Source of the DNA: a virus
Direction: 5' to 3' (one strand)
Length of the DNA stretch: 64,000 nt
IMG/VR virus record: IMGVR_UViG_3300049783_001426
Location: 1 to 64,000 of that record
Numbering within the stretch: position 1 is the first letter of the stretch; each line of letters opens with the position of its first letter. Position numbers and translations under genes: made by a program. Of the stretch, positions 1 through 64,000 are shown piece after piece. The notes under the pieces are model-generated. The model did no database searches and was not told the DNA's origin. It saw only the letters and a list, made by a program, of their open reading frames with translations.

Positions 1-213
1 CTATGGTGACCTATGGTCCGGTATGGTGACGTATGGTGACGTATGGTGACGTATGGTCCGGTATGGTGACGTATGGTCCGGTATGGTGACGTATGGTGAC
101 CTATGGTCCGGTATGGTCCGGTATGGTCCGGTATGGTCCGGTATGGTCCGGTATGGTCCGGTATGGTCCGGTATGGTCCGGTATGGTCCGGTATGGTCCG
201 GTATGGTCCGGTA
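1..213. repeat. 21-copy 10-bp tandem repeat
   Basis: Twenty-one perfect-length 10-bp units fill 1-210, followed by a partial unit. There are two unit types, gTATGGTGAC (7 copies) and gTATGGTCCG (14 copies). They are mixed in units 1-10, while units 11-21 are all the CCG type. The first base of a unit is occasionally c. The period is close to one helical turn, so a protein bound at each unit would lie on one face of the DNA. The array has no stop codon on the plus strand, which creates spurious open frames (MVRYGPVWSG-like) with no ribosome site. It may continue left of the window. A role as origin, packaging or partition site is conjecture. Confidence 0.95.
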
Positions 214-274
214 TGGGGTTATTATCGATTTTTTTTGTAATAAATTTATGGGGTTATTATCGATTTTTTTTGTA
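212..274. repeat. 28-bp direct repeat pair
   Basis: Two identical 28-bp copies lie at 212-239 and 247-274, 35 bp apart start to start. Each runs from TATGGGGTTATTATCGA through eight T residues to GTA. The first copy grows directly out of the last 10-bp unit. The boundary of the 10-bp array may therefore have been copied together with this sequence. No gene is visible here. Confidence 0.9.
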
Positions 275-390
275 TTTTGAACATTTTTTTAAAAAAAATG
301 CCAATTGGTCAAAAAATAACCATGTGGTGATTTTGACTATTAAAAGTAGATTTTAAAAATTTGATAATTTTGATTTTGACTAAAAAAGAG

Positions 391-540
391 TTATTTTCAA
401 ATTTGTTGGTCGTTTTTTGAGTTTTTTTAGTCAATTTCAAATTTGTTGGTCATTTTTTAAACAAAAGTGGTTATTTTCAAATTTATTGGTCGTTTTTTGA
501 TCGGTTTTAGTCAATTTGACGATTTAATGCGTTTTTTGAC
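391..540. repeat. Four imperfect 40-bp-period repeats
   Basis: Related 30-bp blocks begin at 391, 431, 471 and 511, exactly 40 bp apart. The shared core is TTTCAAATTTGTTGGTCGTT followed by a T run and GA. The fourth copy is the most diverged. Between blocks lie variable 10-bp linkers. The regular spacing suggests iteron-like protein sites, but there is no direct evidence of function. The surrounding DNA is strongly T-rich on the plus strand. Confidence 0.75.
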
Positions 541-1029
541 CAAAATCGATCAAAAAATAATCAAAAGTACAAAAGCTGACTTTTCTTCGTGTGTTTTCTC
601 AAAGAAAACGCGTCTAATGTTTTTGTTTTTCGGAAATGTTTTTATTTTTTTTATTTTATTTTATAAACTAATTATTATTTATTTTATGATTCTGTACTAT
701 TATATCCTAAAATAGTACAATAATAATTACATCACTTTAGTTAGTTTTCTTCGAGATAAATACTAAAAATATATTTTGGATATATTGGAAGAATCTCGAA
801 GAAAACTCATAAACAAAAATCATTAAAATGTTCAGGTTTACATAAAATATTAATATCAATTTATTTAATAATATTTAGCTAAAATTCTAAGAAATATATT
901 GAGGTATTTCATATAAAACTTTAGATAAATTATATTAGGTTCGAATACTGTATTTTGCTTACCCCATTTTTTTCTGGGGCTTTTGAAATATCAGCAAGAG
1001 TATACCCCCCTATGTTCTGGTAGTAACAA
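541..1029. other. AT-rich intergenic region with hairpins
   Basis: No convincing gene is visible. Structures seen: GTTTTCT (593-599) and AGAAAAC (603-609) form a hairpin with a 3-base loop, extended by G-U and G-C pairs. CCCCA (962-966) and TGGGG (975-979) flank a T-rich loop, with CTTTTG following. The second could act as a terminator for plus-strand transcripts, or sit at the 3' end of the minus-strand operon that ends at 1030, although no T tract follows on that strand. The rest is runs of A and T. Confidence 0.6.
743..807. repeat. Perfect 15-bp inverted repeat
   Basis: AGTTTTCTTCGAGAT at 743-757 is the exact reverse complement of 793-807, with 35 bases of very AT-rich DNA between. There is no T tract after the right arm on the plus strand, so this is not a standard terminator. 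It may be a cruciform or a dyad-symmetric protein site within the non-coding left region. Confidence 0.85.
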
Positions 1030-1404
1030 TCAGAGTTTATTTTTTCTTTTACGTCTTTCATCACCAGTCTTAGTGTTATGGTGACCATGGCATAGCGATC
1101 TAAGATTAGACCAAGTGTAGGCCAGCTTAGGGTTGTCTTTTATTTCTATAATATGATCAACCACATTAGCTATAGTAGTAACACCGTTCTTTTCGCACTC
1201 TTCACAAAACGGCGTGACTGTGCGCTTTTTAATTGATATATTTCTCCAACGTTTTGAATCATATATTTTCGAATTAGCTCTACCTGTAAATTTTCTATCT
1301 TCGTTCCGGTCAACCATGACAGTTTTTGTGTGTTTTGGGCATGTAGTTGTACCATCACGTACTATTTCTTTACATGATGCGGCAACGCATAATATAGCTG
1401 GCAT
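1030..1404 (-). CDS. Small HNH endonuclease
   Basis: A 124-residue HNH nuclease. It begins MPAILCVAASCKEI and has an N-terminal cysteine/histidine cluster (C...C...CPKH), then CEEC, the metal-binding VDHI near residue 77, and a terminal LCHGHHNTKT block. That block is the LCxxCHNxKT motif of the family with the second cysteine replaced by histidine. The start at 1404 is chosen because GGAG lies just upstream; a GTG at 1452 would add 16 residues but lacks a ribosome site. Such proteins nick or cut DNA, either as free-standing homing endonucleases or beside terminases. No terminase is nearby, so homing is more likely. It is the last gene of the minus-strand cluster. Confidence 0.85.
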   Translation of the reverse strand: MPAILCVAASCKEIVRDGTTTCPKHTKTVMVDRNEDRKFTGRANSKIYDSKRWRNISIKKRTVTPFCEECEKNGVTTIANVVDHIIEIKDNPKLAYTWSNLRSLCHGHHNTKTGDERRKRKNKL

Positions 1405-1473
1405 TAATTCTCCAAATAATAATGGGTTTAGTGCATGCGGAGGAGAGATCACAGAGGCACTAAACCATAAACA

Positions 1474-1875
1474 TTAAAGCTTGTGTAGGCAATTATCGCC
1501 ATGATTTTTTAGATAAGATGTCTCGGTCCTAGCTTTAGAACCACAATGTGGACACACTAAGTCTTCGGGAATCTTTACTGCCTCAACGTCAGGTTCAGGT
1601 TCAGGTTCCGGCTGAGCACTAAGAAGTTCTTCATTAACACCAAGAGTCGCAGAAATATCATCTTTTTTTGTTTGAATGAAATCAGCTAATGGAACAGAAC
1701 TGCTGATGGTCTGCCCAGCAACTAAGTTTTCGACTACTTCAAAAGTATTCCAAACAACTGTCTTACCAAATTTTTTATTATTATCAACAACAGATTTTCT
1801 GTTTTCTTCGGTGTCGGGAGATGGTGGATCTAGATGTAATGTGTTTCTCGATTTCATTCTATTTTTATCTTTCAT
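1474..1875 (-). CDS. Hypothetical protein with C-terminal zinc finger
   Basis: A 133-residue protein not recognised as a named family. The N-terminal half is polar and includes a DPPSPDTEEN stretch. Residues about 87-95 form a PEPEPEP linker. The last 25 residues carry CPHC, then a SYLKNHGDNC segment, a likely Cys-Cys-His-Cys zinc site. The ends look like a flexible body tethered to a small nucleic-acid or protein-binding finger. The gene lies between an HNH gene and a short unknown gene on the same strand and is probably co-transcribed with them. Confidence 0.7.
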   Translation of the reverse strand: MKDKNRMKSRNTLHLDPPSPDTEENRKSVVDNNKKFGKTVVWNTFEVVENLVAGQTISSSVPLADFIQTKKDDISATLGVNEELLSAQPEPEPEPDVEAVKIPEDLVCPHCGSKARTETSYLKNHGDNCLHKL

Positions 1876-1920
1876 TGTGCTCGCCTCATTAGTTATAATT
1901 TATAATTAATAAACTATTTA

Positions 1921-2139
1921 TTAATCGTCTTTGTATATTTCTTTCAATGCATCTGCAAATTTAATTTGATCTTCTTCGGTTAGATTAACATCATCTGCAT
2001 CTAACCATTCTTTTAATTTTGCATCAGATGTAGTCTCTCTAGCTAAAAGAAATAAACTAGCTAATTCTTCGCTGGATGCATTTAGTTCATCTATAACACT
2101 GAATGGAGTAAAAATACATCTCAATAAATCTTTAATCAT
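1921..2139 (-). CDS. Hypothetical acidic protein
   Basis: A 72-residue acidic, mostly helical protein (MIKDLLRCIFTPFSVIDELN...). It has no recognised domain and ends in KEIYKDD. It lies 13 bases downstream of the thymidylate synthase stop on the same strand, so it is probably read from the same message. A role cannot be assigned. Confidence 0.6.
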   Translation of the reverse strand: MIKDLLRCIFTPFSVIDELNASSEELASLFLLARETTSDAKLKEWLDADDVNLTEEDQIKFADALKEIYKDD

Positions 2140-2152
2140 ATATATATGAATC

Positions 2153-2986
2153 CTAAATGCTAATCGGTGCTTTAATGTGAGGGTGTGTATTGTAATTTAC
2201 TAAATTAAAGTCATCAATTGTAAAGTTAAAAATATTATCTATTTCTGGGTTAATAGTCATTGCTGGTAAACATATCGGTGTCCGACTTAACTGAAGTTCT
2301 GCTTGTTTGAGATGATCAAGATACAAATGTGCATCACCTAATGTGTGAATAAAATCACCCAATTTTAGATTACATACTTGTGCAACCATCATTGTTAATA
2401 ATGCATAACTAGCAATATTAAATGGAACACCCAAAAATATATCACCACTTCGCTGATATAATTGGCATGATAATTTACCATCCAATACATAAAACTGAAA
2501 CATGGTGTGGCATGGCGGTAAAGCCTGTTTACCCTGCTTTGCATTTTCTTTAGGTGAAAAATTTGTATCAGGTAACAAAGCCGGATTCCAAGCACTAACA
2601 ATTAAACGTCTGGAGTCTGGGTTAGTTTTAATCTGTTCGATTAATTGACTAATTTGATCAATAACTTGGCCATCGACACCCTCCCAACTTCTCCATTGCT
2701 TGCCATATACCGGACCCAACTCACCTTCATCAGTTGCCCATTCGTCCCAAATTTTGACCTTATTTTCAGTCAAATATGCAATATTTGTATCACCTTTCAA
2801 GAACCACAGAAGCTCGTGTATAATAGCCCGTAAATTGCACTTTTTGGTAGTAACAATAGGAAACCCATCATTTAAATTATATCTCATTTGATATCCAAAT
2901 ACACTCAATGTGCCTGTGCCTGTACGATCTTCTTTCTTTGTACCATTAGTAAGTACATGTTCCATCAATTCTAAATATTGCTTCAT
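2153..2986 (-). CDS. thyA: Thymidylate synthase (ThyA type)
   Basis: Converts dUMP and methylene-tetrahydrofolate to dTMP and dihydrofolate in the cytoplasm. The protein has 277 residues, slightly longer than the bacterial enzyme (about 264). The family core is complete: [13 protein letters not shown] near the N-terminus, WDEWA at 81-85, the catalytic cysteine C159 in [26 protein letters not shown] at 178-190, HLYLDHL, and the C-terminal IKAPISI that closes the active site. It complements the dCMP deaminase at 51516 and the dNMP kinase at 40766 in making dTTP. It is the largest gene of the minus-strand cluster and is preceded by a tiny lipoprotein gene that ends 11 bases upstream. Confidence 0.97.
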
Positions 2987-2996
2987 TATTTTCTCA

Positions 2997-3110
2997 CTAT
3001 GTTAGTTGTTTGGTTAAATATACAATAGAACCTTTTGTTAATCTACTAGGGTCAACCATACTACAACTAAGGAAGAACAACAATATAAAAATCATTCTAA
3101 TATAAAACAT
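2997..3110 (-). CDS. Small putative lipoprotein
   Basis: A 37-codon frame with ATG at 3110 and stop at 2997. AAGGA lies about 9 bases before the start. The product begins with a hydrophobic segment, [16 protein letters not shown], ending in a lipobox-like LSC, and then has about 20 polar residues ([21 protein letters not shown] in two parts). This is the layout of a signal-peptidase-II-processed lipoprotein. It sits between the cupin-like gene and thyA, filling an otherwise empty gap on the same strand. The assignment rests on the signal-like sequence and ribosome site only. Confidence 0.5.
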
Positions 3111-3125
3111 TAATACTATTCCTTA

Positions 3126-3569
3126 TCATAAACTTTCTCGATTAACGATGATCCTACTATGTTTTAATGTCAACTTAATATCATCTCTAATCTCATACCA
3201 AGTCTTAGTCCAATTACCTCGAACGGTAAGGGCTAAACTTGGTTTTATTCCAATAACTTTGTGACAATTTGTACGTTTTGTGTACTTTGGGAAGAAACTA
3301 AATCCTTTGTAATTTGTTTCTTCGCCAGTAATTTTCTTTTCTAATACATGACCACTCAACCAGAATGTCAATGCATTAAATGCATGGTTATGGTATGCTT
3401 CCCTACTACCCTCAGAAAAGTGAAGTATACCTACACTAAACACAGGTTTCCATTCAATTAGAAAATACCCAGTAACACCAGATTCTTTCCCACCATCGCA
3501 TTTTTTAAAAAACAACCGAGGGCACCAATAAGATGCGTAAAACTTTTTTATTAATTTAATTATGCTCAT
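3126..3569 (-). CDS. Cupin-like phage protein
   Basis: A 147-residue protein with no firmly known function. The central EAYHNHAFNALTFWLSGHVLE segment (split here as EAYHNHAFNALTF and WLSGHVLE) resembles the first cupin motif, with HNH providing metal ligands. PSLALTVRGNW later could be the second strand set. The N-terminus is basic with a few aromatic residues (KKFYASYWCPRLFF). If it is a cupin, it would be a small metal-dependent beta-barrel, but the catalytic activity cannot be predicted. The gene ends 2 bases after the upstream HNH gene, so the two are co-transcribed. Confidence 0.6.
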   Translation of the reverse strand: MSIIKLIKKFYASYWCPRLFFKKCDGGKESGVTGYFLIEWKPVFSVGILHFSEGSREAYHNHAFNALTFWLSGHVLEKKITGEETNYKGFSFFPKYTKRTNCHKVIGIKPSLALTVRGNWTKTWYEIRDDIKLTLKHSRIIVNRESL

Positions 3570-3571
3570 CG

Positions 3572-4150
3572 TTACTCACTATTTAATATTGCTCTGTAGC
3601 ACTCTTTCCGCTTACCTGCATTAGACATTTGCGTTTCAGTAAAACTATATTGTACAAGAAGTCTTTTCTGTGCTAATGTGTCATTAACCTTAATCCACAA
3701 AATAACTTTCTTTTCTGTGACTGCTTCATCAAATGTAATGCAATATCTTTCTGCATATGTTTTGGCTTCATGGCAAGGCTTACAAAATATTTGAAGTTCA
3801 TCGAGTGTTACATCAAGAATACTTCGAGCGAACTTCTCAATGTCACTTAATGTCTTAAGTTGGTGCTCACCTTTTATGTGGTCAACCTCAACATCTGTCA
3901 TTTTAAATAGACCCGCACAATGCTCACATCCACACAACCATTTAGTTCTGGTCGTTGGGTCCATATCAGCAATTCGTCCTTGCTCTAATTTGAGTAAACG
4001 AACGGGTGACATCATCCATGTTTTTCTAACGCAGCTACGAAGTATGGTACACATTTTCTTATCAGATAATTTATCACCACCAATTGATTTAATTAGCGAT
4101 TCTTTAAAATCTTTTTTCTTGTCTAAGTCTGCTTTTGACGGTTTGGCCAT
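3572..4150 (-). CDS. HNH endonuclease
   Basis: A 192-residue protein beginning MAKPSKADLDKKKDF. The HNH core is WLCGCEHC, then VEVDHIKGEHQLKT, a 25-residue helix region, and LQIFCKPCHEAKT. This gives two zinc Cys pairs plus the VDH metal site. The start at 4150 is supported by GAGGAAA 8 bases upstream; upstream ATG/GTG codons lack ribosome sites. It is the first gene of the minus-strand cluster and reads away from the control region at 4164-4616. It may be a homing-type nuclease, or a nuclease acting on host DNA. Confidence 0.8.
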   Translation of the reverse strand: MAKPSKADLDKKKDFKESLIKSIGGDKLSDKKMCTILRSCVRKTWMMSPVRLLKLEQGRIADMDPTTRTKWLCGCEHCAGLFKMTDVEVDHIKGEHQLKTLSDIEKFARSILDVTLDELQIFCKPCHEAKTYAERYCITFDEAVTEKKVILWIKVNDTLAQKRLLVQYSFTETQMSNAGKRKECYRAILNSE

Positions 4151-4163
4151 GTCATGTTTCCTC

Positions 4164-4210
4164 ATAACAAAAGTAATATATCTCACATTGAAATAGTTTA
4201 CTTTTGTTAT
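4164..4210. promoter_or_regulatory. 13-bp inverted repeat, putative operator
   Basis: ATAACAAAAGTAA at 4164-4176 is the exact reverse complement of 4198-4210, with 21 bases between. It lies between the minus-strand HNH start at 4150 and the plus-strand promoter at 4227, a typical place for a regulator that controls both directions. A weak -10-like TATATT for the minus strand falls inside it. No partner regulator is identifiable. Confidence 0.6.
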
Positions 4211-4226
4211 TAGTTGATTAAAAAAG

Positions 4227-4255
4227 TTTACACTGGAATTTACATAAGCTACAAT
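4227..4255 (+). promoter_or_regulatory. Sigma70-type promoter
   Basis: TTTACA at 4227-4232 and TACAAT at 4250-4255 are separated by 17 bases. The start region reads TTCCAATGAAG, similar to the CACTGAAG found at other promoters in this window. The transcript would begin near 4262 and run through the structured leader to the gene at 4616. Confidence 0.75.
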
Positions 4256-4261
4256 AAATAT

Positions 4262-4615
4262 TCCAATGAAGAAAAATAGTAATTGTCTTTTAGTCTAACA
4301 GAGGAGGAAATAAATCATGCTCTAATTAAATATTAAAATTAGGAGGCACTCAGCAGCACCCCCAAATTTCAGCTGATCTCAGGTCAATCTTCACTAGGTT
4401 CCTATGCCCTGCTTTCGACGGCAGGGTTGATGGACTTTCGTTCGGCTCATGCCCTTGACTGACAGCATCGCGGCTGTTCTGAGTTAAGAAATAATCGATC
4501 TGCTCCCGACCTCTCTATCTATATGGACGTCCAGCTGGAGGCGGCGAATCTATTGACGTCCAGCTGGACGTCCATATAGCACAAAACACACCAAATAACC
4601 AAAATAGGAGAGAAA
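4262..4615 (+). other. Long structured leader, possible regulatory RNA
   Basis: About 350 bases between a promoter and the next gene, clearly richer in G and C than its surroundings. A strong ribosome site (GAGGAGG) precedes ATGCTCTAA, a two-codon frame ending near 4326, and a second AGGAGG near 4342 has no usable start. Hairpins: CCCTGC 4407-4412 with GCAGGG 4421-4426; ACAGC 4462-4466 with GCTGT 4473-4477; a possible long-range TCAGGTCAA with TTGACTGA pairing around them; then the 20-bp inverted repeat at 4519-4579. It matches no RNA family I can name. Riboswitch, attenuator, free small RNA or remnant of a mobile element are all possible. Confidence 0.5.
4519..4579. repeat. 20-bp inverted repeat with embedded palindrome
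   Basis: The arm 4519-4538 is exactly complementary to 4560-4579 (CCAGCTGGACGTCCATATAG), separated by 21 bases. In addition, 4555-4572 (GACGTCCAGCTGGACGTC) is itself an 18-bp perfect palindrome. The right arm ends 36 bases before the ATG at 4616. In RNA it would form a very stable stem close to the ribosome site; in DNA it could be a dimer or tetramer protein site. Confidence 0.9.
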
Positions 4616-5164
4616 ATGTACAAAAATAAGTTATCTGAATATAAAATATTAGAGGAGGAGCGTAGATATTACGGGCATTTTGTATGTAAAATTGACTTCG
4701 TGAAATGGATGTATGATAACACACAAGCATTTGAGCCGCGATGGTCTTCATTGATAAATTCTATGTCTACTGTAGAGAAATACATTATTACCAAACGCAA
4801 AAGAGTTTATATACCTGAGTCGATGGGTAACCCATTCTTTTTGAATTATAAACCATTGCGGTCAATTCTCAATGAACATGGGGTGATAAATTTCCCATCT
4901 AATAGTAAACGAAAACCTGATTTAAGATTAACTGGTGCATGTAAGAAAGAATTTGAAACTTTGATGGTGATGGTAAGTGCTGTCAATAAAGATAGATCAA
5001 GTGATGAATTTTGGGAAGTTGTATTTTCTCCTATCCGGACTTCACTGAAGAGTAAACCTCTCAAAAATGGATTTGCTGTCAAAATCGTATATCCAGATAA
5101 AAGTGTGACTTGTGTATATCACTTAATTGGTCGATATCACATTGCCACAAATGTATTAAATTAA
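4616..5164 (+). CDS. Hypothetical protein downstream of structured leader
   Basis: A 182-residue protein that matches no family I recognise. It starts MYKNKLSEYKILEEER with GGAGAG before the ATG. It is rich in basic and aromatic residues (KRKRVYIPESMGNPFFLNYKPL) and ends with a short beta-rich part (GFAVKIVYPDKSVTCVYHL). No membrane segment or signal peptide is seen. It stands alone, between the long structured leader and a strong hairpin at 5171-5245, so it is a single-gene transcription unit whose expression is probably controlled by the leader. Confidence 0.7.
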   Translation: MYKNKLSEYKILEEERRYYGHFVCKIDFVKWMYDNTQAFEPRWSSLINSMSTVEKYIITKRKRVYIPESMGNPFFLNYKPLRSILNEHGVINFPSNSKRKPDLRLTGACKKEFETLMVMVSAVNKDRSSDEFWEVVFSPIRTSLKSKPLKNGFAVKIVYPDKSVTCVYHLIGRYHIATNVLN

Positions 5165-5170
5165 CATCAA

Positions 5171-5245
5171 AATTATACGCGGGTTTGCGGCATGTTATAC
5201 GCGGGTTTGCGATTGTAAAATGTGGTTGCAAACCCGCGTATAATT
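5171..5245 (+). terminator. Hairpin with two competing left arms
   Basis: AATTATACGCGGGTTTGC at 5171-5188 pairs perfectly over 18 bp with 5228-5245, followed by TTTTTGG, a terminator-like layout just after the gene ending at 5164. A second copy of TTATACGCGGGTTTGCG (first copy 5173-5189) lies at 5195-5211 and can pair with the same right arm. Two mutually exclusive stems are therefore possible. The T tract is modest. Confidence 0.7.
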
Positions 5246-5670
5246 TTTGGCTTAAAGTCATATATAGCAATGGATGTAGAGGGAAAATCGAAAAAAAAAT
5301 TGAAGTAGCCTATTATATATATGTTTTAAAATTAAGTTTTACTGTACATTTATCATATGTTCGGGAGTTTATGTTGAACGAATAAATATCGTTGCAACGC
5401 AACACGAACGTAGTGAGAACAAACATTAATACCCTAAATGGTATATTAAATACAATATACCTTTGATGGTATATATCAACTGATGTTAAGGGTTTAATTC
5501 TTAACGCTCCGGTGGAACCTCCACTAAATTAAAATTACGTCATGCTTTCCGCTATCGCTACAAACACAACTTCATAATATGTTTTTGTAAAATAAATACG
5601 ATTCAAATAAATAAAATGCGGAGCATTATGGGAACGAGCGCGAAGCGATGGTTCACAATTAAATAAAATC
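5246..5670. other. Non-coding spacer with short inverted repeats
   Basis: No gene is visible. GGTATATT (5440-5447) and AATATACC (5454-5461) form an inverted repeat. Islands of GC-rich text occur (GAACGAGCGCGAAGCGATGG near 5632), with GAAC and GTTC at its edges. The stretch ends at the promoter that starts at 5671. It may hold operators for the RNA polymerase unit downstream. Confidence 0.5.
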
Positions 5671-5699
5671 TTTACTTGTTATGTGTTATATAATAAGAT
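5671..5699 (+). promoter_or_regulatory. Sigma70-type promoter upstream of RNA polymerase
   Basis: TTTACT at 5671-5676 and TAAGAT at 5694-5699 with a 17-base spacer. The ATG of the small gene lies 33 bases after the -10 box, the usual distance in this window. It would let host RNA polymerase express the phage RNA polymerase early. Confidence 0.65.
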
Positions 5700-5731
5700 G
5701 TTGTTATTAAATCAGCTAAAGAGAAATCATA

Positions 5732-5905
5732 ATGCGAAACAAATATAAAGTTACTTTCAATAATCACAATAAAGAATGTACCCTTAATACAGAAGTATGT
5801 AAGGTAATTCACGCAAGTAGTGTACTCGAAGCTAAAGAGACATGTACCGATATATATGATGATATGAATGGTCATTTTAGAATATTGAGTGTAGTTAAAA
5901 TATAA
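5732..5905 (+). CDS. Small hypothetical protein
   Basis: A 57-residue protein, MRNKYKVTFNNHNKECT..., with ATG at 5732 and TAA at 5903-5905. It carries three cysteines and a mixed polar composition, with a likely beta-alpha-beta pattern (KYKVTF ... SSVLEAKETC ... HFRILSVVKI). Similar layouts are common in small phage proteins of unknown role. The gene lies 13 bases upstream of the RNA polymerase start and shares its promoter. AAAGAGA upstream serves as ribosome site. Confidence 0.65.
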   Translation: MRNKYKVTFNNHNKECTLNTEVCKVIHASSVLEAKETCTDIYDDMNGHFRILSVVKI

Positions 5906-5918
5906 CTGGGGTGGGGTT

Positions 5919-8318
5919 GTGAGTAGAGAAAAACAATTAGAATTAGAAAAAGAAATGCTTTCGTTAGGTGAGGAGAAGTATAGAAATGAACTTAGTGTAT
6001 CAGATGATTTTGACTCAGTTCATATTCAGAAAATTGTAACCAAGATGATTATTCCATTTTCTCAGGTAATTAAGAAAGCTATCGATAAAGATATAGCACT
6101 AAATGGTAATGGTACTATGCCGCCATTAAAGAGGCTAAACAACAAACATTTCTTCGTGAATGCATTATCCAAAAAAGAAATTGAATTAGGTAGTGAACGG
6201 GATACTACAGTAACCTGTATGCAACTGTCGTTTCTTGTGGTTAGGGGTATATTTATTTCTCTAAGAGAAGGTAAACGAACAGAATCATCATGTAATCGAG
6301 AGTTAGGTAAACAAATAAATTCTAATGTAATAACTGAGGAGAAATACCCAGATGTTGATGAACTTAGGATTGGTGCTACACTCAATGACTTATTGGTGAA
6401 TGCATACCCTGAGTGGTTTGATTTAGTGTGGGATAAAAAACACAAAATATACAAGAACCCATTTGATTTTATTGATTCAAAATCTAAGAAACGGGAATAC
6501 ATCATCACACCATCGGAAAAGTTTATGGACTTCTGTAGTGAGATTATAGAGGGTATTGCTGAAATTAGTGCGATCATTCATCCTATGATATATATACCCG
6601 ATGATTGGTCAGAAGACGGACGTGGTGGTGGTTTTTATAGTGAACAGTTGAAGCGTAATATAATTAAAAAGAAGGATATACATTATCCATCTGGTATCAA
6701 TGTCGATATAGCTGCTGCAGTCAATTCAATTCAATCTACACCATGGAAAGTTAATCATCAGGTGTTGTATGTATTGGACATGTTGAATATCATGGAAAAA
6801 CCCAGTACGTTACCTAAAATATTCCCAGAAACAGTAGAAGAAACACCGAAGAAACCATGGGAATCTATAGATAAAGAAAATCACACCGAAGAACAGGTTA
6901 TGGATGTTCGGAAATGGTGGCGTAAAGCAGCAAAATTAACTAAAGCGAGGCAAGCAAAGCGTTCACTTGACCTATCCACTAACTCGGTAATATTTCAAGC
7001 TAAAAAGTTTCAAAATGAGCTTTTTTTATACTTTCCCCATGACTTAGATTATCGTGACAGAATTTATAACAAATGTATGACTGGATTAAATACGCAAGGG
7101 TCTGATGTCCAAAAAGGTGTTTTACAATTTGCTCATGGTGAAGTACTGACAGCTGGTGGTGTCCGGTGGATGAAAATCAACATGGCTAATTTAGTTGGTC
7201 ATGATAAACTTAAGTTAGTGGAGCGGGTGGCTTGGGTTGATGACAATGAAATCTTACTGAGAACAGTTGCAACTGACCCAATAGGATGCAATATATGGCA
7301 TACATGGGACAAACCTATCCAAGGTCTAGCAAGTGCATTGGAATATATTAAATGGCTAGATAACCCACTAGAACCTGTTTTTTTGCACGTTCAATTGGAT
7401 GGACTATGCAATGGGGTGCAACACCTCTCTGCTATCACTAGAGACGCTGCTGTTGCGCCACATGTTGGGTTAATACCAACCGAACAACGCGGTGATGTTT
7501 ATCAATTTGTTTGTGATGCAGTAATTGAAGTAATTAAAAGTGATACTGATGGTTGGGCTGCCATGTCCAATGAGTGGATAGAGTCTGAATTATTAGATAG
7601 AGGTCTAACTAAAACCCCAGTAATGACCCGCTCATATGGTGCTAAGCTATATGGAATTAAAGAAGGTATTCAGGATTATATCGACGAAAAAAATAAAGAA
7701 GATTGCTTTAGTGATGTGTTTAGTAGCGGCAATTGGATGGGTGAGCGTATCTGGGATGGGATGTCGGAATCACTCGCAGGTCCGATGGCGTTTATGGAAT
7801 GGGTACAAAAATGTGCTGGTGTCTTAGCGAAGCATAATTTACCGATGAACTGGGTTAATCCAATCGGCGGGAAATGTTCACAGAGTCCGTTTAAGACAAC
7901 ATCAAAAACCCTCAAAGTTAAAATAAATGGTAGGCGGGTTGATTATAAAATACATACCCCGACTGATAAAATTGACAAAGGCAAAGCAGAGGCATCGTCA
8001 TCACCAAACTTAATACATGGTAATGATGCAAGCCACTTATTACTTACTGTAATCAAATGTTTATCTGAAGGCATAAATAAGTTTGCTATGGTACATGACA
8101 GCTTTGGTTGCCATCCAAATTACGCAGATAAATTACTCCTATGTGCTAAAGAGGCGTGGATTGAAATATACAGTAAGGATTGGATGCACATTTGGTATGT
8201 GGGTTGGTGTGAACAAATGCAAAGGTCTGGGTTTGATGTTGACCTACTGCCGTTACCACCAGAAAAGGGCACACTCGATATAACTAATGTTATGGGTTCC
8301 GATTTCTTTTTTGTGTGA
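5919..8318 (+). CDS. T7-type single-subunit RNA polymerase
   Basis: A DNA-directed RNA polymerase of the phage/mitochondrial single-subunit family, 799 residues (the T7 enzyme has 883). The palm and fingers motifs are clear: DYRDRIY followed by GLNTQGSDVQKG; motif A LDGLCNGVQHLSAITRD with catalytic D494; motif B K565 to Y573 (KTPVMTRSYG); motif C VHDSFG with catalytic D727. The C-terminus ends DFFFV, recalling the FAFA end of T7. The start is GTG at 5919 with a G-rich site upstream. The N-terminal promoter-recognition part is not obviously similar to T7, so its promoter sequence is unknown. It is read from the promoter at 5671 and probably transcribes later genes outside the window. An RNA polymerase of this kind with a T4-like replisome is a mixed genome plan. 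Confidence 0.96.
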   Translation: MSREKQLELEKEMLSLGEEKYRNELSVSDDFDSVHIQKIVTKMIIPFSQVIKKAIDKDIALNGNGTMPPLKRLNNKHFFVNALSKKEIELGSERDTTVTCMQLSFLVVRGIFISLREGKRTESSCNRELGKQINSNVITEEKYPDVDELRIGATLNDLLVNAYPEWFDLVWDKKHKIYKNPFDFIDSKSKKREYIITPSEKFMDFCSEIIEGIAEISAIIHPMIYIPDDWSEDGRGGGFYSEQLKRNIIKKKDIHYPSGINVDIAAAVNSIQSTPWKVNHQVLYVLDMLNIMEKPSTLPKIFPETVEETPKKPWESIDKENHTEEQVMDVRKWWRKAAKLTKARQAKRSLDLSTNSVIFQAKKFQNELFLYFPHDLDYRDRIYNKCMTGLNTQGSDVQKGVLQFAHGEVLTAGGVRWMKINMANLVGHDKLKLVERVAWVDDNEILLRTVATDPIGCNIWHTWDKPIQGLASALEYIKWLDNPLEPVFLHVQLDGLCNGVQHLSAITRDAAVAPHVGLIPTEQRGDVYQFVCDAVIEVIKSDTDGWAAMSNEWIESELLDRGLTKTPVMTRSYGAKLYGIKEGIQDYIDEKNKEDCFSDVFSSGNWMGERIWDGMSESLAGPMAFMEWVQKCAGVLAKHNLPMNWVNPIGGKCSQSPFKTTSKTLKVKINGRRVDYKIHTPTDKIDKGKAEASSSPNLIHGNDASHLLLTVIKCLSEGINKFAMVHDSFGCHPNYADKLLLCAKEAWIEIYSKDWMHIWYVGWCEQMQRSGFDVDLLPLPPEKGTLDITNVMGSDFFFV

Positions 8319-8321
8319 TGG

Positions 8322-8349
8322 TTTACTTTTACATTCAATCAGGTATCAT
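8322..8349 (+). promoter_or_regulatory. Sigma70-type promoter
   Basis: TTTACT at 8322-8327 and TATCAT at 8344-8349 with a 16-base spacer. The -10 lies in AGGTATCATATGCCT, a partial inverted repeat, and CCTACTGAA follows. It drives the unit that begins at 8379 and runs through uvsX, the helicase and ribonucleotide reductase. Confidence 0.7.
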
Positions 8350-8378
8350 ATGCCTACTGAAATTAAAGGGGTATTATT

Positions 8379-8582
8379 ATGATTACACTTGACCAATTAC
8401 TTGAACTAAAAGAATCAGAATCTTGGGTGCCTGCTTGTGGTGGTACCGAAAAACAGTTTATTATTAAGGGTAGGACGGTGCAGTATATGTGGAATACATT
8501 TACTAAAGAACATACTTATTATGATGTTCTTCGTGATGTGTTTTTGGAAAATGACGACCTTAAAGAACTAGGTCTTTTGTAA
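8379..8582 (+). CDS. Small hypothetical protein upstream of uvsX
   Basis: A 67-residue acidic protein, MITLDQLLELKESESW..., ending DDLKELGLL. It has no recognised domain. It is the first gene after the promoter at 8322 and ends 15 bases before uvsX, so it is co-transcribed with the recombination and replication genes. Confidence 0.65.
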   Translation: MITLDQLLELKESESWVPACGGTEKQFIIKGRTVQYMWNTFTKEHTYYDVLRDVFLENDDLKELGLL

Positions 8583-8597
8583 TTTTTAGGAGAGTAA

Positions 8598-9605
8598 ATG
8601 AGTAAATTATTAGATCGAATGAAAAAGCTATCTACTGTAGTAGGTTCAAGTGCGTTATCTAAATCAGAATTTTTTAAATATGATGTAACTCCAACAGCCA
8701 TTCCGATATTAAATTTAGCGTTTGGTGGTTCGGTTTTTAGTGGGTTAACGGGCGGCATAACTATGTTGGCTGGTGAGTCAAGAACATTCAAAACTGGCTT
8801 ATTAATTCAAATGGTTAAAGCATTTCAAGTTAAACATAAAACTGGTGTTTGTGTATTTTATGATAGTGAGTTTAGTTCTCTGGATTACTGGATTAGTGCA
8901 GGTATTGATATGGACCGAATACTTCATACTCCAGTAGTTACTATTGATGAATTGAAACATGACATGGCCAAGTTATTGGATAGTATTGAGCCAGAAGATA
9001 AAATTATGTTTGTTTGTGATAGTATTGGTGGGCTTGCTTCCAAAAAAGAAGCCATGGATGCAGTCGAACGTGCTGACATGCCAGTTGATATGACCCGCGC
9101 CAAGACTATGAATTCTTTGTTTCGTGTGGTTACTCCTGTATTAAATAAATTAAAAATAGATTTTGTACTGATCAACTCATTTTATGAAACAATGGATAAA
9201 TACCCAACCAGAGTTTATGCTGGTGGTAAGAAAGTGTTCCTATCCTGTGATGATGTTTTCTTTATTAGTCGCAGTAAGATTACACAAAAGGACACAAAAA
9301 AACTCGATGGTTTTACATTTACTCTAAATGCAGATAAATCTCGTACCGTTATAGAGGGTAGTAAGTTTCCGATTGCAGTTACATTTCAAGGCGGCATTGA
9401 TCGTTATTCTGGCCTATATGAATTAGCCAAAGAAGCTGGATTTATAGAAGTGTCCGGTGCTTGGGTTAAGTTAATGGACTTTGACACAAAGGTTATGGGT
9501 GGTAATGTGAGGGTTAAGGATATTAAGTCTGAATTTTATGAGGCATTAATAACTAACGATAAATTTACTGAGTTTGCATCAAAGAAATACAAACTAAATG
9601 GGTAA
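8598..9605 (+). CDS. uvsX: UvsX-like RecA recombinase
   Basis: Strand-exchange recombinase of the RecA/UvsX family, 335 residues (T4 UvsX has about 390). Walker A is GESRTFKT at 59-66, the UvsX-type variant of the P loop. The Walker B region is KIMFVCDSIGGL, and FVLINSFYETMD matches the DNA-binding loop region. It forms filaments on single-stranded DNA for repair and recombination-dependent replication, normally with UvsY and gp32. GGAG precedes the ATG. Its N-terminal KLLDRMKKL is echoed in the unknown protein at 16757. Confidence 0.95.
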   Translation: MSKLLDRMKKLSTVVGSSALSKSEFFKYDVTPTAIPILNLAFGGSVFSGLTGGITMLAGESRTFKTGLLIQMVKAFQVKHKTGVCVFYDSEFSSLDYWISAGIDMDRILHTPVVTIDELKHDMAKLLDSIEPEDKIMFVCDSIGGLASKKEAMDAVERADMPVDMTRAKTMNSLFRVVTPVLNKLKIDFVLINSFYETMDKYPTRVYAGGKKVFLSCDDVFFISRSKITQKDTKKLDGFTFTLNADKSRTVIEGSKFPIAVTFQGGIDRYSGLYELAKEAGFIEVSGAWVKLMDFDTKVMGGNVRVKDIKSEFYEALITNDKFTEFASKKYKLNG

Positions 9606-9608
9606 TTG

Positions 9609-11039
9609 ATGAGTAGTGGAATAGCAGATGGGGAAATGGGGTCGATTGTACTCAATAATATAATTAACAACATTACATATGCCTCAAAAGTTTTACCGTA
9701 CCTCAGTGCTGATTATTTTGTCGAGGAGACTGAGTGTTGTATTGCTCAAGTCTTGATCGACTATCACGCATTATATGGTAAGAGTCCAAACGTTAGAGAA
9801 ATTGTGGTCGAACTTAAGGAATTACCACAGATAACCAAATTAGATAAAAATACAGTAAATGATGTACTCGGTAATGGTGCGTACATAGTAACTGATAATG
9901 AATGGTTAACTAAGCACACCGAAAAATTTATACAACGCAGAAGGATAAGCCAAGCCTTCGAGAAAACATATGGTGATTTCGAAGCGGGTAATATTTTAGA
10001 TTCGATAGCAAATGTATTCCAAGAAGCGTTATCATTTTCTTTTGATAATTCTATTGGTCATAACTTTATATTAGACAGTCATCTGCGATACGATTTATAT
10101 TGTAGCGAAGAAGAAAGACTTAGCTTCTATCTTGAAATGTTAGATTTGGTCACAGATGGTGGTGTAGGTAAAGGTACATTGAATGTATTTCTTGCTGGTA
10201 CTGGTGTAGGTAAATCTTTGCTGATGTGCTCTATTGCCGCAGCTCAAGCTATGGCAGGTAAAAAAGTACTCTATATATCATTAGAGATGGCGGAGCTGAA
10301 ATTAGCAGAAAGATTAGAGTCTAATCTAATGGACGTACCATTAAACTCCTTGAAACATATGTCAAAAGAAGATTTTACTCTTCGTCAAAATATATACATA
10401 AAGAAAATGGAAAGTTTGGGTGGGAATATAATATTCAAACAATATCCAACGAGTTCTGCCCACGCTGGTCATTTTAGAAATTTACTTATTGAATGTAAAA
10501 ATAAATTAGATTTAGAATTTGATGTTATTTATATCGACTATCTAAATATTTGTGCAACTAATCGCGGTACTAACAGTGATAATTCTTACACTAAAGTTAA
10601 GAATATTGCAGAAGAAGTTAGGGCATTAGCTGTTGAATTTCAGGTACCTATTATTTCCGCAACACAAACAAATCGAAGTGGTCAGGAATCAAGCGATCTT
10701 AGTTTTGAGGATGTATCTGAATCACATGGCTTATCTGCTACTGTTGATTTATTATTTGGTCTAATGTCAAATGAAGAATGGGAGAAAACTAATAAAATAA
10801 TGGTTGGTCAAATAAAAAATCGATACGGTGACCCTAACTATTATAAGAAGTTCATGATTGGTGTAGAGCGTAGTAAAATGCGTCTATATGATTTAAAACG
10901 GGAAGCATCTAATGAAGTCAATTCTGGGCAATCGAGCAAAACAAATAGCACAGAAGGTGCGGATTTTGGTGCAATCGATTTGACAGTGCTTGGTGCATCT
11001 AGAGCTAATTCATTAAACTTTGATAAATTAAAAACATGA
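9609..11039 (+). CDS. 41: Replicative DNA helicase, gp41/DnaB type
   Basis: Hexameric 5'-3' helicase of the DnaB/gp41 family, 476 residues. Walker A is GTGVGKS at 197-203. The Walker B region is FDVIYIDYLNI, and the later ISATQTNRSGQ and QIKNRYGD segments match helicase motifs H3 and H4. The N-terminal domain (1-160) is helical as in DnaB. ATG at 9609 is preferred over TTG at 9606; the gene begins 4 bases after the uvsX stop. It should be loaded by the gp59-like protein at 35827 and work with a primase, which is not of the usual gp61 type in this window (see 48906). Confidence 0.94.
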   Translation: MSSGIADGEMGSIVLNNIINNITYASKVLPYLSADYFVEETECCIAQVLIDYHALYGKSPNVREIVVELKELPQITKLDKNTVNDVLGNGAYIVTDNEWLTKHTEKFIQRRRISQAFEKTYGDFEAGNILDSIANVFQEALSFSFDNSIGHNFILDSHLRYDLYCSEEERLSFYLEMLDLVTDGGVGKGTLNVFLAGTGVGKSLLMCSIAAAQAMAGKKVLYISLEMAELKLAERLESNLMDVPLNSLKHMSKEDFTLRQNIYIKKMESLGGNIIFKQYPTSSAHAGHFRNLLIECKNKLDLEFDVIYIDYLNICATNRGTNSDNSYTKVKNIAEEVRALAVEFQVPIISATQTNRSGQESSDLSFEDVSESHGLSATVDLLFGLMSNEEWEKTNKIMVGQIKNRYGDPNYYKKFMIGVERSKMRLYDLKREASNEVNSGQSSKTNSTEGADFGAIDLTVLGASRANSLNFDKLKT

Positions 11040-11299
11040 GAAATATGAGAAAAATTAAAATATATACTGCTGTTTGGTGCCCGTCATGTGTGATTTTACA
11101 TGAATGGGTATCTAAAAAAATATTAGAAGGTCTGTCTATTGATGTTGAATTTGTTGATGTTGATGTAGAATTTCAAGAATTGATAGACCAAGAAATTAAA
11201 ATAAAAACCCTACCATCATCATTATATAATGGTCTATTGTATACTGGGAGTGATAAAATCAAGGAAATTATATTGAAAGCTGAAGTTAAAAATGATTGA
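11036..11299 (+). CDS. Thioredoxin/glutaredoxin-like protein
   Basis: An 87-residue redoxin with the active site VWCPSC (C15 and C18) after a first beta strand (KIKIYTA) and the cis-proline segment IKTLPSSLYNG. The family donates electrons to ribonucleotide reductase (NrdH, T4 NrdC). Placement directly before nrdA, overlapping both the helicase gene (4 bases) and nrdA (8 bases), supports this. CPSC is unusual against the CPYC or CVYC common in this family. Confidence 0.88.
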   Translation: MRNMRKIKIYTAVWCPSCVILHEWVSKKILEGLSIDVEFVDVDVEFQELIDQEIKIKTLPSSLYNGLLYTGSDKIKEIILKAEVKND

Positions 11300-13166
11300 A
11301 TCATATTTAGGAATTGATATTGATTTAGCACGTGACGCTCTTTTACCTGAGCAAGGTAAGGTATTATTAACAAAAAAAGGGTTCTATAAAATGAACCACG
11401 AGACTAGTCCCCAACATGGTTTTGCTCGTGCAGCAACATCATATTGTTTCGGTGATTATGAACTAGCACAGCGTATATATGACGCTGCTAGTCTTGGATA
11501 TTTCACTTTCGCTAGTCCGGTACTCAGTAACGCACAAGAAGTTAATTGGCCTTATATGAATGAGGAGAATGATTTTGAAAAGTTGGGGTTATGGTTAGAA
11601 CAAAAAGTTAAACCACGTGGCATGCCAATTTCCTGTTTTCTTTCGTACATCCCTGACACTAAAGAAGGTTTAGTTAATGCAAACACGGAAACTAGATGGC
11701 TATCTATGCTCGGTGGTGGTATTGGAATATATCCATCTAATCGCTCACCTGACGCTAAATCTACTGGTGTTATGTCTCATCTTCGTGGTTATGATGCAGA
11801 TGCATTATCATATAAACAAACAGAAGCTCGTCGAGGTTCTATTGCAGCCTATATGAATATTGATCACCCTGAAATATTAACCTTTATTGACATGAGAAAT
11901 CCAGTTGGTGGTGACTCAAACACAAAATGTTTTAATATTAATAATGGCGTAAATATCACTGATGATTTTATGTATAAAGTCATTGGCGGTGAAAAATATG
12001 AGCTGGTGGACCCCAAGCATGGCGGTACTGGTCGTATGTTAGATGCCCGTGAAGTTTGGGAAAAATTAATGGAAGTTCGTTTTGAGACTGGCGAACCTTA
12101 TTTATTATATATTGATACCGTCAATCGAAACATACCCAAGCAAGTACGCAACCCGATGTATAATATAGTCCAGAGCAACCTATGTTCAGAAATTACGTTA
12201 ATGACGTCAGAAAAAAGAACAGCTGTGTGTTGCCTATCCTCTCTTAATTTAGAAAAATATGACGAATGGAAGGATATAGGTTTAGTTGGCGATTTAATTC
12301 GTATGCTTGATAATGTATTGGAATATTTCATCAGGTTGGCACCACCAGAATTAAGCCGAGCTGTTTATTCAGCAAAAAAAGAACGTGCTTTAGGGTTGGG
12401 GACTTTAGGATGGCATAGTTATTTGCAATCCAAATCAATCCCATTTGAATCCGGTGGATTTAATAGTGCCATACAACACACTAATTTGATTTATAATAAC
12501 ATCAAAAATCAGGCAGAAACCACATCAAAGTGTTTAGGTATAGAAAGGGGTGAATCTCCTGATTGCAGAGGTTCTGGGTTTAGAAATAGCCATCTTATGG
12601 CATTAGCACCGAACGCGTCTAGCTCTCAAATGATTAACGTATCCCCTTCGGTTGAGCCATGGTCTGCTAATGCATTTGTTAGCAAAGGAAGAGCTGGTTT
12701 GTTTTTGATTAAAAACAAACACTTAGATAAAATATTAACTCAATATGCAGCAGACATGAACAGCAATGATTATGACGAACAATGGTTGGCTGACATATGG
12801 AAAGATATTATTGATAAAAACGGTAGTGTCCAACATCTAAATTTCTTATCTGAGCATGACAAGAAAGTCTTTAAAACATTCACTGAGATTGATCAAATGT
12901 GGGTGATTGAGCAGGCTGAGCACCGAACACCAAAGATTTGTCAGTCATCATCACTGAATATTTCGGTAGCCAAGGGAGTAACGCTGCAGGAAATGTCAGA
13001 TATCCATATGGCGGCGTGGTGGAAGGGAGTAAAGTCTTTGTATTACTGCAGAGCAGAGGCTGCAGTCCAAGCTAAAGTCTCTGATGGTGGAATCAAGGCA
13101 CCGCTAAATGCGGTTGCAGTTGAAACTGAAAATAAATATGAAGAATGTAGAAGCTGTGAAGGGTAA
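11292..13166 (+). CDS. nrdA: Ribonucleotide reductase class I large subunit
   Basis: Reduces ribonucleoside diphosphates to deoxy forms, with NrdB. 624 residues, much shorter than E. coli or T4 NrdA (about 755-760). The sequence starts near where the catalytic barrel begins, and the N-terminal ATP-cone that senses dATP is missing. Active-site residues are present: C115 (PISCFLSY), N296-C298-E300 (SNLCSEITL), C313/C314 (AVCCLSSLN), ALAPNASSSQ, and the radical-transfer tyrosines in SLYYCRAE. The C-terminal swinging pair is C619 and C622 (ECRSCEG). Loss of the cone predicts an enzyme not shut down by dATP. It lies in an operon with the redoxin and nrdB. Confidence 0.96.
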   Translation: MIESYLGIDIDLARDALLPEQGKVLLTKKGFYKMNHETSPQHGFARAATSYCFGDYELAQRIYDAASLGYFTFASPVLSNAQEVNWPYMNEENDFEKLGLWLEQKVKPRGMPISCFLSYIPDTKEGLVNANTETRWLSMLGGGIGIYPSNRSPDAKSTGVMSHLRGYDADALSYKQTEARRGSIAAYMNIDHPEILTFIDMRNPVGGDSNTKCFNINNGVNITDDFMYKVIGGEKYELVDPKHGGTGRMLDAREVWEKLMEVRFETGEPYLLYIDTVNRNIPKQVRNPMYNIVQSNLCSEITLMTSEKRTAVCCLSSLNLEKYDEWKDIGLVGDLIRMLDNVLEYFIRLAPPELSRAVYSAKKERALGLGTLGWHSYLQSKSIPFESGGFNSAIQHTNLIYNNIKNQAETTSKCLGIERGESPDCRGSGFRNSHLMALAPNASSSQMINVSPSVEPWSANAFVSKGRAGLFLIKNKHLDKILTQYAADMNSNDYDEQWLADIWKDIIDKNGSVQHLNFLSEHDKKVFKTFTEIDQMWVIEQAEHRTPKICQSSSLNISVAKGVTLQEMSDIHMAAWWKGVKSLYYCRAEAAVQAKVSDGGIKAPLNAVAVETENKYEECRSCEG

Positions 13167-13171
13167 AAAAT

Positions 13172-14179
13172 ATGTCAATATTTGAGAAAACAGAAACGTA
13201 TCGACCATTTAAATATCCATGGGCGATGGAGGCTACACAGGAACAGTCAATTGATTTGTATTGGGATGTTCACCAATTGGAATTTAGTGATGATATTCGT
13301 CAGTTTCATGCTGATGGTGGGTTAGATACTACGAACGTACCTGCCAAATTTACTAAAAACTTACTAAATAAAACTCTGGCTATATTTACACAAATGGACG
13401 TAGCGGCTGGTGCTTTATATTGTAAGTTATTACCACATGTAGGTAATAACGAAATTCGTAATATGTGGATGAGTTTTGCATCAAAAGAATCGGTACATCA
13501 ACGATCATATGCGCTGGGTGTTGAAGTATTGGATATGCCCGAAAGCACTTGGGGTGAATTTATGGAATATAAGGAAATGTCCGAAAAGATAGATATTATG
13601 GTGGATTTAGATGGCTTAGATCTATCAAAACCATTAGATTTCGGCAAAGCTTTGGCGTTACTATTATTATGTGAGGGTGTTGCCTTGTTTGGTGCATTCG
13701 CTGCCATGCTGAACCTTAAAAGGTTTGGTTTAATGATGGGACTTAATCAGGTAAATGAATATTCACTTAAAGATGAAAATGAGCACGTAAAGAATAACAT
13801 GCGAGTTCTCTCTGAAGTGCGATTAGAATTAAGTCCAGATGAAAATCTAGAACTGGACTCATTCATTAATAAGTTAATAGTTAAAATGAGAAATGCTGAA
13901 CATCGATATATCGAGTTGATATTTGATATGGGTCCAGTTGAGGACATGACTGAACAGGACATGAAAGATTATATTGATTATTTATGTGACCTGCGGTTAT
14001 CTCAACTTAGGCTCGGTAAGATCTTCAATACTTCTAATAATCCATTAGTTTGGATGGATTATGTTTTAGGTGGAAAACAACACACTAATTTCTTTGAGGC
14101 GAGGGTGGGTGAATATTCCCATTCCGGTCTCATTGGTGGGGTTGATTATAGTAAGTACGTAAAACAAAATACTTTTTAG
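13172..14179 (+). CDS. nrdB: Ribonucleotide reductase class I small subunit
   Basis: Holds the metal centre and radical for NrdA. 335 residues. All six expected metal ligands are visible: D76 (FTQMDVA), E106 and H109 (KESVHQRSY), E168 (LLCEGVAL), E202 and H205 (DENEHV). The radical tyrosine is present at Y113, as in E. coli Y122. The C-terminal tail (SHSGLIGGVDYSKYVKQ) should dock to NrdA. It starts 5 bases after the nrdA stop. A promoter and a leader hairpin for the next unit follow at 14180-14240. Confidence 0.96.
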   Translation: MSIFEKTETYRPFKYPWAMEATQEQSIDLYWDVHQLEFSDDIRQFHADGGLDTTNVPAKFTKNLLNKTLAIFTQMDVAAGALYCKLLPHVGNNEIRNMWMSFASKESVHQRSYALGVEVLDMPESTWGEFMEYKEMSEKIDIMVDLDGLDLSKPLDFGKALALLLLCEGVALFGAFAAMLNLKRFGLMMGLNQVNEYSLKDENEHVKNNMRVLSEVRLELSPDENLELDSFINKLIVKMRNAEHRYIELIFDMGPVEDMTEQDMKDYIDYLCDLRLSQLRLGKIFNTSNNPLVWMDYVLGGKQHTNFFEARVGEYSHSGLIGGVDYSKYVKQNTF

Positions 14180-14207
14180 TATACTTACATGATTATCTAT
14201 GTATAAT
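14180..14207 (+). promoter_or_regulatory. Putative promoter (strong -10)
   Basis: TATAAT at 14202-14207 within GTATAATGTATAC, a short inverted repeat. The -35 is weak (TATACT at 14180-14185, 16 bases upstream). A hairpin begins at the expected start site, as at two other promoters in the window. Confidence 0.45.
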
Positions 14208-14214
14208 GTATACA

Positions 14215-14240
14215 TCGACTAGGAAATATCTCCTAGTCGA
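14215..14240 (+). promoter_or_regulatory. 5'-terminal leader hairpin
   Basis: TCGACTAGGA (14215-14224) and TCCTAGTCGA (14231-14240) form a perfect 10-bp stem with a 6-base loop. It begins about 7 bases after the -10 box, so it would be the very 5' end of the message for the gene at 14261. No T tract follows, so it is not a standard terminator for nrdB. Confidence 0.7.
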
Positions 14241-14260
14241 ATTAACCAAAGGTGTTTGTT

Positions 14261-14680
14261 ATGTCTACGTTTAAAAAAGATTATGTGATTGAACATGGTT
14301 CCGTTTTTACAATCGTTGAGCGTGAGTCATTTGAAAAATTTAACAAAAATAGTAGAAAGAACACAAAGATGGTTAATTTAACTGATTCTGAGATGTTAAT
14401 TATTGAAGGCAGTAACATGAAATATAAAATATCTTCAGTTGTTAGCTATGCACTAAAGAACAATCAATGCCCAATAGATGCCTATGAGCGAGCTATAATG
14501 CTAGGGCATAAAACTCACTGGATAAATGCTATACCAACTGTATTAAGTTCTACTACGCAACCTAAAAGAAAATATATTAAAGTTAATTTTGATATGATTT
14601 ATAACTTTGAGGGTAAGTATTTTAGAATAGCCGAAGATTTTAATAATAACCTAAAGCTAGTACCTGCTGACCTCAACTAA
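14261..14680 (+). CDS. Hypothetical protein
   Basis: A 139-residue basic protein starting MSTFKKDYVIEHGSVF. ATG at 14261 is chosen because AAAGG lies 9 bases upstream; an earlier in-frame GTG has no site. Two similar small beta segments appear at the start and end (YVIEHGSVFTIVERE and NFEGKYFRIAEDF). It is not recognised as a family. It begins a three-gene unit (14261, 14697, 14960) with a hairpin leader. Confidence 0.65.
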   Translation: MSTFKKDYVIEHGSVFTIVERESFEKFNKNSRKNTKMVNLTDSEMLIIEGSNMKYKISSVVSYALKNNQCPIDAYERAIMLGHKTHWINAIPTVLSSTTQPKRKYIKVNFDMIYNFEGKYFRIAEDFNNNLKLVPADLN

Positions 14681-14696
14681 CCAAAGGGAAGAAAAT

Positions 14697-14963
14697 ATGA
14701 CACTTAATGAATTGAAATATCAAAGACGTGACGTAAAAGTTAAATTAGCAAAGATATCTACTGATATTGTCAACGTAGAAACATCAAATATTCTACATTT
14801 AATATTATCTTGTATTACTGTGGGTACTTGGCTTGTTGTTTGGTTAGTCTGTGCTCTAATATCAGTGAAGCAGCGCAAATCTCTCCAGAAAAAATCAGTA
14901 AAGTTATCCACTGAATTAGGGTTAATTGAGGATTTATTGGAAGATGATATTGGAGTAAGATGA
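14697..14963 (+). CDS. Small membrane protein with coiled coil
   Basis: 88 residues. Helical charged N-terminus (MTLNELKYQRRDVKVKLAK), a long hydrophobic stretch at about 33-56 (LILSCITVGTWLVVWLVCAL) that could be one or two membrane helices, then a charged helix (KQRKSLQKKSVKLS...). It overlaps the next gene by ATGA. No family is recognised; an inner-membrane role is likely from composition. Confidence 0.65.
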   Translation: MTLNELKYQRRDVKVKLAKISTDIVNVETSNILHLILSCITVGTWLVVWLVCALISVKQRKSLQKKSVKLSTELGLIEDLLEDDIGVR

Positions 14964-15196
14964 TGGAAAAGATGGGAACAACACAGCGAATTGTGAATGG
15001 TCCAAGCGAAAGTTTTATTGCACTGACCGAAGTTTACATTGAGGCTGTGATAGAAAAATTTAGGTTGGTTGAGCCTACATTGAAAGTAAAAGTAGAACGA
15101 AGACAAGGTCAAGTATTCTTTATTGTATTAAATCAGGTTTATCGTTTTACAAACAATGGCCGTGAAGCTACCGTAGGTTTCGCTGGTCACGTATAA
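14960..15196 (+). CDS. Small hypothetical protein
   Basis: 78 residues, soluble, beta-rich in the second half (LKVKVERRQGQVFFIVLNQ). It overlaps the membrane protein by 4 bases, so translation is coupled, suggesting the two act together. A second ATG lies 3 bases downstream. Function unknown. Confidence 0.6.
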   Translation: MMEKMGTTQRIVNGPSESFIALTEVYIEAVIEKFRLVEPTLKVKVERRQGQVFFIVLNQVYRFTNNGREATVGFAGHV

Positions 15197-15237
15197 AAGG
15201 CAATGATGCCAAAACTACACTCATTTTGGAGTTTTTA

Positions 15238-16668
15238 ATGAAAAAAATCTACATTCTAGATACTAATATCTTATTAGATAATCCCCTATCTTTGGTTTCT
15301 TTTGGGGAGCATACAGTAATAGTATCGTTGGCTGTATTAGAAGAGTTAGATAATATAAAAATGAGGAAAAATGATTTATCTCGTGATGCTCGTGTAGCTA
15401 TACGAGTGCTCGATGACATTATCGATGATACCGAAGCTGATTTATCTGAGGGTATTTTAATGTGTGGGTCTGGGCTTGTTAATTGCCATGAAGAAGCTCA
15501 TCTAATTATATCAAACAAACCCACACTGATAGTATCCGACTTAGATAATGATTGCGCGGATAATGTCATAATTAATACTGCACTTGAATATCAATTGACA
15601 TTATCAGATAGCAGCACTGATGTAATATTAGTTTCTAATGATATTAATTTACGATTAAAAGCTAAAGCGTGTGGTATGCGTCTCGTAGAAAAAGTCAAAA
15701 ATAATATGATATCTCAGGATATCGACTATCTACCGGAAGGTTTAATTGAAGTTCCGTGTGGATGGCATAACTCATTATCTGATAATACAGAAGTGACGCA
15801 GAAGTCTTGTGGTGGTATTATTATTCCAATTACATGCTTACCATTCGATGTAGACCCCAATAATTTTCAGTCGCTAACTGGTACTTGGTTGTATAATGAA
15901 GCTGATGACTTTGCAGCAGAAATTGTGGGTTTCTTTGAGCACGACGACGAGAATAGAATTGGTGCTGAATTAAAATTTTCTCGCCTATCCCTGTTTTCAA
16001 AACGTCGATGTGCTGGAGTCACTGGGCGGAGCGTCAATCAATCTATTGCGATTGAGTGTATGCTTTCTAAGGAAAAGGACTTGGTTATATTGTTTGGGCC
16101 AGCTGGCTCAGGTAAAACTTTATTGGCATTAGCAGCTGCAACTGAGATGGTAAAAGGTAAGAAGAATTATAATTTAGATGAAATTATATTTGGTAAAACC
16201 ATGGATTCACAGTTCGCCGAAATTGGATTTTTAAAGGGATCTGAGCATGAAAAACTTGCACCTTGGGCTGGAGCAGTGTATGATAATATGGAAGAAATTT
16301 CCAGAATTTCTAAGATAGAGGAATATCATCCACGCATATCAATTGATGGTGAAAAGGCACCCTTTATAACCCTCAAAAACTTAGGTTTTATGCGAGGAAG
16401 ATCATTAAATTATAAAGTTCTTATTATTGACGAGTCTCAGAATTTAAATGCCAAGCAAGTCAAAACTTTACTATCTAGGGCTGGTAAAAACTGCAAGGTT
16501 ATTATGATGGGTAACTTAGGTCAAATAGACAATGAATATGTTTCTGAAAATTCTTCTGGGTTGACATACATGTGTCAGAAGTTTGCTGGGTGGGATCGTG
16601 CATCTATTATTCATCTCGAAGGTGTTGAGCGTTCACCGCTTGCTGAATTCGTAGAAGAAAATTTATAA
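15238..16668 (+). CDS. PIN-PhoH protein (YlaK/PhoH2 type)
   Basis: 476 residues with two domains: an N-terminal PIN ribonuclease domain (YILDTNILLD with D8, SRDARVAIRVL, and VILVSNDINLRLKA) and a C-terminal PhoH P-loop ATPase with Walker A GPAGSGKT at 287-294 and VLIIDESQNL as Walker B. PIN-PhoH proteins are RNA helicase/RNase enzymes in bacteria. Most phage PhoH proteins have only the ATPase part, so the full two-domain form is notable. The ATG at 15238 follows GGAG; upstream TTG at 15226 is not used. It may degrade host or early message. Confidence 0.92.
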   Translation: MKKIYILDTNILLDNPLSLVSFGEHTVIVSLAVLEELDNIKMRKNDLSRDARVAIRVLDDIIDDTEADLSEGILMCGSGLVNCHEEAHLIISNKPTLIVSDLDNDCADNVIINTALEYQLTLSDSSTDVILVSNDINLRLKAKACGMRLVEKVKNNMISQDIDYLPEGLIEVPCGWHNSLSDNTEVTQKSCGGIIIPITCLPFDVDPNNFQSLTGTWLYNEADDFAAEIVGFFEHDDENRIGAELKFSRLSLFSKRRCAGVTGRSVNQSIAIECMLSKEKDLVILFGPAGSGKTLLALAAATEMVKGKKNYNLDEIIFGKTMDSQFAEIGFLKGSEHEKLAPWAGAVYDNMEEISRISKIEEYHPRISIDGEKAPFITLKNLGFMRGRSLNYKVLIIDESQNLNAKQVKTLLSRAGKNCKVIMMGNLGQIDNEYVSENSSGLTYMCQKFAGWDRASIIHLEGVERSPLAEFVEENL

Positions 16669-16676
16669 AATAAAAC

Positions 16677-16705
16677 TTTACATTGTATTAATTAATAAGT
16701 ATATT
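16677..16705 (+). promoter_or_regulatory. Sigma70-type promoter
   Basis: TTTACA at 16677-16682 and TATATT at 16700-16705, spacer 17. The predicted start near 16712 falls on the first base of the leader hairpin. Confidence 0.72.
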
Positions 16706-16710
16706 ACACC

Positions 16711-16738
16711 GATGGCTTGCTAATACCAGTAAGCCATC
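16711..16738 (+). promoter_or_regulatory. 5'-terminal leader hairpin
   Basis: GATGGCTTGCT at 16711-16721 pairs with 16728-16738 (AGTAAGCCATC) with one G-U pair and a 6-base loop. It is followed by ACGAGGAG, the ribosome site of the gene at 16757. Like the hairpins at 14215 and 21164, it starts where the transcript should start. Confidence 0.7.
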
Positions 16739-16756
16739 AATAACGAGGAGAATCTG

Positions 16757-17314
16757 ATGTTTATGAAAGAAAAATCTTCAGGCCTATTAGACCGAATGAA
16801 GGCTAGACGTGATGCACAGAAGGGTGTTAATGCAGAGGATATTGTGCAATTATGTGAAATTGTAAATGGTGGTCTTAGGATTGCAGTTGATAATCACAAT
16901 AAAATTGAAGAAATTAAAGAAAATCAAGATAAAATATATAGTATATTAAAGAAACTAAGTGATAGGTCCAATCACCAGACAAAATTTAACGCTGATGTTA
17001 TGTCTATATGTGAAAAAAACCACACAGAACTTCAAGAACATAAAATGTCGACTAATGAAAGTTTTGATACCATTACCCAAGCACTATCAAGCACAGATGA
17101 AGCACTGGCCGATTTATGTTCTGATATGAATGGCGTATATGAGGACTTTAATAAATTAGGTCTTGTATCAAATGATGAGATTTGGGTAAGGAAATCAGAT
17201 TCAGTCCAAGAAGAAGAAGAAGAAGAAGCCCAAAATAGATTTTTTTCTGATGTGCTGGAAGTCGACATAACTTATATTTGGGATGGTCAACGAATTTATG
17301 CTCAAGCTGAGTAA
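16757..17314 (+). CDS. Hypothetical coiled-coil protein
   Basis: 185 residues. The N-terminus (FMKEKSSGLLDRMKARRD) contains LLDRMK, also found at the start of UvsX. The middle (about 45-125) is a heptad-like coiled coil (KIEEIKENQDKIYSILKKL...). The C-terminal part has a run of six glutamates and then a small hydrophobic end. No family is recognised. It is a single-gene unit between the promoter at 16677 and the terminator at 17347. The shared N-terminal motif hints at a common partner with UvsX, but it is short. Confidence 0.7.
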   Translation: MFMKEKSSGLLDRMKARRDAQKGVNAEDIVQLCEIVNGGLRIAVDNHNKIEEIKENQDKIYSILKKLSDRSNHQTKFNADVMSICEKNHTELQEHKMSTNESFDTITQALSSTDEALADLCSDMNGVYEDFNKLGLVSNDEIWVRKSDSVQEEEEEEAQNRFFSDVLEVDITYIWDGQRIYAQAE

Positions 17315-17346
17315 TTAGGCGCTAAATATACATAATAAATTACATT

Positions 17347-17382
17347 AAATGCCACAACTCATGCAACTGGGTTGTGGCATTT
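17347..17382 (+). terminator. Terminator hairpin
   Basis: AAATGCCACAAC (17347-17358) pairs with GTTGTGGCATTT (17371-17382), a perfect 12-bp stem with a 12-base loop. The downstream bases GTTATT give only a weak T tract. It lies 33 bases after the gene ending at 17314. Confidence 0.75.
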
Positions 17383-17440
17383 GTTATTACTCGTATTGCT
17401 AAGAAAATTTAAGCTTTACGTACAAACTGAGGAGAATAAA

Positions 17441-17884
17441 TTGAGTGAACTAAGTAAAAAAGATTTAAAAAGATGGAAAGCCATTGTCAAGGAAGGTGTT
17501 TTCTTCATGGTGGGTATTGAAATTAAAAATAAGAGAAAGGCAGCATTTATTAATATATGCCGCTTTGCTAACGGTAAAGCTGTGACCGATAAACATATGA
17601 GATATCAAGGTCATTTAGTTGGCCAATTATTTCTTGGTGAGTTTATGAAATGTAATGCTGATAAATGCTTACAAGATGCATCAGAAGAAGTATTGGATTC
17701 CCTAATAAGCGGAAAGCTATATAAATATATATCTAATTTATTTATTCATGCATTTTATAAACTAGATAAGCAAGCTATTGATGCTACTATAACCAATTGG
17801 AGTTCATGGAAGGGTGTCATTGATAGTGTCGCTGATTCACAAAAAGTTGAGCCGCAACCAGAACTAGTTCCGCAGGGGGAGTAA
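17441..17884 (+). CDS. Hypothetical protein, TTG start
   Basis: 147 residues, beginning MSELSKKDLKRWKAIVKEG. TTG at 17441 is chosen because GAGGAG lies 6-11 bases upstream; the frame stays open further up, but that part overlaps the terminator hairpin and has no ribosome site. The protein is basic and helical, ends in a proline/glutamate-rich tail (VEPQPELVPQGE) and lies 4 bases before the gp47-like gene. Function unknown; its position suggests a link to recombination. Confidence 0.65.
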   Translation: MSELSKKDLKRWKAIVKEGVFFMVGIEIKNKRKAAFINICRFANGKAVTDKHMRYQGHLVGQLFLGEFMKCNADKCLQDASEEVLDSLISGKLYKYISNLFIHAFYKLDKQAIDATITNWSSWKGVIDSVADSQKVEPQPELVPQGE

Positions 17885-17888
17885 TAAT

Positions 17889-18944
17889 ATGTTACCGATG
17901 ATTGGAGATTTACACTTAGGTGAGGGGCGTGGTTCTGAATTAGTAATGAAGCACCAATTAGATTATTTAGCTGAAGTATTTATACCATATCTATGTAAAA
18001 ATAACATTAAGGTTTTCTTACAAACGGGAGACTTATTTGATGTCCGACCAAATACAAACACATTCGTGTTAGCTGAATGGAAACGTAGATTTTTTAATCC
18101 ATTGGAAGTTCTGGGTATTAGAATGATCACAATCATCGGCAACCACGACATGTTTTATAAAAATAAAATATCCCCCAATTCAATTACCGAACATTTAAGT
18201 GGTTATTCTAATATAACTATTATTGATACAGTGACAGAAATGACAATTGATAGTGTTAAAATTCTTTTCTGTCCGTGGATTTGTGATGAAAATGAAGAGC
18301 ATGTCATGGACGCGATTGGAAATTCCGATGCTGATGTATGCTTTGGTCATTTTGAAGTAAAAGGCGCTCGCATGGAGTCTTCTGTATGTACTGATGGGTT
18401 ACCCATCAGTACATTTAATCGGTTTAAGTTATGCGTAAGTGGCCATTTTCATTCTGCTGGTAAATATGACAATATTCAATATCTAGGTACCTGCTATCAA
18501 ATGACTTGGGGCGACTTCGGTCACGAGAAAGGTTTTTGGAACTTAGACACATCTAATTTAGAGATGGAGTTTATTAAAAACAATAAAGAAATCTATCATC
18601 GACTTACATACAATGAAAATAAAAGTATGGATGCTATAGTTGAAGGTGTGGATTATCGTGACCAACATATCAAAGTCACAATAGAAGAGCGCGAAGATTT
18701 TAATAAATACGAAGCGTGGTTTATGAAATTAGATTGTTGTGGTGCTGCGACACTTACTGTAATAGAACCATTTATTGATCGAGATGGGGATGAGTGTGAC
18801 GTGGATGTTGATGGTGAGCTGACTGTACAGTCAACCAAGGATTTGATTAAGGAATATATAGATCAAATATATCCAGAACGAAAAGATGCATTAACCAAAC
18901 TAATGCTATCTATTCACTCCACAGCACAAAAACTTAACCCATAG
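17889..18944 (+). CDS. 47: Recombination nuclease subunit, gp47/SbcD type
   Basis: Mre11/SbcD-family metallophosphoesterase, 351 residues (T4 gp47 has 339). Metal-binding motifs in order: GDLHLG (D7, H9), GDLFD (D48), GNHDM (N85, H86), GHFEVKG, and GHFHSAG (H186, H188). With gp46 it forms a complex that resects double-strand breaks and degrades host DNA in T4-like phages. It precedes the gp46-like gene, with one small gene between them, as in T4 where 46 and 47 are neighbours. Confidence 0.95.
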   Translation: MLPMIGDLHLGEGRGSELVMKHQLDYLAEVFIPYLCKNNIKVFLQTGDLFDVRPNTNTFVLAEWKRRFFNPLEVLGIRMITIIGNHDMFYKNKISPNSITEHLSGYSNITIIDTVTEMTIDSVKILFCPWICDENEEHVMDAIGNSDADVCFGHFEVKGARMESSVCTDGLPISTFNRFKLCVSGHFHSAGKYDNIQYLGTCYQMTWGDFGHEKGFWNLDTSNLEMEFIKNNKEIYHRLTYNENKSMDAIVEGVDYRDQHIKVTIEEREDFNKYEAWFMKLDCCGAATLTVIEPFIDRDGDECDVDVDGELTVQSTKDLIKEYIDQIYPERKDALTKLMLSIHSTAQKLNP

Positions 18945-18960
18945 CAGGAGAAATAGACTA

Positions 18961-19236
18961 ATGAATGCTGCTAATATTTTAATGTATTCGGACAAAAAAT
19001 ATAAATTTTGTGTATACCATGAAAATGAAAACCGAGATTGTACGCTTTATGCACTCATGGAAACCGAAGAAGAGGCAATTACATTATCCAAAGACATGAT
19101 ATTGAATTACTGTAATGACATAGAATATCATTTTTATCCAGCAGAAATAATTCGTATTACTTATGATATTACTACCATCGCAGATCAAATAACAAGAACA
19201 GTAGATGGCGCACACAGTAGAAGGTTAACAACATGA
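18961..19236 (+). CDS. Small protein between gp47 and gp46 genes
   Basis: 91 residues, MNAANILMYSDKKYKF..., acidic middle with a helix (TEEEAITLSKDMIL). GCAGGAGAAA precedes the ATG. It overlaps the gp46-like start by 4 bases. T4 also has small genes in this place, but I do not recognise a match. It could be an accessory of the nuclease complex. Confidence 0.65.
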   Translation: MNAANILMYSDKKYKFCVYHENENRDCTLYALMETEEEAITLSKDMILNYCNDIEYHFYPAEIIRITYDITTIADQITRTVDGAHSRRLTT

Positions 19237-21119
19237 TTAAATTTAATTTCGTAGAATGGCATAATTTTCTGGCAACCGGAAGTGAGCCAGTTAGAATGGA
19301 ACTAAACGAAGAACACTCAACAATAATTAGAGGTGGTAATGGCGCAGGTAAGACTACTATCGTAGATGCCCTAAATTATGGGTGTTTCGGTAAGGTATTA
19401 CGTGACGTTACGTTAAGCCAACTAATTAACACAGTTAATAAGAAAAACATGGTGGTTAAGGTAAATTTCACGGTTAGTGGCATTAACTACGAAGTTCATC
19501 GTGGCCAGAAGCCTACAATTTTTAAGGTATTTAAGGACGGTGACTTATTAGACCAAAATGCGGCATCAAAAGATTTACAGGCTAAATTGGAATCTGAAAT
19601 ATTAAAGACTAATATCAAGACATTTAATCAGGTCGTGGTTATTGCATCAACCGGATATGTTCCTTTTATGGAATTAGATAAAGCTTCTCGTAGAACTGTA
19701 GTTGAGCAAATGTTAGACATCGAAGTCATCGGCCAAATGTCGTCTGTATTAAAGGATAGAGTGAAGGAAGTTAAGATCAATGGGTCAAAATTAGAAAATG
19801 ACTACAATGATACTGAGCGTTCTATTCAGGAAATTAGGAACCTAATTTCACAGGCAGAACAGATGGGTGACAAGCAAGTCGAGCAACTGGACTTACGTAT
19901 TGATAATATTGATAAAACACTATTAGGACTAGAAAATGATTTATCGGCGGTAAGGAATGACCACGAAATAAAATCAGGCGACAAGCCACAGGTCGACAAG
20001 GAAGTTCAGACAGAAAGATTTAAGGATGCTAAAGCAGAGCTAACTAACTTAGAAAATTTGATTAGCTCTGCTCGTGGAGAAATCCAATCCAGTAGAGATA
20101 AAATATCTACAGTCACTGCAGATGTAAATAATCTAAATCGTGGTATTGCAGTGAATACTAAAACAAAATCATTCTATGTTGATAATGACAATTGTAATGT
20201 GTGTCAACAAGTAATAGACCCTAATTTTAAAGCTAAGATAGTTAGTGCGTTAGATGCAGATATTAATATTTCAGTTGATGCGATAAGCAATAAGAAAAAA
20301 CAATCGGTTTTAGATAATACCCTAGTCAACGAAAAACTTAATTATATAACATCAAATGAAGAATTAAAAAGACAACAAAATAAAGTTATTGATGATGTTA
20401 ATTCTATGGTACAGCAGCTGAAAGATTGGAAAACTGCATGCGAAAATATAATTACCAAGGCTCGGGGAATCCAAACTAGAATAAAAGACCAAGTTTCTGT
20501 CAAAAATGGATTGGTTAATGATAAGCAAGATGTACTTTCACGGGGTAATACTGACACTAAAGAGTTTTTTAATCGAATTGATGTCTTTAATGGCACAATA
20601 CAAAAATTAGTTAGTGCTCGGGCAGAAATAGCTGAAGAACATGAGCTATGTAAGCTAGCAGAAATGATGCTAAAGGATAATGGCTTAAAGGCTAAAATTA
20701 TTAAGCAATTTCTTCCTTTGATCAACAAGACAGTCAACCACAACCTAGAAATAATGAATGCGAATTACTCGTTTGTATTAGACGAAGAATTTAACGAAAC
20801 CATTAAATCTAGATATCGTGACAATTTCAGTTACGGTAGCTTTAGTAACGGGCAGCGCATGAGAATAAACCTTTCATTGCTACTGACATGGCGTAAGCTA
20901 GCCGAATCAAAAAATACTATATCCAGTAATTTATTGATTCTTGATGAGGTGTTGGATGGTAGCTTGGACAAAGAGGGTATCGATTCTCTATTTAATATAT
21001 TCCATGACATGAGCAAATCTAATTTGTTTGTAATTAGCCATAGACCAGAAATTGTGGACCGTTTCGATAAAGTCATTAATGTATCATTAAAAGGAAACTT
21101 CAGTAGCTACGATATGTAA
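19233..21119 (+). CDS. 46: Recombination nuclease subunit, gp46/SbcC/Rad50 type
   Basis: SMC-like ATPase, 628 residues (T4 gp46 has 560). Walker A is GGNGAGKTT with K40. Two long coiled-coil arms flank a zinc hook CNVC (C321, C324). The signature region is SYGSFSNGQRMRINLSLLL, and Walker B with D-loop is LLILDEVLDGSLD near the C-terminus. It partners the gp47-like nuclease upstream. The coiled coil is typical of the family. A promoter and hairpin start 10 bases downstream. Confidence 0.95.
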   Translation: MIKFNFVEWHNFLATGSEPVRMELNEEHSTIIRGGNGAGKTTIVDALNYGCFGKVLRDVTLSQLINTVNKKNMVVKVNFTVSGINYEVHRGQKPTIFKVFKDGDLLDQNAASKDLQAKLESEILKTNIKTFNQVVVIASTGYVPFMELDKASRRTVVEQMLDIEVIGQMSSVLKDRVKEVKINGSKLENDYNDTERSIQEIRNLISQAEQMGDKQVEQLDLRIDNIDKTLLGLENDLSAVRNDHEIKSGDKPQVDKEVQTERFKDAKAELTNLENLISSARGEIQSSRDKISTVTADVNNLNRGIAVNTKTKSFYVDNDNCNVCQQVIDPNFKAKIVSALDADINISVDAISNKKKQSVLDNTLVNEKLNYITSNEELKRQQNKVIDDVNSMVQQLKDWKTACENIITKARGIQTRIKDQVSVKNGLVNDKQDVLSRGNTDTKEFFNRIDVFNGTIQKLVSARAEIAEEHELCKLAEMMLKDNGLKAKIIKQFLPLINKTVNHNLEIMNANYSFVLDEEFNETIKSRYRDNFSYGSFSNGQRMRINLSLLLTWRKLAESKNTISSNLLILDEVLDGSLDKEGIDSLFNIFHDMSKSNLFVISHRPEIVDRFDKVINVSLKGNFSSYDM

Positions 21120-21128
21120 TAAATACAC

Positions 21129-21156
21129 TTTACTTTTCAAATAACGTATGTATAAT
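21129..21156 (+). promoter_or_regulatory. Sigma70-type promoter
   Basis: TTTACT at 21129-21134 and TATAAT at 21151-21156, spacer 16. The start site would fall near 21163, next to the hairpin at 21164. Confidence 0.75.
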
Positions 21157-21163
21157 ATTTGTT

Positions 21164-21191
21164 GTTGAGTTAGAAATAAATCTTACTCAAC
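21164..21191 (+). promoter_or_regulatory. 5'-terminal leader hairpin
   Basis: GTTGAGT (21164-21170) pairs with ACTCAAC (21185-21191) around a 14-base AT-rich loop. It is followed by CAGAAGGAAAG, the ribosome site for the GTG at 21210. It belongs to the same promoter-plus-hairpin layout as 14215 and 16711. Confidence 0.6.
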
Positions 21192-21209
21192 TAACAGAAG
21201 GAAAGTAAA

Positions 21210-21689
21210 GTGATTTCATTTAAAGAAGAGCGATTAACCCCCACTGTCATACGCAGAAGAGTTGCTACAGTCAAAAAGGCAATTACCAAAAATAAAGAAG
21301 CCACTGAATTATTACAATTAAAGTACAGAAAAGATTTAGATTTATCTGATTTATCTGGCTTAAATTTAGCAACATCTGAAAGAATAGATACATCACTAGA
21401 AAACCAATTAGTTCAATTATCTGATACAGAAAGGCTCATTAAGCGTAAACAAAACCAAGAAATAATTAGTGACCATGCAGTACTTAGGTATATTGAGCGG
21501 GTTTTAAAAATCAGCACATCACAAATCCGTGACCGCCTTAAGGGTAAAGATACCAACAGAATTAAAGAAATGGAATCTGGTTCAATTGACCGTGATGAAT
21601 ATTCCTTGGTCGTGGCCAATGGAATAGTGACTACGATATTAGGTGATGGTATGATTGATTTAAATCCAATGGAACAGGAAGTAGAATAA
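21210..21689 (+). CDS. Hypothetical protein, GTG start
   Basis: 159 residues from GTG at 21210, with GAAGGAAAG upstream. The N-terminal 90 residues are helical and basic. The second half contains ISDHAVLRYIERVLKI, which resembles the 'DHALLRYLERV' segment of a widespread small phage/bacterial protein family of unknown role, here as a C-terminal domain. It starts a long unit of small genes that overlap by 1-4 bases. Confidence 0.65.
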   Translation: MISFKEERLTPTVIRRRVATVKKAITKNKEATELLQLKYRKDLDLSDLSGLNLATSERIDTSLENQLVQLSDTERLIKRKQNQEIISDHAVLRYIERVLKISTSQIRDRLKGKDTNRIKEMESGSIDRDEYSLVVANGIVTTILGDGMIDLNPMEQEVE

Positions 21690-22288
21690 TGTCAAATAAT
21701 GAAGCAGTAAAGTGGGATGGTACCGGAACCCCAAAAAATGGTATGTTAATTAACCGCAGTTGGCGTGTCGCTGGTTGCGGAGTAAAAGTTAAAGAAGTTT
21801 CCTTTGTTGGTGTTGACATAAACACCGAAATGTGGGTAATTAAAAATAAAATGGGGGAGTTTATTGCATTACCGATGAATTACTTTTCTCGTATTAAATC
21901 GGCTGTTGAAATTAAAAACAATGAGTTTTTAATTCAGCTGGCCAACTTACTAGAAGAGCATAACATTTGCTTGGTTTCTAGAAAAGTTAGTGATTTATCA
22001 GAATATACTAAAATAGTTTTTCAGAGCAAAGATGTTGATAATATGTTCCCTAATTTTGGACGCTGTCATGTATCCCCATATGACTTAAGGGGTTTATCTG
22101 GGATGAGTAGTGAAGAAGCCAATGAGTTATATCATAAATTTTCAGCTGAAAATAAGATTAGTGTCGTTGCGCATCAAGAAAATACTCTTGCTACACCTAA
22201 CCTTCCGGTTAATACTTGCGTTGAATTAAATAGACAAAATTCGATGACAGCGTTCAATAACTTGACCAGATATGGAGATAATATATGA
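21689..22288 (+). CDS. Hypothetical protein
   Basis: 199 residues, with its start overlapping the previous stop (TAATG). The N-terminal half is beta-rich (INRSWRVAGCGVKVKEVSFVGVD), followed by a helix and a flexible asparagine-rich tail. There is no recognised domain, signal peptide or membrane segment. Coupled by overlap to the membrane protein downstream. Confidence 0.65.
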   Translation: MSNNEAVKWDGTGTPKNGMLINRSWRVAGCGVKVKEVSFVGVDINTEMWVIKNKMGEFIALPMNYFSRIKSAVEIKNNEFLIQLANLLEEHNICLVSRKVSDLSEYTKIVFQSKDVDNMFPNFGRCHVSPYDLRGLSGMSSEEANELYHKFSAENKISVVAHQENTLATPNLPVNTCVELNRQNSMTAFNNLTRYGDNI

Positions 22289-22536
22289 TTATTGCATTCT
22301 GTATATTATCCGCATTTACTGCAATTTTATCTTTTATATTATCTTTTGTTTTTTATGGAATTGCTCACTTAAAAGGTCAACGTGACGAGCTTATTAGGCA
22401 GTCTAGAATTGACCACGAAAACCGCGAGCTAAGTGTAAGATTGGTTTTAGAAAAGTTTGAGTATCATCTACCGCTTACCGAAAGGGCATTAATCGAAGAA
22501 ATATTTAGTAACCGTGAGTTATCGAGTAAGTTATGA
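22285..22536 (+). CDS. Small N-terminally anchored membrane protein
   Basis: 83 residues. A hydrophobic helix at 2-28 (IIAFCILSAFTAILSFILSF) is followed by a charged cytoplasmic or periplasmic helix (GQRDELIRQSRIDHENREL). It overlaps both neighbours by ATGA. Not recognised. Confidence 0.65.
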   Translation: MIIAFCILSAFTAILSFILSFVFYGIAHLKGQRDELIRQSRIDHENRELSVRLVLEKFEYHLPLTERALIEEIFSNRELSSKL

Positions 22537-22787
22537 GTATATTATTAACGTCAAAGCAGCGAAATAAAATTAATCGTGCCATAAAAGCTTTAAACGATGT
22601 CAGGCGAGAACTAGACAACGAGAATGGCGATTGTGATATGCAATGGTATCTCGAAGACTGTGGCAATTTAAATTTAATGACAGGCGATTCCCATGATGAC
22701 ACGGGGCATGGCACTGGATATGGGCGAAGACAAGACTTGGTAATAGCTATGTTTGATTTAGAATATTCTAGCGGTGGGGGATGGTAA
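22533..22787 (+). CDS. Hypothetical protein, first of a duplicated pair
   Basis: 84 residues, paralogous to the gene at 23036. Shared blocks: SKQRNKINRAIKALNDVRRE at the N-terminus, then DCDMQWYLEDCGNLNLM, GDSHDDT, and a glycine-rich end GGGW. The shared pattern is a basic helix followed by an acidic beta part. The G-rich codons of the C-terminus lie just before the end of the gene. Function unknown. Confidence 0.7.
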   Translation: MSILLTSKQRNKINRAIKALNDVRRELDNENGDCDMQWYLEDCGNLNLMTGDSHDDTGHGTGYGRRQDLVIAMFDLEYSSGGGW

Positions 22788-22817
22788 TTATGAACAACAT
22801 AATAGGAGAATAAAATT

Positions 22818-23018
22818 ATGGCTTTAAGTGATTTAAGGAAACAGGCTCGACTAAATGCAATATTGACTGCTGCTGAAAATGCACGGTCATATGGCGAAGA
22901 AGGCTCAGTGGCAGAAGACCATCAAATGACCGAAGAAGAATTTGATTTGTTTCTTGATGAATGTAAAAAGCTTTCTATTTTTCTTGAAAATAAAGCTAAA
23001 AAATTACAATTTAGATAA
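22818..23018 (+). CDS. Small helical hypothetical protein
   Basis: 66 residues, MALSDLRKQARLNAIL..., fully helical with an acidic centre and basic C-terminus. It lies between the two copies of the duplicated gene, with AATAGGAG before its ATG. It may be the spacer gene of the duplication. Confidence 0.6.
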   Translation: MALSDLRKQARLNAILTAAENARSYGEEGSVAEDHQMTEEEFDLFLDECKKLSIFLENKAKKLQFR

Positions 23019-23035
23019 CATAGGAAAATAAGATA

Positions 23036-23296
23036 ATGTCAGTTATAACTCTAACAACCAAACAAAGAAGTAAGATAAAAAGAGCTATAAAAGCACTTAA
23101 TGATGTTAGACGAGAATTACAGAATGATAATAATGACTGTGATGTTCAATGGTATCTTGAAGACTCCGGAAACTTAAATTTAATGTCGGGCGACTCGCAT
23201 GATGAAACTAGTGGAAGTGGATACGGAGATACATCGAGGCAGGATAGAGTTATAGCTATATTCGATTTAGATAATGCTGGCGGGGGTGCGTGGTAA
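23036..23296 (+). CDS. Hypothetical protein, second of a duplicated pair
   Basis: 86 residues, clearly paralogous to 22533: TKQRSKIKRAIKALNDVRRE, DCDVQWYLEDSGNLNLM, GDSHDET, VIAIFDLDNAGGGAW. The C-terminal GGGGGTGCGTGG codons act as ribosome site for the next gene, whose ATG overlaps this stop by one base. The conserved end may therefore partly reflect translation signals. Confidence 0.7.
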   Translation: MSVITLTTKQRSKIKRAIKALNDVRRELQNDNNDCDVQWYLEDSGNLNLMSGDSHDETSGSGYGDTSRQDRVIAIFDLDNAGGGAW

Positions 23297-23778
23297 TGAA
23301 TATTGGTTCTGGTTCTGGTTACCCAGAGAGTGCGTTATCTAATTTTGCTCCACATGCATTTGTGTTTGATGGTGTTGATTGCGCTAGCATGGAAGGTCTA
23401 TTGCAGTCATTTAAATTTAAAAATGAAATGATGCAGGCACACGTTTGTACCTTGGTGGGAAAGAAAGCTAAGTTTAAAGGTAAACCAAAAAAATGGTATA
23501 AGACGCAAACTCTCTGGTGGAAAGGTTTGGAACTAAAAAGAAACAGTCAGGAATATCAGGGCTTATTAGATGCCGCATTTACTGCCTTGGCCACCAACAC
23601 TAAATTTATTAAGGCATTGACGGCTACAAATAATGCAGTACTAAAACATTCTATTGGTAAATCTGATATTAGTCGTACAATATTAACCACCTCAGAATTT
23701 TGTAGCCGACTTACTAAAATTAGAGATGGAATAGAAATAAAACAAAATGAAGATTTTTGGTCGTTGTTTAATACTTAG
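23296..23778 (+). CDS. NADAR-family (YbiA-like) protein
   Basis: 160 residues. SGYPESALSNFAPHAFVFDG followed by SMEGLLQSFKFK is the conserved start of the NADAR/DUF1768 family. Bacterial members include YbiA, an N-glycosidase acting on riboflavin intermediates, and others are linked to ADP-ribose metabolism and removal of ADP-ribose from guanine. In a phage this could undo ADP-ribosylation by host defence or take part in NAD recycling, which fits the NAD gene pair at 59907-62349. The ATG at 23296 overlaps the upstream stop. The link to defence is inference. Confidence 0.85.
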   Translation: MNIGSGSGYPESALSNFAPHAFVFDGVDCASMEGLLQSFKFKNEMMQAHVCTLVGKKAKFKGKPKKWYKTQTLWWKGLELKRNSQEYQGLLDAAFTALATNTKFIKALTATNNAVLKHSIGKSDISRTILTTSEFCSRLTKIRDGIEIKQNEDFWSLFNT

Positions 23779-23780
23779 TG

Positions 23781-23809
23781 TTGACACCATGATTTAGATT
23801 TAGTAAGAT
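23781..23809 (+). promoter_or_regulatory. Sigma70-type promoter, class B copy 1
   Basis: Consensus TTGACA at 23781-23786 and TAAGAT at 23804-23809, spacer 17, then ATATCGGTACTGAAG. It is nearly identical over about 50 bases to the promoter at 24312, including the start region. Confidence 0.82.
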
Positions 23810-23840
23810 ATCGGTACTGAAGTAAACAACCGAGAATATT

Positions 23841-24263
23841 ATGACTAAAGTATTTGAAAATCAAGTCTGCGGTAGATGTGGTGGTACTGGACATTATTCT
23901 TATAATCAGGTTGACGGATCAACATGTTTTAAATGTCGCGGCTCTAAGACAAGGTTGACGCCTCGTGGCCTTGCTTCTCAAAATTATTATAACGACCTTA
24001 TAACCATTCCAATTGGCGATGTCAAAATTGGCGATAAAATTATACCTATGACATTTGAAAGGGCGGGTGTAGTTACTGAAGTATCTGTTGATTCAAGTGG
24101 AGTGTTATTTATAACAGTCAATAATTGTTCTTATGGGATGTCTAACACCTCAACAGTTAAAGTCGTTGTCGTGGGAGATGAAAGGCAGAAAAATATCGAT
24201 TTGGCTTTACTCTTTCAATCCAAACTTACCAAAGCGGGTAAATTAATGAAAAAACACCAATAA
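23841..24263 (+). CDS. DnaJ-type zinc-finger protein
   Basis: 140 residues. Residues 9-36 contain CGRCGGTGHYSY and CFKCRGSK, a single pair of CxxCxGxG repeats as in the DnaJ cysteine-rich domain; no J domain is present. The rest is a beta-rich domain (DVKIGDKIIPMTFERAGVV) of unknown type. It may bind unfolded protein or nucleic acid. It is a single-gene unit driven by the promoter at 23781. Confidence 0.75.
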   Translation: MTKVFENQVCGRCGGTGHYSYNQVDGSTCFKCRGSKTRLTPRGLASQNYYNDLITIPIGDVKIGDKIIPMTFERAGVVTEVSVDSSGVLFITVNNCSYGMSNTSTVKVVVVGDERQKNIDLALLFQSKLTKAGKLMKKHQ

Positions 24264-24311
24264 ATTAACTGGGGTTTTTTTTGGGCGGGGGTCATTGTTT
24301 GATAATTAGCG

Positions 24312-24340
24312 TTGACGCCATGATTTAGATTTAGTAAGAT
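24312..24340 (+). promoter_or_regulatory. Sigma70-type promoter, class B copy 2
   Basis: TTGACG at 24312-24317 and TAAGAT at 24335-24340, spacer 17, then ATATCCGTACTGAAGCAGAC. It repeats the promoter at 23781 almost base for base. It drives the 59-residue gene at 24374. Confidence 0.82.
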
Positions 24341-24373
24341 ATCCGTACTGAAGCAGACAACAGAGACAAAATA

Positions 24374-24553
24374 ATGAAAATATTAAATAAAAACATCGCT
24401 GGAATAGAATGTATCTTAACGTGCTCAAAAACAGCAACTAAGTTAATTTCAAAAAAACACATCACAACACGTTGGAATATAAAAGAAGTTGGTGACAGTG
24501 TCGGTATTTCATTGCTTGGTGCGGAAGCAGTTCGAAGATACATATCTGCTTAA
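24374..24553 (+). CDS. Small hypothetical protein
   Basis: 59 residues, MKILNKNIAGIECILT..., ATG at 24374 and TAA at 24551-24553. Basic, with a likely beta hairpin then helix (GAEAVRRYISA). The start lies 34 bases after the -10 box of the promoter at 24312, the standard distance in this window, and a UUCG hairpin follows. Function unknown. Confidence 0.65.
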   Translation: MKILNKNIAGIECILTCSKTATKLISKKHITTRWNIKEVGDSVGISLLGAEAVRRYISA

Positions 24554-24563
24554 TAATTTAACC

Positions 24564-24577
24564 AGCCCTTCGGGGCT
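24564..24577 (+). terminator. UUCG-loop hairpin, possible terminator
   Basis: AGCCC (24564-24568), TTCG, GGGCT (24573-24577): a 5-bp GC stem closed by the very stable UUCG loop, 11 bases after the gene ending at 24553. The following ATAGGGGTT lacks a T tract, so termination would be inefficient or would need a factor. Confidence 0.55.
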
Positions 24578-24630
24578 ATAGGGGTTAGCATGACAACAAT
24601 AACAGATAATTTAATTAAGAGTTGCAGAGT

Positions 24631-24744
24631 ATGAAATATTTTATTCACGACCGTCATGTAACTCTGTATTGGCGGTACCTTATTGCATATAAATTATATA
24701 TAAGCGCAGAGAAAATATATAACGATGATTTATGGCAAGCTTAA
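24631..24744 (+). CDS. Possible tiny protein
   Basis: A 37-codon frame, MKYFIHDRHVTLYWRYLIAY..., basic and aromatic. A 14-codon frame from ATG 24590 ends overlapping its start (ATGA), which could couple translation. Neither is supported by more than the frame itself, so this may be non-coding. Confidence 0.3.
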   Translation: MKYFIHDRHVTLYWRYLIAYKLYISAEKIYNDDLWQA

Positions 24745-24810
24745 ACAAGCAGTTATTTAGCAGGGGTTTTAGGAAATAGTAATTAATTAAGATATAGTTG
24801 CGAATAAGTG

Positions 24811-24839
24811 TTTACATACGAATTTAGATGTACTATTAT
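24811..24839 (+). promoter_or_regulatory. Sigma70-type promoter
   Basis: TTTACA at 24811-24816 and TATTAT at 24834-24839, spacer 17, followed by ATCGCCACTGAAGCAAAACA, the same start region seen at other promoters here. Confidence 0.8.
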
Positions 24840-24873
24840 ATCGCCACTGAAGCAAAACAAACGAGTAAATAAA

Positions 24874-25113
24874 ATGTCATCATGTAAAGACCTTCTAAGA
24901 ATCCAAATCGAAGATTTCAACTCAGACACTAGTGATACTTGGAGTCCATGTAAGCCTACACTAGCTGAAGAGATGAGTCAGTTGAAGTACAACGCATGTC
25001 ATTATGCTTATGCGGATGAGTCTATAACTAAAGCTGAAGCCATATCAGCATTTGGCCAAGACATATATGACGAAGTAGCAACCGCTGCGTATGAGTATGA
25101 GATGGACATATAA
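24874..25113 (+). CDS. Hypothetical acidic protein
   Basis: 79 residues, MSSCKDLLRIQIEDFN..., ATG at 24874. An in-frame extension upstream overlaps the promoter and is not credible. Acidic, helical, with a tyrosine-rich middle (CHYAYADESITKAEA). It ends 1 base before the ATG of the next gene. Not recognised. Confidence 0.65.
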   Translation: MSSCKDLLRIQIEDFNSDTSDTWSPCKPTLAEEMSQLKYNACHYAYADESITKAEAISAFGQDIYDEVATAAYEYEMDI

Positions 25114-25114
25114 A

Positions 25115-25315
25115 ATGAATGTATCTTGGAAGAGAATGAGTGACAGTGGACATTTATCTACACCTAGCAAAACCCACCTTATCTCTAGGGTTAACACTAC
25201 AGCCTGTGGTAAGCCCATACCAAGGTACGGTGCTGATGTGGATTACGAAGATTCTTGTTATACAGACTGTAAGGTGTGTTCTAATGCCTATGAAAAAAAT
25301 AGACACGCATACTAA
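25115..25315 (+). CDS. Small putative zinc-binding protein
   Basis: 66 residues, MNVSWKRMSDSGHLST.... The C-terminal half has TACGKPIPRYG and DSCYTDCKVCSNAYE, four cysteines in a pattern (C...C-x3-C-x2-C) suitable for zinc. Such small proteins are common in phages and often bind nucleic acid, but the role is unknown. It is co-transcribed with the preceding gene. Confidence 0.65.
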   Translation: MNVSWKRMSDSGHLSTPSKTHLISRVNTTACGKPIPRYGADVDYEDSCYTDCKVCSNAYEKNRHAY

Positions 25316-25324
25316 AATACACCG

Positions 25325-25338
25325 CCCCTTAACTGGGG
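25325..25338 (+). terminator. Weak terminator-like hairpin
   Basis: CCCC (25325-25328) and GGGG (25335-25338) with a 6-base loop, then ATTTCT. Short stem and poor T tract, but placed 9 bases after a gene end. The next 125 bases (25339-25465) hold no gene beyond a three-codon frame, and then the membrane gene starts. Confidence 0.4.
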
Positions 25339-25465
25339 ATTTCTAGTGCAAGTAATATTATTTTTTTATTAATGTAACCACAGGGAATAAAGTAATGAAT
25401 AAATAAAAATTGATGTTGGTGGAGAGAGATAGAGAGACTGTAATAACTAAGCGAGACTAAAAAAA

Positions 25466-25786
25466 ATGATTTATCAATATATTTGGTTAGTAATTATATG
25501 GGCATTGTCGATATATTTATATAGAGTATATGCCAAAAAACTACCAAAAATTATTAAAAAGCACATCTATTTATTGCAGGTTGTAATGTTACTATCTGTA
25601 ATAAGTTTTATGGGCTTACCTGTTAAATTTGAGAGTACTACTTTTAGCGGTAAACGCTCATTTCAAACAGAACATGTGATTGTGGACAAGGTTGATGCAG
25701 ATGCCGAGCCAGATGCTGAAAATTTAGAAAAGCAATACGAAATTTTAAAACAAAACACTAAGGATATTCAAAATGAAATCGATTAA
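25466..25786 (+). CDS. Membrane protein paired with SPFH lipoprotein
   Basis: 106 residues. Two hydrophobic helices: about 4-20 (YIWLVIIWALSIYLY) and 36-53 (YLLQVVMLLSVISFMGL), then an acidic soluble tail (KVDADAEPDAENLEKQYEIL). It overlaps the SPFH gene by 14 bases, so the two are translated together and probably act together in the inner membrane. No family is recognised. Confidence 0.7.
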   Translation: MIYQYIWLVIIWALSIYLYRVYAKKLPKIIKKHIYLLQVVMLLSVISFMGLPVKFESTTFSGKRSFQTEHVIVDKVDADAEPDAENLEKQYEILKQNTKDIQNEID

Positions 25787-26630
25787 ATTTTTAATTATAT
25801 CAGCATTAATACTAACATTGACGGGGTGTGGTTTTTATACGGTACCACCAGCATCCAAAGGAAAAATATTAACCACTTCGGGATATTTACCAGAAGTACT
25901 TGAGTCCGGTAAATACACTCTTTGGGGTCGCGATAGCCTAATTACATTAGACACATCAACTAAAGTTTATAATGAAAGTGTTGATGTAATTTTATCAGAC
26001 AAACTAACACTCAAAGTTGACGTCAGATTTGCTGGACGTATCGCGGGGTCTCCGGCAGTAATAAATACTATGTTTAATGATATTGTTGCGGGACCAGACG
26101 AAAAAATTAACTTCAATGAAGTGTATGCTGTTTATGGTCGTATGATTGTGCGTAATAAAACACGAGAAATTATTAGTGAGTATAACGTCGATGAAGTACA
26201 TAAAAACTACAAACGCATTAGTGCTCAAATCGCAGAAGTTATATCAAGTGCCTTTGTGACTACACCACTAGAAATATCTAATATAGCAATCGGTAACATT
26301 GAATACCCAACGGTAGTAACAGATGCAATACAGGCTAACGAAAAGCGTAGGCTAGCCATTGACAAAGAAAAGGCACAGGCAGCCATTGATATAGTTAAAA
26401 AGAAAAACGAATTAGCTCTTGCTGACGCCAACTACGGTATTCAGATTAAGCTAGCTGAAGCTATACGTGATAAAAATAAAATTATAGGCCAAGGCATTAC
26501 CCCCGCTCTATTGCAACTAAGAGCATTAGAAGTCCAAGAAAAAATGGCCGAAAATAAATCTGCGGTGTTTGTCCCATACGAAGCTATGGGTAGCGTAGGT
26601 GTACAAAACCGAGTCTTTAGTAAAAATTAA
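25773..26630 (+). CDS. SPFH/Band-7 domain lipoprotein
   Basis: 285 residues. The signal peptide MKSIKFLIISALILTLTGC ends in a lipobox with the lipidated cysteine at 19. Residues about 30-190 form an SPFH domain, and 190-285 a charged helical region (ANEKRRLAIDKEKAQAAIDI) typical of prohibitin/HflK/HflC-like proteins. Such proteins build rings on membranes and in bacteria regulate the FtsH protease. In a phage it may modulate FtsH, alter the envelope or exclude other phages; this is inference. A strong terminator follows. Confidence 0.88.
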   Translation: MKSIKFLIISALILTLTGCGFYTVPPASKGKILTTSGYLPEVLESGKYTLWGRDSLITLDTSTKVYNESVDVILSDKLTLKVDVRFAGRIAGSPAVINTMFNDIVAGPDEKINFNEVYAVYGRMIVRNKTREIISEYNVDEVHKNYKRISAQIAEVISSAFVTTPLEISNIAIGNIEYPTVVTDAIQANEKRRLAIDKEKAQAAIDIVKKKNELALADANYGIQIKLAEAIRDKNKIIGQGITPALLQLRALEVQEKMAENKSAVFVPYEAMGSVGVQNRVFSKN

Positions 26631-26657
26631 ATCGTAATTAAATCGTAAGTAGAATAT

Positions 26658-26683
26658 AAAAACCCCACTAATGTGGGGTTTTT
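26658..26683 (+). terminator. Strong intrinsic terminator
   Basis: AAAAACCCCAC (26658-26668), loop TAAT, GTGGGGTTTTT (26673-26683). GC-rich core with a T tract continuing TATT. The same loop and core recur at 57420 and, slightly changed, at 59133. Confidence 0.93.
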
Positions 26684-26717
26684 ATTGCACGTCATAAACT
26701 ATTACTGAAAATAGGGG

Positions 26718-26746
26718 TTGACGCCATGCGTTAAATTTAGTAATAT
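26718..26746 (+). promoter_or_regulatory. Sigma70-type promoter
   Basis: TTGACG at 26718-26723 and TAATAT at 26741-26746, spacer 17, then AACCCCACTGAA. It shares TTGACGCCATG with the promoter at 24312. Confidence 0.82.
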
Positions 26747-26782
26747 AACCCCACTGAATAAATTTACCGAATCGAGAATATT

Positions 26783-26953
26783 ATGGCCAACCAGACACTA
26801 GACTTAGGCAACAATGAACAATTATCTAGCGGTGTGTTTCCTAACAGTGATGGTACTTTTACTGCATTAACCTTTACTAAAAGCAAAGATTTTAAAACTC
26901 AAGGTGGGGCGAACCGCTGGTACAGCAAAAACACCGGAGAGCAGGTCTTATGA
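26783..26953 (+). CDS. DUF1391-like small protein
   Basis: 56 residues. MANQTLDLGNNEQLSSGVFP, then SDGTFTALTFTKSKDFKT and GGANRWYSKN closely follow the pattern of the DUF1391 family known from enterobacterial prophages (E. coli YdfA type). The function of that family is not known to me. It overlaps the next gene by ATGA and is driven by the promoter at 26718. Its presence suggests exchange with temperate phages. Confidence 0.72.
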   Translation: MANQTLDLGNNEQLSSGVFPNSDGTFTALTFTKSKDFKTQGGANRWYSKNTGEQVL

Positions 26954-27273
26954 AGCTTATTATAGAAAGCGGTATATTCTGGCTGTCCGGTAGTCATAAA
27001 CAAAAAGCAATGATAGACGAAATGAGGGTGCAATTAGAGCATAAGCTTGACGCTGTAGTTGCGGCTGATGAAAGTGATGATGATGAAATATGCTTAGTGT
27101 TCTGCTATGACAAAGATGCTTACATAATAGATGATGTTAGGTGGCAATATAGAAAGATTAAGAAAGAACTTACGTTAATGAAAATGAACTCACTATATTA
27201 TGTATATAAGAGGGAAGATGCACCAGAAGAGTTAATTACTCGACATCCTGTCGCCAAAGCCTATAATGGCTAA
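26950..27273 (+). CDS. Hypothetical protein
   Basis: 107 residues, MKLIIESGIFWLSGSHKQ..., alternating beta and helix with an acidic centre (ESDDDEICLVFCYDKD). Translation is coupled to the DUF1391-like gene by a 4-base overlap. Not recognised. Confidence 0.62.
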   Translation: MKLIIESGIFWLSGSHKQKAMIDEMRVQLEHKLDAVVAADESDDDEICLVFCYDKDAYIIDDVRWQYRKIKKELTLMKMNSLYYVYKREDAPEELITRHPVAKAYNG

Positions 27274-27298
27274 TTTAATAAACCCCAAGGATAATTAA

Positions 27299-27508
27299 AT
27301 GCTTCAAATAATAGATGACGTCACCAACTCTCAAGGCATAACCACATTTGAATTTAGTGATGGTACTACTTTGAATGCTAGGCAGTTGCATCACATCTCA
27401 GGGGCACCATTTGTGGCAATAGATAAGGTCACTGCACTGCAATGTAACTTAGTAATGGGTTGGAGCGGCTGCGCCATGCACCGTGATGCCGAACAGAGGA
27501 AATCCTAA
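27299..27508 (+). CDS. Hypothetical protein
   Basis: 69 residues, MLQIIDDVTNSQGITTFEFS..., a small beta-rich protein with WSGCAMHRD near the end. Its end overlaps the next start by one base (TAATG). Function unknown. Confidence 0.6.
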   Translation: MLQIIDDVTNSQGITTFEFSDGTTLNARQLHHISGAPFVAIDKVTALQCNLVMGWSGCAMHRDAEQRKS

Positions 27509-27984
27509 TGAGTAAGAAGAAAATTAAGCCAAGGGTATTCATAATGAAAAATAAGCTAAGCCTTAAGCCAACTTTTATATCACAATTAACAGCATTGGCA
27601 ACCACGATGGACACTACAGTAGAATATGAATTTGATATGTATTCTTATTGCAAAACTGCATGTTGTATTTGTGGTCACCAAGTCAAAACAAATAAATTAG
27701 ATTTATTTCCGCTGGCTAAAAGTTCTCGATGGCCTGAAACCAAGGCTAGGGTTCTATTAGATGACCTAAATTATGCATGTGAGCGACTGCTCGGTGAGTC
27801 ATATCTATCAATGTCAGTTCATTACTCAGGCTCAGTCAGTAGACGTAATAAAGCAAGACTTTCTAATCTACTTAATAATGAACAGCTTATGCACGAGCAC
27901 CTGACAGGAGAATCAAGTCCCAAAATTTCTGCGGATTATATGAGAATGCTCATTGGTATTTTATCAAAAAATAAGTTGGGTTAA
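27508..27984 (+). CDS. Hypothetical zinc-site protein, paralog A
   Basis: 158 residues. After a basic extension, KLSLKPTFISQL begins a domain shared with the gene at 27988: ACCICGHQ, LDLFPLAKS, LNYACERL, SSPKISADYMRMLIGI. CCxCG plus a later cysteine (NYAC) may bind metal. No known family is recognised. The two genes arose by tandem duplication. Confidence 0.7.
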   Translation: MSKKKIKPRVFIMKNKLSLKPTFISQLTALATTMDTTVEYEFDMYSYCKTACCICGHQVKTNKLDLFPLAKSSRWPETKARVLLDDLNYACERLLGESYLSMSVHYSGSVSRRNKARLSNLLNNEQLMHEHLTGESSPKISADYMRMLIGILSKNKLG

Positions 27985-27987
27985 CTA

Positions 27988-28713
27988 ATGAATAATAAGC
28001 TAAAAATTAAGCCAACTTTTATATCACAGTTAATGGTATTGGCAGTCACCATGGACAAAACACCATCATCGGGATTTTTTATGGGGTCTTGGTGCGGAAC
28101 TTCATGTTGTATTTGTGGAAATCAAGCGATTACTAATAACTTAGATTTATTTCCATTAGCTAAAAGTGCTCGTTTGTTGGTCACGAAGGCTATGTTTGTG
28201 TCGGATGAGTTAAATTATGCTTGTGAACGCCTGACCAATGAAACAAAATTATCTCGTTCAGTATATGAAGCATTTTCTACAGCTAGGCATAACATGGCAT
28301 CTAGTTCCGGCTTACTTAATAAACATCAGCTTAGACACCCCCATCTTAATGGAAACTCAAGCCCAAAAATCGCAACTGATTATATAAGAATGATTATTGG
28401 TATTGTATCGAAACCAGAAATATTCGCAGAACGTATAATTTTAAATAAAGCACCACTAGGGGCAACTCATTACTTAATTAATCAATATAATTTTACAGAG
28501 GGTTATTTTCAACTAACTGAAGATTGTGATGTATTGGTTGATGGATTTAATGGCTGGGAGACAGTCGATATTGATATTTCAATAAACGGCAATCATGAGG
28601 TTCGGTGCATATCTGATATAGCGCGTCAAGTAGAATTGTTCGATAAAATCACTGAGCTTGAGCAAAACAATGGGATTGTGTCGACAGTTGCCTGCCTCAT
28701 GGGGGGTTTGTAG
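27988..28713 (+). CDS. Hypothetical zinc-site protein, paralog B
   Basis: 241 residues. The first 140 match paralog A (IKPTFISQLMVLAVTMDKT, SCCICGNQ, LDLFPLAKS, LNYACERL, SSPKIATDYIRMIIGI). The last 100 residues are unique and beta-rich (GATHYLINQYNFTEGYF), so one copy gained or the other lost a domain. It lies 3 bases after paralog A. Its TAG overlaps a GTG start downstream. Confidence 0.7.
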   Translation: MNNKLKIKPTFISQLMVLAVTMDKTPSSGFFMGSWCGTSCCICGNQAITNNLDLFPLAKSARLLVTKAMFVSDELNYACERLTNETKLSRSVYEAFSTARHNMASSSGLLNKHQLRHPHLNGNSSPKIATDYIRMIIGIVSKPEIFAERIILNKAPLGATHYLINQYNFTEGYFQLTEDCDVLVDGFNGWETVDIDISINGNHEVRCISDIARQVELFDKITELEQNNGIVSTVACLMGGL

Positions 28714-29174
28714 TGAATAATATACATTTATCTATTAGTCTTAGGCAGGCCAACAAGAAAATAGGTGAGCAGAAACTTAAGATTTCGGAGCTTACCAAAT
28801 ACAACGGCGAACTTGTGGCTGACCAAGTTGTAAATGAAATATTATGGAAAGAGCGTATTGCAGGGCTTGAGAAAGAGAAGTCCGAAGCATTGGCTTGTAT
28901 AGAATGGACTAAACAAGGGCACGAAGAATATTTAGAGGGTGAGTATGAGGGGCAATTAGGTGATGCCGAAAGCGTTCTTAGAGAAATGAAATCTAAAAAC
29001 GCAGAGCTTGAAAAAGACATTTCAATCGCTACAAAAATAATGATTGATATAACTAACGCGCAGACTGTTACGGATGACGGTCATAGTGTGGGTTATCTCG
29101 TTACAAATAAGGTGATGAAAAAACTTGATGTATTTATTAGTAAAGCACTAAAAAATAAAAAAAAAGGTTTTTAA
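28713..29174 (+). CDS. Coiled-coil hypothetical protein, GTG start
   Basis: 153 residues from a GTG that overlaps the previous stop. Residues 5-105 form a long coiled coil (SLRQANKKIGEQKLKISELT, ... LEKEKSEAL...), followed by a short globular end. Not recognised. Confidence 0.62.
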   Translation: MNNIHLSISLRQANKKIGEQKLKISELTKYNGELVADQVVNEILWKERIAGLEKEKSEALACIEWTKQGHEEYLEGEYEGQLGDAESVLREMKSKNAELEKDISIATKIMIDITNAQTVTDDGHSVGYLVTNKVMKKLDVFISKALKNKKKGF

Positions 29175-29371
29175 TGAGAATTAAATTTAATTATATTATA
29201 TCCTTAGTGGGATTGTCTATACTTATTATATCGCCCTTTATTATGCCGTGGTTTATTCTAGAAATAACATTTTCTTCGGGTGCTATGGGGTATTTTAAAG
29301 TCTGGGGTTATATTTGTTGTTGTTGTGTATTCCTAATGGTACCCCATTTAGCTGATAAATGGGTGGAATAA
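29174..29371 (+). CDS. Small two-helix membrane protein
   Basis: 65 residues with two hydrophobic helices, about 8-30 (IISLVGLSILIISPFIMPWF) and 42-58 (VWGYICCCCVFLMV), the second with four adjacent cysteines. Short charged ends. Likely an inner-membrane protein; function unknown. It is the last gene before a new promoter. Confidence 0.62.
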   Translation: MRIKFNYIISLVGLSILIISPFIMPWFILEITFSSGAMGYFKVWGYICCCCVFLMVPHLADKWVE

Positions 29372-29390
29372 TAAAATACAACGAAATTGC

Positions 29391-29418
29391 TTTACAATAT
29401 GCTTGGGTTGGGTATAAT
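29391..29418 (+). promoter_or_regulatory. Sigma70-type promoter, class A
   Basis: TTTACA at 29391-29396 and consensus TATAAT at 29413-29418, spacer 16. The -10 lies inside the inverted repeat at 29402-29431. Confidence 0.85.
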
Positions 29419-29431
29419 TACCTAACTCAAG
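29402..29431. promoter_or_regulatory. Operator-like inverted repeat over the -10
   Basis: CTTGGGTTGGGTA (29402-29414) and TACCTAACTCAAG (29419-29431) are complementary in 11 of 13 positions around TAAT. The repeat extends on both sides of the -10 box, so it is a DNA-level site rather than a leader hairpin. GGTA-N4-TACC recurs at the promoters at 54923, 57459, 59164 and 62360. Confidence 0.65.
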
Positions 29432-29453
29432 CATAACATCTTAGGAATTCTAA

Positions 29454-29741
29454 ATGGCAAAGGTATTCGCGGTAATTCTAGAAGACCAAGACTTAGTTTT
29501 AAAAACATGGTCTAGTGCTAAATTATTTAATAAAACCGAGTCGTGGTTAGATGATAAATTTATTTGTATCGCAACCTCTGATGATTTTAAAGGTAATAAT
29601 AGTTTTCCACCACGTGGAGTATTCGATGATGAAATTATAGAAGGCGAGGTCTCGTTTTTTATTCGAACACAGAATGAGATTGCAGCTCACAATATTATGC
29701 ATGATGCGCGTAATAATTATATGGGTTTGAGTAAATTATGA
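29454..29741 (+). CDS. Hypothetical protein
   Basis: 95 residues, MAKVFAVILEDQDLVLKTWS..., mixed alpha-beta. First gene of a unit of five short genes (29454-30781) with 4-base overlaps that ends at the clamp-loader gene. No family is recognised. Confidence 0.62.
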   Translation: MAKVFAVILEDQDLVLKTWSSAKLFNKTESWLDDKFICIATSDDFKGNNSFPPRGVFDDEIIEGEVSFFIRTQNEIAAHNIMHDARNNYMGLSKL

Positions 29742-29935
29742 ATTTATCACAGAAGAAAAATTGCAATGGATGTAAGGCTGGGTGGTACAATACTCATCCC
29801 CTTAATCACAAATGTGACCTACATATACCCATTAAAAATGGAAATTATGAGGGTATACCACTCAAGCCATGCATGAAGCCATTAACTAATAAAGACTATG
29901 CTAGTCTTATAATAATACGTAGGAATAAATCATGA
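29738..29935 (+). CDS. Small cysteine-containing protein
   Basis: 65 residues with CNGC, HKCDLH and KPCMKP, four cysteines and two histidines within the first 50 residues; a likely zinc-binding protein. It overlaps both neighbours by ATGA. Function unknown. Confidence 0.6.
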   Translation: MNLSQKKNCNGCKAGWYNTHPLNHKCDLHIPIKNGNYEGIPLKPCMKPLTNKDYASLIIIRRNKS

Positions 29936-30345
29936 AGAGTATAAATTGGAATGAATTATCACAACTTGGGTTAGTTGAACTAATTAATAGAGAAACCCTA
30001 CATCCATTGGGCTTGTCAATTTCAGTAGAACCTGATACTGGAATCAGTAGAAAAATTATAGTTTCTCCCGATGGCGGTTTTCACTACAAACATATAAAGC
30101 CAGAATTGGTAAGTGATGACGTGATTACCCGCAGACTTAATGAAATTCTATCAACTCGGGACGATGGCAATGAGTTGGATACTGAAAAATCGACTGAGGT
30201 AGAAAAACTAAATCAAAAAGCAGAAGGTGTGTTTGATGCCATTTCCACAATTCCAACCGCAAACTATTTTGGGTCGAATTTTATTAGTCTTACGGCACTT
30301 AATAATTTCGGCGTATCATTAAAGCAAAAAGCAGAGAAATTGTGA
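29932..30345 (+). CDS. Hypothetical protein
   Basis: 137 residues. An N-terminal beta-rich segment (LGLSISVEPDTGISRKIIVS) is followed by a charged helical region. There is no recognised domain. Its TGA overlaps the GTG start of the next gene. Confidence 0.6.
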   Translation: MKSINWNELSQLGLVELINRETLHPLGLSISVEPDTGISRKIIVSPDGGFHYKHIKPELVSDDVITRRLNEILSTRDDGNELDTEKSTEVEKLNQKAEGVFDAISTIPTANYFGSNFISLTALNNFGVSLKQKAEKL

Positions 30346-30557
30346 TTAGGAAGGTGATAGTTGACGGTATTTGTCCATATATCATATCGTATGAATACAA
30401 TATGATTGACCCACCTAAAGTTTTATCAGTAGAGTACTTAGACGGTAGCATTATTTGCGACGTTACTGTATTACTTGCAATGATCAACAAACAACATTAT
30501 AATATGATTTTATGCCTTCATATATCTTCTATGAAAAACTACAAATTACTAAGGTAA
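30342..30557 (+). CDS. Small hypothetical protein, GTG start
   Basis: 71 residues, from GTG at 30342 overlapping the previous stop. Beta-rich (KVIVDGICPYIISYEYN). The end of the gene carries the ribosome site (AAGG) for the next gene. Function unknown. Confidence 0.55.
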   Translation: MIRKVIVDGICPYIISYEYNMIDPPKVLSVEYLDGSIICDVTVLLAMINKQHYNMILCLHISSMKNYKLLR

Positions 30558-30562
30558 ATATA

Positions 30563-30781
30563 ATGAGTAAAAGAAAAACAAAACATATTATTGCTGCGGT
30601 GCATCCAGATAAATCTATTTTGGCCATGAACGTTTTCACTAATAAATTTTTATGGTATCGCGTTAATTCTAAAGAAATTTATTCTTTTTTAGAATCGGGT
30701 CATGGTGTAGAAATGGACGACGTTAATCCAAAATCTTGGGTACTAAAACAAATAAATAGTGGCATTAGACTAATTCGTTAA
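30563..30781 (+). CDS. Small hypothetical protein
   Basis: 72 residues from ATG at 30563 (MSKRKTKHIIAAVHPDKSI). An in-frame ATG 51 bases upstream overlaps the previous gene and lacks a site. Basic protein, possibly DNA-binding from its charge; it directly precedes the clamp loader gene. Confidence 0.6.
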   Translation: MSKRKTKHIIAAVHPDKSILAMNVFTNKFLWYRVNSKEIYSFLESGHGVEMDDVNPKSWVLKQINSGIRLIR

Positions 30782-30795
30782 CAATTGGAAATTTT

Positions 30796-31725
30796 ATGAG
30801 TAAAAAATTATTATGGGTTGAAAAATATCGACCTAACACAATAGAAGAATGTATATTGCCAGAAAAGGTTAAGCAGCAAGCCAAAGGTATGGTTGCGGAT
30901 GGAAATATAAATCACCTCCTCCTTAGTGGCCCTGCTGGCACAGGCAAGACTACCTTAGCCAAAGCCATATGTTATGAATTAGGTGCAGACTGGCTGATGT
31001 ACAATGGCTCTGATGGCTCACTTAACATCGAAGAATTGAGGGAGAATATTGCAGACCACGCTTATACGACTAGTCTGACTGGTCGGGATCAAACAAAAGT
31101 TATATTAATTGATGAAGCTGATGGGTTAAGTTCGTTAGTTCAGGGTGCATTGAGAAATGCAATGGAAAAATATTCAAACAATTGCAGGTTTATACTTACG
31201 TGCAATTACCCAGATAAAATTATTAGCCCATTACATTCTCGTTGTGCATCTATTGATTATAAATTTAATAAAACAGAACTAAATGACTTAGTTCGACAGT
31301 TTGCTAAAAGAACATTAGAAATACTAAAAGAAGAAGAAATAACATATGATGTCGCTGCAATTAAGGGCGTCGTGATGCAATATTTTCCAGATAACCGGAA
31401 GATATTAAACGAGCTGCAGCAATATGCACGTAGGACTGGCACAATAGATATGGAAATATTAGAAGACTTAAAATCTGATATGGAAATATTATTTAAAGCC
31501 GTATTAGATAAGAATTTTGCAGATACCAAATCTTGGATTGCGAACCATTCAGTTGGTACTATTTTTAATTCTTTATATAAACAGTCTGAGAGGTATATAC
31601 CGAAACAGAACATGCCACTTTTTATAATGAGACTCGGTGAGTATCAAAAATATCATGGTATTGTTCCCAACCAAGAACTTAATATTTTGGCATGTCTGAC
31701 TGAGTTTATGTCTGATTTACCTTAA
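30796..31725 (+). CDS. 44: Sliding-clamp loader large subunit, gp44 type
   Basis: AAA+ ATPase that with gp62 loads the gp45 clamp. 309 residues (T4 gp44 has 319). Walker A is GPAGTGKT at 45-52, Walker B is ILIDEAD (D106, E107, D109), the sensor region RFILTCNY, and the arginine-finger SRC motif at 148-150 as in all clamp loaders. Opens the replisome block, which follows the T4 order with insertions. Confidence 0.96.
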   Translation: MSKKLLWVEKYRPNTIEECILPEKVKQQAKGMVADGNINHLLLSGPAGTGKTTLAKAICYELGADWLMYNGSDGSLNIEELRENIADHAYTTSLTGRDQTKVILIDEADGLSSLVQGALRNAMEKYSNNCRFILTCNYPDKIISPLHSRCASIDYKFNKTELNDLVRQFAKRTLEILKEEEITYDVAAIKGVVMQYFPDNRKILNELQQYARRTGTIDMEILEDLKSDMEILFKAVLDKNFADTKSWIANHSVGTIFNSLYKQSERYIPKQNMPLFIMRLGEYQKYHGIVPNQELNILACLTEFMSDLP

Positions 31726-31733
31726 ATAAAATA

Positions 31734-31761
31734 CTTACTTTTCTGCATAAGTTAGTATACT
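31734..31761 (+). promoter_or_regulatory. Sigma70-type promoter
   Basis: CTTACT at 31734-31739 and TATACT at 31756-31761, spacer 16. AGTATACT around the -10 is palindromic. It would drive gp62 and the polymerase. Confidence 0.6.
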
Positions 31762-31794
31762 TATACAACCTACACAAATAACCAAGGAATTGAC

Positions 31795-32049
31795 ATGTTC
31801 GAAATTTTAATTGGCATTTTATTTTATGTACTAATCGCGACTATTTTATTCATTAACTGTGTTTTAAATGACTTAAATATTAAATACGAAAAGTTTTCAC
31901 ATATGACAGAAACGCACCACGAAATGTATTTGTTTTTTTGTTCTATTTGGTTATTTTTGGTTATTTTAATACTTTATGGAAATATTAAGGATTGGTATGT
32001 TAAATATATTCGGGGAAACTTCAGTCGATCTGGTGGAGGAGGAGTTTAA
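31795..32049 (+). CDS. Small two-helix membrane protein overlapping gp62
   Basis: 84 residues with hydrophobic helices at about 2-24 (EILIGILFYVLIATILFI) and 46-63 (MYLFFCSIWLFLVILILY), ending SRSGGGGV. The last 53 bases overlap the gp62-like gene in another frame, and the G-rich end encodes the glycine run. It has no T4 counterpart that I recognise. The overlap suggests coupled translation with gp62. Confidence 0.6.
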   Translation: MFEILIGILFYVLIATILFINCVLNDLNIKYEKFSHMTETHHEMYLFFCSIWLFLVILILYGNIKDWYVKYIRGNFSRSGGGGV

Positions 32050-32479
32050 GGCTCCACCAAACCCAAAGTTATTTGATTGGCTGGCTTCAATAAATAAATC
32101 TAAGGTCGATTTAAGACTCACTTCACTTAGTGATAATATCGGACCTGATTCTATGATGAAAGGTTATGAACCCTTCATCATAAATAAAGGTATTGGGCAA
32201 TCTGTTGGTACTATTGGCTTTGCTAATATATTAAATCGGTTACCTCATATCCCAAAGGAACAACAATATCTATTTCTTATGATGGGTATACCACGCAATA
32301 AATCATTTGCTGCATGGGCTAAAGAAGAAAAAATAAATAACTTAAAAGAAGTTATGGACAAATTGTGCTATACAAAAGAAAAGGCCAAAGAAGCTATATT
32401 GGTCTTGGGAGTTGATGGCGTTAACGAACTGCTACACGAAAAGGGTGGCATACAAAAGAAAATCAGGGGAAAGAAATGA
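31997..32479 (+). CDS. 62: Sliding-clamp loader small subunit, gp62 type
   Basis: 160 residues (T4 gp62 has 187). The stretch GYEPFIINKGIGQSVGTIGF corresponds to the PFIVN(R/K) segment of gp62, and the C-terminal half is helical as in T4. ATG at 31997 with AAGG upstream is preferred over the ATG at 31976. Forms the 4:1 complex with gp44. Its position between 44 and 43 agrees with the T4 gene order. Confidence 0.85.
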   Translation: MLNIFGETSVDLVEEEFKAPPNPKLFDWLASINKSKVDLRLTSLSDNIGPDSMMKGYEPFIINKGIGQSVGTIGFANILNRLPHIPKEQQYLFLMMGIPRNKSFAAWAKEEKINNLKEVMDKLCYTKEKAKEAILVLGVDGVNELLHEKGGIQKKIRGKK

Positions 32480-33105
32480 GTACATTTGATAGAGTTGCAT
32501 TATGGAACACCGTTTGTGGTAAAGTTGCGCCAGAATTTGGTACACTCGATTATTTCACTACATTACGTAATCAGGCAAAAAGAATCCAAGAAGAATTGGA
32601 CGAATTAGTGCTTGCAGTTGATGTTGCAGAAAATATACAAAATATTATATTAGATCAGTCTTGTTCTATTAATGTAGTTAATATTGACGGCGTATTTTAT
32701 GAATGCACCGAAGAAGAATTAAGTAAACAACATCAGGAAATTCTAGACGCTGGCTGTGATTTAGATGTAGTTGTTGCTGGTTTGAACTTCTTGTCCGGTC
32801 ATGCTTACTCTCTTGCAATCGAAGAAGTTTTGGCTAATAATGATGCTAAATACACAGGCGTAGCTGATTTTGCTATAGATTCACTAGAGTCTTATGGTGA
32901 TGGTCACCGGATAGTAAGTACGCATATTGAAGTTGAGTCATCTCAACGTGATGATTTATTGGAAGGTGGCTTCACTACATACGTAAAAAATGGATTATTG
33001 TTTGCTATTTTTCATACAGTGCATCGAGATAAAGACGATAAAATTATGAAGTTGCTCGGTCACCCTAAAGTAGACCTGATCCCATTCACAAGAACAGAAG
33101 CATAA
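32476..33105 (+). CDS. MazG-like NTP pyrophosphohydrolase
   Basis: 209 residues. The metal-binding ExxE of the all-alpha NTP pyrophosphohydrolases appears in RIQEELDELVLAV, and GCDLDVVVAGLNFLSGHAYS gives the second E/DxxD helix. The C-terminal part is extra. The family hydrolyses NTPs or dNTPs to monophosphates; phage MazG proteins have been linked to ppGpp and dNTP pools. Start overlaps gp62 by ATGA. A second, different MazG-like protein lies at 47399. Confidence 0.75.
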   Translation: MSTFDRVALWNTVCGKVAPEFGTLDYFTTLRNQAKRIQEELDELVLAVDVAENIQNIILDQSCSINVVNIDGVFYECTEEELSKQHQEILDAGCDLDVVVAGLNFLSGHAYSLAIEEVLANNDAKYTGVADFAIDSLESYGDGHRIVSTHIEVESSQRDDLLEGGFTTYVKNGLLFAIFHTVHRDKDDKIMKLLGHPKVDLIPFTRTEA

Positions 33106-33113
33106 TATAACTA

Positions 33114-33144
33114 ATACCCATTCAAATAATCTTTGGGTGGGTAT
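33114..33144 (+). promoter_or_regulatory. Leader hairpin before DNA polymerase
   Basis: ATACCCA (33114-33120) pairs with TGGGTAT (33138-33144), 17-base loop, directly followed by AAGGAGGG, the ribosome site of the TTG at 33159. T4 controls its polymerase gene by an operator hairpin bound by polymerase itself. The same idea is possible here but the sequences are not alike. Confidence 0.5.
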
Positions 33145-33158
33145 AAGGAGGGTGATAA

Positions 33159-35768
33159 TTGAGTGATACATGGTTTATTAATTGTGAGGGTAGGGGTAAT
33201 AATCTATTACTTACCTACGTTCATGACGAACAAATAAAATACGTAAAGGTACCAAATTACAAACCTATTCTTTTTACATCGGGTAATGGACAACCATCAA
33301 ATTTTACTGAACTATTGACGAAAAAATCATTAGTTGCTGTGCAGTTTGATAGCATTAGGGACGCCAATGACGCCATAAGGGAGTCGCGGGATTCTGGTGA
33401 AACTTTATATGGTAACCGTAACTTTAAATATGCATTTCTACATTCACAATTTAAAAACATGGAAACTGCATATGATCCTAAACTAGTGCGGGGCTTTTTC
33501 TTAGATATTGAGTGTCCAAGTGAAAATGGTTTCCCTGACCCCGCTAAAGCAGAGTGGCCTATAAACTTGATGGGCATATATGATACATTTACAAAAAAAT
33601 ATCATATATGGGGATTAAATAAATATGATATTAACAAATATGCCGATAAATTACTTGAATCTGGTGTGCGCGTAGATGAAATTATATATCATGAATTTAT
33701 AGACGAAGTCATACTCCTCAGTCATATGCTCAAATGGTGGAATAATAACTGCCCAGCGTATGTAACTGGATGGAATACTAGTGGTTTCGATAACCCATAT
33801 TTATGTCACAGGCTACAAAAAATGGGTCTAGATATCGGTAAATTGTCTCCGTGGGGTGTTACTACCATAAGAGAGTCAGATTACCTAGGTAAAACTATTT
33901 TTATCGTCAAAATCCTTGGTGTGGCAGACCTAGATTACATGAAGGTATATAAAGATAATAGATTTAAAACACAGGAGAGTTATAAACTTGATCACATAGC
34001 TCATGTAGAGTTAGGTAGAAAAAAAGTTGATTACTCTGAAGTTGCATCAGACCTACGCACATTACACAAAAAAGATTGGGATTTGTATGCCACATATAAT
34101 GTTATGGACTGCGCGTTAGTTAAGCAACTTGATGATAAATTGGGTTATATTAATATAACACTGGCAGTTGCCTATAACGCAGGTATAAATCTAGATGATG
34201 TTAAATCTCCGGTGGCCACTTGGGAAAATATATTATATAGAGAGCTTATTGATAAAAATATAGTTCTTCCACCCAAATCTAATAACCAAAAAGTTAATTT
34301 TGAAGGTGGGTATGTCAAGTCTCCACAGAAAGGTAAACATAAATGGGTTTGTAGTTTTGATTTGAATTCATTATATCCGCATATTATAATGGGGAGTAAC
34401 ATTAGCCCAGAAACTATAACTCCAGTGGTGGTACCAGAAGCTAATGTTGATAATATATTGTTAGGTATTGAGACCGGAGAACCAACTTGTATAATACCGA
34501 AAGGTAATTTATCGGTCTGCGCATCAGGTAATACTTTTAGCAATGATCAGATGGGTGTTGCTGGTTTGCTGATGGAAAAGTTATACATCGAAAGAAAACG
34601 AATCAAGACCGAAATGTTAGTTCATGAACAAGATGTACAGAACATCATGGCTGATCAATTAGAAGGTATGATTGAAAAATACGGCGACCTTTGCAAAGAA
34701 GATCTTATAGCCGCGGCAGAAAAACAAGTGACATTAAAAAATGGTGGCCAGATGGTCCGAAAGATTTTGTTAAATAGTTTTTATGGGGCGCTCGCAAATG
34801 TTTATTTTTGTTTGTTTGATATCCGTCTAGCTGAGTCAGTAACAAAGCAGGGGCAATTGTCGATTCGATGGGCTGGTGATTGGGTAAATAAAGAATTGCA
34901 GAAAGTTTTTGCAAACAAAAAAGATTATATTGTTTATACTGATACTGATTCTATCTATGTTTGCTTAGATGATGTAGTGAACCGAATGGGGTTCGCTGAA
35001 AAGAGCACTGCTGAGACTGTCGAGATGTTAGATAACTTTTGTAAATCTAAGATGATGCCTATTTTGAACAAGGGGTATGATGAATTACAGCGACACTGTA
35101 ACAGTCGAGATCAGAAGATGATTATGGCTCGGGAAGTAATTTCAGATAACAGTGTGTTCTGCTCCAAAAAACATTATGCCTTGAGTGTGTGGAATTCTGA
35201 AGGTGTTGCATTTAGTGAACCATATATTAAAAATATAGGGCTTCATGTAGTAAAGTCTTCAACACCACAAATTGTTCGAAGTGCTATGAATAAAACTATA
35301 AGTTTAATTTTAAATAGCACAGAATCAGATGTACAAAAGTACATCAAAGAATTCAAGAAAGTTTTTATTAAAAATAAAGTCGAAGATATTTCTTTCCCGA
35401 GAGGTGTTAATGGTATGGAAGATAAGTACTGTGACGCACTAGGTGACTTTTTGAGTGGTGTTACGGTGCCCATTAATAGCAGGGCGGCCATTACATACAA
35501 TAAAGCTTTAAAGGCCAAGGGACTCGATAATTATCAGGAAATTGTGGCAGGGGATAAGATTAAATATGTGTACATAGAATTACCAAACCAAATCAACACT
35601 AACGTGATGGGTTTTATTGATATGTTACCGCCAGAATTTAATCTTCATGATAGCATTGACTGGGATTTGATGTACCTCAAGGTTTACTTAGCACCAATGC
35701 GTGAAATTATTAACTTAATTGGGTGGTCAGTAGAGCCTATAGCATCATTAGAATCATTTTTTGATTAA
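33159..35768 (+). CDS. 43: Family B DNA polymerase, gp43 type
   Basis: 869 residues (T4 gp43 has 898). The proofreading exonuclease begins FFLDIE (D116, E118), with GWNTSGFDNPYL as a later exonuclease motif. Polymerase motif A is SFDLNSLYP with D401, motif B is KILLNSFYGALAN, and motif C is YTDTDSIYV with D595 and D597. Start is TTG at 33159 with a near-perfect ribosome site. The leader hairpin at 33114 may regulate it. The C-terminal end should bind the clamp. Confidence 0.98.
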   Translation: MSDTWFINCEGRGNNLLLTYVHDEQIKYVKVPNYKPILFTSGNGQPSNFTELLTKKSLVAVQFDSIRDANDAIRESRDSGETLYGNRNFKYAFLHSQFKNMETAYDPKLVRGFFLDIECPSENGFPDPAKAEWPINLMGIYDTFTKKYHIWGLNKYDINKYADKLLESGVRVDEIIYHEFIDEVILLSHMLKWWNNNCPAYVTGWNTSGFDNPYLCHRLQKMGLDIGKLSPWGVTTIRESDYLGKTIFIVKILGVADLDYMKVYKDNRFKTQESYKLDHIAHVELGRKKVDYSEVASDLRTLHKKDWDLYATYNVMDCALVKQLDDKLGYINITLAVAYNAGINLDDVKSPVATWENILYRELIDKNIVLPPKSNNQKVNFEGGYVKSPQKGKHKWVCSFDLNSLYPHIIMGSNISPETITPVVVPEANVDNILLGIETGEPTCIIPKGNLSVCASGNTFSNDQMGVAGLLMEKLYIERKRIKTEMLVHEQDVQNIMADQLEGMIEKYGDLCKEDLIAAAEKQVTLKNGGQMVRKILLNSFYGALANVYFCLFDIRLAESVTKQGQLSIRWAGDWVNKELQKVFANKKDYIVYTDTDSIYVCLDDVVNRMGFAEKSTAETVEMLDNFCKSKMMPILNKGYDELQRHCNSRDQKMIMAREVISDNSVFCSKKHYALSVWNSEGVAFSEPYIKNIGLHVVKSSTPQIVRSAMNKTISLILNSTESDVQKYIKEFKKVFIKNKVEDISFPRGVNGMEDKYCDALGDFLSGVTVPINSRAAITYNKALKAKGLDNYQEIVAGDKIKYVYIELPNQINTNVMGFIDMLPPEFNLHDSIDWDLMYLKVYLAPMREIINLIGWSVEPIASLESFFD

Positions 35769-35773
35769 AAAGC

Positions 35774-35802
35774 TTTACATTTATTTTTAATTCATATATA
35801 AT
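35774..35802 (+). promoter_or_regulatory. Sigma70-type promoter
   Basis: TTTACA at 35774-35779 and TATAAT at 35797-35802, spacer 17. It drives the gp59-like and SSB genes. Confidence 0.85.
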
Positions 35803-35826
35803 TTCATGTCAATGTAGGAGAGTAGT

Positions 35827-36447
35827 ATGATTGGTATTTATTTGAGTGGGTACCAGTCATATAAATTATTTATGGCGATTAACCTTCACTTCAATCAAGA
35901 AAAATATGATATTTTTGAAATGAAGGGGAGGACCAAAATTAATGAAAATTCATTTACTAAAAGGAACGATAAGCATTTTTTTACTACTCTAGGGAGAGAG
36001 TATAAACGCGGTGACCTTGGTGATTATTATATGGCTAATATTATGGCTGGGTGTACTCATATATCACAGTACACTGATTATAATCTACGGGAATGGAAAT
36101 CAAAGATGCATAGGATAGACTACATCTTTGAGGAGGATCTCAAAAAGTTAAGTTTTCTTGTTGTGAAACATGAAATAAAATTTAATGATTTATTTTCTTC
36201 GATTACAGGGAACTTACCTCTGGTCGTGCAACTTTTGAACGGCGGCCACATTAACTTAGAGACTATATGTATAATCGATAAGATTTTGGGAGGTGGTATA
36301 TTATTAAGATTTGACGAACAAATCAGAGATAAATTTGTATGGCCGAAATTAAGGATGAGGATACATAAATATTCTCGCTGGCTTAATAAATTGGAATTAT
36401 CCACTTTAAGAAAAACATTAATAAATTACACAAAACAGGAAAAATAA
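35827..36447 (+). CDS. 59: Helicase loader, gp59 type
   Basis: 206 residues, close to T4 gp59 (217). Segments match T4 gp59 in order: SYKLFMAINLHFNQEKYDIF (T4 VYKLYLMIKQHMNGKYDVI), KRNDKHFFTTLGREYK (T4 RRDKYFFQKLSEKYK), the helix ending IFEEDLKKL (T4 FEEDIRNI), and the C-terminal DEQIRDKFVWPKLRMRIHKY. Loads the gp41-like helicase on forked DNA bound by gp32. It stands next to the SSB gene, as in T4. Confidence 0.85.
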   Translation: MIGIYLSGYQSYKLFMAINLHFNQEKYDIFEMKGRTKINENSFTKRNDKHFFTTLGREYKRGDLGDYYMANIMAGCTHISQYTDYNLREWKSKMHRIDYIFEEDLKKLSFLVVKHEIKFNDLFSSITGNLPLVVQLLNGGHINLETICIIDKILGGGILLRFDEQIRDKFVWPKLRMRIHKYSRWLNKLELSTLRKTLINYTKQEK

Positions 36448-36451
36448 ATAC

Positions 36452-37621
36452 ATGACATCATTTGCATCACTTAAAAACAATAAATCAAATGCACTAGCTG
36501 GACTAAGAGAGAAAGTTCAGGCATCCGCTGCAGGAGAAGGGGGGACACCAAAAGACCCAAGAAAGTTTAAATTGACGTGGGACAAAAAAACACATATCGG
36601 CAGTGCAATAATTCGGTTTTTACCGTTCGGTAATGGCGATAGATTGCCGTGGGCTGAATGGGCTGAATTTTCTTTTAAAGGTAAGGGCGGTAACTACTGG
36701 GAACGCTCTCGAAAAACTATCGGAGAGGATGACCCAGTGGCTGCACTAAACAAAGCGCAATGGGCGCGTGGCCAAGGCGAAGACGAAAATCAAGTTAAAA
36801 ACCGTGGTCGTAGATTACGATATATATCAAATATCGTAGTGATTAGTGACCCAGAACACCCAGAAAATAACGGCCAGAATTTTCTATTTGAGTATGGACC
36901 AGCAATACATAAAATGATTATTTCTGCTATGGTACCTGAGTACGCTGACCAACAACCAGTAGAAGTTTATGATATGTGGAACGGTGCTACTTTCCGTTTA
37001 CGCTCGAAAGACAAGGGTGGAAATGTAAATTACGACAGCTCTGCTTTTGATGCACCGTCGTGTCTACATGCAGATGACAGTATACTAGAAAGATTTTATA
37101 ATGGTATGATAGATCTATCTGAGTTTGAATCAGCAGATTTATGTAAAACATATGATGAATTAGACAAGTCGATGCGCAAAGTGTTGGGTGGTGCTTATTG
37201 TGCCAGTATACTGGGTGAAACTATACAGCATGGTGGTGCTGACCCTGATAGCAATAATCCATTTAGTGAGATGCAGGGTAACCAAGGTAACCAAGGTAAC
37301 CAAGGTAACCAAGGCATTCAATTCGAGAAACACCAAGCTCAACAACCACAAGGTAACCAAGGTAATGCAGACCCTTTCGCGGATCAAGGTCAACAGCCAC
37401 CTTTAGGGGATGATCCGTTTGCTAACCAACAACCACAAGGTAACCAAGGTAATGCAGACCCGTTTGCAAATCAGACCCAACAGAAGGCAGCAGGAGATGA
37501 TCCGTTTGCTAACCAAAATCAGGGGCAGAGCAGCCAAGGACAGAGCAATGCAGATCCGTTTGCAAGCCAATCAAGTGACTCAAACTCAGATGACCCGTTT
37601 GCTGATATGGATATGGGGTAA
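36452..37621 (+). CDS. 32: Single-stranded DNA-binding protein, gp32 type
   Basis: 389 residues (T4 gp32 has 301). The N-terminus MTSFASLKNNKSNAL and the core (FKLTWDKKTHIGSAIIRFLP, RYISNIVVISDPEHPENNG, MIDLSEF) match gp32. Unlike T4, the region that should hold the zinc ligands (GKGGNYWERSRKTIG) has no cysteine cluster. The C-terminal third (about 272-389) has NQG repeats and six DPF units: NADPFA, DDPFAN, NADPFA, DDPFAN, NADPFA and DDPFADMDMG at the end. Those resemble the acidic DxxPF tip by which bacterial SSBs recruit partners. It coats DNA for replication and recombination. Confidence 0.92.
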   Translation: MTSFASLKNNKSNALAGLREKVQASAAGEGGTPKDPRKFKLTWDKKTHIGSAIIRFLPFGNGDRLPWAEWAEFSFKGKGGNYWERSRKTIGEDDPVAALNKAQWARGQGEDENQVKNRGRRLRYISNIVVISDPEHPENNGQNFLFEYGPAIHKMIISAMVPEYADQQPVEVYDMWNGATFRLRSKDKGGNVNYDSSAFDAPSCLHADDSILERFYNGMIDLSEFESADLCKTYDELDKSMRKVLGGAYCASILGETIQHGGADPDSNNPFSEMQGNQGNQGNQGNQGIQFEKHQAQQPQGNQGNADPFADQGQQPPLGDDPFANQQPQGNQGNADPFANQTQQKAAGDDPFANQNQGQSSQGQSNADPFASQSSDSNSDDPFADMDMG

Positions 37622-37625
37622 TATT

Positions 37626-37844
37626 ATGATTAAATCAAAAATAAACCCAGAAACTTACGCGGAACGAATTTCTGACATCCACGATATGCTATCTGATGAT
37701 GTTAGTCTACATAGACTTACCGAAAAATGTATGGATATGAAAGTTCAGGAGTTTAATAAACTCGAAGATTTTCTTATGATATTACATGAATCTGGTAATG
37801 AAGATGGTATTGCTGCATTATCCGAAGAGCTAATGAAAGCTTAA
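37626..37844 (+). CDS. Small acidic protein next to SSB
   Basis: 72 residues from ATG at 37626, MIKSKINPETYAERISD..., helical with an acidic C-terminus. The frame is open upstream inside the SSB gene only because of the NQG repeats. T4 has the small genes 33 and dsbA near here, but I see no match to either. Strong terminator follows. Confidence 0.65.
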   Translation: MIKSKINPETYAERISDIHDMLSDDVSLHRLTEKCMDMKVQEFNKLEDFLMILHESGNEDGIAALSEELMKA

Positions 37845-37851
37845 TAATTGT

Positions 37852-37875
37852 GGCGGGGTGTACCCCGCCTTTTTT
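37852..37875 (+). terminator. Strong intrinsic terminator
   Basis: GGCGGGG (37852-37858), loop TGTA, CCCCGCC (37863-37869), then six T. Ends the gp59-SSB unit. Confidence 0.95.
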
Positions 37876-37886
37876 GGTAACATTAT

Positions 37887-38060
37887 ATGAAGAAAATAAT
37901 AAAAGTAAAACGTCATATTAAAAGTGATGGTTCGGTTGTCGAGTCATATAACCGAACTATAGACACGAATGATGTAAAATCGCTAAGTTTCTCTATCAAG
38001 AAGAAAAGATTAGAAGAAGAACAAGCAAGTATATTAAATTCATTCAGAGAGGAGGATTAA
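37887..38060 (+). CDS. Small basic protein
   Basis: 57 residues from ATG at 37887, MKKIIKVKRHIKSDGSVV..., basic with a charged helix (KKKRLEEEQASIL). Stop overlaps the RNase H start (TAATG) and its end carries GAGGAGG for that gene. It lies after a terminator with no clear promoter. Function unknown. Confidence 0.6.
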   Translation: MKKIIKVKRHIKSDGSVVESYNRTIDTNDVKSLSFSIKKKRLEEEQASILNSFREED

Positions 38061-38995
38061 TGGCAATATATCTAGATTTTTCGGGTAGTATGTTTGCTGC
38101 ATTGCATGTGGACTTAAAGGCTGGAGAGAAACCTGACCCTGATTATTTACGGTATCTAATATTAAATAATATTAGATTCTATAATAAAATGTTTAGTAGT
38201 GAGTTTGGGTTGATGCATATATGCCTAGATTCTAGTTCATGGCGCGATGGTGTATTCCCGCAGTATAAATATGAAAGACGGGCGAACAGAGCAGAAGATA
38301 ATAATGATTGGGAACAAATATTTGACCACATCTATACAATACAATCTGAAATTAAAGAACATTTACCATTTCCGGTAATACAGGCTGACGGCGCAGAAGC
38401 AGATGATATAATTGGTGTCCTATGTAGTTCCAACACAGAGCCTAGCATTTTAGTTTCTAATGATAAAGATTTCGCTGCTTTACTCAAACACAAGCACGTT
38501 AAGCGTTATAGGCCCATAGTTAAAGGTGTAGAAAAAACCCCGATAACTGACCCAGAAAGGTTCGAGTTTGACTTGATACTCAGTGGTGATAAATCTGATG
38601 GAATTCCATCTGTACGCTGCCATGACGATTTTTATGTAGAACAACACAGGGCTAAGTTAGCCAATGAAGCAATAGTGCGAGCGCCACCTGTCAGTGCAAA
38701 ATTAAAAAACTCTTGCTATGAAGCTTTTAATAAAAGCGAAGAAGAACTGGAAATAGTAATGGGTAAGTTTTTATATAAAAATTATTTAAGGAACCAATTA
38801 TTAATATCATTGGATTATGTCCCAGATGATGTTAAGGTTGCTATCCATAAATCAGTGCGGGACGCGTCACCAGCAAAAATAATGAAGACTTTAAATTTTC
38901 TTATGCAAAATCGTATGCAACGCCTTGTTGCTGAAATTAAAGACTTTACTCCAAACCAAACCCCACGGAAAGTAACATCCGTGTTTGATATATAA
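38060..38995 (+). CDS. rnh: RNase H / 5' exonuclease, T4 Rnh type
   Basis: 311 residues (T4 RNase H has 305). The FEN-family acidic motifs are visible: IYLDFSGS (D6), ADGAEADDIIG near 112, and SNDKDFAAL near 135. Removes RNA primers and adjacent DNA on the lagging strand, with gp32 and clamp. It stands between the SSB and clamp genes. Also present later is a Dda helicase. T4 likewise has rnh close to 59 and 32. Confidence 0.92.
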   Translation: MAIYLDFSGSMFAALHVDLKAGEKPDPDYLRYLILNNIRFYNKMFSSEFGLMHICLDSSSWRDGVFPQYKYERRANRAEDNNDWEQIFDHIYTIQSEIKEHLPFPVIQADGAEADDIIGVLCSSNTEPSILVSNDKDFAALLKHKHVKRYRPIVKGVEKTPITDPERFEFDLILSGDKSDGIPSVRCHDDFYVEQHRAKLANEAIVRAPPVSAKLKNSCYEAFNKSEEELEIVMGKFLYKNYLRNQLLISLDYVPDDVKVAIHKSVRDASPAKIMKTLNFLMQNRMQRLVAEIKDFTPNQTPRKVTSVFDI

Positions 38996-39004
38996 GGATT
39001 TGTT

Positions 39005-39709
39005 ATGAAAATCTCAGATGAGACTATAGTAATTTTAAAAAACCTTGCGACTTTTAATAATCATCTCGTCGTTAAGGCGGGTAATGTTATCAGTACAGTG
39101 AATGAAAAGAAAAGCACATTAATTAAAATTGTTGTGCCAGAAGAATTTCCAATAGAATTTGCACTGCATGATTTATCTGGATTACTGAAGACGATTACAT
39201 TGTTTGAAGATCCCGATTTTGTTTTTGGTGATAATTCAATAGTAATTAGTGATTCCAGTGGGACAACCCAAGAATATTATTACTCGGACAAAGATAAACT
39301 CATCTGGGATGAGCGAGATATTACTTTCCCTGAGTGTGATATCTCGGTAACAATTACATGTGATGTTTTAAAGAAAGTCATTAAAGCTGCTGGTATAAAT
39401 GGGTTTGAAGATATTGCTATTGTCGGCGAAGACGGTAAAGTATTCTTGCGTACATTAGATAAAGAAAAAGCGACGGGCGATAACTTAACTAAAAGTAAGC
39501 GCACGTTTAGTGTATTGATTGGTGAAGAGGATAAAGGTGAATTTACTGTATTCCTCAAGCACATGAAGAAGGGTGGCAATAAGCTATCGTTTCTGCCGTT
39601 AGATTATGAACTTTCTATTTCTAATAAAAAAATAGTAAGGTTTGTATCTAACGTAGAACAATATTCAATAAGCTACATTATGGGAATAGAAGCAGATTCT
39701 GTGATTTAA
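39005..39709 (+). CDS. 45: Sliding clamp, gp45 type
   Basis: 234 residues (T4 gp45 has 228). MKISDETIVILKNLATFN and the later FALHDLSGLLKTITLF and NGFEDIAIVGEDGKVFL segments fit the two-domain processivity fold. In T4 the clamp also activates late transcription with gp33 and gp55. Neither gene is seen here, and a T7-type RNA polymerase exists instead. It is the last of the core replisome genes. Confidence 0.93.
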   Translation: MKISDETIVILKNLATFNNHLVVKAGNVISTVNEKKSTLIKIVVPEEFPIEFALHDLSGLLKTITLFEDPDFVFGDNSIVISDSSGTTQEYYYSDKDKLIWDERDITFPECDISVTITCDVLKKVIKAAGINGFEDIAIVGEDGKVFLRTLDKEKATGDNLTKSKRTFSVLIGEEDKGEFTVFLKHMKKGGNKLSFLPLDYELSISNKKIVRFVSNVEQYSISYIMGIEADSVI

Positions 39710-39791
39710 TGGCATTGCAATATAGTTACTAAATTATAATACGGGTAATTATATTGCATTACATATACCTGAAACATCAAATGGTGAAAAA

Positions 39792-40061
39792 ATGATTAAA
39801 AAAATGTTATTAGCTAGCTCAATTACAACAATTCTTCTGGGTTGCGGTGAGGCCGAACAAAAAGATATTGATGCCCATTTAAACCGCTCATTAATTAAAT
39901 TTACTGAGTCATCTGGAGTCGAATGTATTTTTATTCCAACGGGTGGAATTTCTTGTAATTGGGATAAGTACAATAAATTAATTGAAAAATGCCAACAGGA
40001 ATATCTAAATTTTCCAGATATTGAAGGGCGGTGTGAGGAAGTGGTCAAAAATAATGACTAA
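39792..40061 (+). CDS. Small lipoprotein
   Basis: 89 residues. MIKKMLLASSITTILLGC is a signal peptide with lipobox LLGC. The mature part has four cysteines (VECIF, ISCNW, EKCQQ, GRCEEV), so it may form two disulfides in the periplasm. Such phage lipoproteins often block superinfection or alter receptors, but there is no direct evidence here. It overlaps the next gene by 8 bases. Confidence 0.75.
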   Translation: MIKKMLLASSITTILLGCGEAEQKDIDAHLNRSLIKFTESSGVECIFIPTGGISCNWDKYNKLIEKCQQEYLNFPDIEGRCEEVVKNND

Positions 40062-40410
40062 TAACAACAAAGAATTAATAAGGCCACATGTAAATGTTGG
40101 TACAATTGGCCACATCGACCATGGCTTTTCTAGGATTATGACTACCTTAGCGCACCATTCTAAAGCGGTTGCAGTCGTAACAACTGGCGACTATATTGAT
40201 CCCACACTTTGGACCCCAGAAGACCAAGCCAGACTTTTAGTTGCTATAAAAGAAGTTCATAAACTATGCGACCCAATTGATAATGTGAAAATTGACCGTG
40301 ACGGTATTGTTTCATTGGACTTAACTAAGAAGTCAGTTAGGGAGAAAGTCGCGCTACAGGCTAAAAGATTTGCTGTAATAAAAACCAATAAACCAAAGCG
40401 GAGAAAATAA
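40054..40410 (+). CDS. Protein with EF-Tu-like N-terminus
   Basis: 118 residues from ATG at 40054. Residues about 8-22 read RPHVNVGTIGHIDHG, almost identical to the N-terminal strand and P loop of bacterial EF-Tu (KPHVNVGTIGHVDHGKTT). It continues FSRIMTTL where EF-Tu has KTTLTAAI, so the lysine and threonine needed for GTP are missing. The rest, about 90 residues, is unlike EF-Tu and ends in a basic KTNKPKRRK. A decoy or a competitor for something that binds EF-Tu is possible. No enzyme activity is expected. Confidence 0.72.
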   Translation: MTNNNKELIRPHVNVGTIGHIDHGFSRIMTTLAHHSKAVAVVTTGDYIDPTLWTPEDQARLLVAIKEVHKLCDPIDNVKIDRDGIVSLDLTKKSVREKVALQAKRFAVIKTNKPKRRK

Positions 40411-40412
40411 TA

Positions 40413-40763
40413 ATGGATAAAAATATAGTACATGTAAAGAGTAACGTCATATACAAAATAAAGGGAGTATTAAAGGCTAAAATTAATGGGGCGTGGGTCA
40501 CATTGAATTTCGAAAATGATGCACTAGAGCAATTCGCAAAAAAAGAAAATGACTTTGATGGATTTCTTGATGTGGAGCCTGACTTTAGTGCAAATTTGGG
40601 TGCTCATATTAAGGAACAAGGCTGTTTACAGATAGATACTTCTGCTAGATTAAGCCTTGCAGCTAAAACTCTATTAGATGAAGCAATTTCATTAGTAAAA
40701 GCAGGATTGTTGGTTGAAATTTCAGGTATACATAAAATTAGAACATTTTCGCTAGGGAAATAA
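40413..40763 (+). CDS. Hypothetical protein
   Basis: 116 residues, MDKNIVHVKSNVIYKIKG..., a beta-rich first half and a helical second (RLSLAAKTLLDEAISLVKAG). No family is recognised. It sits 2 bases after the EF-Tu-like gene and 2 before the kinase. Confidence 0.62.
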   Translation: MDKNIVHVKSNVIYKIKGVLKAKINGAWVTLNFENDALEQFAKKENDFDGFLDVEPDFSANLGAHIKEQGCLQIDTSARLSLAAKTLLDEAISLVKAGLLVEISGIHKIRTFSLGK

Positions 40764-40765
40764 TA

Positions 40766-41338
40766 ATGAATTTAATAGGACTATGTGGAAGAGCTGGGAG
40801 CGGTAAAGATTTTTTGGCTGATAAATTAGTCAGAGATTATGGGTATACTAAGATAGCATTTGGCACGGAGCTAAAGGTTATTGCAAATTCAATTTACCCG
40901 TGGGTGGATTTGGATTATTTGCATGGCGAGAAAGAGGTGCCCATAAACCATTCAGAGAATCACCTAAAAAAGACACCAAGGGATATATGGTTACATTTAA
41001 ATAAACTTAGGGAGATGGATAATAATGTATTTACGAGGGGCACAAAACTAAAGATAGAAGCACTTATTGCGGCTGAAAAAAATATTGTAGTTACTGATAT
41101 AAGAAAACAAAACGAACTTGATTTGTTGCGTAACTTAAAGTTTATTACCATTAAAATAAAAAGTCACATACATGATATACATAAAATTGAATCTGAAAAT
41201 AGACTAGATTTATTTAAATGTGATTATGGTTTCTTTAATCAAAAACACGGTGGGTTAGAAAAATGGGTCAATGCATTTAAATCTATATGTTTAAATGAGG
41301 CAATCAAAAACTTTAATTCGATAACTCATGGCACTTGA
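40766..41338 (+). CDS. Deoxynucleoside monophosphate kinase
   Basis: 190 residues. The P loop GLCGRAGSGKDFLAD near the N-terminus, IAFGTELK as the lid/substrate segment, PRDIWLHL, and VVTDIRKQNE (Walker-B-like) are those of the phage dNMP kinase family (T4 gp1 type). It phosphorylates dNMPs to dNDPs, the step between thymidylate synthase and DNA synthesis. It overlaps the UvsW gene by 11 bases. Confidence 0.85.
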   Translation: MNLIGLCGRAGSGKDFLADKLVRDYGYTKIAFGTELKVIANSIYPWVDLDYLHGEKEVPINHSENHLKKTPRDIWLHLNKLREMDNNVFTRGTKLKIEALIAAEKNIVVTDIRKQNELDLLRNLKFITIKIKSHIHDIHKIESENRLDLFKCDYGFFNQKHGGLEKWVNAFKSICLNEAIKNFNSITHGT

Positions 41339-42869
41339 TTGCAAGGTATACTTTATCAAAAAAGATGAGGTGTATGGTCAAATACAAACTGAAGATTTTG
41401 ATTTTCTCTGTCAATTAAGAAACCACTTTTCTTTCTTTGTTGATGGGTATAAATTTCAGCCAAGTTACAAGAATGGATTCTGGGATGGAAAGAAAAGACT
41501 ACTTTCGGAAAGTGGTAAAATGCATCTTGGACTTTGGCCTGAAGTAGTTAAGTTCTGTAAGTCGTATGATCAACCGTATAAAATTGACCCAAAAATCAAA
41601 AAGTTTAATTTAGATGATACTAAATTTCAAGTATTTGTGGATAAATTAGATACACGGGATGATGGAGAAAAAATCCCACCCTACGAATATCAGGTAACGG
41701 CAGCAAGAAAATCACTAGAGTGGCAGAGGTGTATATTACTATCACCAACCAGCTCAGGTAAAAGTTTAATCCAATATATTTTAATTCGAATGTACGAACG
41801 GGTTGTACCGAAGCAGAAAATACTAATGGTGGTGCCTACCATAGCATTAGTGTCTCAGATGGCCGACGACTTTAATAATTATAGCTCCGATATAGAATGG
41901 AGTGCATACGACGAAATTCATCAAATTACAGCTGGTGTGGACAAGGTAACTGGTAAGAAGATAACCATATCAACATATCAGTCATTGGCGAAGCAACCAC
42001 CTGAATTTTTTCATGATTTTGGGGCAATCTTGGTAGACGAGGTACACACTGCAACTAGTGTTAGTGTGATGAAAATATTAGAAAATTCAATTAATGCATC
42101 TTGGCGGGTAGGGTTGACTGGTACTCTCGATGAATGTAAAACCAACTTAATGATATTAAAGGGCTTATTTGGTCCTGTGTTTAACGTAATTTCAACAAAA
42201 GAACTGATGGACATGAATCGGGTTGCACAGCTTTCAGTAAAAGTTAAGATAATTAAACATTCAGAAGAAGATTGCAAAAATATGCGTTCTGCGCCTAGGG
42301 GAGAAGTGGACGAAAAAACAAATAAACCCAAAAGGCGCAAGGCTACATATCAGGAGGAAATTAATGAAATAATAGATAACGAAAAAAGAAATGATTATAT
42401 AGTAAATTACGCAACAAAGCTTGATGGCAATTCAATTATTATGGTTAATCGGATTGAGCATGCAAATTTATTATTTAAGAAAATTACTGAGCTGCATCCA
42501 GATAGGGATGTATTTTTATATTATGGCGATACCAAAAAGGAAGAAAGGGATCGCATCAGAAAAATAATGGAGAGTAAAGAAAATGCGATTATTATTGGGA
42601 GTATTGGCGTCCTTAGTACTGGGATTAGTGTCAAGCGTCTTCATCATCTTTTATTGTGTCATCCGTCCAAGTCTAGAATCAAGGTTCTGCAGAGCATTGG
42701 TCGAATACTTCGTAAATCTAAATACGGAAACAGTGTTTTTGTTCATGATTTTGTTGATGATTATACTATCGGGGCTTTTGTAAATTATGTTTATCAGCAT
42801 GGCCAGAAAAGAGTAGAGTTTTATACTCAGCAACAATTTGATTTTAATGTCGAAAGTATAAAAATATAA
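41328..42869 (+). CDS. uvsW: UvsW-type DNA/RNA helicase
   Basis: 513 residues (T4 UvsW has 503). SF2 motifs: Q-tip PYEYQVTAARKSL, Walker A SPTSSGKS, GKKITISTYQSLA, DEVH box in ILVDEVHTA, GLTGTL, IIGSIGVLSTGIS, and QSIGRILRKS as motif VI. The N-terminal domain (to about 90) is the UvsW wing. It unwinds R loops and branch-migrates recombination intermediates, and helps shift T4 from origin-dependent to recombination-dependent replication. Confidence 0.95.
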   Translation: MALDCKVYFIKKDEVYGQIQTEDFDFLCQLRNHFSFFVDGYKFQPSYKNGFWDGKKRLLSESGKMHLGLWPEVVKFCKSYDQPYKIDPKIKKFNLDDTKFQVFVDKLDTRDDGEKIPPYEYQVTAARKSLEWQRCILLSPTSSGKSLIQYILIRMYERVVPKQKILMVVPTIALVSQMADDFNNYSSDIEWSAYDEIHQITAGVDKVTGKKITISTYQSLAKQPPEFFHDFGAILVDEVHTATSVSVMKILENSINASWRVGLTGTLDECKTNLMILKGLFGPVFNVISTKELMDMNRVAQLSVKVKIIKHSEEDCKNMRSAPRGEVDEKTNKPKRRKATYQEEINEIIDNEKRNDYIVNYATKLDGNSIIMVNRIEHANLLFKKITELHPDRDVFLYYGDTKKEERDRIRKIMESKENAIIIGSIGVLSTGISVKRLHHLLLCHPSKSRIKVLQSIGRILRKSKYGNSVFVHDFVDDYTIGAFVNYVYQHGQKRVEFYTQQQFDFNVESIKI

Positions 42870-42905
42870 TTTGATTTAATCGTAGAGGTGAGTTATTCTC
42901 GCCTC
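42842..42905 (+). promoter_or_regulatory. Putative promoter and leader hairpin
   Basis: TATAAT at 42865-42870, with a poor -35 (TTTTAA at 42842-42847, spacer 17). The hairpin GAGGTGAG (42885-42892) and CTCGCCTC (42898-42905), 8 bp with one G-U, follows and precedes the ATG at 42932. Could instead be a terminator for uvsW, although no T tract follows. Confidence 0.45.
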
Positions 42906-42931
42906 CACAATCAATAAAGAGTCAAAATATT

Positions 42932-43219
42932 ATGCCACAAGTTAACAATTATAATTATGGTGTATGTGATACTAATGAAGTATTTATACAAACAGAGCCG
43001 CGTCAATTGGATTCCAATAAAGGTAAAGTCTATCTCCGGAAATGTGATTTAGTTGCACTAATTCAGCTACTAGAAGACGATGAGGCGGGGGACACTATGG
43101 GTAATCTATCAGTATCAATATTACAAAAAGAGCGCATAGCAGAATTAGAACGTAAAGTTGCCCGATTACAAAGAGCAAAGGCAGCGTTTAATGCTCACAA
43201 AAATAGCGGAGGGTGGTAG
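42932..43219 (+). CDS. Hypothetical protein
   Basis: 95 residues. Polar N-terminus, a conserved-looking VYLRKCDLVALIQLLEDD, then a coiled coil (KERIAELERKVARLQRAKAA) and GGW end. The last codons (GGAGGGTGG) double as the ribosome site of the tail-anchored gene at 43222. Confidence 0.62.
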   Translation: MPQVNNYNYGVCDTNEVFIQTEPRQLDSNKGKVYLRKCDLVALIQLLEDDEAGDTMGNLSVSILQKERIAELERKVARLQRAKAAFNAHKNSGGW

Positions 43220-43221
43220 TT

Positions 43222-43716
43222 ATGTTAAGTTTTTTTAAGAAAATTAGTGGATTGGATTCAATAAAAGGTCATGTATTTTTGGTGGGGGATATATACCAAA
43301 AAAAGAATTATGATGAATGGCAATTAAATAATGGCCCAAAAGTGACCATAGTGGATATTAGTAGTAGGCGTGATAGGCTGAAATACAAAGAGCATTTTTC
43401 TTCGGTTGTTAGGGAGTGCAGTTATGTACGGTTTTTATCTAAGTATAATTTAGTACCAACACAAATAACACAAATAACCCCTGACCCATATTCAGTACAC
43501 CCAATTATAGTATGCAAGGAAAATGATGAGACGAACCAAAATAGCACGACGGTTGAGGTTGGCGAGGCGGTTAAGGTGGATGAGAAAGTAAAGCCAGTCG
43601 GTCCCCCAAATGAAAGATTTAGTCTTTGGTTTACAGGCAGCGAAAATTTTCCATTATTAATTAGTTGGGGTATAGTTACAATTTTATTAATTTGCATTTT
43701 AAGTGTGGTTGTATGA
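43222..43716 (+). CDS. Tail-anchored membrane protein, copy 1
   Basis: 164 residues from ATG at 43222. An N-terminal small domain contains KVTIVDIS, shared with the proteins at 44819 (ATIVDIN) and 45480 (VTIIDIN). A polar linker rich in V, P and E follows (TVEVGEAVKVDEKVKPVGPP), and the last 18 residues are a membrane helix (SWGIVTILLICILSVVV). No signal peptide, so the domain should face the cytoplasm. It overlaps its partner gene by ATGA, exactly as copy 3 does. Confidence 0.7.
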   Translation: MLSFFKKISGLDSIKGHVFLVGDIYQKKNYDEWQLNNGPKVTIVDISSRRDRLKYKEHFSSVVRECSYVRFLSKYNLVPTQITQITPDPYSVHPIIVCKENDETNQNSTTVEVGEAVKVDEKVKPVGPPNERFSLWFTGSENFPLLISWGIVTILLICILSVVV

Positions 43717-43997
43717 ATGAATCTATTTTACTTGTAATGAAGTGGATTAAAGACCGAAAATCCGTAAGTCGTGAAGAATTAAAAGCTAATATGGATAGGG
43801 TTAATCTAAATTATAGTAATGTTGACATCGAACATAACGATATTATTAGATCTGAATATAAAGCTGCTTATTATTCATTGTTGTGTGCCTGTTATGCTCA
43901 CGAAACAACACATTTTAATAGCGCGACTAGATGGGTTAATGTGTACTTTAGTTTGAGTAATGAAGATTGCAATGATTACTTAGCGGAGCTAAATTAA
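43713..43997 (+). CDS. Soluble partner protein, copy 1
   Basis: 94 residues from ATG at 43713. Helical. SVSREELKANM and the C-terminal SATRWVNVYFSL match SVSPEELKENL and AISSVHFWINKY of the gene at 45821. ACYAHETTH resembles the ACDLCGAVD region. Coupled by a 4-base overlap to the tail-anchored gene upstream. No named family is recognised. Confidence 0.68.
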   Translation: MNESILLVMKWIKDRKSVSREELKANMDRVNLNYSNVDIEHNDIIRSEYKAAYYSLLCACYAHETTHFNSATRWVNVYFSLSNEDCNDYLAELN

Positions 43998-44429
43998 ATG
44001 TATAATTTTGAAGACTTGATTTCTGAGATTACTGCGGATAGTAAAATCGATCAAACTAACATAGAAAGTGAAATTGTTAGATGTACTAGCCTTATTGCAA
44101 AGTATTTACGAATACATCGAAAATACAAAGAGGGGCTGATACAAATGTGGGCCAAGAGAGATGCTACCACATTAGAAAAACAAGAGTATTATGCCGGACG
44201 GGCATTAGATTATGTCTACAAAGAAAAACCTTTTAATTTAGAAGTCAAAAACGCTGTTGAAATGAAACGCTGGATTGACGGTGATTTAGATTTACTTAAT
44301 ATGAATAAAGTGATATTATCTGTCGAAGATCAAATGGAAAAGGTTGAGATGATGCTAGAACAACTCAAGTATCGCCCCAATCATATCCAAACAATACTAC
44401 AAATTAGAATGTTTGAATCGGGTGCCTAA
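43998..44429 (+). CDS. Hypothetical helical protein
   Basis: 143 residues, MYNFEDLISEITADSKID..., entirely helical, with possible coiled coil near the end (VEDQMEKVEMMLEQLKYR). A YKEKPFNLEVKNAVEMKRW region sits mid-protein. It starts directly after the partner protein stop. Resembles small recombination mediators such as UvsY in size and helicity (T4 UvsY has 137 residues), but I cannot confirm that from sequence. Confidence 0.62.
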   Translation: MYNFEDLISEITADSKIDQTNIESEIVRCTSLIAKYLRIHRKYKEGLIQMWAKRDATTLEKQEYYAGRALDYVYKEKPFNLEVKNAVEMKRWIDGDLDLLNMNKVILSVEDQMEKVEMMLEQLKYRPNHIQTILQIRMFESGA

Positions 44430-44462
44430 CTGGTATTTGTTGCTCAATAATTAAGGGGTTTT

Positions 44463-44753
44463 ATGTGCGGTTCTTTTGAGACAGATGATGAAAGAAATAT
44501 TATGGCGAGCAGGGATGTATTGTACGCCCATATGCTTAATGAAGTAACTACGGTAAATAAAATAGGCCGTGATTACACACAGATGCAGAAATGGCAAGAA
44601 GAGATGGATAAAGACAATGAAAACTACATGCATCTTTGGTTCGGCACCCCCGAAGATATAGAAAAGTACCATCAGTGGCACCATGTACCTCATGAAATAA
44701 TCCCTTATTGGCAGGTTTGTGTTAATAAAATAAATGATAGCTTATCTGAGTAA
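44463..44753 (+). CDS. Hypothetical protein
   Basis: 96 residues, MCGSFETDDERNIMASRD..., acidic, helical, with an aromatic end (HQWHHVPHEIIPYWQ). No family is recognised. It ends a unit; a promoter begins 7 bases downstream. Confidence 0.6.
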   Translation: MCGSFETDDERNIMASRDVLYAHMLNEVTTVNKIGRDYTQMQKWQEEMDKDNENYMHLWFGTPEDIEKYHQWHHVPHEIIPYWQVCVNKINDSLSE

Positions 44754-44759
44754 AACTAC

Positions 44760-44788
44760 TTGACTTTTTTTTGGAAATTGAGTACACT
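44760..44788 (+). promoter_or_regulatory. Sigma70-type promoter
   Basis: TTGACT at 44760-44765 and TACACT at 44783-44788, spacer 17. TGAGTACACTCA around the -10 is a perfect palindrome with a 2-base centre. Confidence 0.75.
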
Positions 44789-44818
44789 CATCACTTACTT
44801 AATTAATTAGGAAATCAA

Positions 44819-45463
44819 ATGAATATATGTGATATATACATTACACAAGAATATCGTATGCGCCGTGACACAAGATGGATGAAATCTGGCTACAAATCAC
44901 GAGCAACCATTGTTGATATAAACCTAGAGTTGGGTGAGGTTAAGTATAAAAAAGATAGCACTGGTCAATTTTATACTCAAGGAGCATCTAAATTTTTATC
45001 TAGTTATGTACCTATAATAATTTTAGATGGTACACGACAAGATAAACCCTTGGGTGATAGTCAGCGACCGCAACCCTTAAAGGAGGAAAAGGGACTTCAG
45101 CCTGCAAAGAATCCACCTAGAATGCCACAAGTAAAACCACCTATTTCAGAATATTTAAACGGGCAGAACATGTCAGAACAAGAAAAAATGATATTAAAGA
45201 AAGCAAAAGCGGGAGCTGGCTTAGCTAGAGCAAAGATGCTCATTGTTGATGCACGTAGGTCTGGTACTGATAAAATATTTCAATCACGAGTAGCCACTAC
45301 AATACCAACACCACCACGACCACCTATTTCGGAAATATATGCACCAGATGACGCGAAAATTGAAGATACCGCATTTAATAAAATATTTTTTACTCCTATC
45401 TTTAATTGCATTCATTTAATTGCTGCATTTGTAGTTGTCACGTGCTTATTTGTTGCTCAATAA
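44819..45463 (+). CDS. Tail-anchored membrane protein, copy 2
   Basis: 214 residues, the longest of the three. N-terminal domain WMKSGYKSRATIVDINLELG closely matches copy 3 (WLRSGYKTEVTIIDINQHLG). A long proline-rich linker (about 75-180) includes KPPISEYLNG and RPPISEIYAP, two similar segments. C-terminal membrane helix (FNCIHLIAAFVVVTCLFVAQ). It has no partner gene directly behind it; copy 3 follows after 16 bases. Confidence 0.7.
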   Translation: MNICDIYITQEYRMRRDTRWMKSGYKSRATIVDINLELGEVKYKKDSTGQFYTQGASKFLSSYVPIIILDGTRQDKPLGDSQRPQPLKEEKGLQPAKNPPRMPQVKPPISEYLNGQNMSEQEKMILKKAKAGAGLARAKMLIVDARRSGTDKIFQSRVATTIPTPPRPPISEIYAPDDAKIEDTAFNKIFFTPIFNCIHLIAAFVVVTCLFVAQ

Positions 45464-45479
45464 TTAATTAGGAAATAAA

Positions 45480-45824
45480 ATGAATATATTTGAAAAATAT
45501 TATAAACGAGGCGATACCCCGTGGTTACGGAGTGGCTACAAGACAGAGGTGACTATTATTGATATTAACCAACATTTGGGTGAGGTTAAAATTAATGAAA
45601 GTCACACGGGTGATATTCGTACAGTTCTTATTACGATATTTTTAACGCAATACGCAATAATAGTAACACCACCACCACCACCTACTACAGAAATAATGAA
45701 CCCAATCCCGCCGCCAAAAATTATAAAATGTGATGATTTAAGTACTCCACCCGCGTTAGTATTAACTGCATTGATAGTTATTGTGGTGTTGACTACATTA
45801 CTAGTTTGGGGCATGAAAGGATGA
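45480..45824 (+). CDS. Tail-anchored membrane protein, copy 3
   Basis: 114 residues. The N-terminal domain (to about 60) matches copy 2. The linker has six prolines in a row and two PP runs. The C-terminal hydrophobic helix is ALVLTALIVIVVLTTLLVWG. The stop overlaps the partner start at 45821 by ATGA. The duplication preserved both gene order and overlap. Confidence 0.7.
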   Translation: MNIFEKYYKRGDTPWLRSGYKTEVTIIDINQHLGEVKINESHTGDIRTVLITIFLTQYAIIVTPPPPPTTEIMNPIPPPKIIKCDDLSTPPALVLTALIVIVVLTTLLVWGMKG

Positions 45825-46111
45825 GTGCCCATATTCAACTCATTAAAAAATTTCTAAATGATTATAGTTCAGTTAGCCCAGAAGAATTAAAAGAGAATTT
45901 GTTATCTGCTGATATAATCACAAAAAACAAATACAAAAGTGCCGATGGGTTTACCTACAAGCTAATTCTTGATGGTAGGACTGCTAGGGCTGTCAGGAAT
46001 GCAGCATCAGCAGCATGTGACTTATGTGGTGCCGTTGATAAGGATTTTAGAATGTCTGCCATTTCGTCTGTTCATTTTTGGATTAATAAATATGAGGAAT
46101 TATCAAAATGA
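45821..46111 (+). CDS. Soluble partner protein, copy 2
   Basis: 96 residues from ATG at 45821, MSAHIQLIKKFLNDYSSVS.... Matches the gene at 43713 in the EELK segment, the central alanine/cysteine helix and the C-terminal aromatic helix. The first five codons that extend the frame upstream lie inside copy 3 and are not used. It overlaps the CCA transferase gene by 4 bases. Confidence 0.68.
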   Translation: MSAHIQLIKKFLNDYSSVSPEELKENLLSADIITKNKYKSADGFTYKLILDGRTARAVRNAASAACDLCGAVDKDFRMSAISSVHFWINKYEELSK

Positions 46112-47406
46112 AAATATATTTAGTTGGTGGTGCAGTACGGGACTTGTTTCTTGGCCTAGTACCAAAAGATTATGACTTTGTTGTGGTAGGTAGTAGCCCA
46201 AAAGAAATGCTCGAAATGGGTTACATACAGGTTGGTAAAGACTTTCCTGTATTCCTTCACCCAGTTTCCAAAATGGAATATGCGCTGGCCAGAACAGAAC
46301 GAAAAGTTGGGCTTGGTCATACTGGGTTTACCTGCGATTGGGAGAATGTAACATTAGAACAAGACCTATTGAGACGAGATCTAACGATTAACTCAATGGC
46401 TGTGCAAGTCGAAGTAGACAAAAACGGGTTGATGGTTCGTCATATTGGAATATTATGTGACCCATTTCATGGCCAAGAACATATAGAATCTAAGATGCTG
46501 GTCGCAACATCTAATGCATTTATGGAAGACCCACTAAGAGTTTTACGGGTTGCTAGGTTCCGAGCAAGACTTGGACCCGAATGGCAAGTAGAAACACATA
46601 CACAAGAAATGATGAAAAATATTAGTGACCGTGGTGAATTGCAGAGTATATCACCGGAGAGAGTATGGAAAGAACTGGAGTCTGCTTTAAGTGAACCACA
46701 TCCAAATTTATTCTTCGAAACTTTATTTGGGTATGATATATTCCATATGAGTAAATGGATGGAGGAAACTCCTCAGCGAGCAGACCACCACCCAGAAGGT
46801 GATGTATTCATACATACCATGCTAACCCTAAAATTGGCCGCACAACGTTGTGTGAGTCCACAAGAAATGTTTGCTTGTTATGCCCATGACTTTGGTAAGC
46901 CTAGCTGTCACGACGAGTTTGGGAGTGCTCATGGACATGAAAAGGTTGGATTAAGTTTTATCGATGAATTTTGTGATTTATATAAAGTGCCTAATAAATT
47001 TAGAAAATTAGCTTTACATGTATGTGAATATCATACTATAATTCACGGTTGTCTTGGTCGTGGACCGAATAAAGGAATCACAGCCAAGACTATAATGAAA
47101 ATGTTTGAAGCAACAGGGGCATTGAAGAGTCCTGACTACTTTTTTCAAATATTGCGCTGCAGTCAGATGGATGCAGGGGGTAGGGGGTACGGAGAAGAAC
47201 AAATATTAGAATATGCAAATAAACCATACCCCCAAGTAAGTTACTTACTTGGGTGCTTGCGGTGGGCTATAAATTGTGACACAAAGCCTCTGGTAAAAAA
47301 ATTACAAGATAATGGCGTTGATGGTAGAGTCATTGGAATTGAGATTAGAGCAGCCAGAATGAATGAGATAAAAAGATTTAAATGGGAATGGGAACATAAT
47401 GAGTGA
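46108..47406 (+). CDS. cca: CCA-adding tRNA nucleotidyltransferase
   Basis: 432 residues, matching the E. coli-type (class II) enzyme through most of its length. Motifs: YLVGGAVRDLFLG, DYDFVVVG with the metal aspartates D21 and D23, QVGKDFPVFLHP, YALARTERK, LLRRDLTINSMA, DPLRVLRVARFRAR, ERVWKELESAL. The HD domain follows (HHPEGDVFIHTMLTL, CYAHDFGKPS). It adds or repairs the CCA end of tRNAs. No tRNA gene is seen in the window, so it may serve host tRNAs damaged by defence nucleases or tRNAs elsewhere in the genome. The close match to bacterial enzymes suggests capture from a host. Confidence 0.95.
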   Translation: MKIYLVGGAVRDLFLGLVPKDYDFVVVGSSPKEMLEMGYIQVGKDFPVFLHPVSKMEYALARTERKVGLGHTGFTCDWENVTLEQDLLRRDLTINSMAVQVEVDKNGLMVRHIGILCDPFHGQEHIESKMLVATSNAFMEDPLRVLRVARFRARLGPEWQVETHTQEMMKNISDRGELQSISPERVWKELESALSEPHPNLFFETLFGYDIFHMSKWMEETPQRADHHPEGDVFIHTMLTLKLAAQRCVSPQEMFACYAHDFGKPSCHDEFGSAHGHEKVGLSFIDEFCDLYKVPNKFRKLALHVCEYHTIIHGCLGRGPNKGITAKTIMKMFEATGALKSPDYFFQILRCSQMDAGGRGYGEEQILEYANKPYPQVSYLLGCLRWAINCDTKPLVKKLQDNGVDGRVIGIEIRAARMNEIKRFKWEWEHNE

Positions 47407-47905
47407 GATAAAAGTATTAAGAAGTTTATATTATGCGGGGAAAAGACTCAGGGATACGTCTCCAGTTGATGATGATTTTCCAGAAATGATGCATAATTTT
47501 GATGGTGCATTATCGTTAGCCGAAAAATCAATAAATACCGGAGAACACCAAAGTATTAGTGATTTATGTAAACGCCATTTCGATTGGGTTGAACGTATGG
47601 GTTGGCATAATAAAACTGTATTAGAATCGTTAGCATTAATTGCCAGTGAAGTCGGAGAAGCTTCAGAAGAGCTATCCGAAAATGACCCAATGCAATTAAA
47701 AATGGCAGGATTATCTAGAACTATCGCGAAAGCGGTTAATTGTTGCCGTAAAGAAAAACCGACTGATAATTTTAAAACAGAATTAGCAGATATATGTCTT
47801 CGTACATTTGACCTAGCAGAGACTGAGGGTATTGACTTACTTGAAGTAATACTAGCTAAAATGAAGGTTAATGAAGCCAACGGCACTAGAGGCCGAAAAA
47901 TTTAA
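47399..47905 (+). CDS. MazG-like pyrophosphohydrolase (second type)
   Basis: 168 residues. ALIASEVGEASEEL has the ExxE metal site, TELADICLRTFDLAETEG the second ExxD helix, and ILAKMKVNEANGTRGRK the characteristic K...N..R end. It hydrolyses (d)NTPs to monophosphates. Different from the protein at 32476 and closer to the classical MazG-like group. Overlaps the CCA gene by 8 bases. Confidence 0.85.
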   Translation: MSEIKVLRSLYYAGKRLRDTSPVDDDFPEMMHNFDGALSLAEKSINTGEHQSISDLCKRHFDWVERMGWHNKTVLESLALIASEVGEASEELSENDPMQLKMAGLSRTIAKAVNCCRKEKPTDNFKTELADICLRTFDLAETEGIDLLEVILAKMKVNEANGTRGRKI

Positions 47906-47920
47906 CAATGGGGGAACATA

Positions 47921-48901
47921 ATGAGACTAAATGAGACACAAAAGTTGTGGCTGAATGAGAAGGTAAAAGATAAGGACGTAATATTTATGTCTGTTCATGG
48001 TAGCAGACTTTATGGACTAGCATCCGAAACAAGTGATCACGACATCAAGGCTATATATTGCCCTTCAAAAGAAGACTTACTTATGGGTCGAGCACTAAAA
48101 ACATATAATTCAAAAAATCATAATATGAATATAGAATTAGAGCTTAAATCTATTAGTAGTTTCTTAAAAAGTGCATTGAGTTGCGACACAAACTGTATCG
48201 ATTTATTATTTACGCCACCAGAACATATTCTGTTCGATTCTAATTTATGGAATAAAATAAAATACTTTCGGCACGATATATTCTCTCAAGACATGAAAGG
48301 TATTATTGGTTATATAAAAACACATAGTTATAAATATACTAATAAAATTGATAGATTTGATGAGATTTCTAAATTATTAGAAATAACATTAAATATGCGG
48401 GATTTTGGGTCTACGTTAACATCAGATGTCGCCAACTCATCAAAATTAATTGATGGGAATTTTAAATATATAAAAAATGTAACCTTGGTTTCTGACCACG
48501 AGCAACAGTATTTGGAAGTTTGTGGTAAAAAATACATACATAATTTAAGTATTAATTCTTTAATTAGAGCACTACAACACGAAGTTTCTCGTTACGGTAA
48601 CCGAACCAAGAAAGGTAGTGATGGTGGCATAGATACAAAAAGTCTAAGTCATGCAATTAGGGTGTTATCACAACTTGAAGAAATTATTAATTACGGCCGT
48701 GTGAATTTTCCTCTAATTGAGGCACCATATATTATGAATGTTAAGAATGGAAGGGTTGCACTCGAAAAAGTTATGACTGATATTGATGAACGTTATGATA
48801 GATGTATTCATCTATTAGCAAAAAACAAAAATAATTTCCCCGAAGTATCCAATGTGGATAATATGATTTCGGTAATTAGTAAATACGTTTTTGGGTATTG
48901 A
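47921..48901 (+). CDS. RlaP-like nucleotidyltransferase
   Basis: 326 residues. HGSRLYGLASETSDHDIKAI holds the polymerase-beta-type signature: GS at 27-28 and the metal aspartates D39 and D41. The downstream text (TNCIDLLFTPPEHIL, IKTHSYKY) fits the predicted nucleotidyltransferase family RlaP (PF10127), found in many large phages. The substrate is unknown; RNA end repair or tRNA modification has been suggested for relatives. Its position next to the CCA transferase fits a tRNA-related role. Confidence 0.82.
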   Translation: MRLNETQKLWLNEKVKDKDVIFMSVHGSRLYGLASETSDHDIKAIYCPSKEDLLMGRALKTYNSKNHNMNIELELKSISSFLKSALSCDTNCIDLLFTPPEHILFDSNLWNKIKYFRHDIFSQDMKGIIGYIKTHSYKYTNKIDRFDEISKLLEITLNMRDFGSTLTSDVANSSKLIDGNFKYIKNVTLVSDHEQQYLEVCGKKYIHNLSINSLIRALQHEVSRYGNRTKKGSDGGIDTKSLSHAIRVLSQLEEIINYGRVNFPLIEAPYIMNVKNGRVALEKVMTDIDERYDRCIHLLAKNKNNFPEVSNVDNMISVISKYVFGY

Positions 48902-48905
48902 ATGA

Positions 48906-49826
48906 ATGAGACATTCTTATTTCTATGGGTTCTACTCTAACCAACCATATTTGTGTTTTTCAAATAACTGGGAAGAGTTTTGTGGTACCATGCGTGGTTT
49001 ATCTGAGGTGGCTGGATATAAACCTAGCCCGAAAGAATATGATAAATATTACGGGCTAATTTCTGCAGCTATATATGATAATGAAACTGATAAACGGGCT
49101 AATGATAATGTAGTTGGTTGGGATTTATTAATATTAGATATCGACGACACTGATAAAAATCTAGATGAAATTAACGAAATATTTTGGGATTTTCATAGGC
49201 TGATGTATTCTAGTGCGAGCTGTACTCACGCCAAACTAAAACTTAGGATTATTATACCACTAGATTCAACTGCACCAGCTGATAAGCTAAAGGATGTTTG
49301 GTACGCCGCCCAGATGTGGTGTGGTGGTCTGATAGACAAGCAAACTAAAGATATGTCTAGGATGCATTACATACCAGCTAGATATACCAATAAAGGTGAT
49401 GATTACAGGCATTTTTTCGAGGTTAAGGCTGGTGTTTATCTAAATTGGAGGGGGTTAATAGAGAAATACCCAATGCCGCCTTCCAGTGAGCGTTTTAGGG
49501 AGAATAATCCACTAAAAAAACTAAAGAGAAAAATATTTGTAGATAATAATCCGTTGCCTTGTTTTGATATACAATCTACTGACTGCAAGTTTGTCTGGGA
49601 TTCTATGCTAAAGGAGTACGCACTGTTACCGGACGGAAGTCACCATTTGGGTATGTATCGGTTTTTAGTAAAAGTTTGTTACAATGCACAGAAATTAAAC
49701 TACCCATTAACGTGTGAAGAATTAACCGATATGGGTGTACAGCTCGACGAAATAGATGGTGGTTTCTATGACGAAAAGAAAATACAAAATAGCTCATATG
49801 ATGCTATGGATTTTGTTGGTTTATAG
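48906..49826 (+). CDS. Archaeo-eukaryotic-primase-like protein
   Basis: 306 residues. WDLLILDIDD gives the DxD of motif I (D78, D80). YSSASCTHAKLKLRIIIPLD (101-120) has the S...H...R pattern of motif II found in mobile-element primases of the AEP superfamily, and MSRMHYIPARYT resembles the later motif III area. It lies beside the Dda helicase gene. No DnaG-type gp61 primase was seen, so this may prime for the gp41-like helicase, a non-orthologous replacement. The assignment is by motif, without a domain search. Confidence 0.65.
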   Translation: MRHSYFYGFYSNQPYLCFSNNWEEFCGTMRGLSEVAGYKPSPKEYDKYYGLISAAIYDNETDKRANDNVVGWDLLILDIDDTDKNLDEINEIFWDFHRLMYSSASCTHAKLKLRIIIPLDSTAPADKLKDVWYAAQMWCGGLIDKQTKDMSRMHYIPARYTNKGDDYRHFFEVKAGVYLNWRGLIEKYPMPPSSERFRENNPLKKLKRKIFVDNNPLPCFDIQSTDCKFVWDSMLKEYALLPDGSHHLGMYRFLVKVCYNAQKLNYPLTCEELTDMGVQLDEIDGGFYDEKKIQNSSYDAMDFVGL

Positions 49827-49855
49827 CCAAATTACAAACAATAGGGGAGAAGATA

Positions 49856-51151
49856 TTGGTAACATTAAACGATGGTCAAGCTAACGCAAAGAAAGTGATT
49901 CTAGGTGTAATAAATAGGGGAGAAAACAGTAAGGTTGATAAATTTGTTACTTTGGTTGGTCCCGCTGGTTGCGGTAAAACATTTACTGTAGTTGAAATAT
50001 TAAAATCTCTCGGCCCAAGAGTTTCAGTTGGTCTTACCTCACCAACACACAAGGCATGCGCAGTTCTTCGCCAAATGGCATTTACTGCGGGTATTGCGAA
50101 TAGATGCGATATTAGGACAATACATAGTGCATTGGGATTAGTACTAAAGCAAGTGGATGGCGCAGAAGAAATAAGTAGAGATAGATACGCAGAAGAAAAA
50201 ATATATGATGTGTTATTTATTGATGAATGTTCGATGACTGACGACGCTTTACTCGAATTTATTATAGAAAGTGAATCAACTACAATAATATTTGTTGGGG
50301 ATGTTGCTCAAATTTCACCTGTTACTTCAGTTTCCGGTATGATAAGTAAAACATTTACTGAAGTTTCTCAGGTTATAAAATTGACTGATATTGTCCGGCA
50401 GGCTCAAGGTAACCCAATAATTCAGTTGGCGACTGCACTTAGATTATGTCAAGAAGACCCAAACCGAGGGTGGCCAAAAATATTACCTAATTTATTAGAT
50501 GATGGGAGTGGGGTCAACGTGTTAAATAAGCCCACTTGGTTTAATGAAGCAGTTAATATATTCTCCAGCGAAGAATTTAAATCAAATCAAGATTTATGTA
50601 GATGCATCGCATATACAAATAAAACAGTTGATATGATTAATGAAAAAATTCGTAAAGCCATTCATGGCCAAGATGTACCAGAATACATGAAAACCGAAAC
50701 TATTATTGCCCAAAGTGCTGGTAAATTTCATAAAAATGCAGAAGAAATGCGAATTATGGAGATCGAGCTTATAGACGATGAAGTGTACAACTTATCGTGC
50801 TGGTCTATGAAATTATACTCTTTGCATGATGATGTTATACATAACGTATTAGTATTGAGTGATGTATCAAAAAAGGATTATGAATCAAAGTTAAATAAGT
50901 TTTCAGAACTAGCAAGATTAGACTCCCAGAATAAAGGTCAGCATTGGAAATCATTCTGGACACTAAAAAACACGTTTGATGATTTTAAACATATTTATGC
51001 AATGAGTGCTCATAAAAGTCAGGGGTCTACTATAAAATATGTGTATGTCTACGCACCAGATTTTATTAGGTTTGGTGCTACTATGGAAATGAAACAGTTA
51101 GTATATACTGCGACAACAAGAGCTAGTTTTCTAACTACCTTTACTTACTAG
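49856..51151 (+). CDS. dda: Dda-type SF1 helicase
   Basis: 431 residues (T4 Dda has 439). Walker A is GPAGCGKT ending at 42, TSPTHKACAVLRQ is motif Ia, DVLFIDECSM is motif II, GDVAQISPV motif III, LTDIVRQ motif IV, and AMSAHKSQGSTIKYVYV with VYTATTRA form motifs V and VI. A 5'-3' helicase that clears proteins and helps start replication. Start is TTG at 49856 with GGGGAG upstream. Confidence 0.94.
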   Translation: MVTLNDGQANAKKVILGVINRGENSKVDKFVTLVGPAGCGKTFTVVEILKSLGPRVSVGLTSPTHKACAVLRQMAFTAGIANRCDIRTIHSALGLVLKQVDGAEEISRDRYAEEKIYDVLFIDECSMTDDALLEFIIESESTTIIFVGDVAQISPVTSVSGMISKTFTEVSQVIKLTDIVRQAQGNPIIQLATALRLCQEDPNRGWPKILPNLLDDGSGVNVLNKPTWFNEAVNIFSSEEFKSNQDLCRCIAYTNKTVDMINEKIRKAIHGQDVPEYMKTETIIAQSAGKFHKNAEEMRIMEIELIDDEVYNLSCWSMKLYSLHDDVIHNVLVLSDVSKKDYESKLNKFSELARLDSQNKGQHWKSFWTLKNTFDDFKHIYAMSAHKSQGSTIKYVYVYAPDFIRFGATMEMKQLVYTATTRASFLTTFTY

Positions 51152-51159
51152 GAAATATT

Positions 51160-51516
51160 ATGTTTAAAAAATTATGGTTTTATGTAATTTGCTGGAAACA
51201 TAGAAATACACCGTTCTTTGATTTAGCTGATCAATATTCTCTGTTATTAAAAGCTGCTCGGAGGTGCTCATACGATATGTCTCATTGCTCAAGTGAGCTA
51301 GATATGTTGTTGTCGAGAACTAACGAAAAGGCTATTATAGATTTTCATGAACGTTCGAGAATGTGGCTTGGTTTATTTAATCCAGATGGCGGTAAAGACT
51401 ACCGTCATCGTTTACATCATGACATCGATATATTAGACTTAGAAATATCAAGACTAAAGCGTTTATGTAATGAGCATAAAATCGACCACACAGACCCAGA
51501 TGGAGCACCATTCTAA
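51160..51516 (+). CDS. Hypothetical protein
   Basis: 118 residues, MFKKLWFYVICWKHRNTPFF..., helical, with many H and R residues and a C-terminal helix (DILDLEISRLKRLCNEHK). Its stop overlaps the dCMP deaminase start (TAATG). No family is recognised. Confidence 0.62.
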   Translation: MFKKLWFYVICWKHRNTPFFDLADQYSLLLKAARRCSYDMSHCSSELDMLLSRTNEKAIIDFHERSRMWLGLFNPDGGKDYRHRLHHDIDILDLEISRLKRLCNEHKIDHTDPDGAPF

Positions 51517-52172
51517 TGAAAAACACAGTGAATTTTGAAAAATATAATTTAGTGTTCGCATCTACCCAAGATTTTGGTTGGTTAGAACCCGACTGGAACG
51601 GCGTCCGTAAGCAAAACAAAATGGATATCATTAGACTAAAGCAAGCACAGGTAGAATCTGAAAATAGCAATTGTGTTAAGCATAGTGTTGGTTGCATCAT
51701 TACGGACGTAGAGGGTAAGATTTTATCTTCTGGGTACAACGGCACACCGAAAGGTCACCAGAACTGCTGCGCTAAGTTTCCAAATTTTAAAAATGAAGTA
51801 AAAAATTCAGAAACTAAAATCGAAGCCCTTCATATGTTGCCTGAAGGAAGTTGGAACGCCGCAAGAAAACTCCTACTTAGACAAGAAGAAGATAAATTAT
51901 TGCGCCTGCGTGATGAACATCATCTGTGGTCAAAAAAGAATGAAAATCATGCAGAAGTTAACGCAATGTTACGTAGTGACCCAAAATCTCGTATTGGTGG
52001 CACGGTATATGTAAACCTACAACCATGCGAAGAATGCGCTAAAATGATAGCAGGTTCCGGTGTTTCTCGCGTAGTCTATGGAAAGGCATATGAAAGGTCA
52101 GATAAGTCGTTTTCTGAGTCGTTTTTTAGTGCTTCTAACATCAAATACATACATATCCCTGACATTATATAA
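51516..52172 (+). CDS. cd: dCMP deaminase
   Basis: 218 residues. Converts dCMP to dUMP, feeding thymidylate synthase. The zinc site is HAE at 145-147 and PCEEC with C171 and C174. An extra zinc-like cluster (GHQNCC) and GYNGTP match the T4-type enzyme. A long insert (about 95-140) separates the first and second parts, as in phage enzymes. The HAE glutamate E147 acts as proton shuttle. Confidence 0.94.
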   Translation: MKNTVNFEKYNLVFASTQDFGWLEPDWNGVRKQNKMDIIRLKQAQVESENSNCVKHSVGCIITDVEGKILSSGYNGTPKGHQNCCAKFPNFKNEVKNSETKIEALHMLPEGSWNAARKLLLRQEEDKLLRLRDEHHLWSKKNENHAEVNAMLRSDPKSRIGGTVYVNLQPCEECAKMIAGSGVSRVVYGKAYERSDKSFSESFFSASNIKYIHIPDII

Positions 52173-52179
52173 TTAATCC

Positions 52180-52207
52180 TTTACTTCTTAGTTCAGTAGT
52201 GTAATAT
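52180..52207 (+). promoter_or_regulatory. Sigma70-type promoter for the eight-gene array
   Basis: TTTACT at 52180-52185 and TAATAT at 52202-52207, spacer 16. GTGTAATATGCAC around the -10 is a short inverted repeat. The leader (52214-52256) has GGG...CCC and CCTG...CAGG pairings. It is the only promoter visible before the array. Confidence 0.75.
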
Positions 52208-52256
52208 GCACCTGAGCTAAGGGGGTTGTCCCGAAGCAGGCTTACGGAATCACATC

Positions 52257-52466
52257 ATGTTAAATGAAAAAATGAAATCGGTTATAGCTGCCTTACGTAA
52301 TGGTAAATATAATCAATCTAAGGTTAGCCTGCAAGATTCTGATATGCAGTGCTATTTAGGTGTTTTATGTGACGAAAAGGAAACTGGGCATAAAAGTAGA
52401 CGTAACTCATCCCCAGAAATCGCTGTCGTTGATAACACAAACACAGAAGGATTACTTATATGTTAA
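52257..52466 (+). CDS. CCLGV-family array, copy 1 (shortened)
   Basis: 69 residues. The N-terminus MLNEKMKSVIAALRNGKY and the SLQDSDMQCYLGVLCDEKETG core (written in parts) match the other copies, but everything between the ETG and the C-terminal tail is replaced by a short stretch (HKSRRNSSPEIAVVDNTN). It ends TEGLLIC instead of PEGLLV. It is probably a degraded or internally deleted copy. Its last codons carry the ribosome site for copy 2, which overlaps by 7 bases. Confidence 0.75.
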   Translation: MLNEKMKSVIAALRNGKYNQSKVSLQDSDMQCYLGVLCDEKETGHKSRRNSSPEIAVVDNTNTEGLLIC

Positions 52467-52807
52467 ACGAAAATATGAAATCGGTTATAGTTGCCCTACG
52501 TAGTGGTAAATACAAGCAGACCGTAGGTGCTTTACAAAATAGCTGTGGTCATTGCATACTTGGTGTAATTTGTGAGGTGTACGAAACAGACACTGGGGAA
52601 AGTCCAAAACGTGATTTGCGTGGTCGATTAATAGGTGAAGATTTATCTAGCCATATGGATGTACAGGAGTGGGTGGGTTTAGTGGACGGTGACGGTGATT
52701 GCGGCATTAGTAGACCATCACTAATGACTATGAACGATATACACAAAAATACATTCTCGGAAATCGCTGATTTTATTGAGTCTAATCCAGAAGGATTATT
52801 AGTATGA
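52460..52807 (+). CDS. CCLGV-family array, copy 2
   Basis: 115 residues. Here the core is GHCILGVICEVYETDTG, the least conserved of the full-length copies. The variable segment is ESPKRDLRGRLIGEDL, then WVGLVDGDGDCGIS, MNDIHKNTFSEIADFIE and PEGLLV. ATG overlaps copy 1, and its stop overlaps copy 3 by ATGA. Confidence 0.8.
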   Translation: MLNENMKSVIVALRSGKYKQTVGALQNSCGHCILGVICEVYETDTGESPKRDLRGRLIGEDLSSHMDVQEWVGLVDGDGDCGISRPSLMTMNDIHKNTFSEIADFIESNPEGLLV

Positions 52808-53148
52808 TAAACAAAAATATGAAAAAAGTGTTGGTTGCCTTACGCTCCGGTGAATTTACACAAACTGTAGCAAAATTACAAGATAGTTCTGGCCACTGTT
52901 GTTTAGGTGTGATGTGCGAAGTTTATGAGAAAGAAACTGGTGATGAACTTCCGCGTGACCAATCAGATTTTTTAGTGGGCAATAATCTTAACGACCATCA
53001 AAATGCATTACTTTGGCTGGGGCTAAGCAGCCCTCAAGGGCATAATGAGGTTGGTAGCAGCCTTATTTGCAGAAATGATTTTAATAGAAATACATTCTTA
53101 GAAATTGCTGATTTCATCGAATCTGAACCAAAAGGATTATTAGTATGA
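52804..53148 (+). CDS. CCLGV-family array, copy 3
   Basis: 114 residues: MINKNMKKVLVALRSGEF, LQDSSGHCCLGVMCEVYEKE, ETGDELPRDQ, WLGLSSPQGHNEV, NDFNRNTFLEIADFIE, SEPKGLLV. It differs from copy 4 mainly between residues 60 and 95. Where the other copies have MND it has RND. The 4-base overlap with both neighbours is kept. Confidence 0.8.
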   Translation: MINKNMKKVLVALRSGEFTQTVAKLQDSSGHCCLGVMCEVYEKETGDELPRDQSDFLVGNNLNDHQNALLWLGLSSPQGHNEVGSSLICRNDFNRNTFLEIADFIESEPKGLLV

Positions 53149-53519
53149 TAAACAAAAATATGAAAAAAGTGTTGGTTGCCTTACGCTCTGGTGAATTCAC
53201 CCAAGCCGAAGGTATGCTACAATGTTCTGGTGGCCACTGTTGTTTAGGTGTGATGTGCGAGGTTTATGAGAAAGAAACTGGTGATGAACTTCCACATAAT
53301 AGCATGGGGTTTTTGGTAGGTGGGGATCTTGATGGGCAGTTTTTTGGTAAAGTAAAGAGTTGGGTGGGACTAAAAAGTTACTCTGGAAAATTTGTTGGTT
53401 CATCGGGTAATCCCAATACTCCCAATAATTCACTAGTGGATATGAATGACACATTAAATAAGTCATTCGATGATATTGCTGATTTCATCGAAACTGAACC
53501 AGAAGGATTATTAGTATGA
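53145..53519 (+). CDS. CCLGV-family array, copy 4 (longest)
   Basis: 124 residues. The first 50 are nearly the same as copy 3 (MINKNMKKVLVALRSGEF, GHCCLGVMCEVYEKETG, DELP). The variable part is longer and glycine/serine-rich (GSSGNPNTPNNSLVDMND). Core cysteines in GHCC and VMC are kept. Ends TEPEGLLV with the stop overlapping copy 5. Confidence 0.8.
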   Translation: MINKNMKKVLVALRSGEFTQAEGMLQCSGGHCCLGVMCEVYEKETGDELPHNSMGFLVGGDLDGQFFGKVKSWVGLKSYSGKFVGSSGNPNTPNNSLVDMNDTLNKSFDDIADFIETEPEGLLV

Positions 53520-53869
53520 TAAACGAAAATATGAAGAAAGTTTTAGTTGCCTTACGTTCCGGTGAATATCAGCAAACTAAATGTAAATTACAAGATAGTT
53601 ATGGTCACTGTTGTTTAGGTGTGATGTGTGATGTTTACGAAAAAGAAACTGGTGTCAAACTTCGACGAGATACTGATAATTATATAAATGGATACAGTCT
53701 TGTCTTTATACAAGAAGTGCAGCAGTGGGTTGGATTAACTGATACACATGGTACATTTATGTCACCAAGTAAACCATACTCACTAGCGACGATGAACGAT
53801 CTTGAGGATAAAACATTCCTAGAAATTGCTGATTTCATCGAAACTGAGCCAGAAGGATTATTAGTATGA
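53516..53869 (+). CDS. CCLGV-family array, copy 5
   Basis: 117 residues, MINENMKKVLVALRSGEY start and DVYEKETGVKLRRD after the core (D in place of the E found in other copies). The middle (NYINGYSLVFIQEVQQWVGL) is the most divergent in the array, suggesting different binding surfaces. TMND, FLEIADFIETEPEGLLV end conserved. Confidence 0.8.
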   Translation: MINENMKKVLVALRSGEYQQTKCKLQDSYGHCCLGVMCDVYEKETGVKLRRDTDNYINGYSLVFIQEVQQWVGLTDTHGTFMSPSKPYSLATMNDLEDKTFLEIADFIETEPEGLLV

Positions 53870-54201
53870 TAAACGAAAATATGAAAAAGGTTTTAGTTGC
53901 CTTACGTAGTGGTGAATATAAACAAACTCAATATAGATTACAAGATTCTGGTGGCCACTGTTGCTTAGGTGTGATGTGCGAAGTTTATGAGAAAGAAACT
54001 GGTGTCAAACTTCCGCGAGATGGTGTATCAGGTTTTATAGTAGGTTCTAATCTTAATAAATTTCCGTTAGTAAAGAGCTGGGTGGGATTACACGAAGACA
54101 TCGTAGCTGATGTTAATGCGAATATCGATTTACTGGTGGGTATGAATGACACATTTAATAATTCATTCGATGAAATCGCTGACTTCATCGAAACTGAATA
54201 A
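53866..54201 (+). CDS. CCLGV-family array, copy 6 (early stop)
   Basis: 111 residues. It matches copy 7 closely in GVKLPRD, GFIVGSNL and PLVKSWVGL. A TAA replaces the CCA codon after IETE, so the PEGLLV tail is absent. The ribosome-site bases AAAGGATTATT remain, untranslated, in front of copy 7. This shows that the site has value beyond the peptide it encodes. Confidence 0.78.
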   Translation: MINENMKKVLVALRSGEYKQTQYRLQDSGGHCCLGVMCEVYEKETGVKLPRDGVSGFIVGSNLNKFPLVKSWVGLHEDIVADVNANIDLLVGMNDTFNNSFDEIADFIETE

Positions 54202-54212
54202 AAAGGATTATT

Positions 54213-54566
54213 ATGATAAACGAAAATATGAAGAAAGTTTTAGTTGCCTTACGTTCCGGTGAATTCACACAAACAACATCAACCTTACAAGATAGTTGTG
54301 GTCACTGTTGTTTAGGTGTGATGTGTGAAGTTTACGAAAAGGAAACTGGTGTCAAACTTCCGCGAGATATATCAGGTTTTATAGTAGGTTCTAATCTTAG
54401 TGGTTTTCCTCTAGTAAAGAGCTGGGTGGGATTAAATAAAGACAACGATGCGGGTCATGCAGATGGCAGTATATATTCACTAGTGGATATGAACGATAGG
54501 CTCAATAATACTTTCTTAGAAATTGCTGATCATATCGAGTCTCAACCAAAAGGATTATTAGTATGA
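54213..54566 (+). CDS. CCLGV-family array, copy 7
   Basis: 117 residues. The start is 11 bases after the copy 6 stop, the only real gap in the array. Core LQDSCGHCCLGVMCEVYEKE has an extra cysteine. Variable loop NKDNDAGHADGSIYSLVDMND, then NNTFLEIADHIESQPKGLLV: DHIESQ is shared only with copy 8. Confidence 0.8.
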   Translation: MINENMKKVLVALRSGEFTQTTSTLQDSCGHCCLGVMCEVYEKETGVKLPRDISGFIVGSNLSGFPLVKSWVGLNKDNDAGHADGSIYSLVDMNDRLNNTFLEIADHIESQPKGLLV

Positions 54567-54907
54567 TAAACGAAAATATGAAGAAAGTTTTAGTTGCCTT
54601 ACGCTCCGGTGAATATAAACAAACTCAAGAATCGTTACAAGATAAATCTGGTCACTGTTGTTTAGGTGTGATGTGTGAAGTTTACGAAAAAGAAACTGGG
54701 GATACTATCCCCCGTAGTAGTAGTGGACTTATTATCGGTGGTGATCTTGGTGTAAGACGCCAAAAAGTAAGACGCTGGGTGGGACTAAAACATCATAACG
54801 GTTCGTGCTTGGTTGGCAAATCACTAATTTCTATGAATGACGCAAATAAGTCATTCATAGAAATTGCTGATCATATCGAGTCTCAACCAGAAGGGTTATT
54901 AGTATAA
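54563..54907 (+). CDS. CCLGV-family array, copy 8 (last)
   Basis: 114 residues. Core LQDKSGHCCLGVMCEVYEKE; variable part DTIPRSSSGLIIGGDLGVRR, WVGLKHHNGSC, SMNDANKSFIEIADHIE, SQPEGLLV. It ends with TAA rather than the overlapping TATGA used between copies, so the array ends cleanly here, 15 bases before the next promoter. Confidence 0.8.
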   Translation: MINENMKKVLVALRSGEYKQTQESLQDKSGHCCLGVMCEVYEKETGDTIPRSSSGLIIGGDLGVRRQKVRRWVGLKHHNGSCLVGKSLISMNDANKSFIEIADHIESQPEGLLV

Positions 54908-54922
54908 TTAACAAATAAAGCT

Positions 54923-54950
54923 TTTATATTATAAAATAGTCTGGTACACT
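54923..54950 (+). promoter_or_regulatory. Sigma70-type promoter, class A
   Basis: TTTATA at 54923-54928 and TACACT at 54945-54950, spacer 16. The -10 is within GGTACACTTACC, an inverted repeat with four-base arms, followed by TTTCTC. Confidence 0.75.
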
Positions 54951-54989
54951 TACCTTTCTCAAATAAACAACTAACAGCAGGAAAACACA

Positions 54990-56996
54990 ATGGATTTCAT
55001 GACACTGAAGATGGCAATAAACAATAAGTTTGACGAACTTCAAAAGGGCAACTTATATATTTCCAATGCAACTAAAGAAGAATTATGGGACACGTACATA
55101 TCTTCGTTTCGCCCAGAAGATAACCCAATGTTTCGTGAGCGAACCGAACATGATTGTAATTGCTGCAAGTCTTTTATTCGCACTGCTGGCGGTATGTTGT
55201 CCATCGTTAATAATAAGATTGTGTCTATTTGGGATGTCGTAGATGTACCAGAGGGCTATCAAATCGTCGCCGATGCTATGTCTGCATTAGTTAAAAGTAG
55301 GGGCATAGATACTGAATTTCTTCACTATGAAAATACTGTTGGTACGGACCATAACCACGACACAGAAACTGATGTTGTGTGGAATCATTTTTATTTAAAA
55401 TTACCATCTAGATTTGTTAATAAAGACTCAGGTGCAGTAACTGGTCTAACCCGTGACCGATACAATATGGCACGTCGTTCATTAGCTGGGATCACGATGG
55501 AATCTATTAATATTGTGATTGAGTTAGTTAAAAATAAAGAAATTTATCGCGGCGAAGAGCACTTAGATTCCATTAATAAATTCGCCGGAACGAAAAATGC
55601 TTTCGAGAGTATTAGTGAGCAAAATGTCGAAGCTAGAACAGCATTTCTCTGGGAAGCCAGTAAAAGAATTGGTGCAGCATCTGGTTTTCGAACTACAGTA
55701 ATTGGTACGTTGTTATCTGATATTAGTGAAGGGGTTGAATTATATAAAGCTGTAAAGTCTTTTGAGAGTAAAGTAGCACCAAGTAATTACAAGCGACCAA
55801 CTCAGATTTTATCTAAGGCTGCCATCGAAAAAGCTGAAGCTAAAATGATTGAGTTGCTTATCACAGATGCATCACTTGAACGCAGAATGTCAAGAGCTGA
55901 AGACATTACTATAAATAATGTGTTATTTGCAGACCGCTCCGCTCAAGAAAAAATGGGTATTTTTCATATGCTACAATCTGAGGTTAAGGTTAAGGTGCCG
56001 TCATATAAAAAGGACATGGAAATGTCAATTGATGAGTTCATAAACGACGTGTTACCAAACGTATCGACGGTTGAAATGGCCATGGATAACACACATGTCG
56101 GTAATTTAATGACCTTAGTCTCGCCAATATACGAAGAAGCTGAATCAATCCTCAAGTGGGGCAATAATTTTAGTTGGTCATATAATGGTGAAGTTACTGA
56201 CTCAATCAAAGAGCGCGTAAAAGCTGCTGGCGGTAATGTAACTGGCGATGTACGAGTCTCATTGAGTTGGCACAACGCTGATGACTTAGATTTGCATGCC
56301 AAAACACCTAATGGGCGAAGAATTAATTTTAGTAATCGAACTGATGGGCGTGGCGGTGAGTTAGATGTCGATATGAACGCTAATGGTAGACATGACAGAA
56401 TAAATCCAGTAGAAAACATTACGTGGCCAGATGAGTCACGGATGCATAATGGTTTATATGAAGTTAATGTTCATAATTACACGAAGCGTCAAAATGATAA
56501 TATCGGGTTTGAGGTTGAGTTAGAGCATAAAGGTATAATCCATAAATTCGTTTATGATAAGGCAGTGAAGGACGGAGAATCTATTGAAGTGGTTCAGTTT
56601 GATTTTAATACACGAAATGGTATTAGTATAATTAAGTCATTGCCATCAGTTAATTCTCAAAGACAAGTTTGGGGTGTCTCCACCAATAAATTCCAAAAGG
56701 TGAGTATGATTATGAATTCACCAAACCATTGGGATGGTGAAGCTACCGGAAACAAGCATGTGTTCTTTATGTTAGAAGGGTGTGTTAATCCAGAACCAGT
56801 GCGCGGATTTTATAACGAATTCCTACGCGATGATTTACACAGTGAACGCAAAGTGTTTGAAGTACTGGCTGGTAAAATGAAACCGGAACCATCAGTTAAT
56901 CAGTTATCTGGTTTAGGGTTCTCAAGTACGCAGCGCAATAGTGTATTATGTAAAGTTACAGGCGAAATCAATCGCACAATTAAAATTAAGTTCTGA
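54990..56996 (+). CDS. Large YfaP-domain phage protein
   Basis: 668 residues. The N-terminal 400 residues are mostly helical and unrecognised, starting MDFMTLKMAINNKFDELQKG, with a cysteine group at about 48-53 (HDCNCCKSF). Residues about 420-530 contain GDVRVSLSWHNADDLDLHAK, RINFSNRTDGRGGELDVDMN, NPVENITWP, and GLYEVNVHNYTKR, which match the YfaP domain of uncharacterised bacterial proteins (COG4676). The last 130 residues are unrecognised. The paired gene at 57007 starts 10 bases after. No role is known to me. Confidence 0.75.
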   Translation: MDFMTLKMAINNKFDELQKGNLYISNATKEELWDTYISSFRPEDNPMFRERTEHDCNCCKSFIRTAGGMLSIVNNKIVSIWDVVDVPEGYQIVADAMSALVKSRGIDTEFLHYENTVGTDHNHDTETDVVWNHFYLKLPSRFVNKDSGAVTGLTRDRYNMARRSLAGITMESINIVIELVKNKEIYRGEEHLDSINKFAGTKNAFESISEQNVEARTAFLWEASKRIGAASGFRTTVIGTLLSDISEGVELYKAVKSFESKVAPSNYKRPTQILSKAAIEKAEAKMIELLITDASLERRMSRAEDITINNVLFADRSAQEKMGIFHMLQSEVKVKVPSYKKDMEMSIDEFINDVLPNVSTVEMAMDNTHVGNLMTLVSPIYEEAESILKWGNNFSWSYNGEVTDSIKERVKAAGGNVTGDVRVSLSWHNADDLDLHAKTPNGRRINFSNRTDGRGGELDVDMNANGRHDRINPVENITWPDESRMHNGLYEVNVHNYTKRQNDNIGFEVELEHKGIIHKFVYDKAVKDGESIEVVQFDFNTRNGISIIKSLPSVNSQRQVWGVSTNKFQKVSMIMNSPNHWDGEATGNKHVFFMLEGCVNPEPVRGFYNEFLRDDLHSERKVFEVLAGKMKPEPSVNQLSGLGFSSTQRNSVLCKVTGEINRTIKIKF

Positions 56997-57006
56997 GGAG
57001 AATATT

Positions 57007-57399
57007 ATGAATAAAATAGAAAAGGCAACACGAATTAAATTACGTTTCGACACAGCTCGTGGCTTACTTCCAGTAGAAGATTTATTTTCTCTGCCATTAG
57101 ATAAAGGTGCGGTATCGCTAGATTCCTTACATTCTAAGATAAAGCAAAGAATAAAATCATCTACTGAAGATAGTTATCTCAAAACACGTTCGAAAGAACA
57201 AGATATTGATGAATTACGGATAGAAATATTAGAAGATATTATGGATGAGCGCATAGCTGAAGCTAATGCTAAAGTTCAGCAGATTGCAAAAGCTCAACGT
57301 CGTAGTTATCTAGAATCACTTATCGCAGAAAAGGATGTTGCTGCAGATAAGAATATGACCAAAAAGCAATTATTGGCTGAATTGGACAAAATAACCTAG
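57007..57399 (+). CDS. Hypothetical partner of the YfaP protein
   Basis: 130 residues from ATG at 57007 with GAGGAG upstream; an upstream frame inside the previous gene is not used. MNKIEKATRIKLRFDTARGL, then FSLPLDKGAVSLDSLHSKIK and a helical C-terminal half (MTKKQLLAELDKI). In my recollection similar proteins accompany large YfaP-like proteins in other phages, but the role is unknown. A terminator follows. Confidence 0.68.
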   Translation: MNKIEKATRIKLRFDTARGLLPVEDLFSLPLDKGAVSLDSLHSKIKQRIKSSTEDSYLKTRSKEQDIDELRIEILEDIMDERIAEANAKVQQIAKAQRRSYLESLIAEKDVAADKNMTKKQLLAELDKIT

Positions 57400-57419
57400 A
57401 TATAAAATCTAAATAGACC

Positions 57420-57447
57420 AAAAACCTCGCTAATGTGGGGTTTTTTT
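57420..57447 (+). terminator. Intrinsic terminator
   Basis: AAAAACCTCGC (57420-57430), loop TAAT, GTGGGGTTTTTTT. Two G-U pairs in the stem. It is close in sequence to the terminator at 26658. Confidence 0.9.
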
Positions 57448-57458
57448 GTTTTAGTCTC

Positions 57459-57486
57459 TTTACATATCACATCAGTTAGGTATACT
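57459..57486 (+). promoter_or_regulatory. Sigma70-type promoter, class A
   Basis: TTTACA at 57459-57464 and TATACT at 57481-57486, spacer 16, in GTTAGGTATACTTACCCCAC. The start region CCACTGAAGAAAT matches class B promoters. Confidence 0.88.
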
Positions 57487-57523
57487 TACCCCACTGAAGA
57501 AATACAACCAAGAGATTAAAACA

Positions 57524-58318
57524 ATGTCAGATTTAATAAACCTCATAGAAACAATTGCTATTAAGTCAAATGAAAGATTTCATGCCATTCAACTAAGGCT
57601 CGACGAAAAATCAGCTACTGCCAACAATGATATTTATCCGACTGTAGATGCACATGGTCGACGCCATGCACCATGCGATGCGTATATGTGGGATGATGTT
57701 ATGTATCAAGGTGGTGCTTATTTACATACACCTTCCGAAGTGCTGGAAATGCTAGCAGAGTCTGGGGTTTTGTTGGGGTCGTTTGATAGCAGTAAATTTA
57801 TTAAACGCACAAAACTAAAGGCCGATTTAGATATATTTAATCAAATCGAAATATTATGTAATACATATAAAATTGACATGGAAGTAAAACATGGTGCTGT
57901 GTGGAATGAAGGCGAATGTTATATTTATATGTCATCAAAAAAATCTAGTCTAATTGAAGCAATAGAGGTATATGCAAAGGAAGCCAAGGAAGCCTATTTT
58001 CAGTCTTTGCGCGTAGGCAAGGGCATTGCTCCGGTAGGTAAGTTATCTATCGATGGCGTAGTCCTCAGCATCAAAGAAGTGGTGTTCACTAGAGAGTTAT
58101 ATAGAGGCCGAAGCGAAACCACAATCTCATATAAATGCATAATTCAGTTAGAAAATAAATCTACTGTTTATGGTTCAGTGCCTGCAAAGATTGAGCTTGA
58201 TAATCTTATTGGTAAAACTGTTCGTCTTACTGCTAATTTTGAGCATGCACAGGGCGACCAAACGCATAGTTTTTATAAGAGACCATCGAAAGCATCGATA
58301 GTTTTGGCCACAGTATAA
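57524..58318 (+). CDS. Hypothetical protein
   Basis: 264 residues. It begins MSDLINLIETIAIKSNERFH, has an acidic/aromatic central part (CDAYMWDDVMYQGGAYLH) and a C-terminal beta-rich region (VLSIKEVVFTRELYRG, RLTANFEHAQGDQTHSFYK) that could be a small OB-like or barrel fold. No family is recognised. First of a two-gene unit. Confidence 0.65.
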   Translation: MSDLINLIETIAIKSNERFHAIQLRLDEKSATANNDIYPTVDAHGRRHAPCDAYMWDDVMYQGGAYLHTPSEVLEMLAESGVLLGSFDSSKFIKRTKLKADLDIFNQIEILCNTYKIDMEVKHGAVWNEGECYIYMSSKKSSLIEAIEVYAKEAKEAYFQSLRVGKGIAPVGKLSIDGVVLSIKEVVFTRELYRGRSETTISYKCIIQLENKSTVYGSVPAKIELDNLIGKTVRLTANFEHAQGDQTHSFYKRPSKASIVLATV

Positions 58319-58332
58319 GGATTAGAATAAAA

Positions 58333-59127
58333 ATGAATAATAAAATGAAGAAAGAAATAGAAGCTGGCGATATAGTCGTCGTTATTATGACCAACACACA
58401 ACTGAAGGGAATTGGGTTAGATTTCACAACTAATATGGGGCAAGAATTCAAAGTCTTAGCTATATCAGCTGATAAGCAAAAATTACAGATTTATTGGGGC
58501 TGGATTACAATTAAAGCATTTCGGTTAGTGAACCCAAACAAGTGGTCAATCTTTAATAATAAAATTAAATGGTGTGAGTTGGATGATGACCAGAAAAAGA
58601 GCTTGCTGCTTGCTGGGTATAATGGGCATAAATTTAAGTTAGATAATTCTAATCATAATTTATTTTTTACACCAAAATTTGATAGCCCAGAAGCAGTATA
58701 TACTGTGGTTATTACAGATTCAGATAAAATATATAATGTAATTAAGCCAGATAAGGATTTATTAAAAGAACAAAGAGATGCTAATCATATATTATTAAGT
58801 GATATAGAACACTATAAATCTGTGTGTGCGTCCAAGGACAAAGACATTAACACCCTTTATAATAAACTTTTAGCTGAAGAGAAGGAGAACTTAAAATTAA
58901 GAAAAACAGCCCAACCAAAACACTTAATATCTAAAGGTAAAAACAATAGCCATGCTGACAGTACAGCGCGAGACCTGATTAATCGTAATTCGGAACTGGA
59001 GCGGGTACTTAAGCTTGTGCATTATGATTTACTTCTTCGCGCAGAGGAGGACTCAGATGGCGTTAAGGTGGTAGATGTGGGTTCATCGGTATGGGCTTCA
59101 TTAAAGGGTGCCATTGGTCTAGCTTAA
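58333..59127 (+). CDS. Hypothetical coiled-coil protein
   Basis: 264 residues. An N-terminal beta domain (about 1-80, GDIVVVIMTNTQLKG, FKVLAISADKQKLQIYW) is followed by a middle region and a coiled coil at about 140-200 (KEQRDANHILLSDIEHYKSV), then a basic stretch and a helix. Not recognised. It ends before a strong terminator. Confidence 0.65.
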   Translation: MNNKMKKEIEAGDIVVVIMTNTQLKGIGLDFTTNMGQEFKVLAISADKQKLQIYWGWITIKAFRLVNPNKWSIFNNKIKWCELDDDQKKSLLLAGYNGHKFKLDNSNHNLFFTPKFDSPEAVYTVVITDSDKIYNVIKPDKDLLKEQRDANHILLSDIEHYKSVCASKDKDINTLYNKLLAEEKENLKLRKTAQPKHLISKGKNNSHADSTARDLINRNSELERVLKLVHYDLLLRAEEDSDGVKVVDVGSSVWASLKGAIGLA

Positions 59128-59132
59128 TTATT

Positions 59133-59158
59133 AAAAAACCCACCTATGTGGGTTTTTT
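59133..59158 (+). terminator. Strong intrinsic terminator
   Basis: AAAAAACCCAC (59133-59143), loop CTAT, GTGGGTTTTTT (59148-59158). Perfect 11-bp stem. Same design as 26658 and 57420. Confidence 0.93.
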
Positions 59159-59163
59159 AATGC

Positions 59164-59191
59164 TTTACAATCCAATTTAGATAGGTATACT
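59164..59191 (+). promoter_or_regulatory. Sigma70-type promoter, class A
   Basis: TTTACA at 59164-59169 and TATACT at 59186-59191, spacer 16, in AGGTATACTTACCT. It starts 5 bases after the terminator. Leader AAAATCAACCAAGAGATTAA repeats that of 57459. Confidence 0.88.
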
Positions 59192-59228
59192 TACCTCACT
59201 AAAGAAAATCAACCAAGAGATTAAGCAA

Positions 59229-59579
59229 ATGGACAATAAAACAGTCGAATCTACCCTAAGTCATTCTATGCAGGCATGTGAATTACCAGAAAATGTATTT
59301 GTTTATAACGCAGAAGAAGTAGAAGCGTTACTCGAAGAAAAAGATAATCTAATTGCAGCACAGCAACAAAATATTGTTGAGTTAGAAAAACAAATCGCTT
59401 ATTATGTTACTAACTCTGGGATAAATCGTGGAGTTATTCTTGATTTAAAAACAGAAAATAATATTTTACAAAATGAAGCAAAAACAAGACAGGAACAGTA
59501 CGAGGAAGTGAGGAAGGCTGCACTTGTATGGAGAGGTGCGGCGGCTATAGCGGATAGGGATGGATGCCCGCACGTCTAA
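59229..59579 (+). CDS. Coiled-coil hypothetical protein
   Basis: 116 residues, MDNKTVESTLSHSMQAC..., with a coiled coil over residues 38-95 (EEKDNLIAAQQQNIVELEKQ) and an alanine-rich end (AALVWRGAAAIADRDG). The style is that of small phage proteins in this region; function unknown. Confidence 0.62.
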   Translation: MDNKTVESTLSHSMQACELPENVFVYNAEEVEALLEEKDNLIAAQQQNIVELEKQIAYYVTNSGINRGVILDLKTENNILQNEAKTRQEQYEEVRKAALVWRGAAAIADRDGCPHV

Positions 59580-59601
59580 TGAAATGAAATCCGAAATAGT
59601 G

Positions 59602-59630
59602 TTGACTATACGCGACTGCACTGGTATTAT
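59602..59630 (+). promoter_or_regulatory. Sigma70-type promoter
   Basis: TTGACT at 59602-59607 and TATTAT at 59625-59630, spacer 17. It controls a small gene and then the NAD pair. Confidence 0.8.
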
Positions 59631-59671
59631 CGGTAATACAGTCACAAAACAAAGCAGAAGGCGAAACACCC

Positions 59672-59881
59672 ATGGTCATATCATTAAAGATATTTCTCGC
59701 TCAAGTCAACCTAAGTAAGAACTTTGTTACCTTAACAGAGGGTGTAAATAACGGGTTCATAATTTATCGAATTAAAAATCGAGAATTAGAATTAAATGCT
59801 CAAGTTGACACCAAAGAATTTGAGTGGGTGTCACAAGAAGTAGCTGCCGATGGTACATTATCATATACTGGCAGTAAGTAA
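59672..59881 (+). CDS. Small hypothetical protein before NAD pair
   Basis: 69 residues, MVISLKIFLAQVNLSKNFVT..., beta-rich. First gene of the unit that carries the PRPP-synthetase-like and Nampt-like genes; it starts at ATG 59672 after AGAAGGCG. Function unknown. Confidence 0.58.
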   Translation: MVISLKIFLAQVNLSKNFVTLTEGVNNGFIIYRIKNRELELNAQVDTKEFEWVSQEVAADGTLSYTGSK

Positions 59882-59906
59882 TTTTTAATAACTGGAGATA
59901 ATAGTA

Positions 59907-60779
59907 ATGTTTAACGATATTAGGGTAATATTAAATAATAATGTGGGTATGAGTGTTATAGTCAGTCAGTTTAATGATGGGTCGGTTAATGTATGCCTAC
60001 CACCTGATGTACGCTGTCCGATTAGTGTGGGTTCGATTGTAGTGCGTGCTAAATTGACAAGTTCTGTTAGTTTAGTTGCATTGTTACTGACGGTTGATGC
60101 GTGTCGTCGGAAATTCCCAGATTTACAATTCATCTCTTTGGTTGCTCATTATATGCCATACGCAAGACAAGACCGTGTGTGTAATATGGGTGAGTCACTT
60201 TCGTCGAAAGTTATGGCTGGCCTTATTAATGGTTGTGGTTTTAGTAGTGTGACTATCGCAGACCCACACAGTGATGTGATGGTGGCGTTGATAGATAATT
60301 GTAAAGTTATTAGTGCAGAAAGTATCATTGCTTCTAATGAAGTTCTATCTAATAGAATTATGGGTGGATTTTATACACTAGTTGCGCCGGATGCTGGCTC
60401 AAGAAAGAAAGTAGAAAAAATCGCAACACGTTTTGGACTCGATGGATTTGTGCAGGGGTCAAAACATAGAAACTTAAAGACTGGGGAATTGTCAGAAATA
60501 ACATTTAGTGGTGATGTCCAAGATAAACATTGCCTTATCATAGATGATATATGCGATGGTGGTGGGACATTCGTTGGTCTAGCAGAAATAATGAAGGAAG
60601 CTGGGGCACTTAGTGTAGATTTGTATGTGACACACGGGTTCTTTTCTCGTGGCACCGATACAGTAAATGGCGAAAATAAGGCAATAAACCAAATATTCAC
60701 AACAGACTCAATTAGCAGAGACCAAGGCACACGTAAGTCTCTTAATATAATCGAAATAGGAAATAATAATTATGAGTAA
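59907..60779 (+). CDS. PRPP-synthetase-like enzyme of NAD salvage
   Basis: 290 residues of the ribose-phosphate pyrophosphokinase family. VAHYMPYARQDRVCNMGES is the ATP/catalytic flexible loop region with H81 (shown in part), IADPHSD holds the metal site, and CLIIDDICDGGGTF is the PRPP-binding loop. Classic enzymes have about 315 residues. In phages that rebuild NAD after its destruction by defence (NARP1), a relative of this enzyme (Adps) makes ADP-ribose pyrophosphate. Here the neighbour is the matching Nampt-like gene, overlapping by 8 bases. Which substrate is used cannot be read from sequence alone. Confidence 0.88.
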   Translation: MFNDIRVILNNNVGMSVIVSQFNDGSVNVCLPPDVRCPISVGSIVVRAKLTSSVSLVALLLTVDACRRKFPDLQFISLVAHYMPYARQDRVCNMGESLSSKVMAGLINGCGFSSVTIADPHSDVMVALIDNCKVISAESIIASNEVLSNRIMGGFYTLVAPDAGSRKKVEKIATRFGLDGFVQGSKHRNLKTGELSEITFSGDVQDKHCLIIDDICDGGGTFVGLAEIMKEAGALSVDLYVTHGFFSRGTDTVNGENKAINQIFTTDSISRDQGTRKSLNIIEIGNNNYE

Positions 60780-62349
60780 CGTCGTACCAGCAACATTAGC
60801 AAAAGATGCATACAAGGCATTTCACCCATTAGCATATCACCCTGATGTCTCAGAAGTTTATGCAAATTACATAAATCGCTCTGGTCGTTTAAGTAATATA
60901 CCAACTAAGATAAATCTTGGTGGTGTAGTTAATATTGGCGCACAAAGATTCTGTATGGATTTCTTAATTGGCGAGTTTAATGATACTTTCTTCAACCTAG
61001 ATGAAGATGTGGCCATTGAGCAGCATGCTCGTGTATTTAGAGCTATGTTAGGGCGAGCATTTAGCGACGAAAGACTACGTAAACTACATAAGTTGGGTTA
61101 TCTTCCTCTTCGCCTTAAAACACTACCAGAAGGCACAATAACTCCGTATGGTGTTGCTAACATTACTGTGCGATCAACCAAATCTGATTTTCAGTGGTTA
61201 ACAAACTCAATTGAAACTGTATTGAGCTGTGAAGTTTCTGGTATATCTACTTCATGCACCACAGCCACTGCATACCTAAAAACTTTTATTAAATATGCTC
61301 GACTCACTGGATTAGATGAAGAATTCTGTCAATTTCAGGGGCATGATTTTTCAATGCGCGGTATGATTTTTGGTCGACATGGCGCATACCTTTCTGGTTT
61401 AGGGCATCTTGCATCTGGCTTAGTTGGTACCGATACCATGGGTTCAGTTTTATTAGCCGAGAAATTCTATGGCGCAAACCTAGAAACTGAGTTAGTTGGT
61501 GTATCAGTTGATGCAACAGAACATAGTGTAACTTGTTCTTGGATCGAAGAAGGCGAAGAAGAGTTCTGTAAATATTTAATGAGTAAAGCTTCACCTTCCG
61601 GTATTCTTTCGGTAGTTGCTGACACTTGGGACTTTGAGAATTTTGTGTGCAATATTGTACCTAAATTAAAAGAAGCAATTATGGCACGTGATGGGTCGTT
61701 TATAATCCGCCCCGACTCTGGTTGTCCGGTCAAGGTATTAACTGGTTATACTAGCGAAGAAGTGAGCATGGATTATCGCGGTAAATTCTACCCACTTGAT
61801 GATGATGGCGAAGTAGATTATTATTCTAAAGCCCTAACACAATTTGAAATTGATGGCCTCATTGAAACATTATGGAATCAATTTGGTGGCACACTAACTG
61901 ATAAAGGTTATAAGCTTTTAGATGAGCATATTGGTGCAATTTATGGGGACTCAATTACATTAGAACGTCAAGAGCTAATCTTACAGCGTTTAATGGATAA
62001 GGGGTTCGCTTCTAAGGTTGTCCTTGGTATTGGTAGTTACACGTATCAACACGTGACACGCGACACACATGGCTCTGCAGTAAAAGCTACTAGTATGATT
62101 AAAGATGGCCGTCGCGTTGCTATATTTAAAGACCCTAAAGGTGATAGCAGTAAGAAATCCGCGAAAGGTTTGTTGTATGTTGGTCGCGATGAGAATGGTG
62201 TAATACACCAATTTGATGATGTATCTGAGGAACACGAAAGAGAAGGTTTATTGGAAACTATATTTTTGGATGGTAAAATGGTTAAAACCACTACACTAAA
62301 AGAAATTCGTGCTCTAATTATGTCACAGCTCCAAACTCAACTTAAATAA
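60772..62349 (+). CDS. nadV: Nicotinamide phosphoribosyltransferase-like enzyme
   Basis: 525 residues of the Nampt/NadV family. Conserved blocks: GISTSCTTATAYLK, QGHDFSMRGM, GAYLSGLGHLASGLVGTDTM, VSVDATEHSV, VVADTWDFENFV, FIIRPDSG, GIGSYTYQHVTRDTHG and AVKATSM. Nampt joins nicotinamide to PRPP to make NMN. The related Namat of NARP1 joins it to ADP-ribose pyrophosphate, giving NAD directly. The pair is translated together. No NMN adenylyltransferase is seen nearby, which favours NARP1 but does not prove it. Confidence 0.93.
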   Translation: MSNVVPATLAKDAYKAFHPLAYHPDVSEVYANYINRSGRLSNIPTKINLGGVVNIGAQRFCMDFLIGEFNDTFFNLDEDVAIEQHARVFRAMLGRAFSDERLRKLHKLGYLPLRLKTLPEGTITPYGVANITVRSTKSDFQWLTNSIETVLSCEVSGISTSCTTATAYLKTFIKYARLTGLDEEFCQFQGHDFSMRGMIFGRHGAYLSGLGHLASGLVGTDTMGSVLLAEKFYGANLETELVGVSVDATEHSVTCSWIEEGEEEFCKYLMSKASPSGILSVVADTWDFENFVCNIVPKLKEAIMARDGSFIIRPDSGCPVKVLTGYTSEEVSMDYRGKFYPLDDDGEVDYYSKALTQFEIDGLIETLWNQFGGTLTDKGYKLLDEHIGAIYGDSITLERQELILQRLMDKGFASKVVLGIGSYTYQHVTRDTHGSAVKATSMIKDGRRVAIFKDPKGDSSKKSAKGLLYVGRDENGVIHQFDDVSEEHEREGLLETIFLDGKMVKTTTLKEIRALIMSQLQTQLK

Positions 62350-62359
62350 TAAATAAGGC

Positions 62360-62387
62360 TTTACATTTTGTTTCAGTTAGGTACAAT
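62360..62387 (+). promoter_or_regulatory. Sigma70-type promoter, class A
   Basis: TTTACA at 62360-62365 and TACAAT at 62382-62387, spacer 16, in AGGTACAATTACCT, then TTCTGAAAC. Confidence 0.86.
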
Positions 62388-62425
62388 TACCTTTCTGAAA
62401 CAAAACAACCCCAAGTGAGATTAGA

Positions 62426-62554
62426 ATGAAAAATAAATACAGATTTGAAAGTGGCTCGGTTTATGAATTCGATGAAGAAAGTAATGCTTACATTTTCATC
62501 GGTAAGCTCAATGGTCGCACAAAGAAACAATTTCTTGCTGACTGGTCTTACTAG
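62426..62554 (+). CDS. Tiny hypothetical protein
   Basis: 42 residues, MKNKYRFESGSVYEFDEESN..., ATG at 62426 and TAG at 62552-62554. A small beta hairpin fold is likely (GSVYEFDEESNAYIFIGKL). GTGAGATTAGA lies before the ATG, and the leader distance matches the other promoters. Too small to classify. Confidence 0.6.
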   Translation: MKNKYRFESGSVYEFDEESNAYIFIGKLNGRTKKQFLADWSY

Positions 62555-62567
62555 GGGGAATAACATC

Positions 62568-63098
62568 ATGAAAAACTTTTATATTATAGGTATGCCACGA
62601 TGTAGGTCATTGTGGTTTGCTCATCTACTCACAGTCAACAAAGTACATTGCTTTCATGAAAGGCTAAGTAAACGTAGGCTATGGCCAAATCCAACGCTCC
62701 CTAAGAGCATGCACTACAAATGTGATGTAATTGGGTCAGCTGATACATATCCGAGCGGATTTGACGCAGAATTAGTAGGTAACGCACCTGTTGTTGTCAT
62801 AACAAGACCACTAAATGATGTTTTAATGTCACTCTCTAAAAATTTTGAGCTACCCGCATCACACAAATCTTATAGTTACATTAAGAGCGAGTATGCTGTT
62901 TTAAATTCAATTAAGACTGATAATATGATGACTGTCGATTTCTCTGAACTAAACTGTGTGTATAAAATTAGAGAAATATGTGATTTTATTGGCGTGACTT
63001 TATCACTAAGACATATCAGAAGATACGTGAATAGTAAAATTACCGTGGATAATAAACAGGTGATGATGTCAAACCATGCATTTTTGGATAATTTATAA
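62568..63098 (+). CDS. Sulfotransferase-like P-loop protein
   Basis: 176 residues from ATG at 62568. [16 protein letters not shown] is the phosphosulfate-binding loop style of the sulfotransferase family as found in phages (PRSRTAW type), and [19 protein letters not shown] resembles the 3' phosphate-binding segment (RxPxxxxxS). Length is short for the family. The substrate and target are unknown. GGGGGAA upstream supports the start. Confidence 0.7.
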
Positions 63099-63679
63099 TG
63101 AATGACTTAAAGATTAATTTTGGCCGAGAAGTTGTACCATACGATGATATTAAAACACTAGAAGATGTCGAAGAAGCACTTTTAGTATATACTAGTAGCA
63201 TGAGCCGACACGACCTTATGTATAAAAAAGCTGAACTAAACTCACTGAAGGGTAAGATGGACGGGCACTGCAATGTTACGCAATGCCAAAAGCCTCATGC
63301 TATTATGTGGAATAATGGAACAAATGCTTGGTATTGTAAAAGCTGCGCAGAAGATATTAATAATTCATGCAGGTTCAGTGATTTTTGGCCATTGTGTGTG
63401 TCAAAACAAACTCAACTAGATAAGTTGTCTGAGCGAGATTTACTGTATGTTGGGCACGAAGACCAACTACCACCGTTAAATGATATCAATTTTCATAACC
63501 ACTCACGTCATCCCAATAAAGTGCCAAGCTCAAGGAGCTACGATAATTTTTATTACCATAAAATTGGTTTTGAGAAAGCTAAAGTGCCATACAAAAGAGA
63601 GTTGGCTAAAATAGGCCGTAATGCACCATGTCCATGTGGCCGTGGATTAAAATATAAAAAATGTTGTGGGAGAAAATAA
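63098..63679 (+). CDS. SEC-C zinc-motif protein
   Basis: 193 residues. Residues about 58-85 hold HCNVTQCQ and [11 protein letters not shown], a possible four-cysteine zinc site. The C-terminal [20 protein letters not shown] is a textbook SEC-C motif, known as a zinc-binding tail in SecA and in many unrelated proteins. The N-terminal 50 residues are helical. Starts by overlap with the previous stop (TAATG) and overlaps the next gene in the same manner. Confidence 0.8.
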
Positions 63680-64000
63680 TGTCAGATAACATGTGTACTT
63701 TGCTTGAAATAAAGAAAACGCATTACGCATTTCATGGTAATAGATTTGATTTAAGATTTAATGGATTCGAAGATAACGTAATGTCGATAGAGAATGCTCA
63801 TCCTCAAATTTTACATTGTGACTTCACTGTTGAGCAACGTCAATCTAAAGCATTTTCTGTAAATGGCCAACAACATTATATTATTTGGTCACCGGAACTA
63901 GAAAATGTGCTTGGTGTTCCACTGTCAATATTTCAAAAATTAAATGATGAGGTTGCAGATTTACAGGATAATGTTTGCAAAAAATCCAAGAAAATCTGTT
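63679..64000 (+). CDS. Hypothetical protein, cut by window end
   Basis: The frame opens at ATG 63679, overlapping the previous stop, and stays open to the last base (at least 107 codons). The product starts [20 protein letters not shown] and has no motif that I recognise. The end lies beyond the window. Confidence 0.65.
   Translation, partial: MSDNMCTLLEIKKTHYAFHGNRFDLRFNGFEDNVMSIENAHPQILHCDFTVEQRQSKAFSVNGQQHYIIWSPELENVLGVPLSIFQKLNDEVADLQDNVCKKSKKIC

Follow-up and report, generated by a model that had tools for sequence, protein, structure and literature searches.

Why should a phage keep eight related but different small genes in one row, and what might their products do for it? The window analysed here, a stretch of 64,000 nucleotides, is part of a virus record of 85,638 bases (G000) and carries such a row on the plus strand at positions 52257-54907 (Table 1). 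An initial reading of the bare letters (in the following, the sequence-only reading) had described eight paralogous open reading frames, arranged head to tail on the same strand. This description was borne out, with seven complete copies and a truncated copy 1.

Layout of the arrays and their genomic surroundings

The full copies 2-8 of this array (array 1) encode proteins of 111-124 aa. Chance likeness can be excluded, since every full copy matches the protein family phrog_18067 with E-values of 1e-11 to 4e-21, and the profile recognizes all eight copies, including the truncated one. Copy 1 has indeed lost its middle segment, as had been proposed, and its core is also damaged (QCYLGVLCD--EKETG), so that part of the residues conserved in phrog_18067 are gone. 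The list of motifs thought to be kept by all full copies, among them WVGL, MND and EIADFIE, holds broadly but is looser than claimed: copy 2 reads GHCILGVICEVYETDTG, copy 3 has WLGL and RND, and copy 4 has DIADFIE.

Table 1. Coordinates of the array copies, an example junction and the second array
Feature	Position	Strand	Remarks
Copy 1	52257..52466	+	69 aa, truncated, decaying, no middle; 3' end overlaps start of copy 2; phrog_18067 E 2.8e-7
Copy 2	52460..52807	+	115 aa; most divergent among the full copies
Copy 3	52804..53148	+	114 aa; first 60 nt and core with 95-97% identity to copy 4
Copy 4	53145..53519	+	124 aa; mosaic: N-terminal block and core copy 3-like, C-terminal block copy 6-like
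Copy 5	53516..53869	+	117 aa; C-terminal block and tree position closest to array 2 copy 3
Copy 6	53866..54201	+	111 aa; C-terminal PEGLLV peptide lost through an early stop
Copy 7	54213..54566	+	117 aa; 78-nt middle block in common with copy 6, C-terminus with copy 8
Copy 8	54563..54907	+	114 aa; AlphaFold2 model, pLDDT 92.7
Example junction 2-3	52789..52806	+	AGAAGGATTATTAGTATG; stop of copy 2 overlaps start of copy 3 (ATGA)
Array 2	G000:65441-66877 (L048:3442-4881)		4 complete copies, outside the window; same clade as array 1

Successive copies are joined by an ATGA overlap at the junctions 2-3, 3-4, 4-5, 5-6 and 7-8, by a 7-nt overlap at junction 1-2 and by an 11-nt gap at junction 6-7. 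From the gene overlaps we infer that the copies of array 1 are carried on one message. Since the codons of the conserved C-terminal PEGLLV include AAGGA about 8 nt upstream of the next ATG, this tail probably also serves the following copy as its ribosome-binding site (Shine-Dalgarno). Copy 6 no longer encodes the peptide, yet its DNA, AAAAGGATTATT, persists ahead of copy 7, where it is likely the ribosome-binding site of that copy and would support the dual use of the tail.

The second array lies further downstream in the same record, and its copies are 97-100% identical to one another over their first 60 nt. Because array 2 adds four complete copies to array 1, the total for G000 is 11 full copies plus one remnant. 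The window contains genes for a ribonucleotide reductase, a Dda-like helicase, a primase and a dCMP deaminase. The gene directly after array 1 encodes a protein of 668 aa belonging to phrog_1735, with relatives in 491 phage records, including Klebsiella phage KB57 and Proteus phage Mydo. None of 31 records of phages sharing this neighbour gene has any member of the array family. The family is therefore accessory and patchy in its occurrence.

These surroundings bear on one possible explanation of the array, namely that the copies are adaptors for host takeover which bind different metabolic, transcription or replication proteins of the host, and not defence proteins. The proximity of replication and nucleotide genes (primase, Dda-like helicase, dCMP deaminase) would suit such a role, and some other loci of the family also lie near replication or recombination genes. 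Factors directed against conserved host enzymes should, however, be kept more evenly than in 0 of 31 related phages, and we consider takeover adaptors rather unlikely.

Several other features of this phage were noted. A single-subunit (T7-like) RNA polymerase-like gene was recognized by eye at positions 5919-8318 of the window, as were SbcCD-like and PhoH-like genes in the same phage. Another tandem duplicate is found at 27508-28713, where two adjoining genes are 59% identical over 145 aa and share a conserved CCICG motif. Between the two arrays, at 59907-62349 of the window, genes for ribose-phosphate pyrophosphokinase and nicotinamide phosphoribosyltransferase (NAMPT) adjoin each other, a pair for NAD+ salvage that resembles the NAD+-reconstitution pathway of phages (NARP-like). 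The protein encoded at 23290-23778 looks NADAR-like by eye (NFAPHAF, NSQEYQ); the Pfam NADAR model finds no such protein in G000.

Protein family and predicted fold

All of the 60 members that we aligned match one and the same PHROG, phrog_18067 (E down to 1.4e-26), and thus belong to this family by profile; its entry in PHROGs v4 carries no function. Neither Pfam nor NCBIfam provided a credible match for the family, and a PDB sequence search returned no match at E-values up to 10. Among the four copies scanned with PADLOC, only one had matches, which were weak Cas12 fragment matches of at most 15.1 bits, and none was credible. We found no paper on the family under its motif or its PHROG name.

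The AlphaFold2 model of copy 8 is a compact domain of approximately five short helices and small strands (pLDDT 92.7, pTM 0.87), and a distant single-copy member is predicted with the same order of elements (pLDDT 87.8). A fold search of the PDB with both models gave no match at an E-value of 0.001 or better, and the listed matches had a probability of at most 0.12. In a viral structure library, the top matches were only uncharacterised or unnamed phage proteins. Since the library of solved structures that was searched holds no match, a solved structure of a family member could reveal a new fold.

In the alignment of 60 members, L13, L25, C32, L34, G35, V36, N92, D93 and F98 are invariant, and S15, G16, Q20, C33 and C38 are nearly so. 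The most variable columns form the loops on either side of helix 64-73. Several of the invariant residues are positioned at the starts or ends of helices and may have a structural role.

For the copy 8 model, the fold search listed an NlpC/P60 protein (2k1g; probability 0.12, TM 0.30). An NlpC/P60 or papain-like cysteine peptidase was nevertheless rejected, because the 60 members have no conserved histidine despite the invariant Cys32 and because the match is gone with the second model. No histidine is among the polar residues Q20, C32, C33, N92 and D93, whose role may be largely structural, and we therefore favour a binding (inhibitor) mode over catalysis.

Binding might also concern a small molecule. 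Like Tad1, Tad2 or Acb2, the scaffold could act as a sponge or sensor for a ligand common to the copies, for instance a nucleotide or second messenger, and the variable loops would then tune the choice of ligand or the assembly of hetero-oligomers. The array proteins are small and accessory, and their set of polar residues (the five named above) is invariant or nearly so; the known sponges, likewise small proteins of phages, bind a variety of ligands (PMC12043709); and NAD+-related genes are present in the same phage (59907-62349). The PDB fold search, which listed no sponge and nothing at E 0.001 or better, speaks against it, as does the possibility that the invariant residues at helix starts and ends serve the structure. 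The associations with NADAR and NAMPT were moreover unsupported in controls. Taken as a whole, including the tuning by loops, the sponge or sensor reading appears somewhat improbable.

The controls on gene associations gave the following picture. NADAR is not enriched as a partner, being found in 3 of 30 carriers of the family versus 8 of 26 non-carriers. NAMPT (phrog_448) was present in 9 of 13 multi-copy phages versus 1 of 16 in a first sample of non-independent lineages (p=0.001). This association was not replicated in a second sample (7/20 vs 5/27, p=0.31), nor in that sample without the lineage related to the first one (4/17 vs 5/27, p=0.72). The 91 flanking proteins inspected have no shared partner, with no PHROG or Pfam family occurring in more than two of them.

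A possible parallel to the family was noticed in proteins of the phrog_572 type with a C-x-x-G motif. One is encoded 1.1 kb after array 2 (G000 ~67959-68369; L048:5960-6370), and another (L100:1489-1881) follows directly after two family copies in a different phage (G009). They end in ADYIE and have a similarly placed CC-x-V-G motif. A profile comparison, with few sequences available for the C-x-x-G family, gave a probability of 3.5 and did not show homology. To us these proteins look like a distant parallel of phrog_18067.

Distribution, turnover and selection

A first scan of viral contigs yielded 36 loci, and two further viral scans confirmed at least 565 and at least 586 relatives. Among 50,697 records of isolated phages, only 11 have a member, and these are phages of Alteromonas, Alishewanella, Synechococcus, Bradyrhizobium and Stenotrophomonas. 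Members are numerous in uncultivated phages and rare among isolates. In bacterial genomes we detected 12 loci; most of the nine inspected by eye adjoin phage-like genes.

The statement that single members occur in other phages was confirmed, and the counts per whole record elsewhere run from 1 to 9. There are nine copies in G003, eight in G002 and in G006, seven in G007 and in G067, and five in cyanophage B23. Of 142 further stretches, 33 have two or more copies, which is a biased rate since some stretches are repeats of a single contig and the scan preferentially recovered relatives of array members. In the phylogenetic tree, one clade (99/97) unites the 11 full copies from G000 and a second (98/94) the four array copies from cyanophage B23; those from L001, L004, L021, L024 and L031 also group by genome. 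This clustering by genome indicates that the expansion took place independently in many lineages.

The proposal of ongoing duplication and recombination is strongly supported by segment-wise mosaics, by a permutation test and by an exchange between two close relatives. Within G000, the nearest neighbour of a copy changes from segment to segment. Copy 4 is 95-97% identical to copy 3 in the N-terminal block and core and 89% identical to copy 6 in the C-terminal block. The local blocks that had been reported were found again: copies 6 and 7 have 78 nt in common with 87% identity (54026-54103 with 54370-54447), and copies 7 and 8 share the C-terminal ADHIESQP. A PHI-type permutation test on the G000 copies gave p=0.0005, a value that differences in rate along the gene can inflate, since the test assumes exchangeable sites.

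The clearest case of exchange comes from L115 and L127, two stretches from different metagenomes. Every 250-bp window is identical at 8001-10000, and at 11001-12750 the two are at least 96.8% identical. At approximately 10040-10990, inside the array, L115 has one extra whole gene and a replaced block, the encoded proteins of which are 80-94% identical. Across about 3.5 kb, the differences lie mainly within the array, and the first breakpoint is close to the 5' end of a copy, inside a conserved block. L115:10040-10990 compared with L127 is a natural cassette swap between near-identical phages. The array is not the sole mosaic region, since L115 and L127 diverge again further right. An exchange of cassettes between close relatives would also suit rivalry among phages, with the copies acting against competing phages or satellites or protecting from them. 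No immunity or repressor features were noticed, and a repertoire for superinfection or competition seems very unlikely to us.

Do the individual copies matter to the phage? Compared among the 11 full copies from G000, the core has a pN/pS of 0.08 and the N-terminal helix one of 0.16, against values of 0.72 and 0.83 for two variable segments; positive selection cannot be judged from these paralogs because their synonymous sites are near saturation. Orthologous copies are more informative. Six copies of L002 and L007 pair one-to-one in the same order, and the copy in the last position is recognizable in all five related arrays with approximately 70% identity. Whole-gene dN/dS between orthologs is 0.16-0.23 in the four pairs where it could be estimated. 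By segment it is at most 0.36, with the middles at 0.06-0.36, and no value above 1 was found in the ortholog comparisons. The frames are intact in nearly all copies. Since the order of orthologs is kept and dN/dS is well below 1, the persistent copies are conserved each as itself.

These results refine the picture of hypervariable middles. Between paralogs the middles are highly variable indeed; between orthologs they are constrained, and the rapid substitution that the term implied is not seen. The diversity arises mainly from old divergence of paralogs after duplication and from the exchange of whole genes. A diversity-generating retroelement was rejected as an origin, the reverse transcriptase domain PF00078 being absent from the 85,638-base record (which may be a fragment).

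Two simpler explanations of the array can be weighed against the same data. It is conceivable that all copies share one job and that tandem amplification merely raises the output, as the sequence-only reading had offered as an alternative. The overlapping copies in a single orientation fit this, and there is an experimental precedent in the segmental amplification of T4 tifA that overcomes toxIN (PMC9391042). Recent dosage amplifications, however, consist of near-identical copies, whereas divergence is wide here, with an aligned identity to copy 8 of 57-65%. Orthologs also stay distinct from one another's neighbours and in a fixed order, at a dN/dS well below 1. With each copy keeping its own sequence and position under purifying selection, a dosage array is quite improbable. 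The second explanation is a nearly neutral, selfish duplication, in which the repeats promote their own unequal crossing-over and the copies are barely useful. The decaying copy 1, the strong variation in copy number and the turnover between near-identical phages could all be read in this way. It would leave unexplained the purifying selection in the comparisons with enough changes and, given that neutral DNA is shed from phage genomes, the intact frames of almost every copy, and we regard it as very improbable.

The sequence-only reading had named in advance what would contradict it, namely neutrally evolving middles with degenerate frames in relatives or near-identical copies elsewhere. It withstood this comparison: reading frames are preserved, dN/dS lies well below 1 and copies elsewhere are just as divergent. 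The arrays are recombining birth-and-death cassettes of individually conserved members, and we are highly confident of this structural and evolutionary description. Pure dosage, neutral drift and fast diversification by point mutation are all unlikely, and the copies look like related but specialised tools rather than spare duplicates.

Proposed function and comparison with known systems

What might these tools do? We favour target binding, most likely directed against anti-phage defence, since the genes are phage-borne and accessory, occur patchily, are conserved copy by copy and are exchanged among close relatives. One small conserved scaffold carries two loops flanking a short helix, different in every paralog; the fold would be set by the scaffold and the target by the loops. 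Each copy would be a small protein, early or accessory, binding a single target in the host, the likeliest targets being components of anti-phage defence and next to them other host regulators. Copies overlap stop to start and are gained, lost or swapped through breakpoints in or near the conserved blocks, and whole-gene exchange would adjust the composition of the array to the hosts or rivals that the phage encounters.

The confidently predicted fold, with its variable columns in the loops around helix 64-73, is in line with such a repertoire. The earlier suggestion of adaptors or inhibitors against varied targets agrees with the way the copies evolve, and it is the step to binding itself that we infer. 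On the other side, an intense arms race at the interface might show itself in dN/dS above 1, of which no case was found, and the flanking genes are diverse, mostly replication genes or unknowns, without known anti-defence genes. Altogether, a repertoire of small target-binding accessory proteins, probably serving counter-defence, is in our view plausible but tentative. It is a bolder and less probable generalization that the scaffold is a general-purpose recognition module in hundreds of phages, arranged in independent tandem cassettes in which whole-gene swaps of specificity provide updatable binders of host targets, probably of anti-defence type.

Counter-defence and takeover genes of phages are mostly found singly. 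If the proposed repertoire is real, a scaffold that is repeatedly multiplied and shuffled while selection acts on each copy would yield candidates by the hundred, together with a testable rule: the copies that a phage carries should predict the hosts or defences that it is able to overcome. Even if the function turned out to be mundane, the arrays would still show cleanly, in nature, how viral genes evolve by birth and death. Neither the array form nor the turnover of arrays was found described in the papers searched.

Among known systems, the internal-protein locus of T4 comprises several variable genes with a common N-terminal part. The T4 internal proteins IPI, IPII and IPIII are counter-defence proteins that overcome strain-specific defences (PMC9391042) and, like the array proteins, small accessory phage proteins. 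In the array family, however, the whole fold is common to the copies, and the genes adjoin replication genes. The amplified tifA of T4 likewise consists of tandem copies of a small phage gene made by recombination; these are recent repeats of one gene, whereas the array copies are old, diverged and individually conserved. The sponges Tad1, Tad2 and Acb2 (PMC12043709) resemble the array proteins as small accessory phage proteins but do not occur among the fold matches of our models. A private multi-copy expansion of one small protein family is also known from Bacillus phage G, in which a lineage-specific zinc-ribbon protein has reached about 35 copies (PMC7824862). That expansion concerns a different family and a single phage, whereas the phrog_18067 family is present in hundreds of phages and has undergone repeated tandem expansions.
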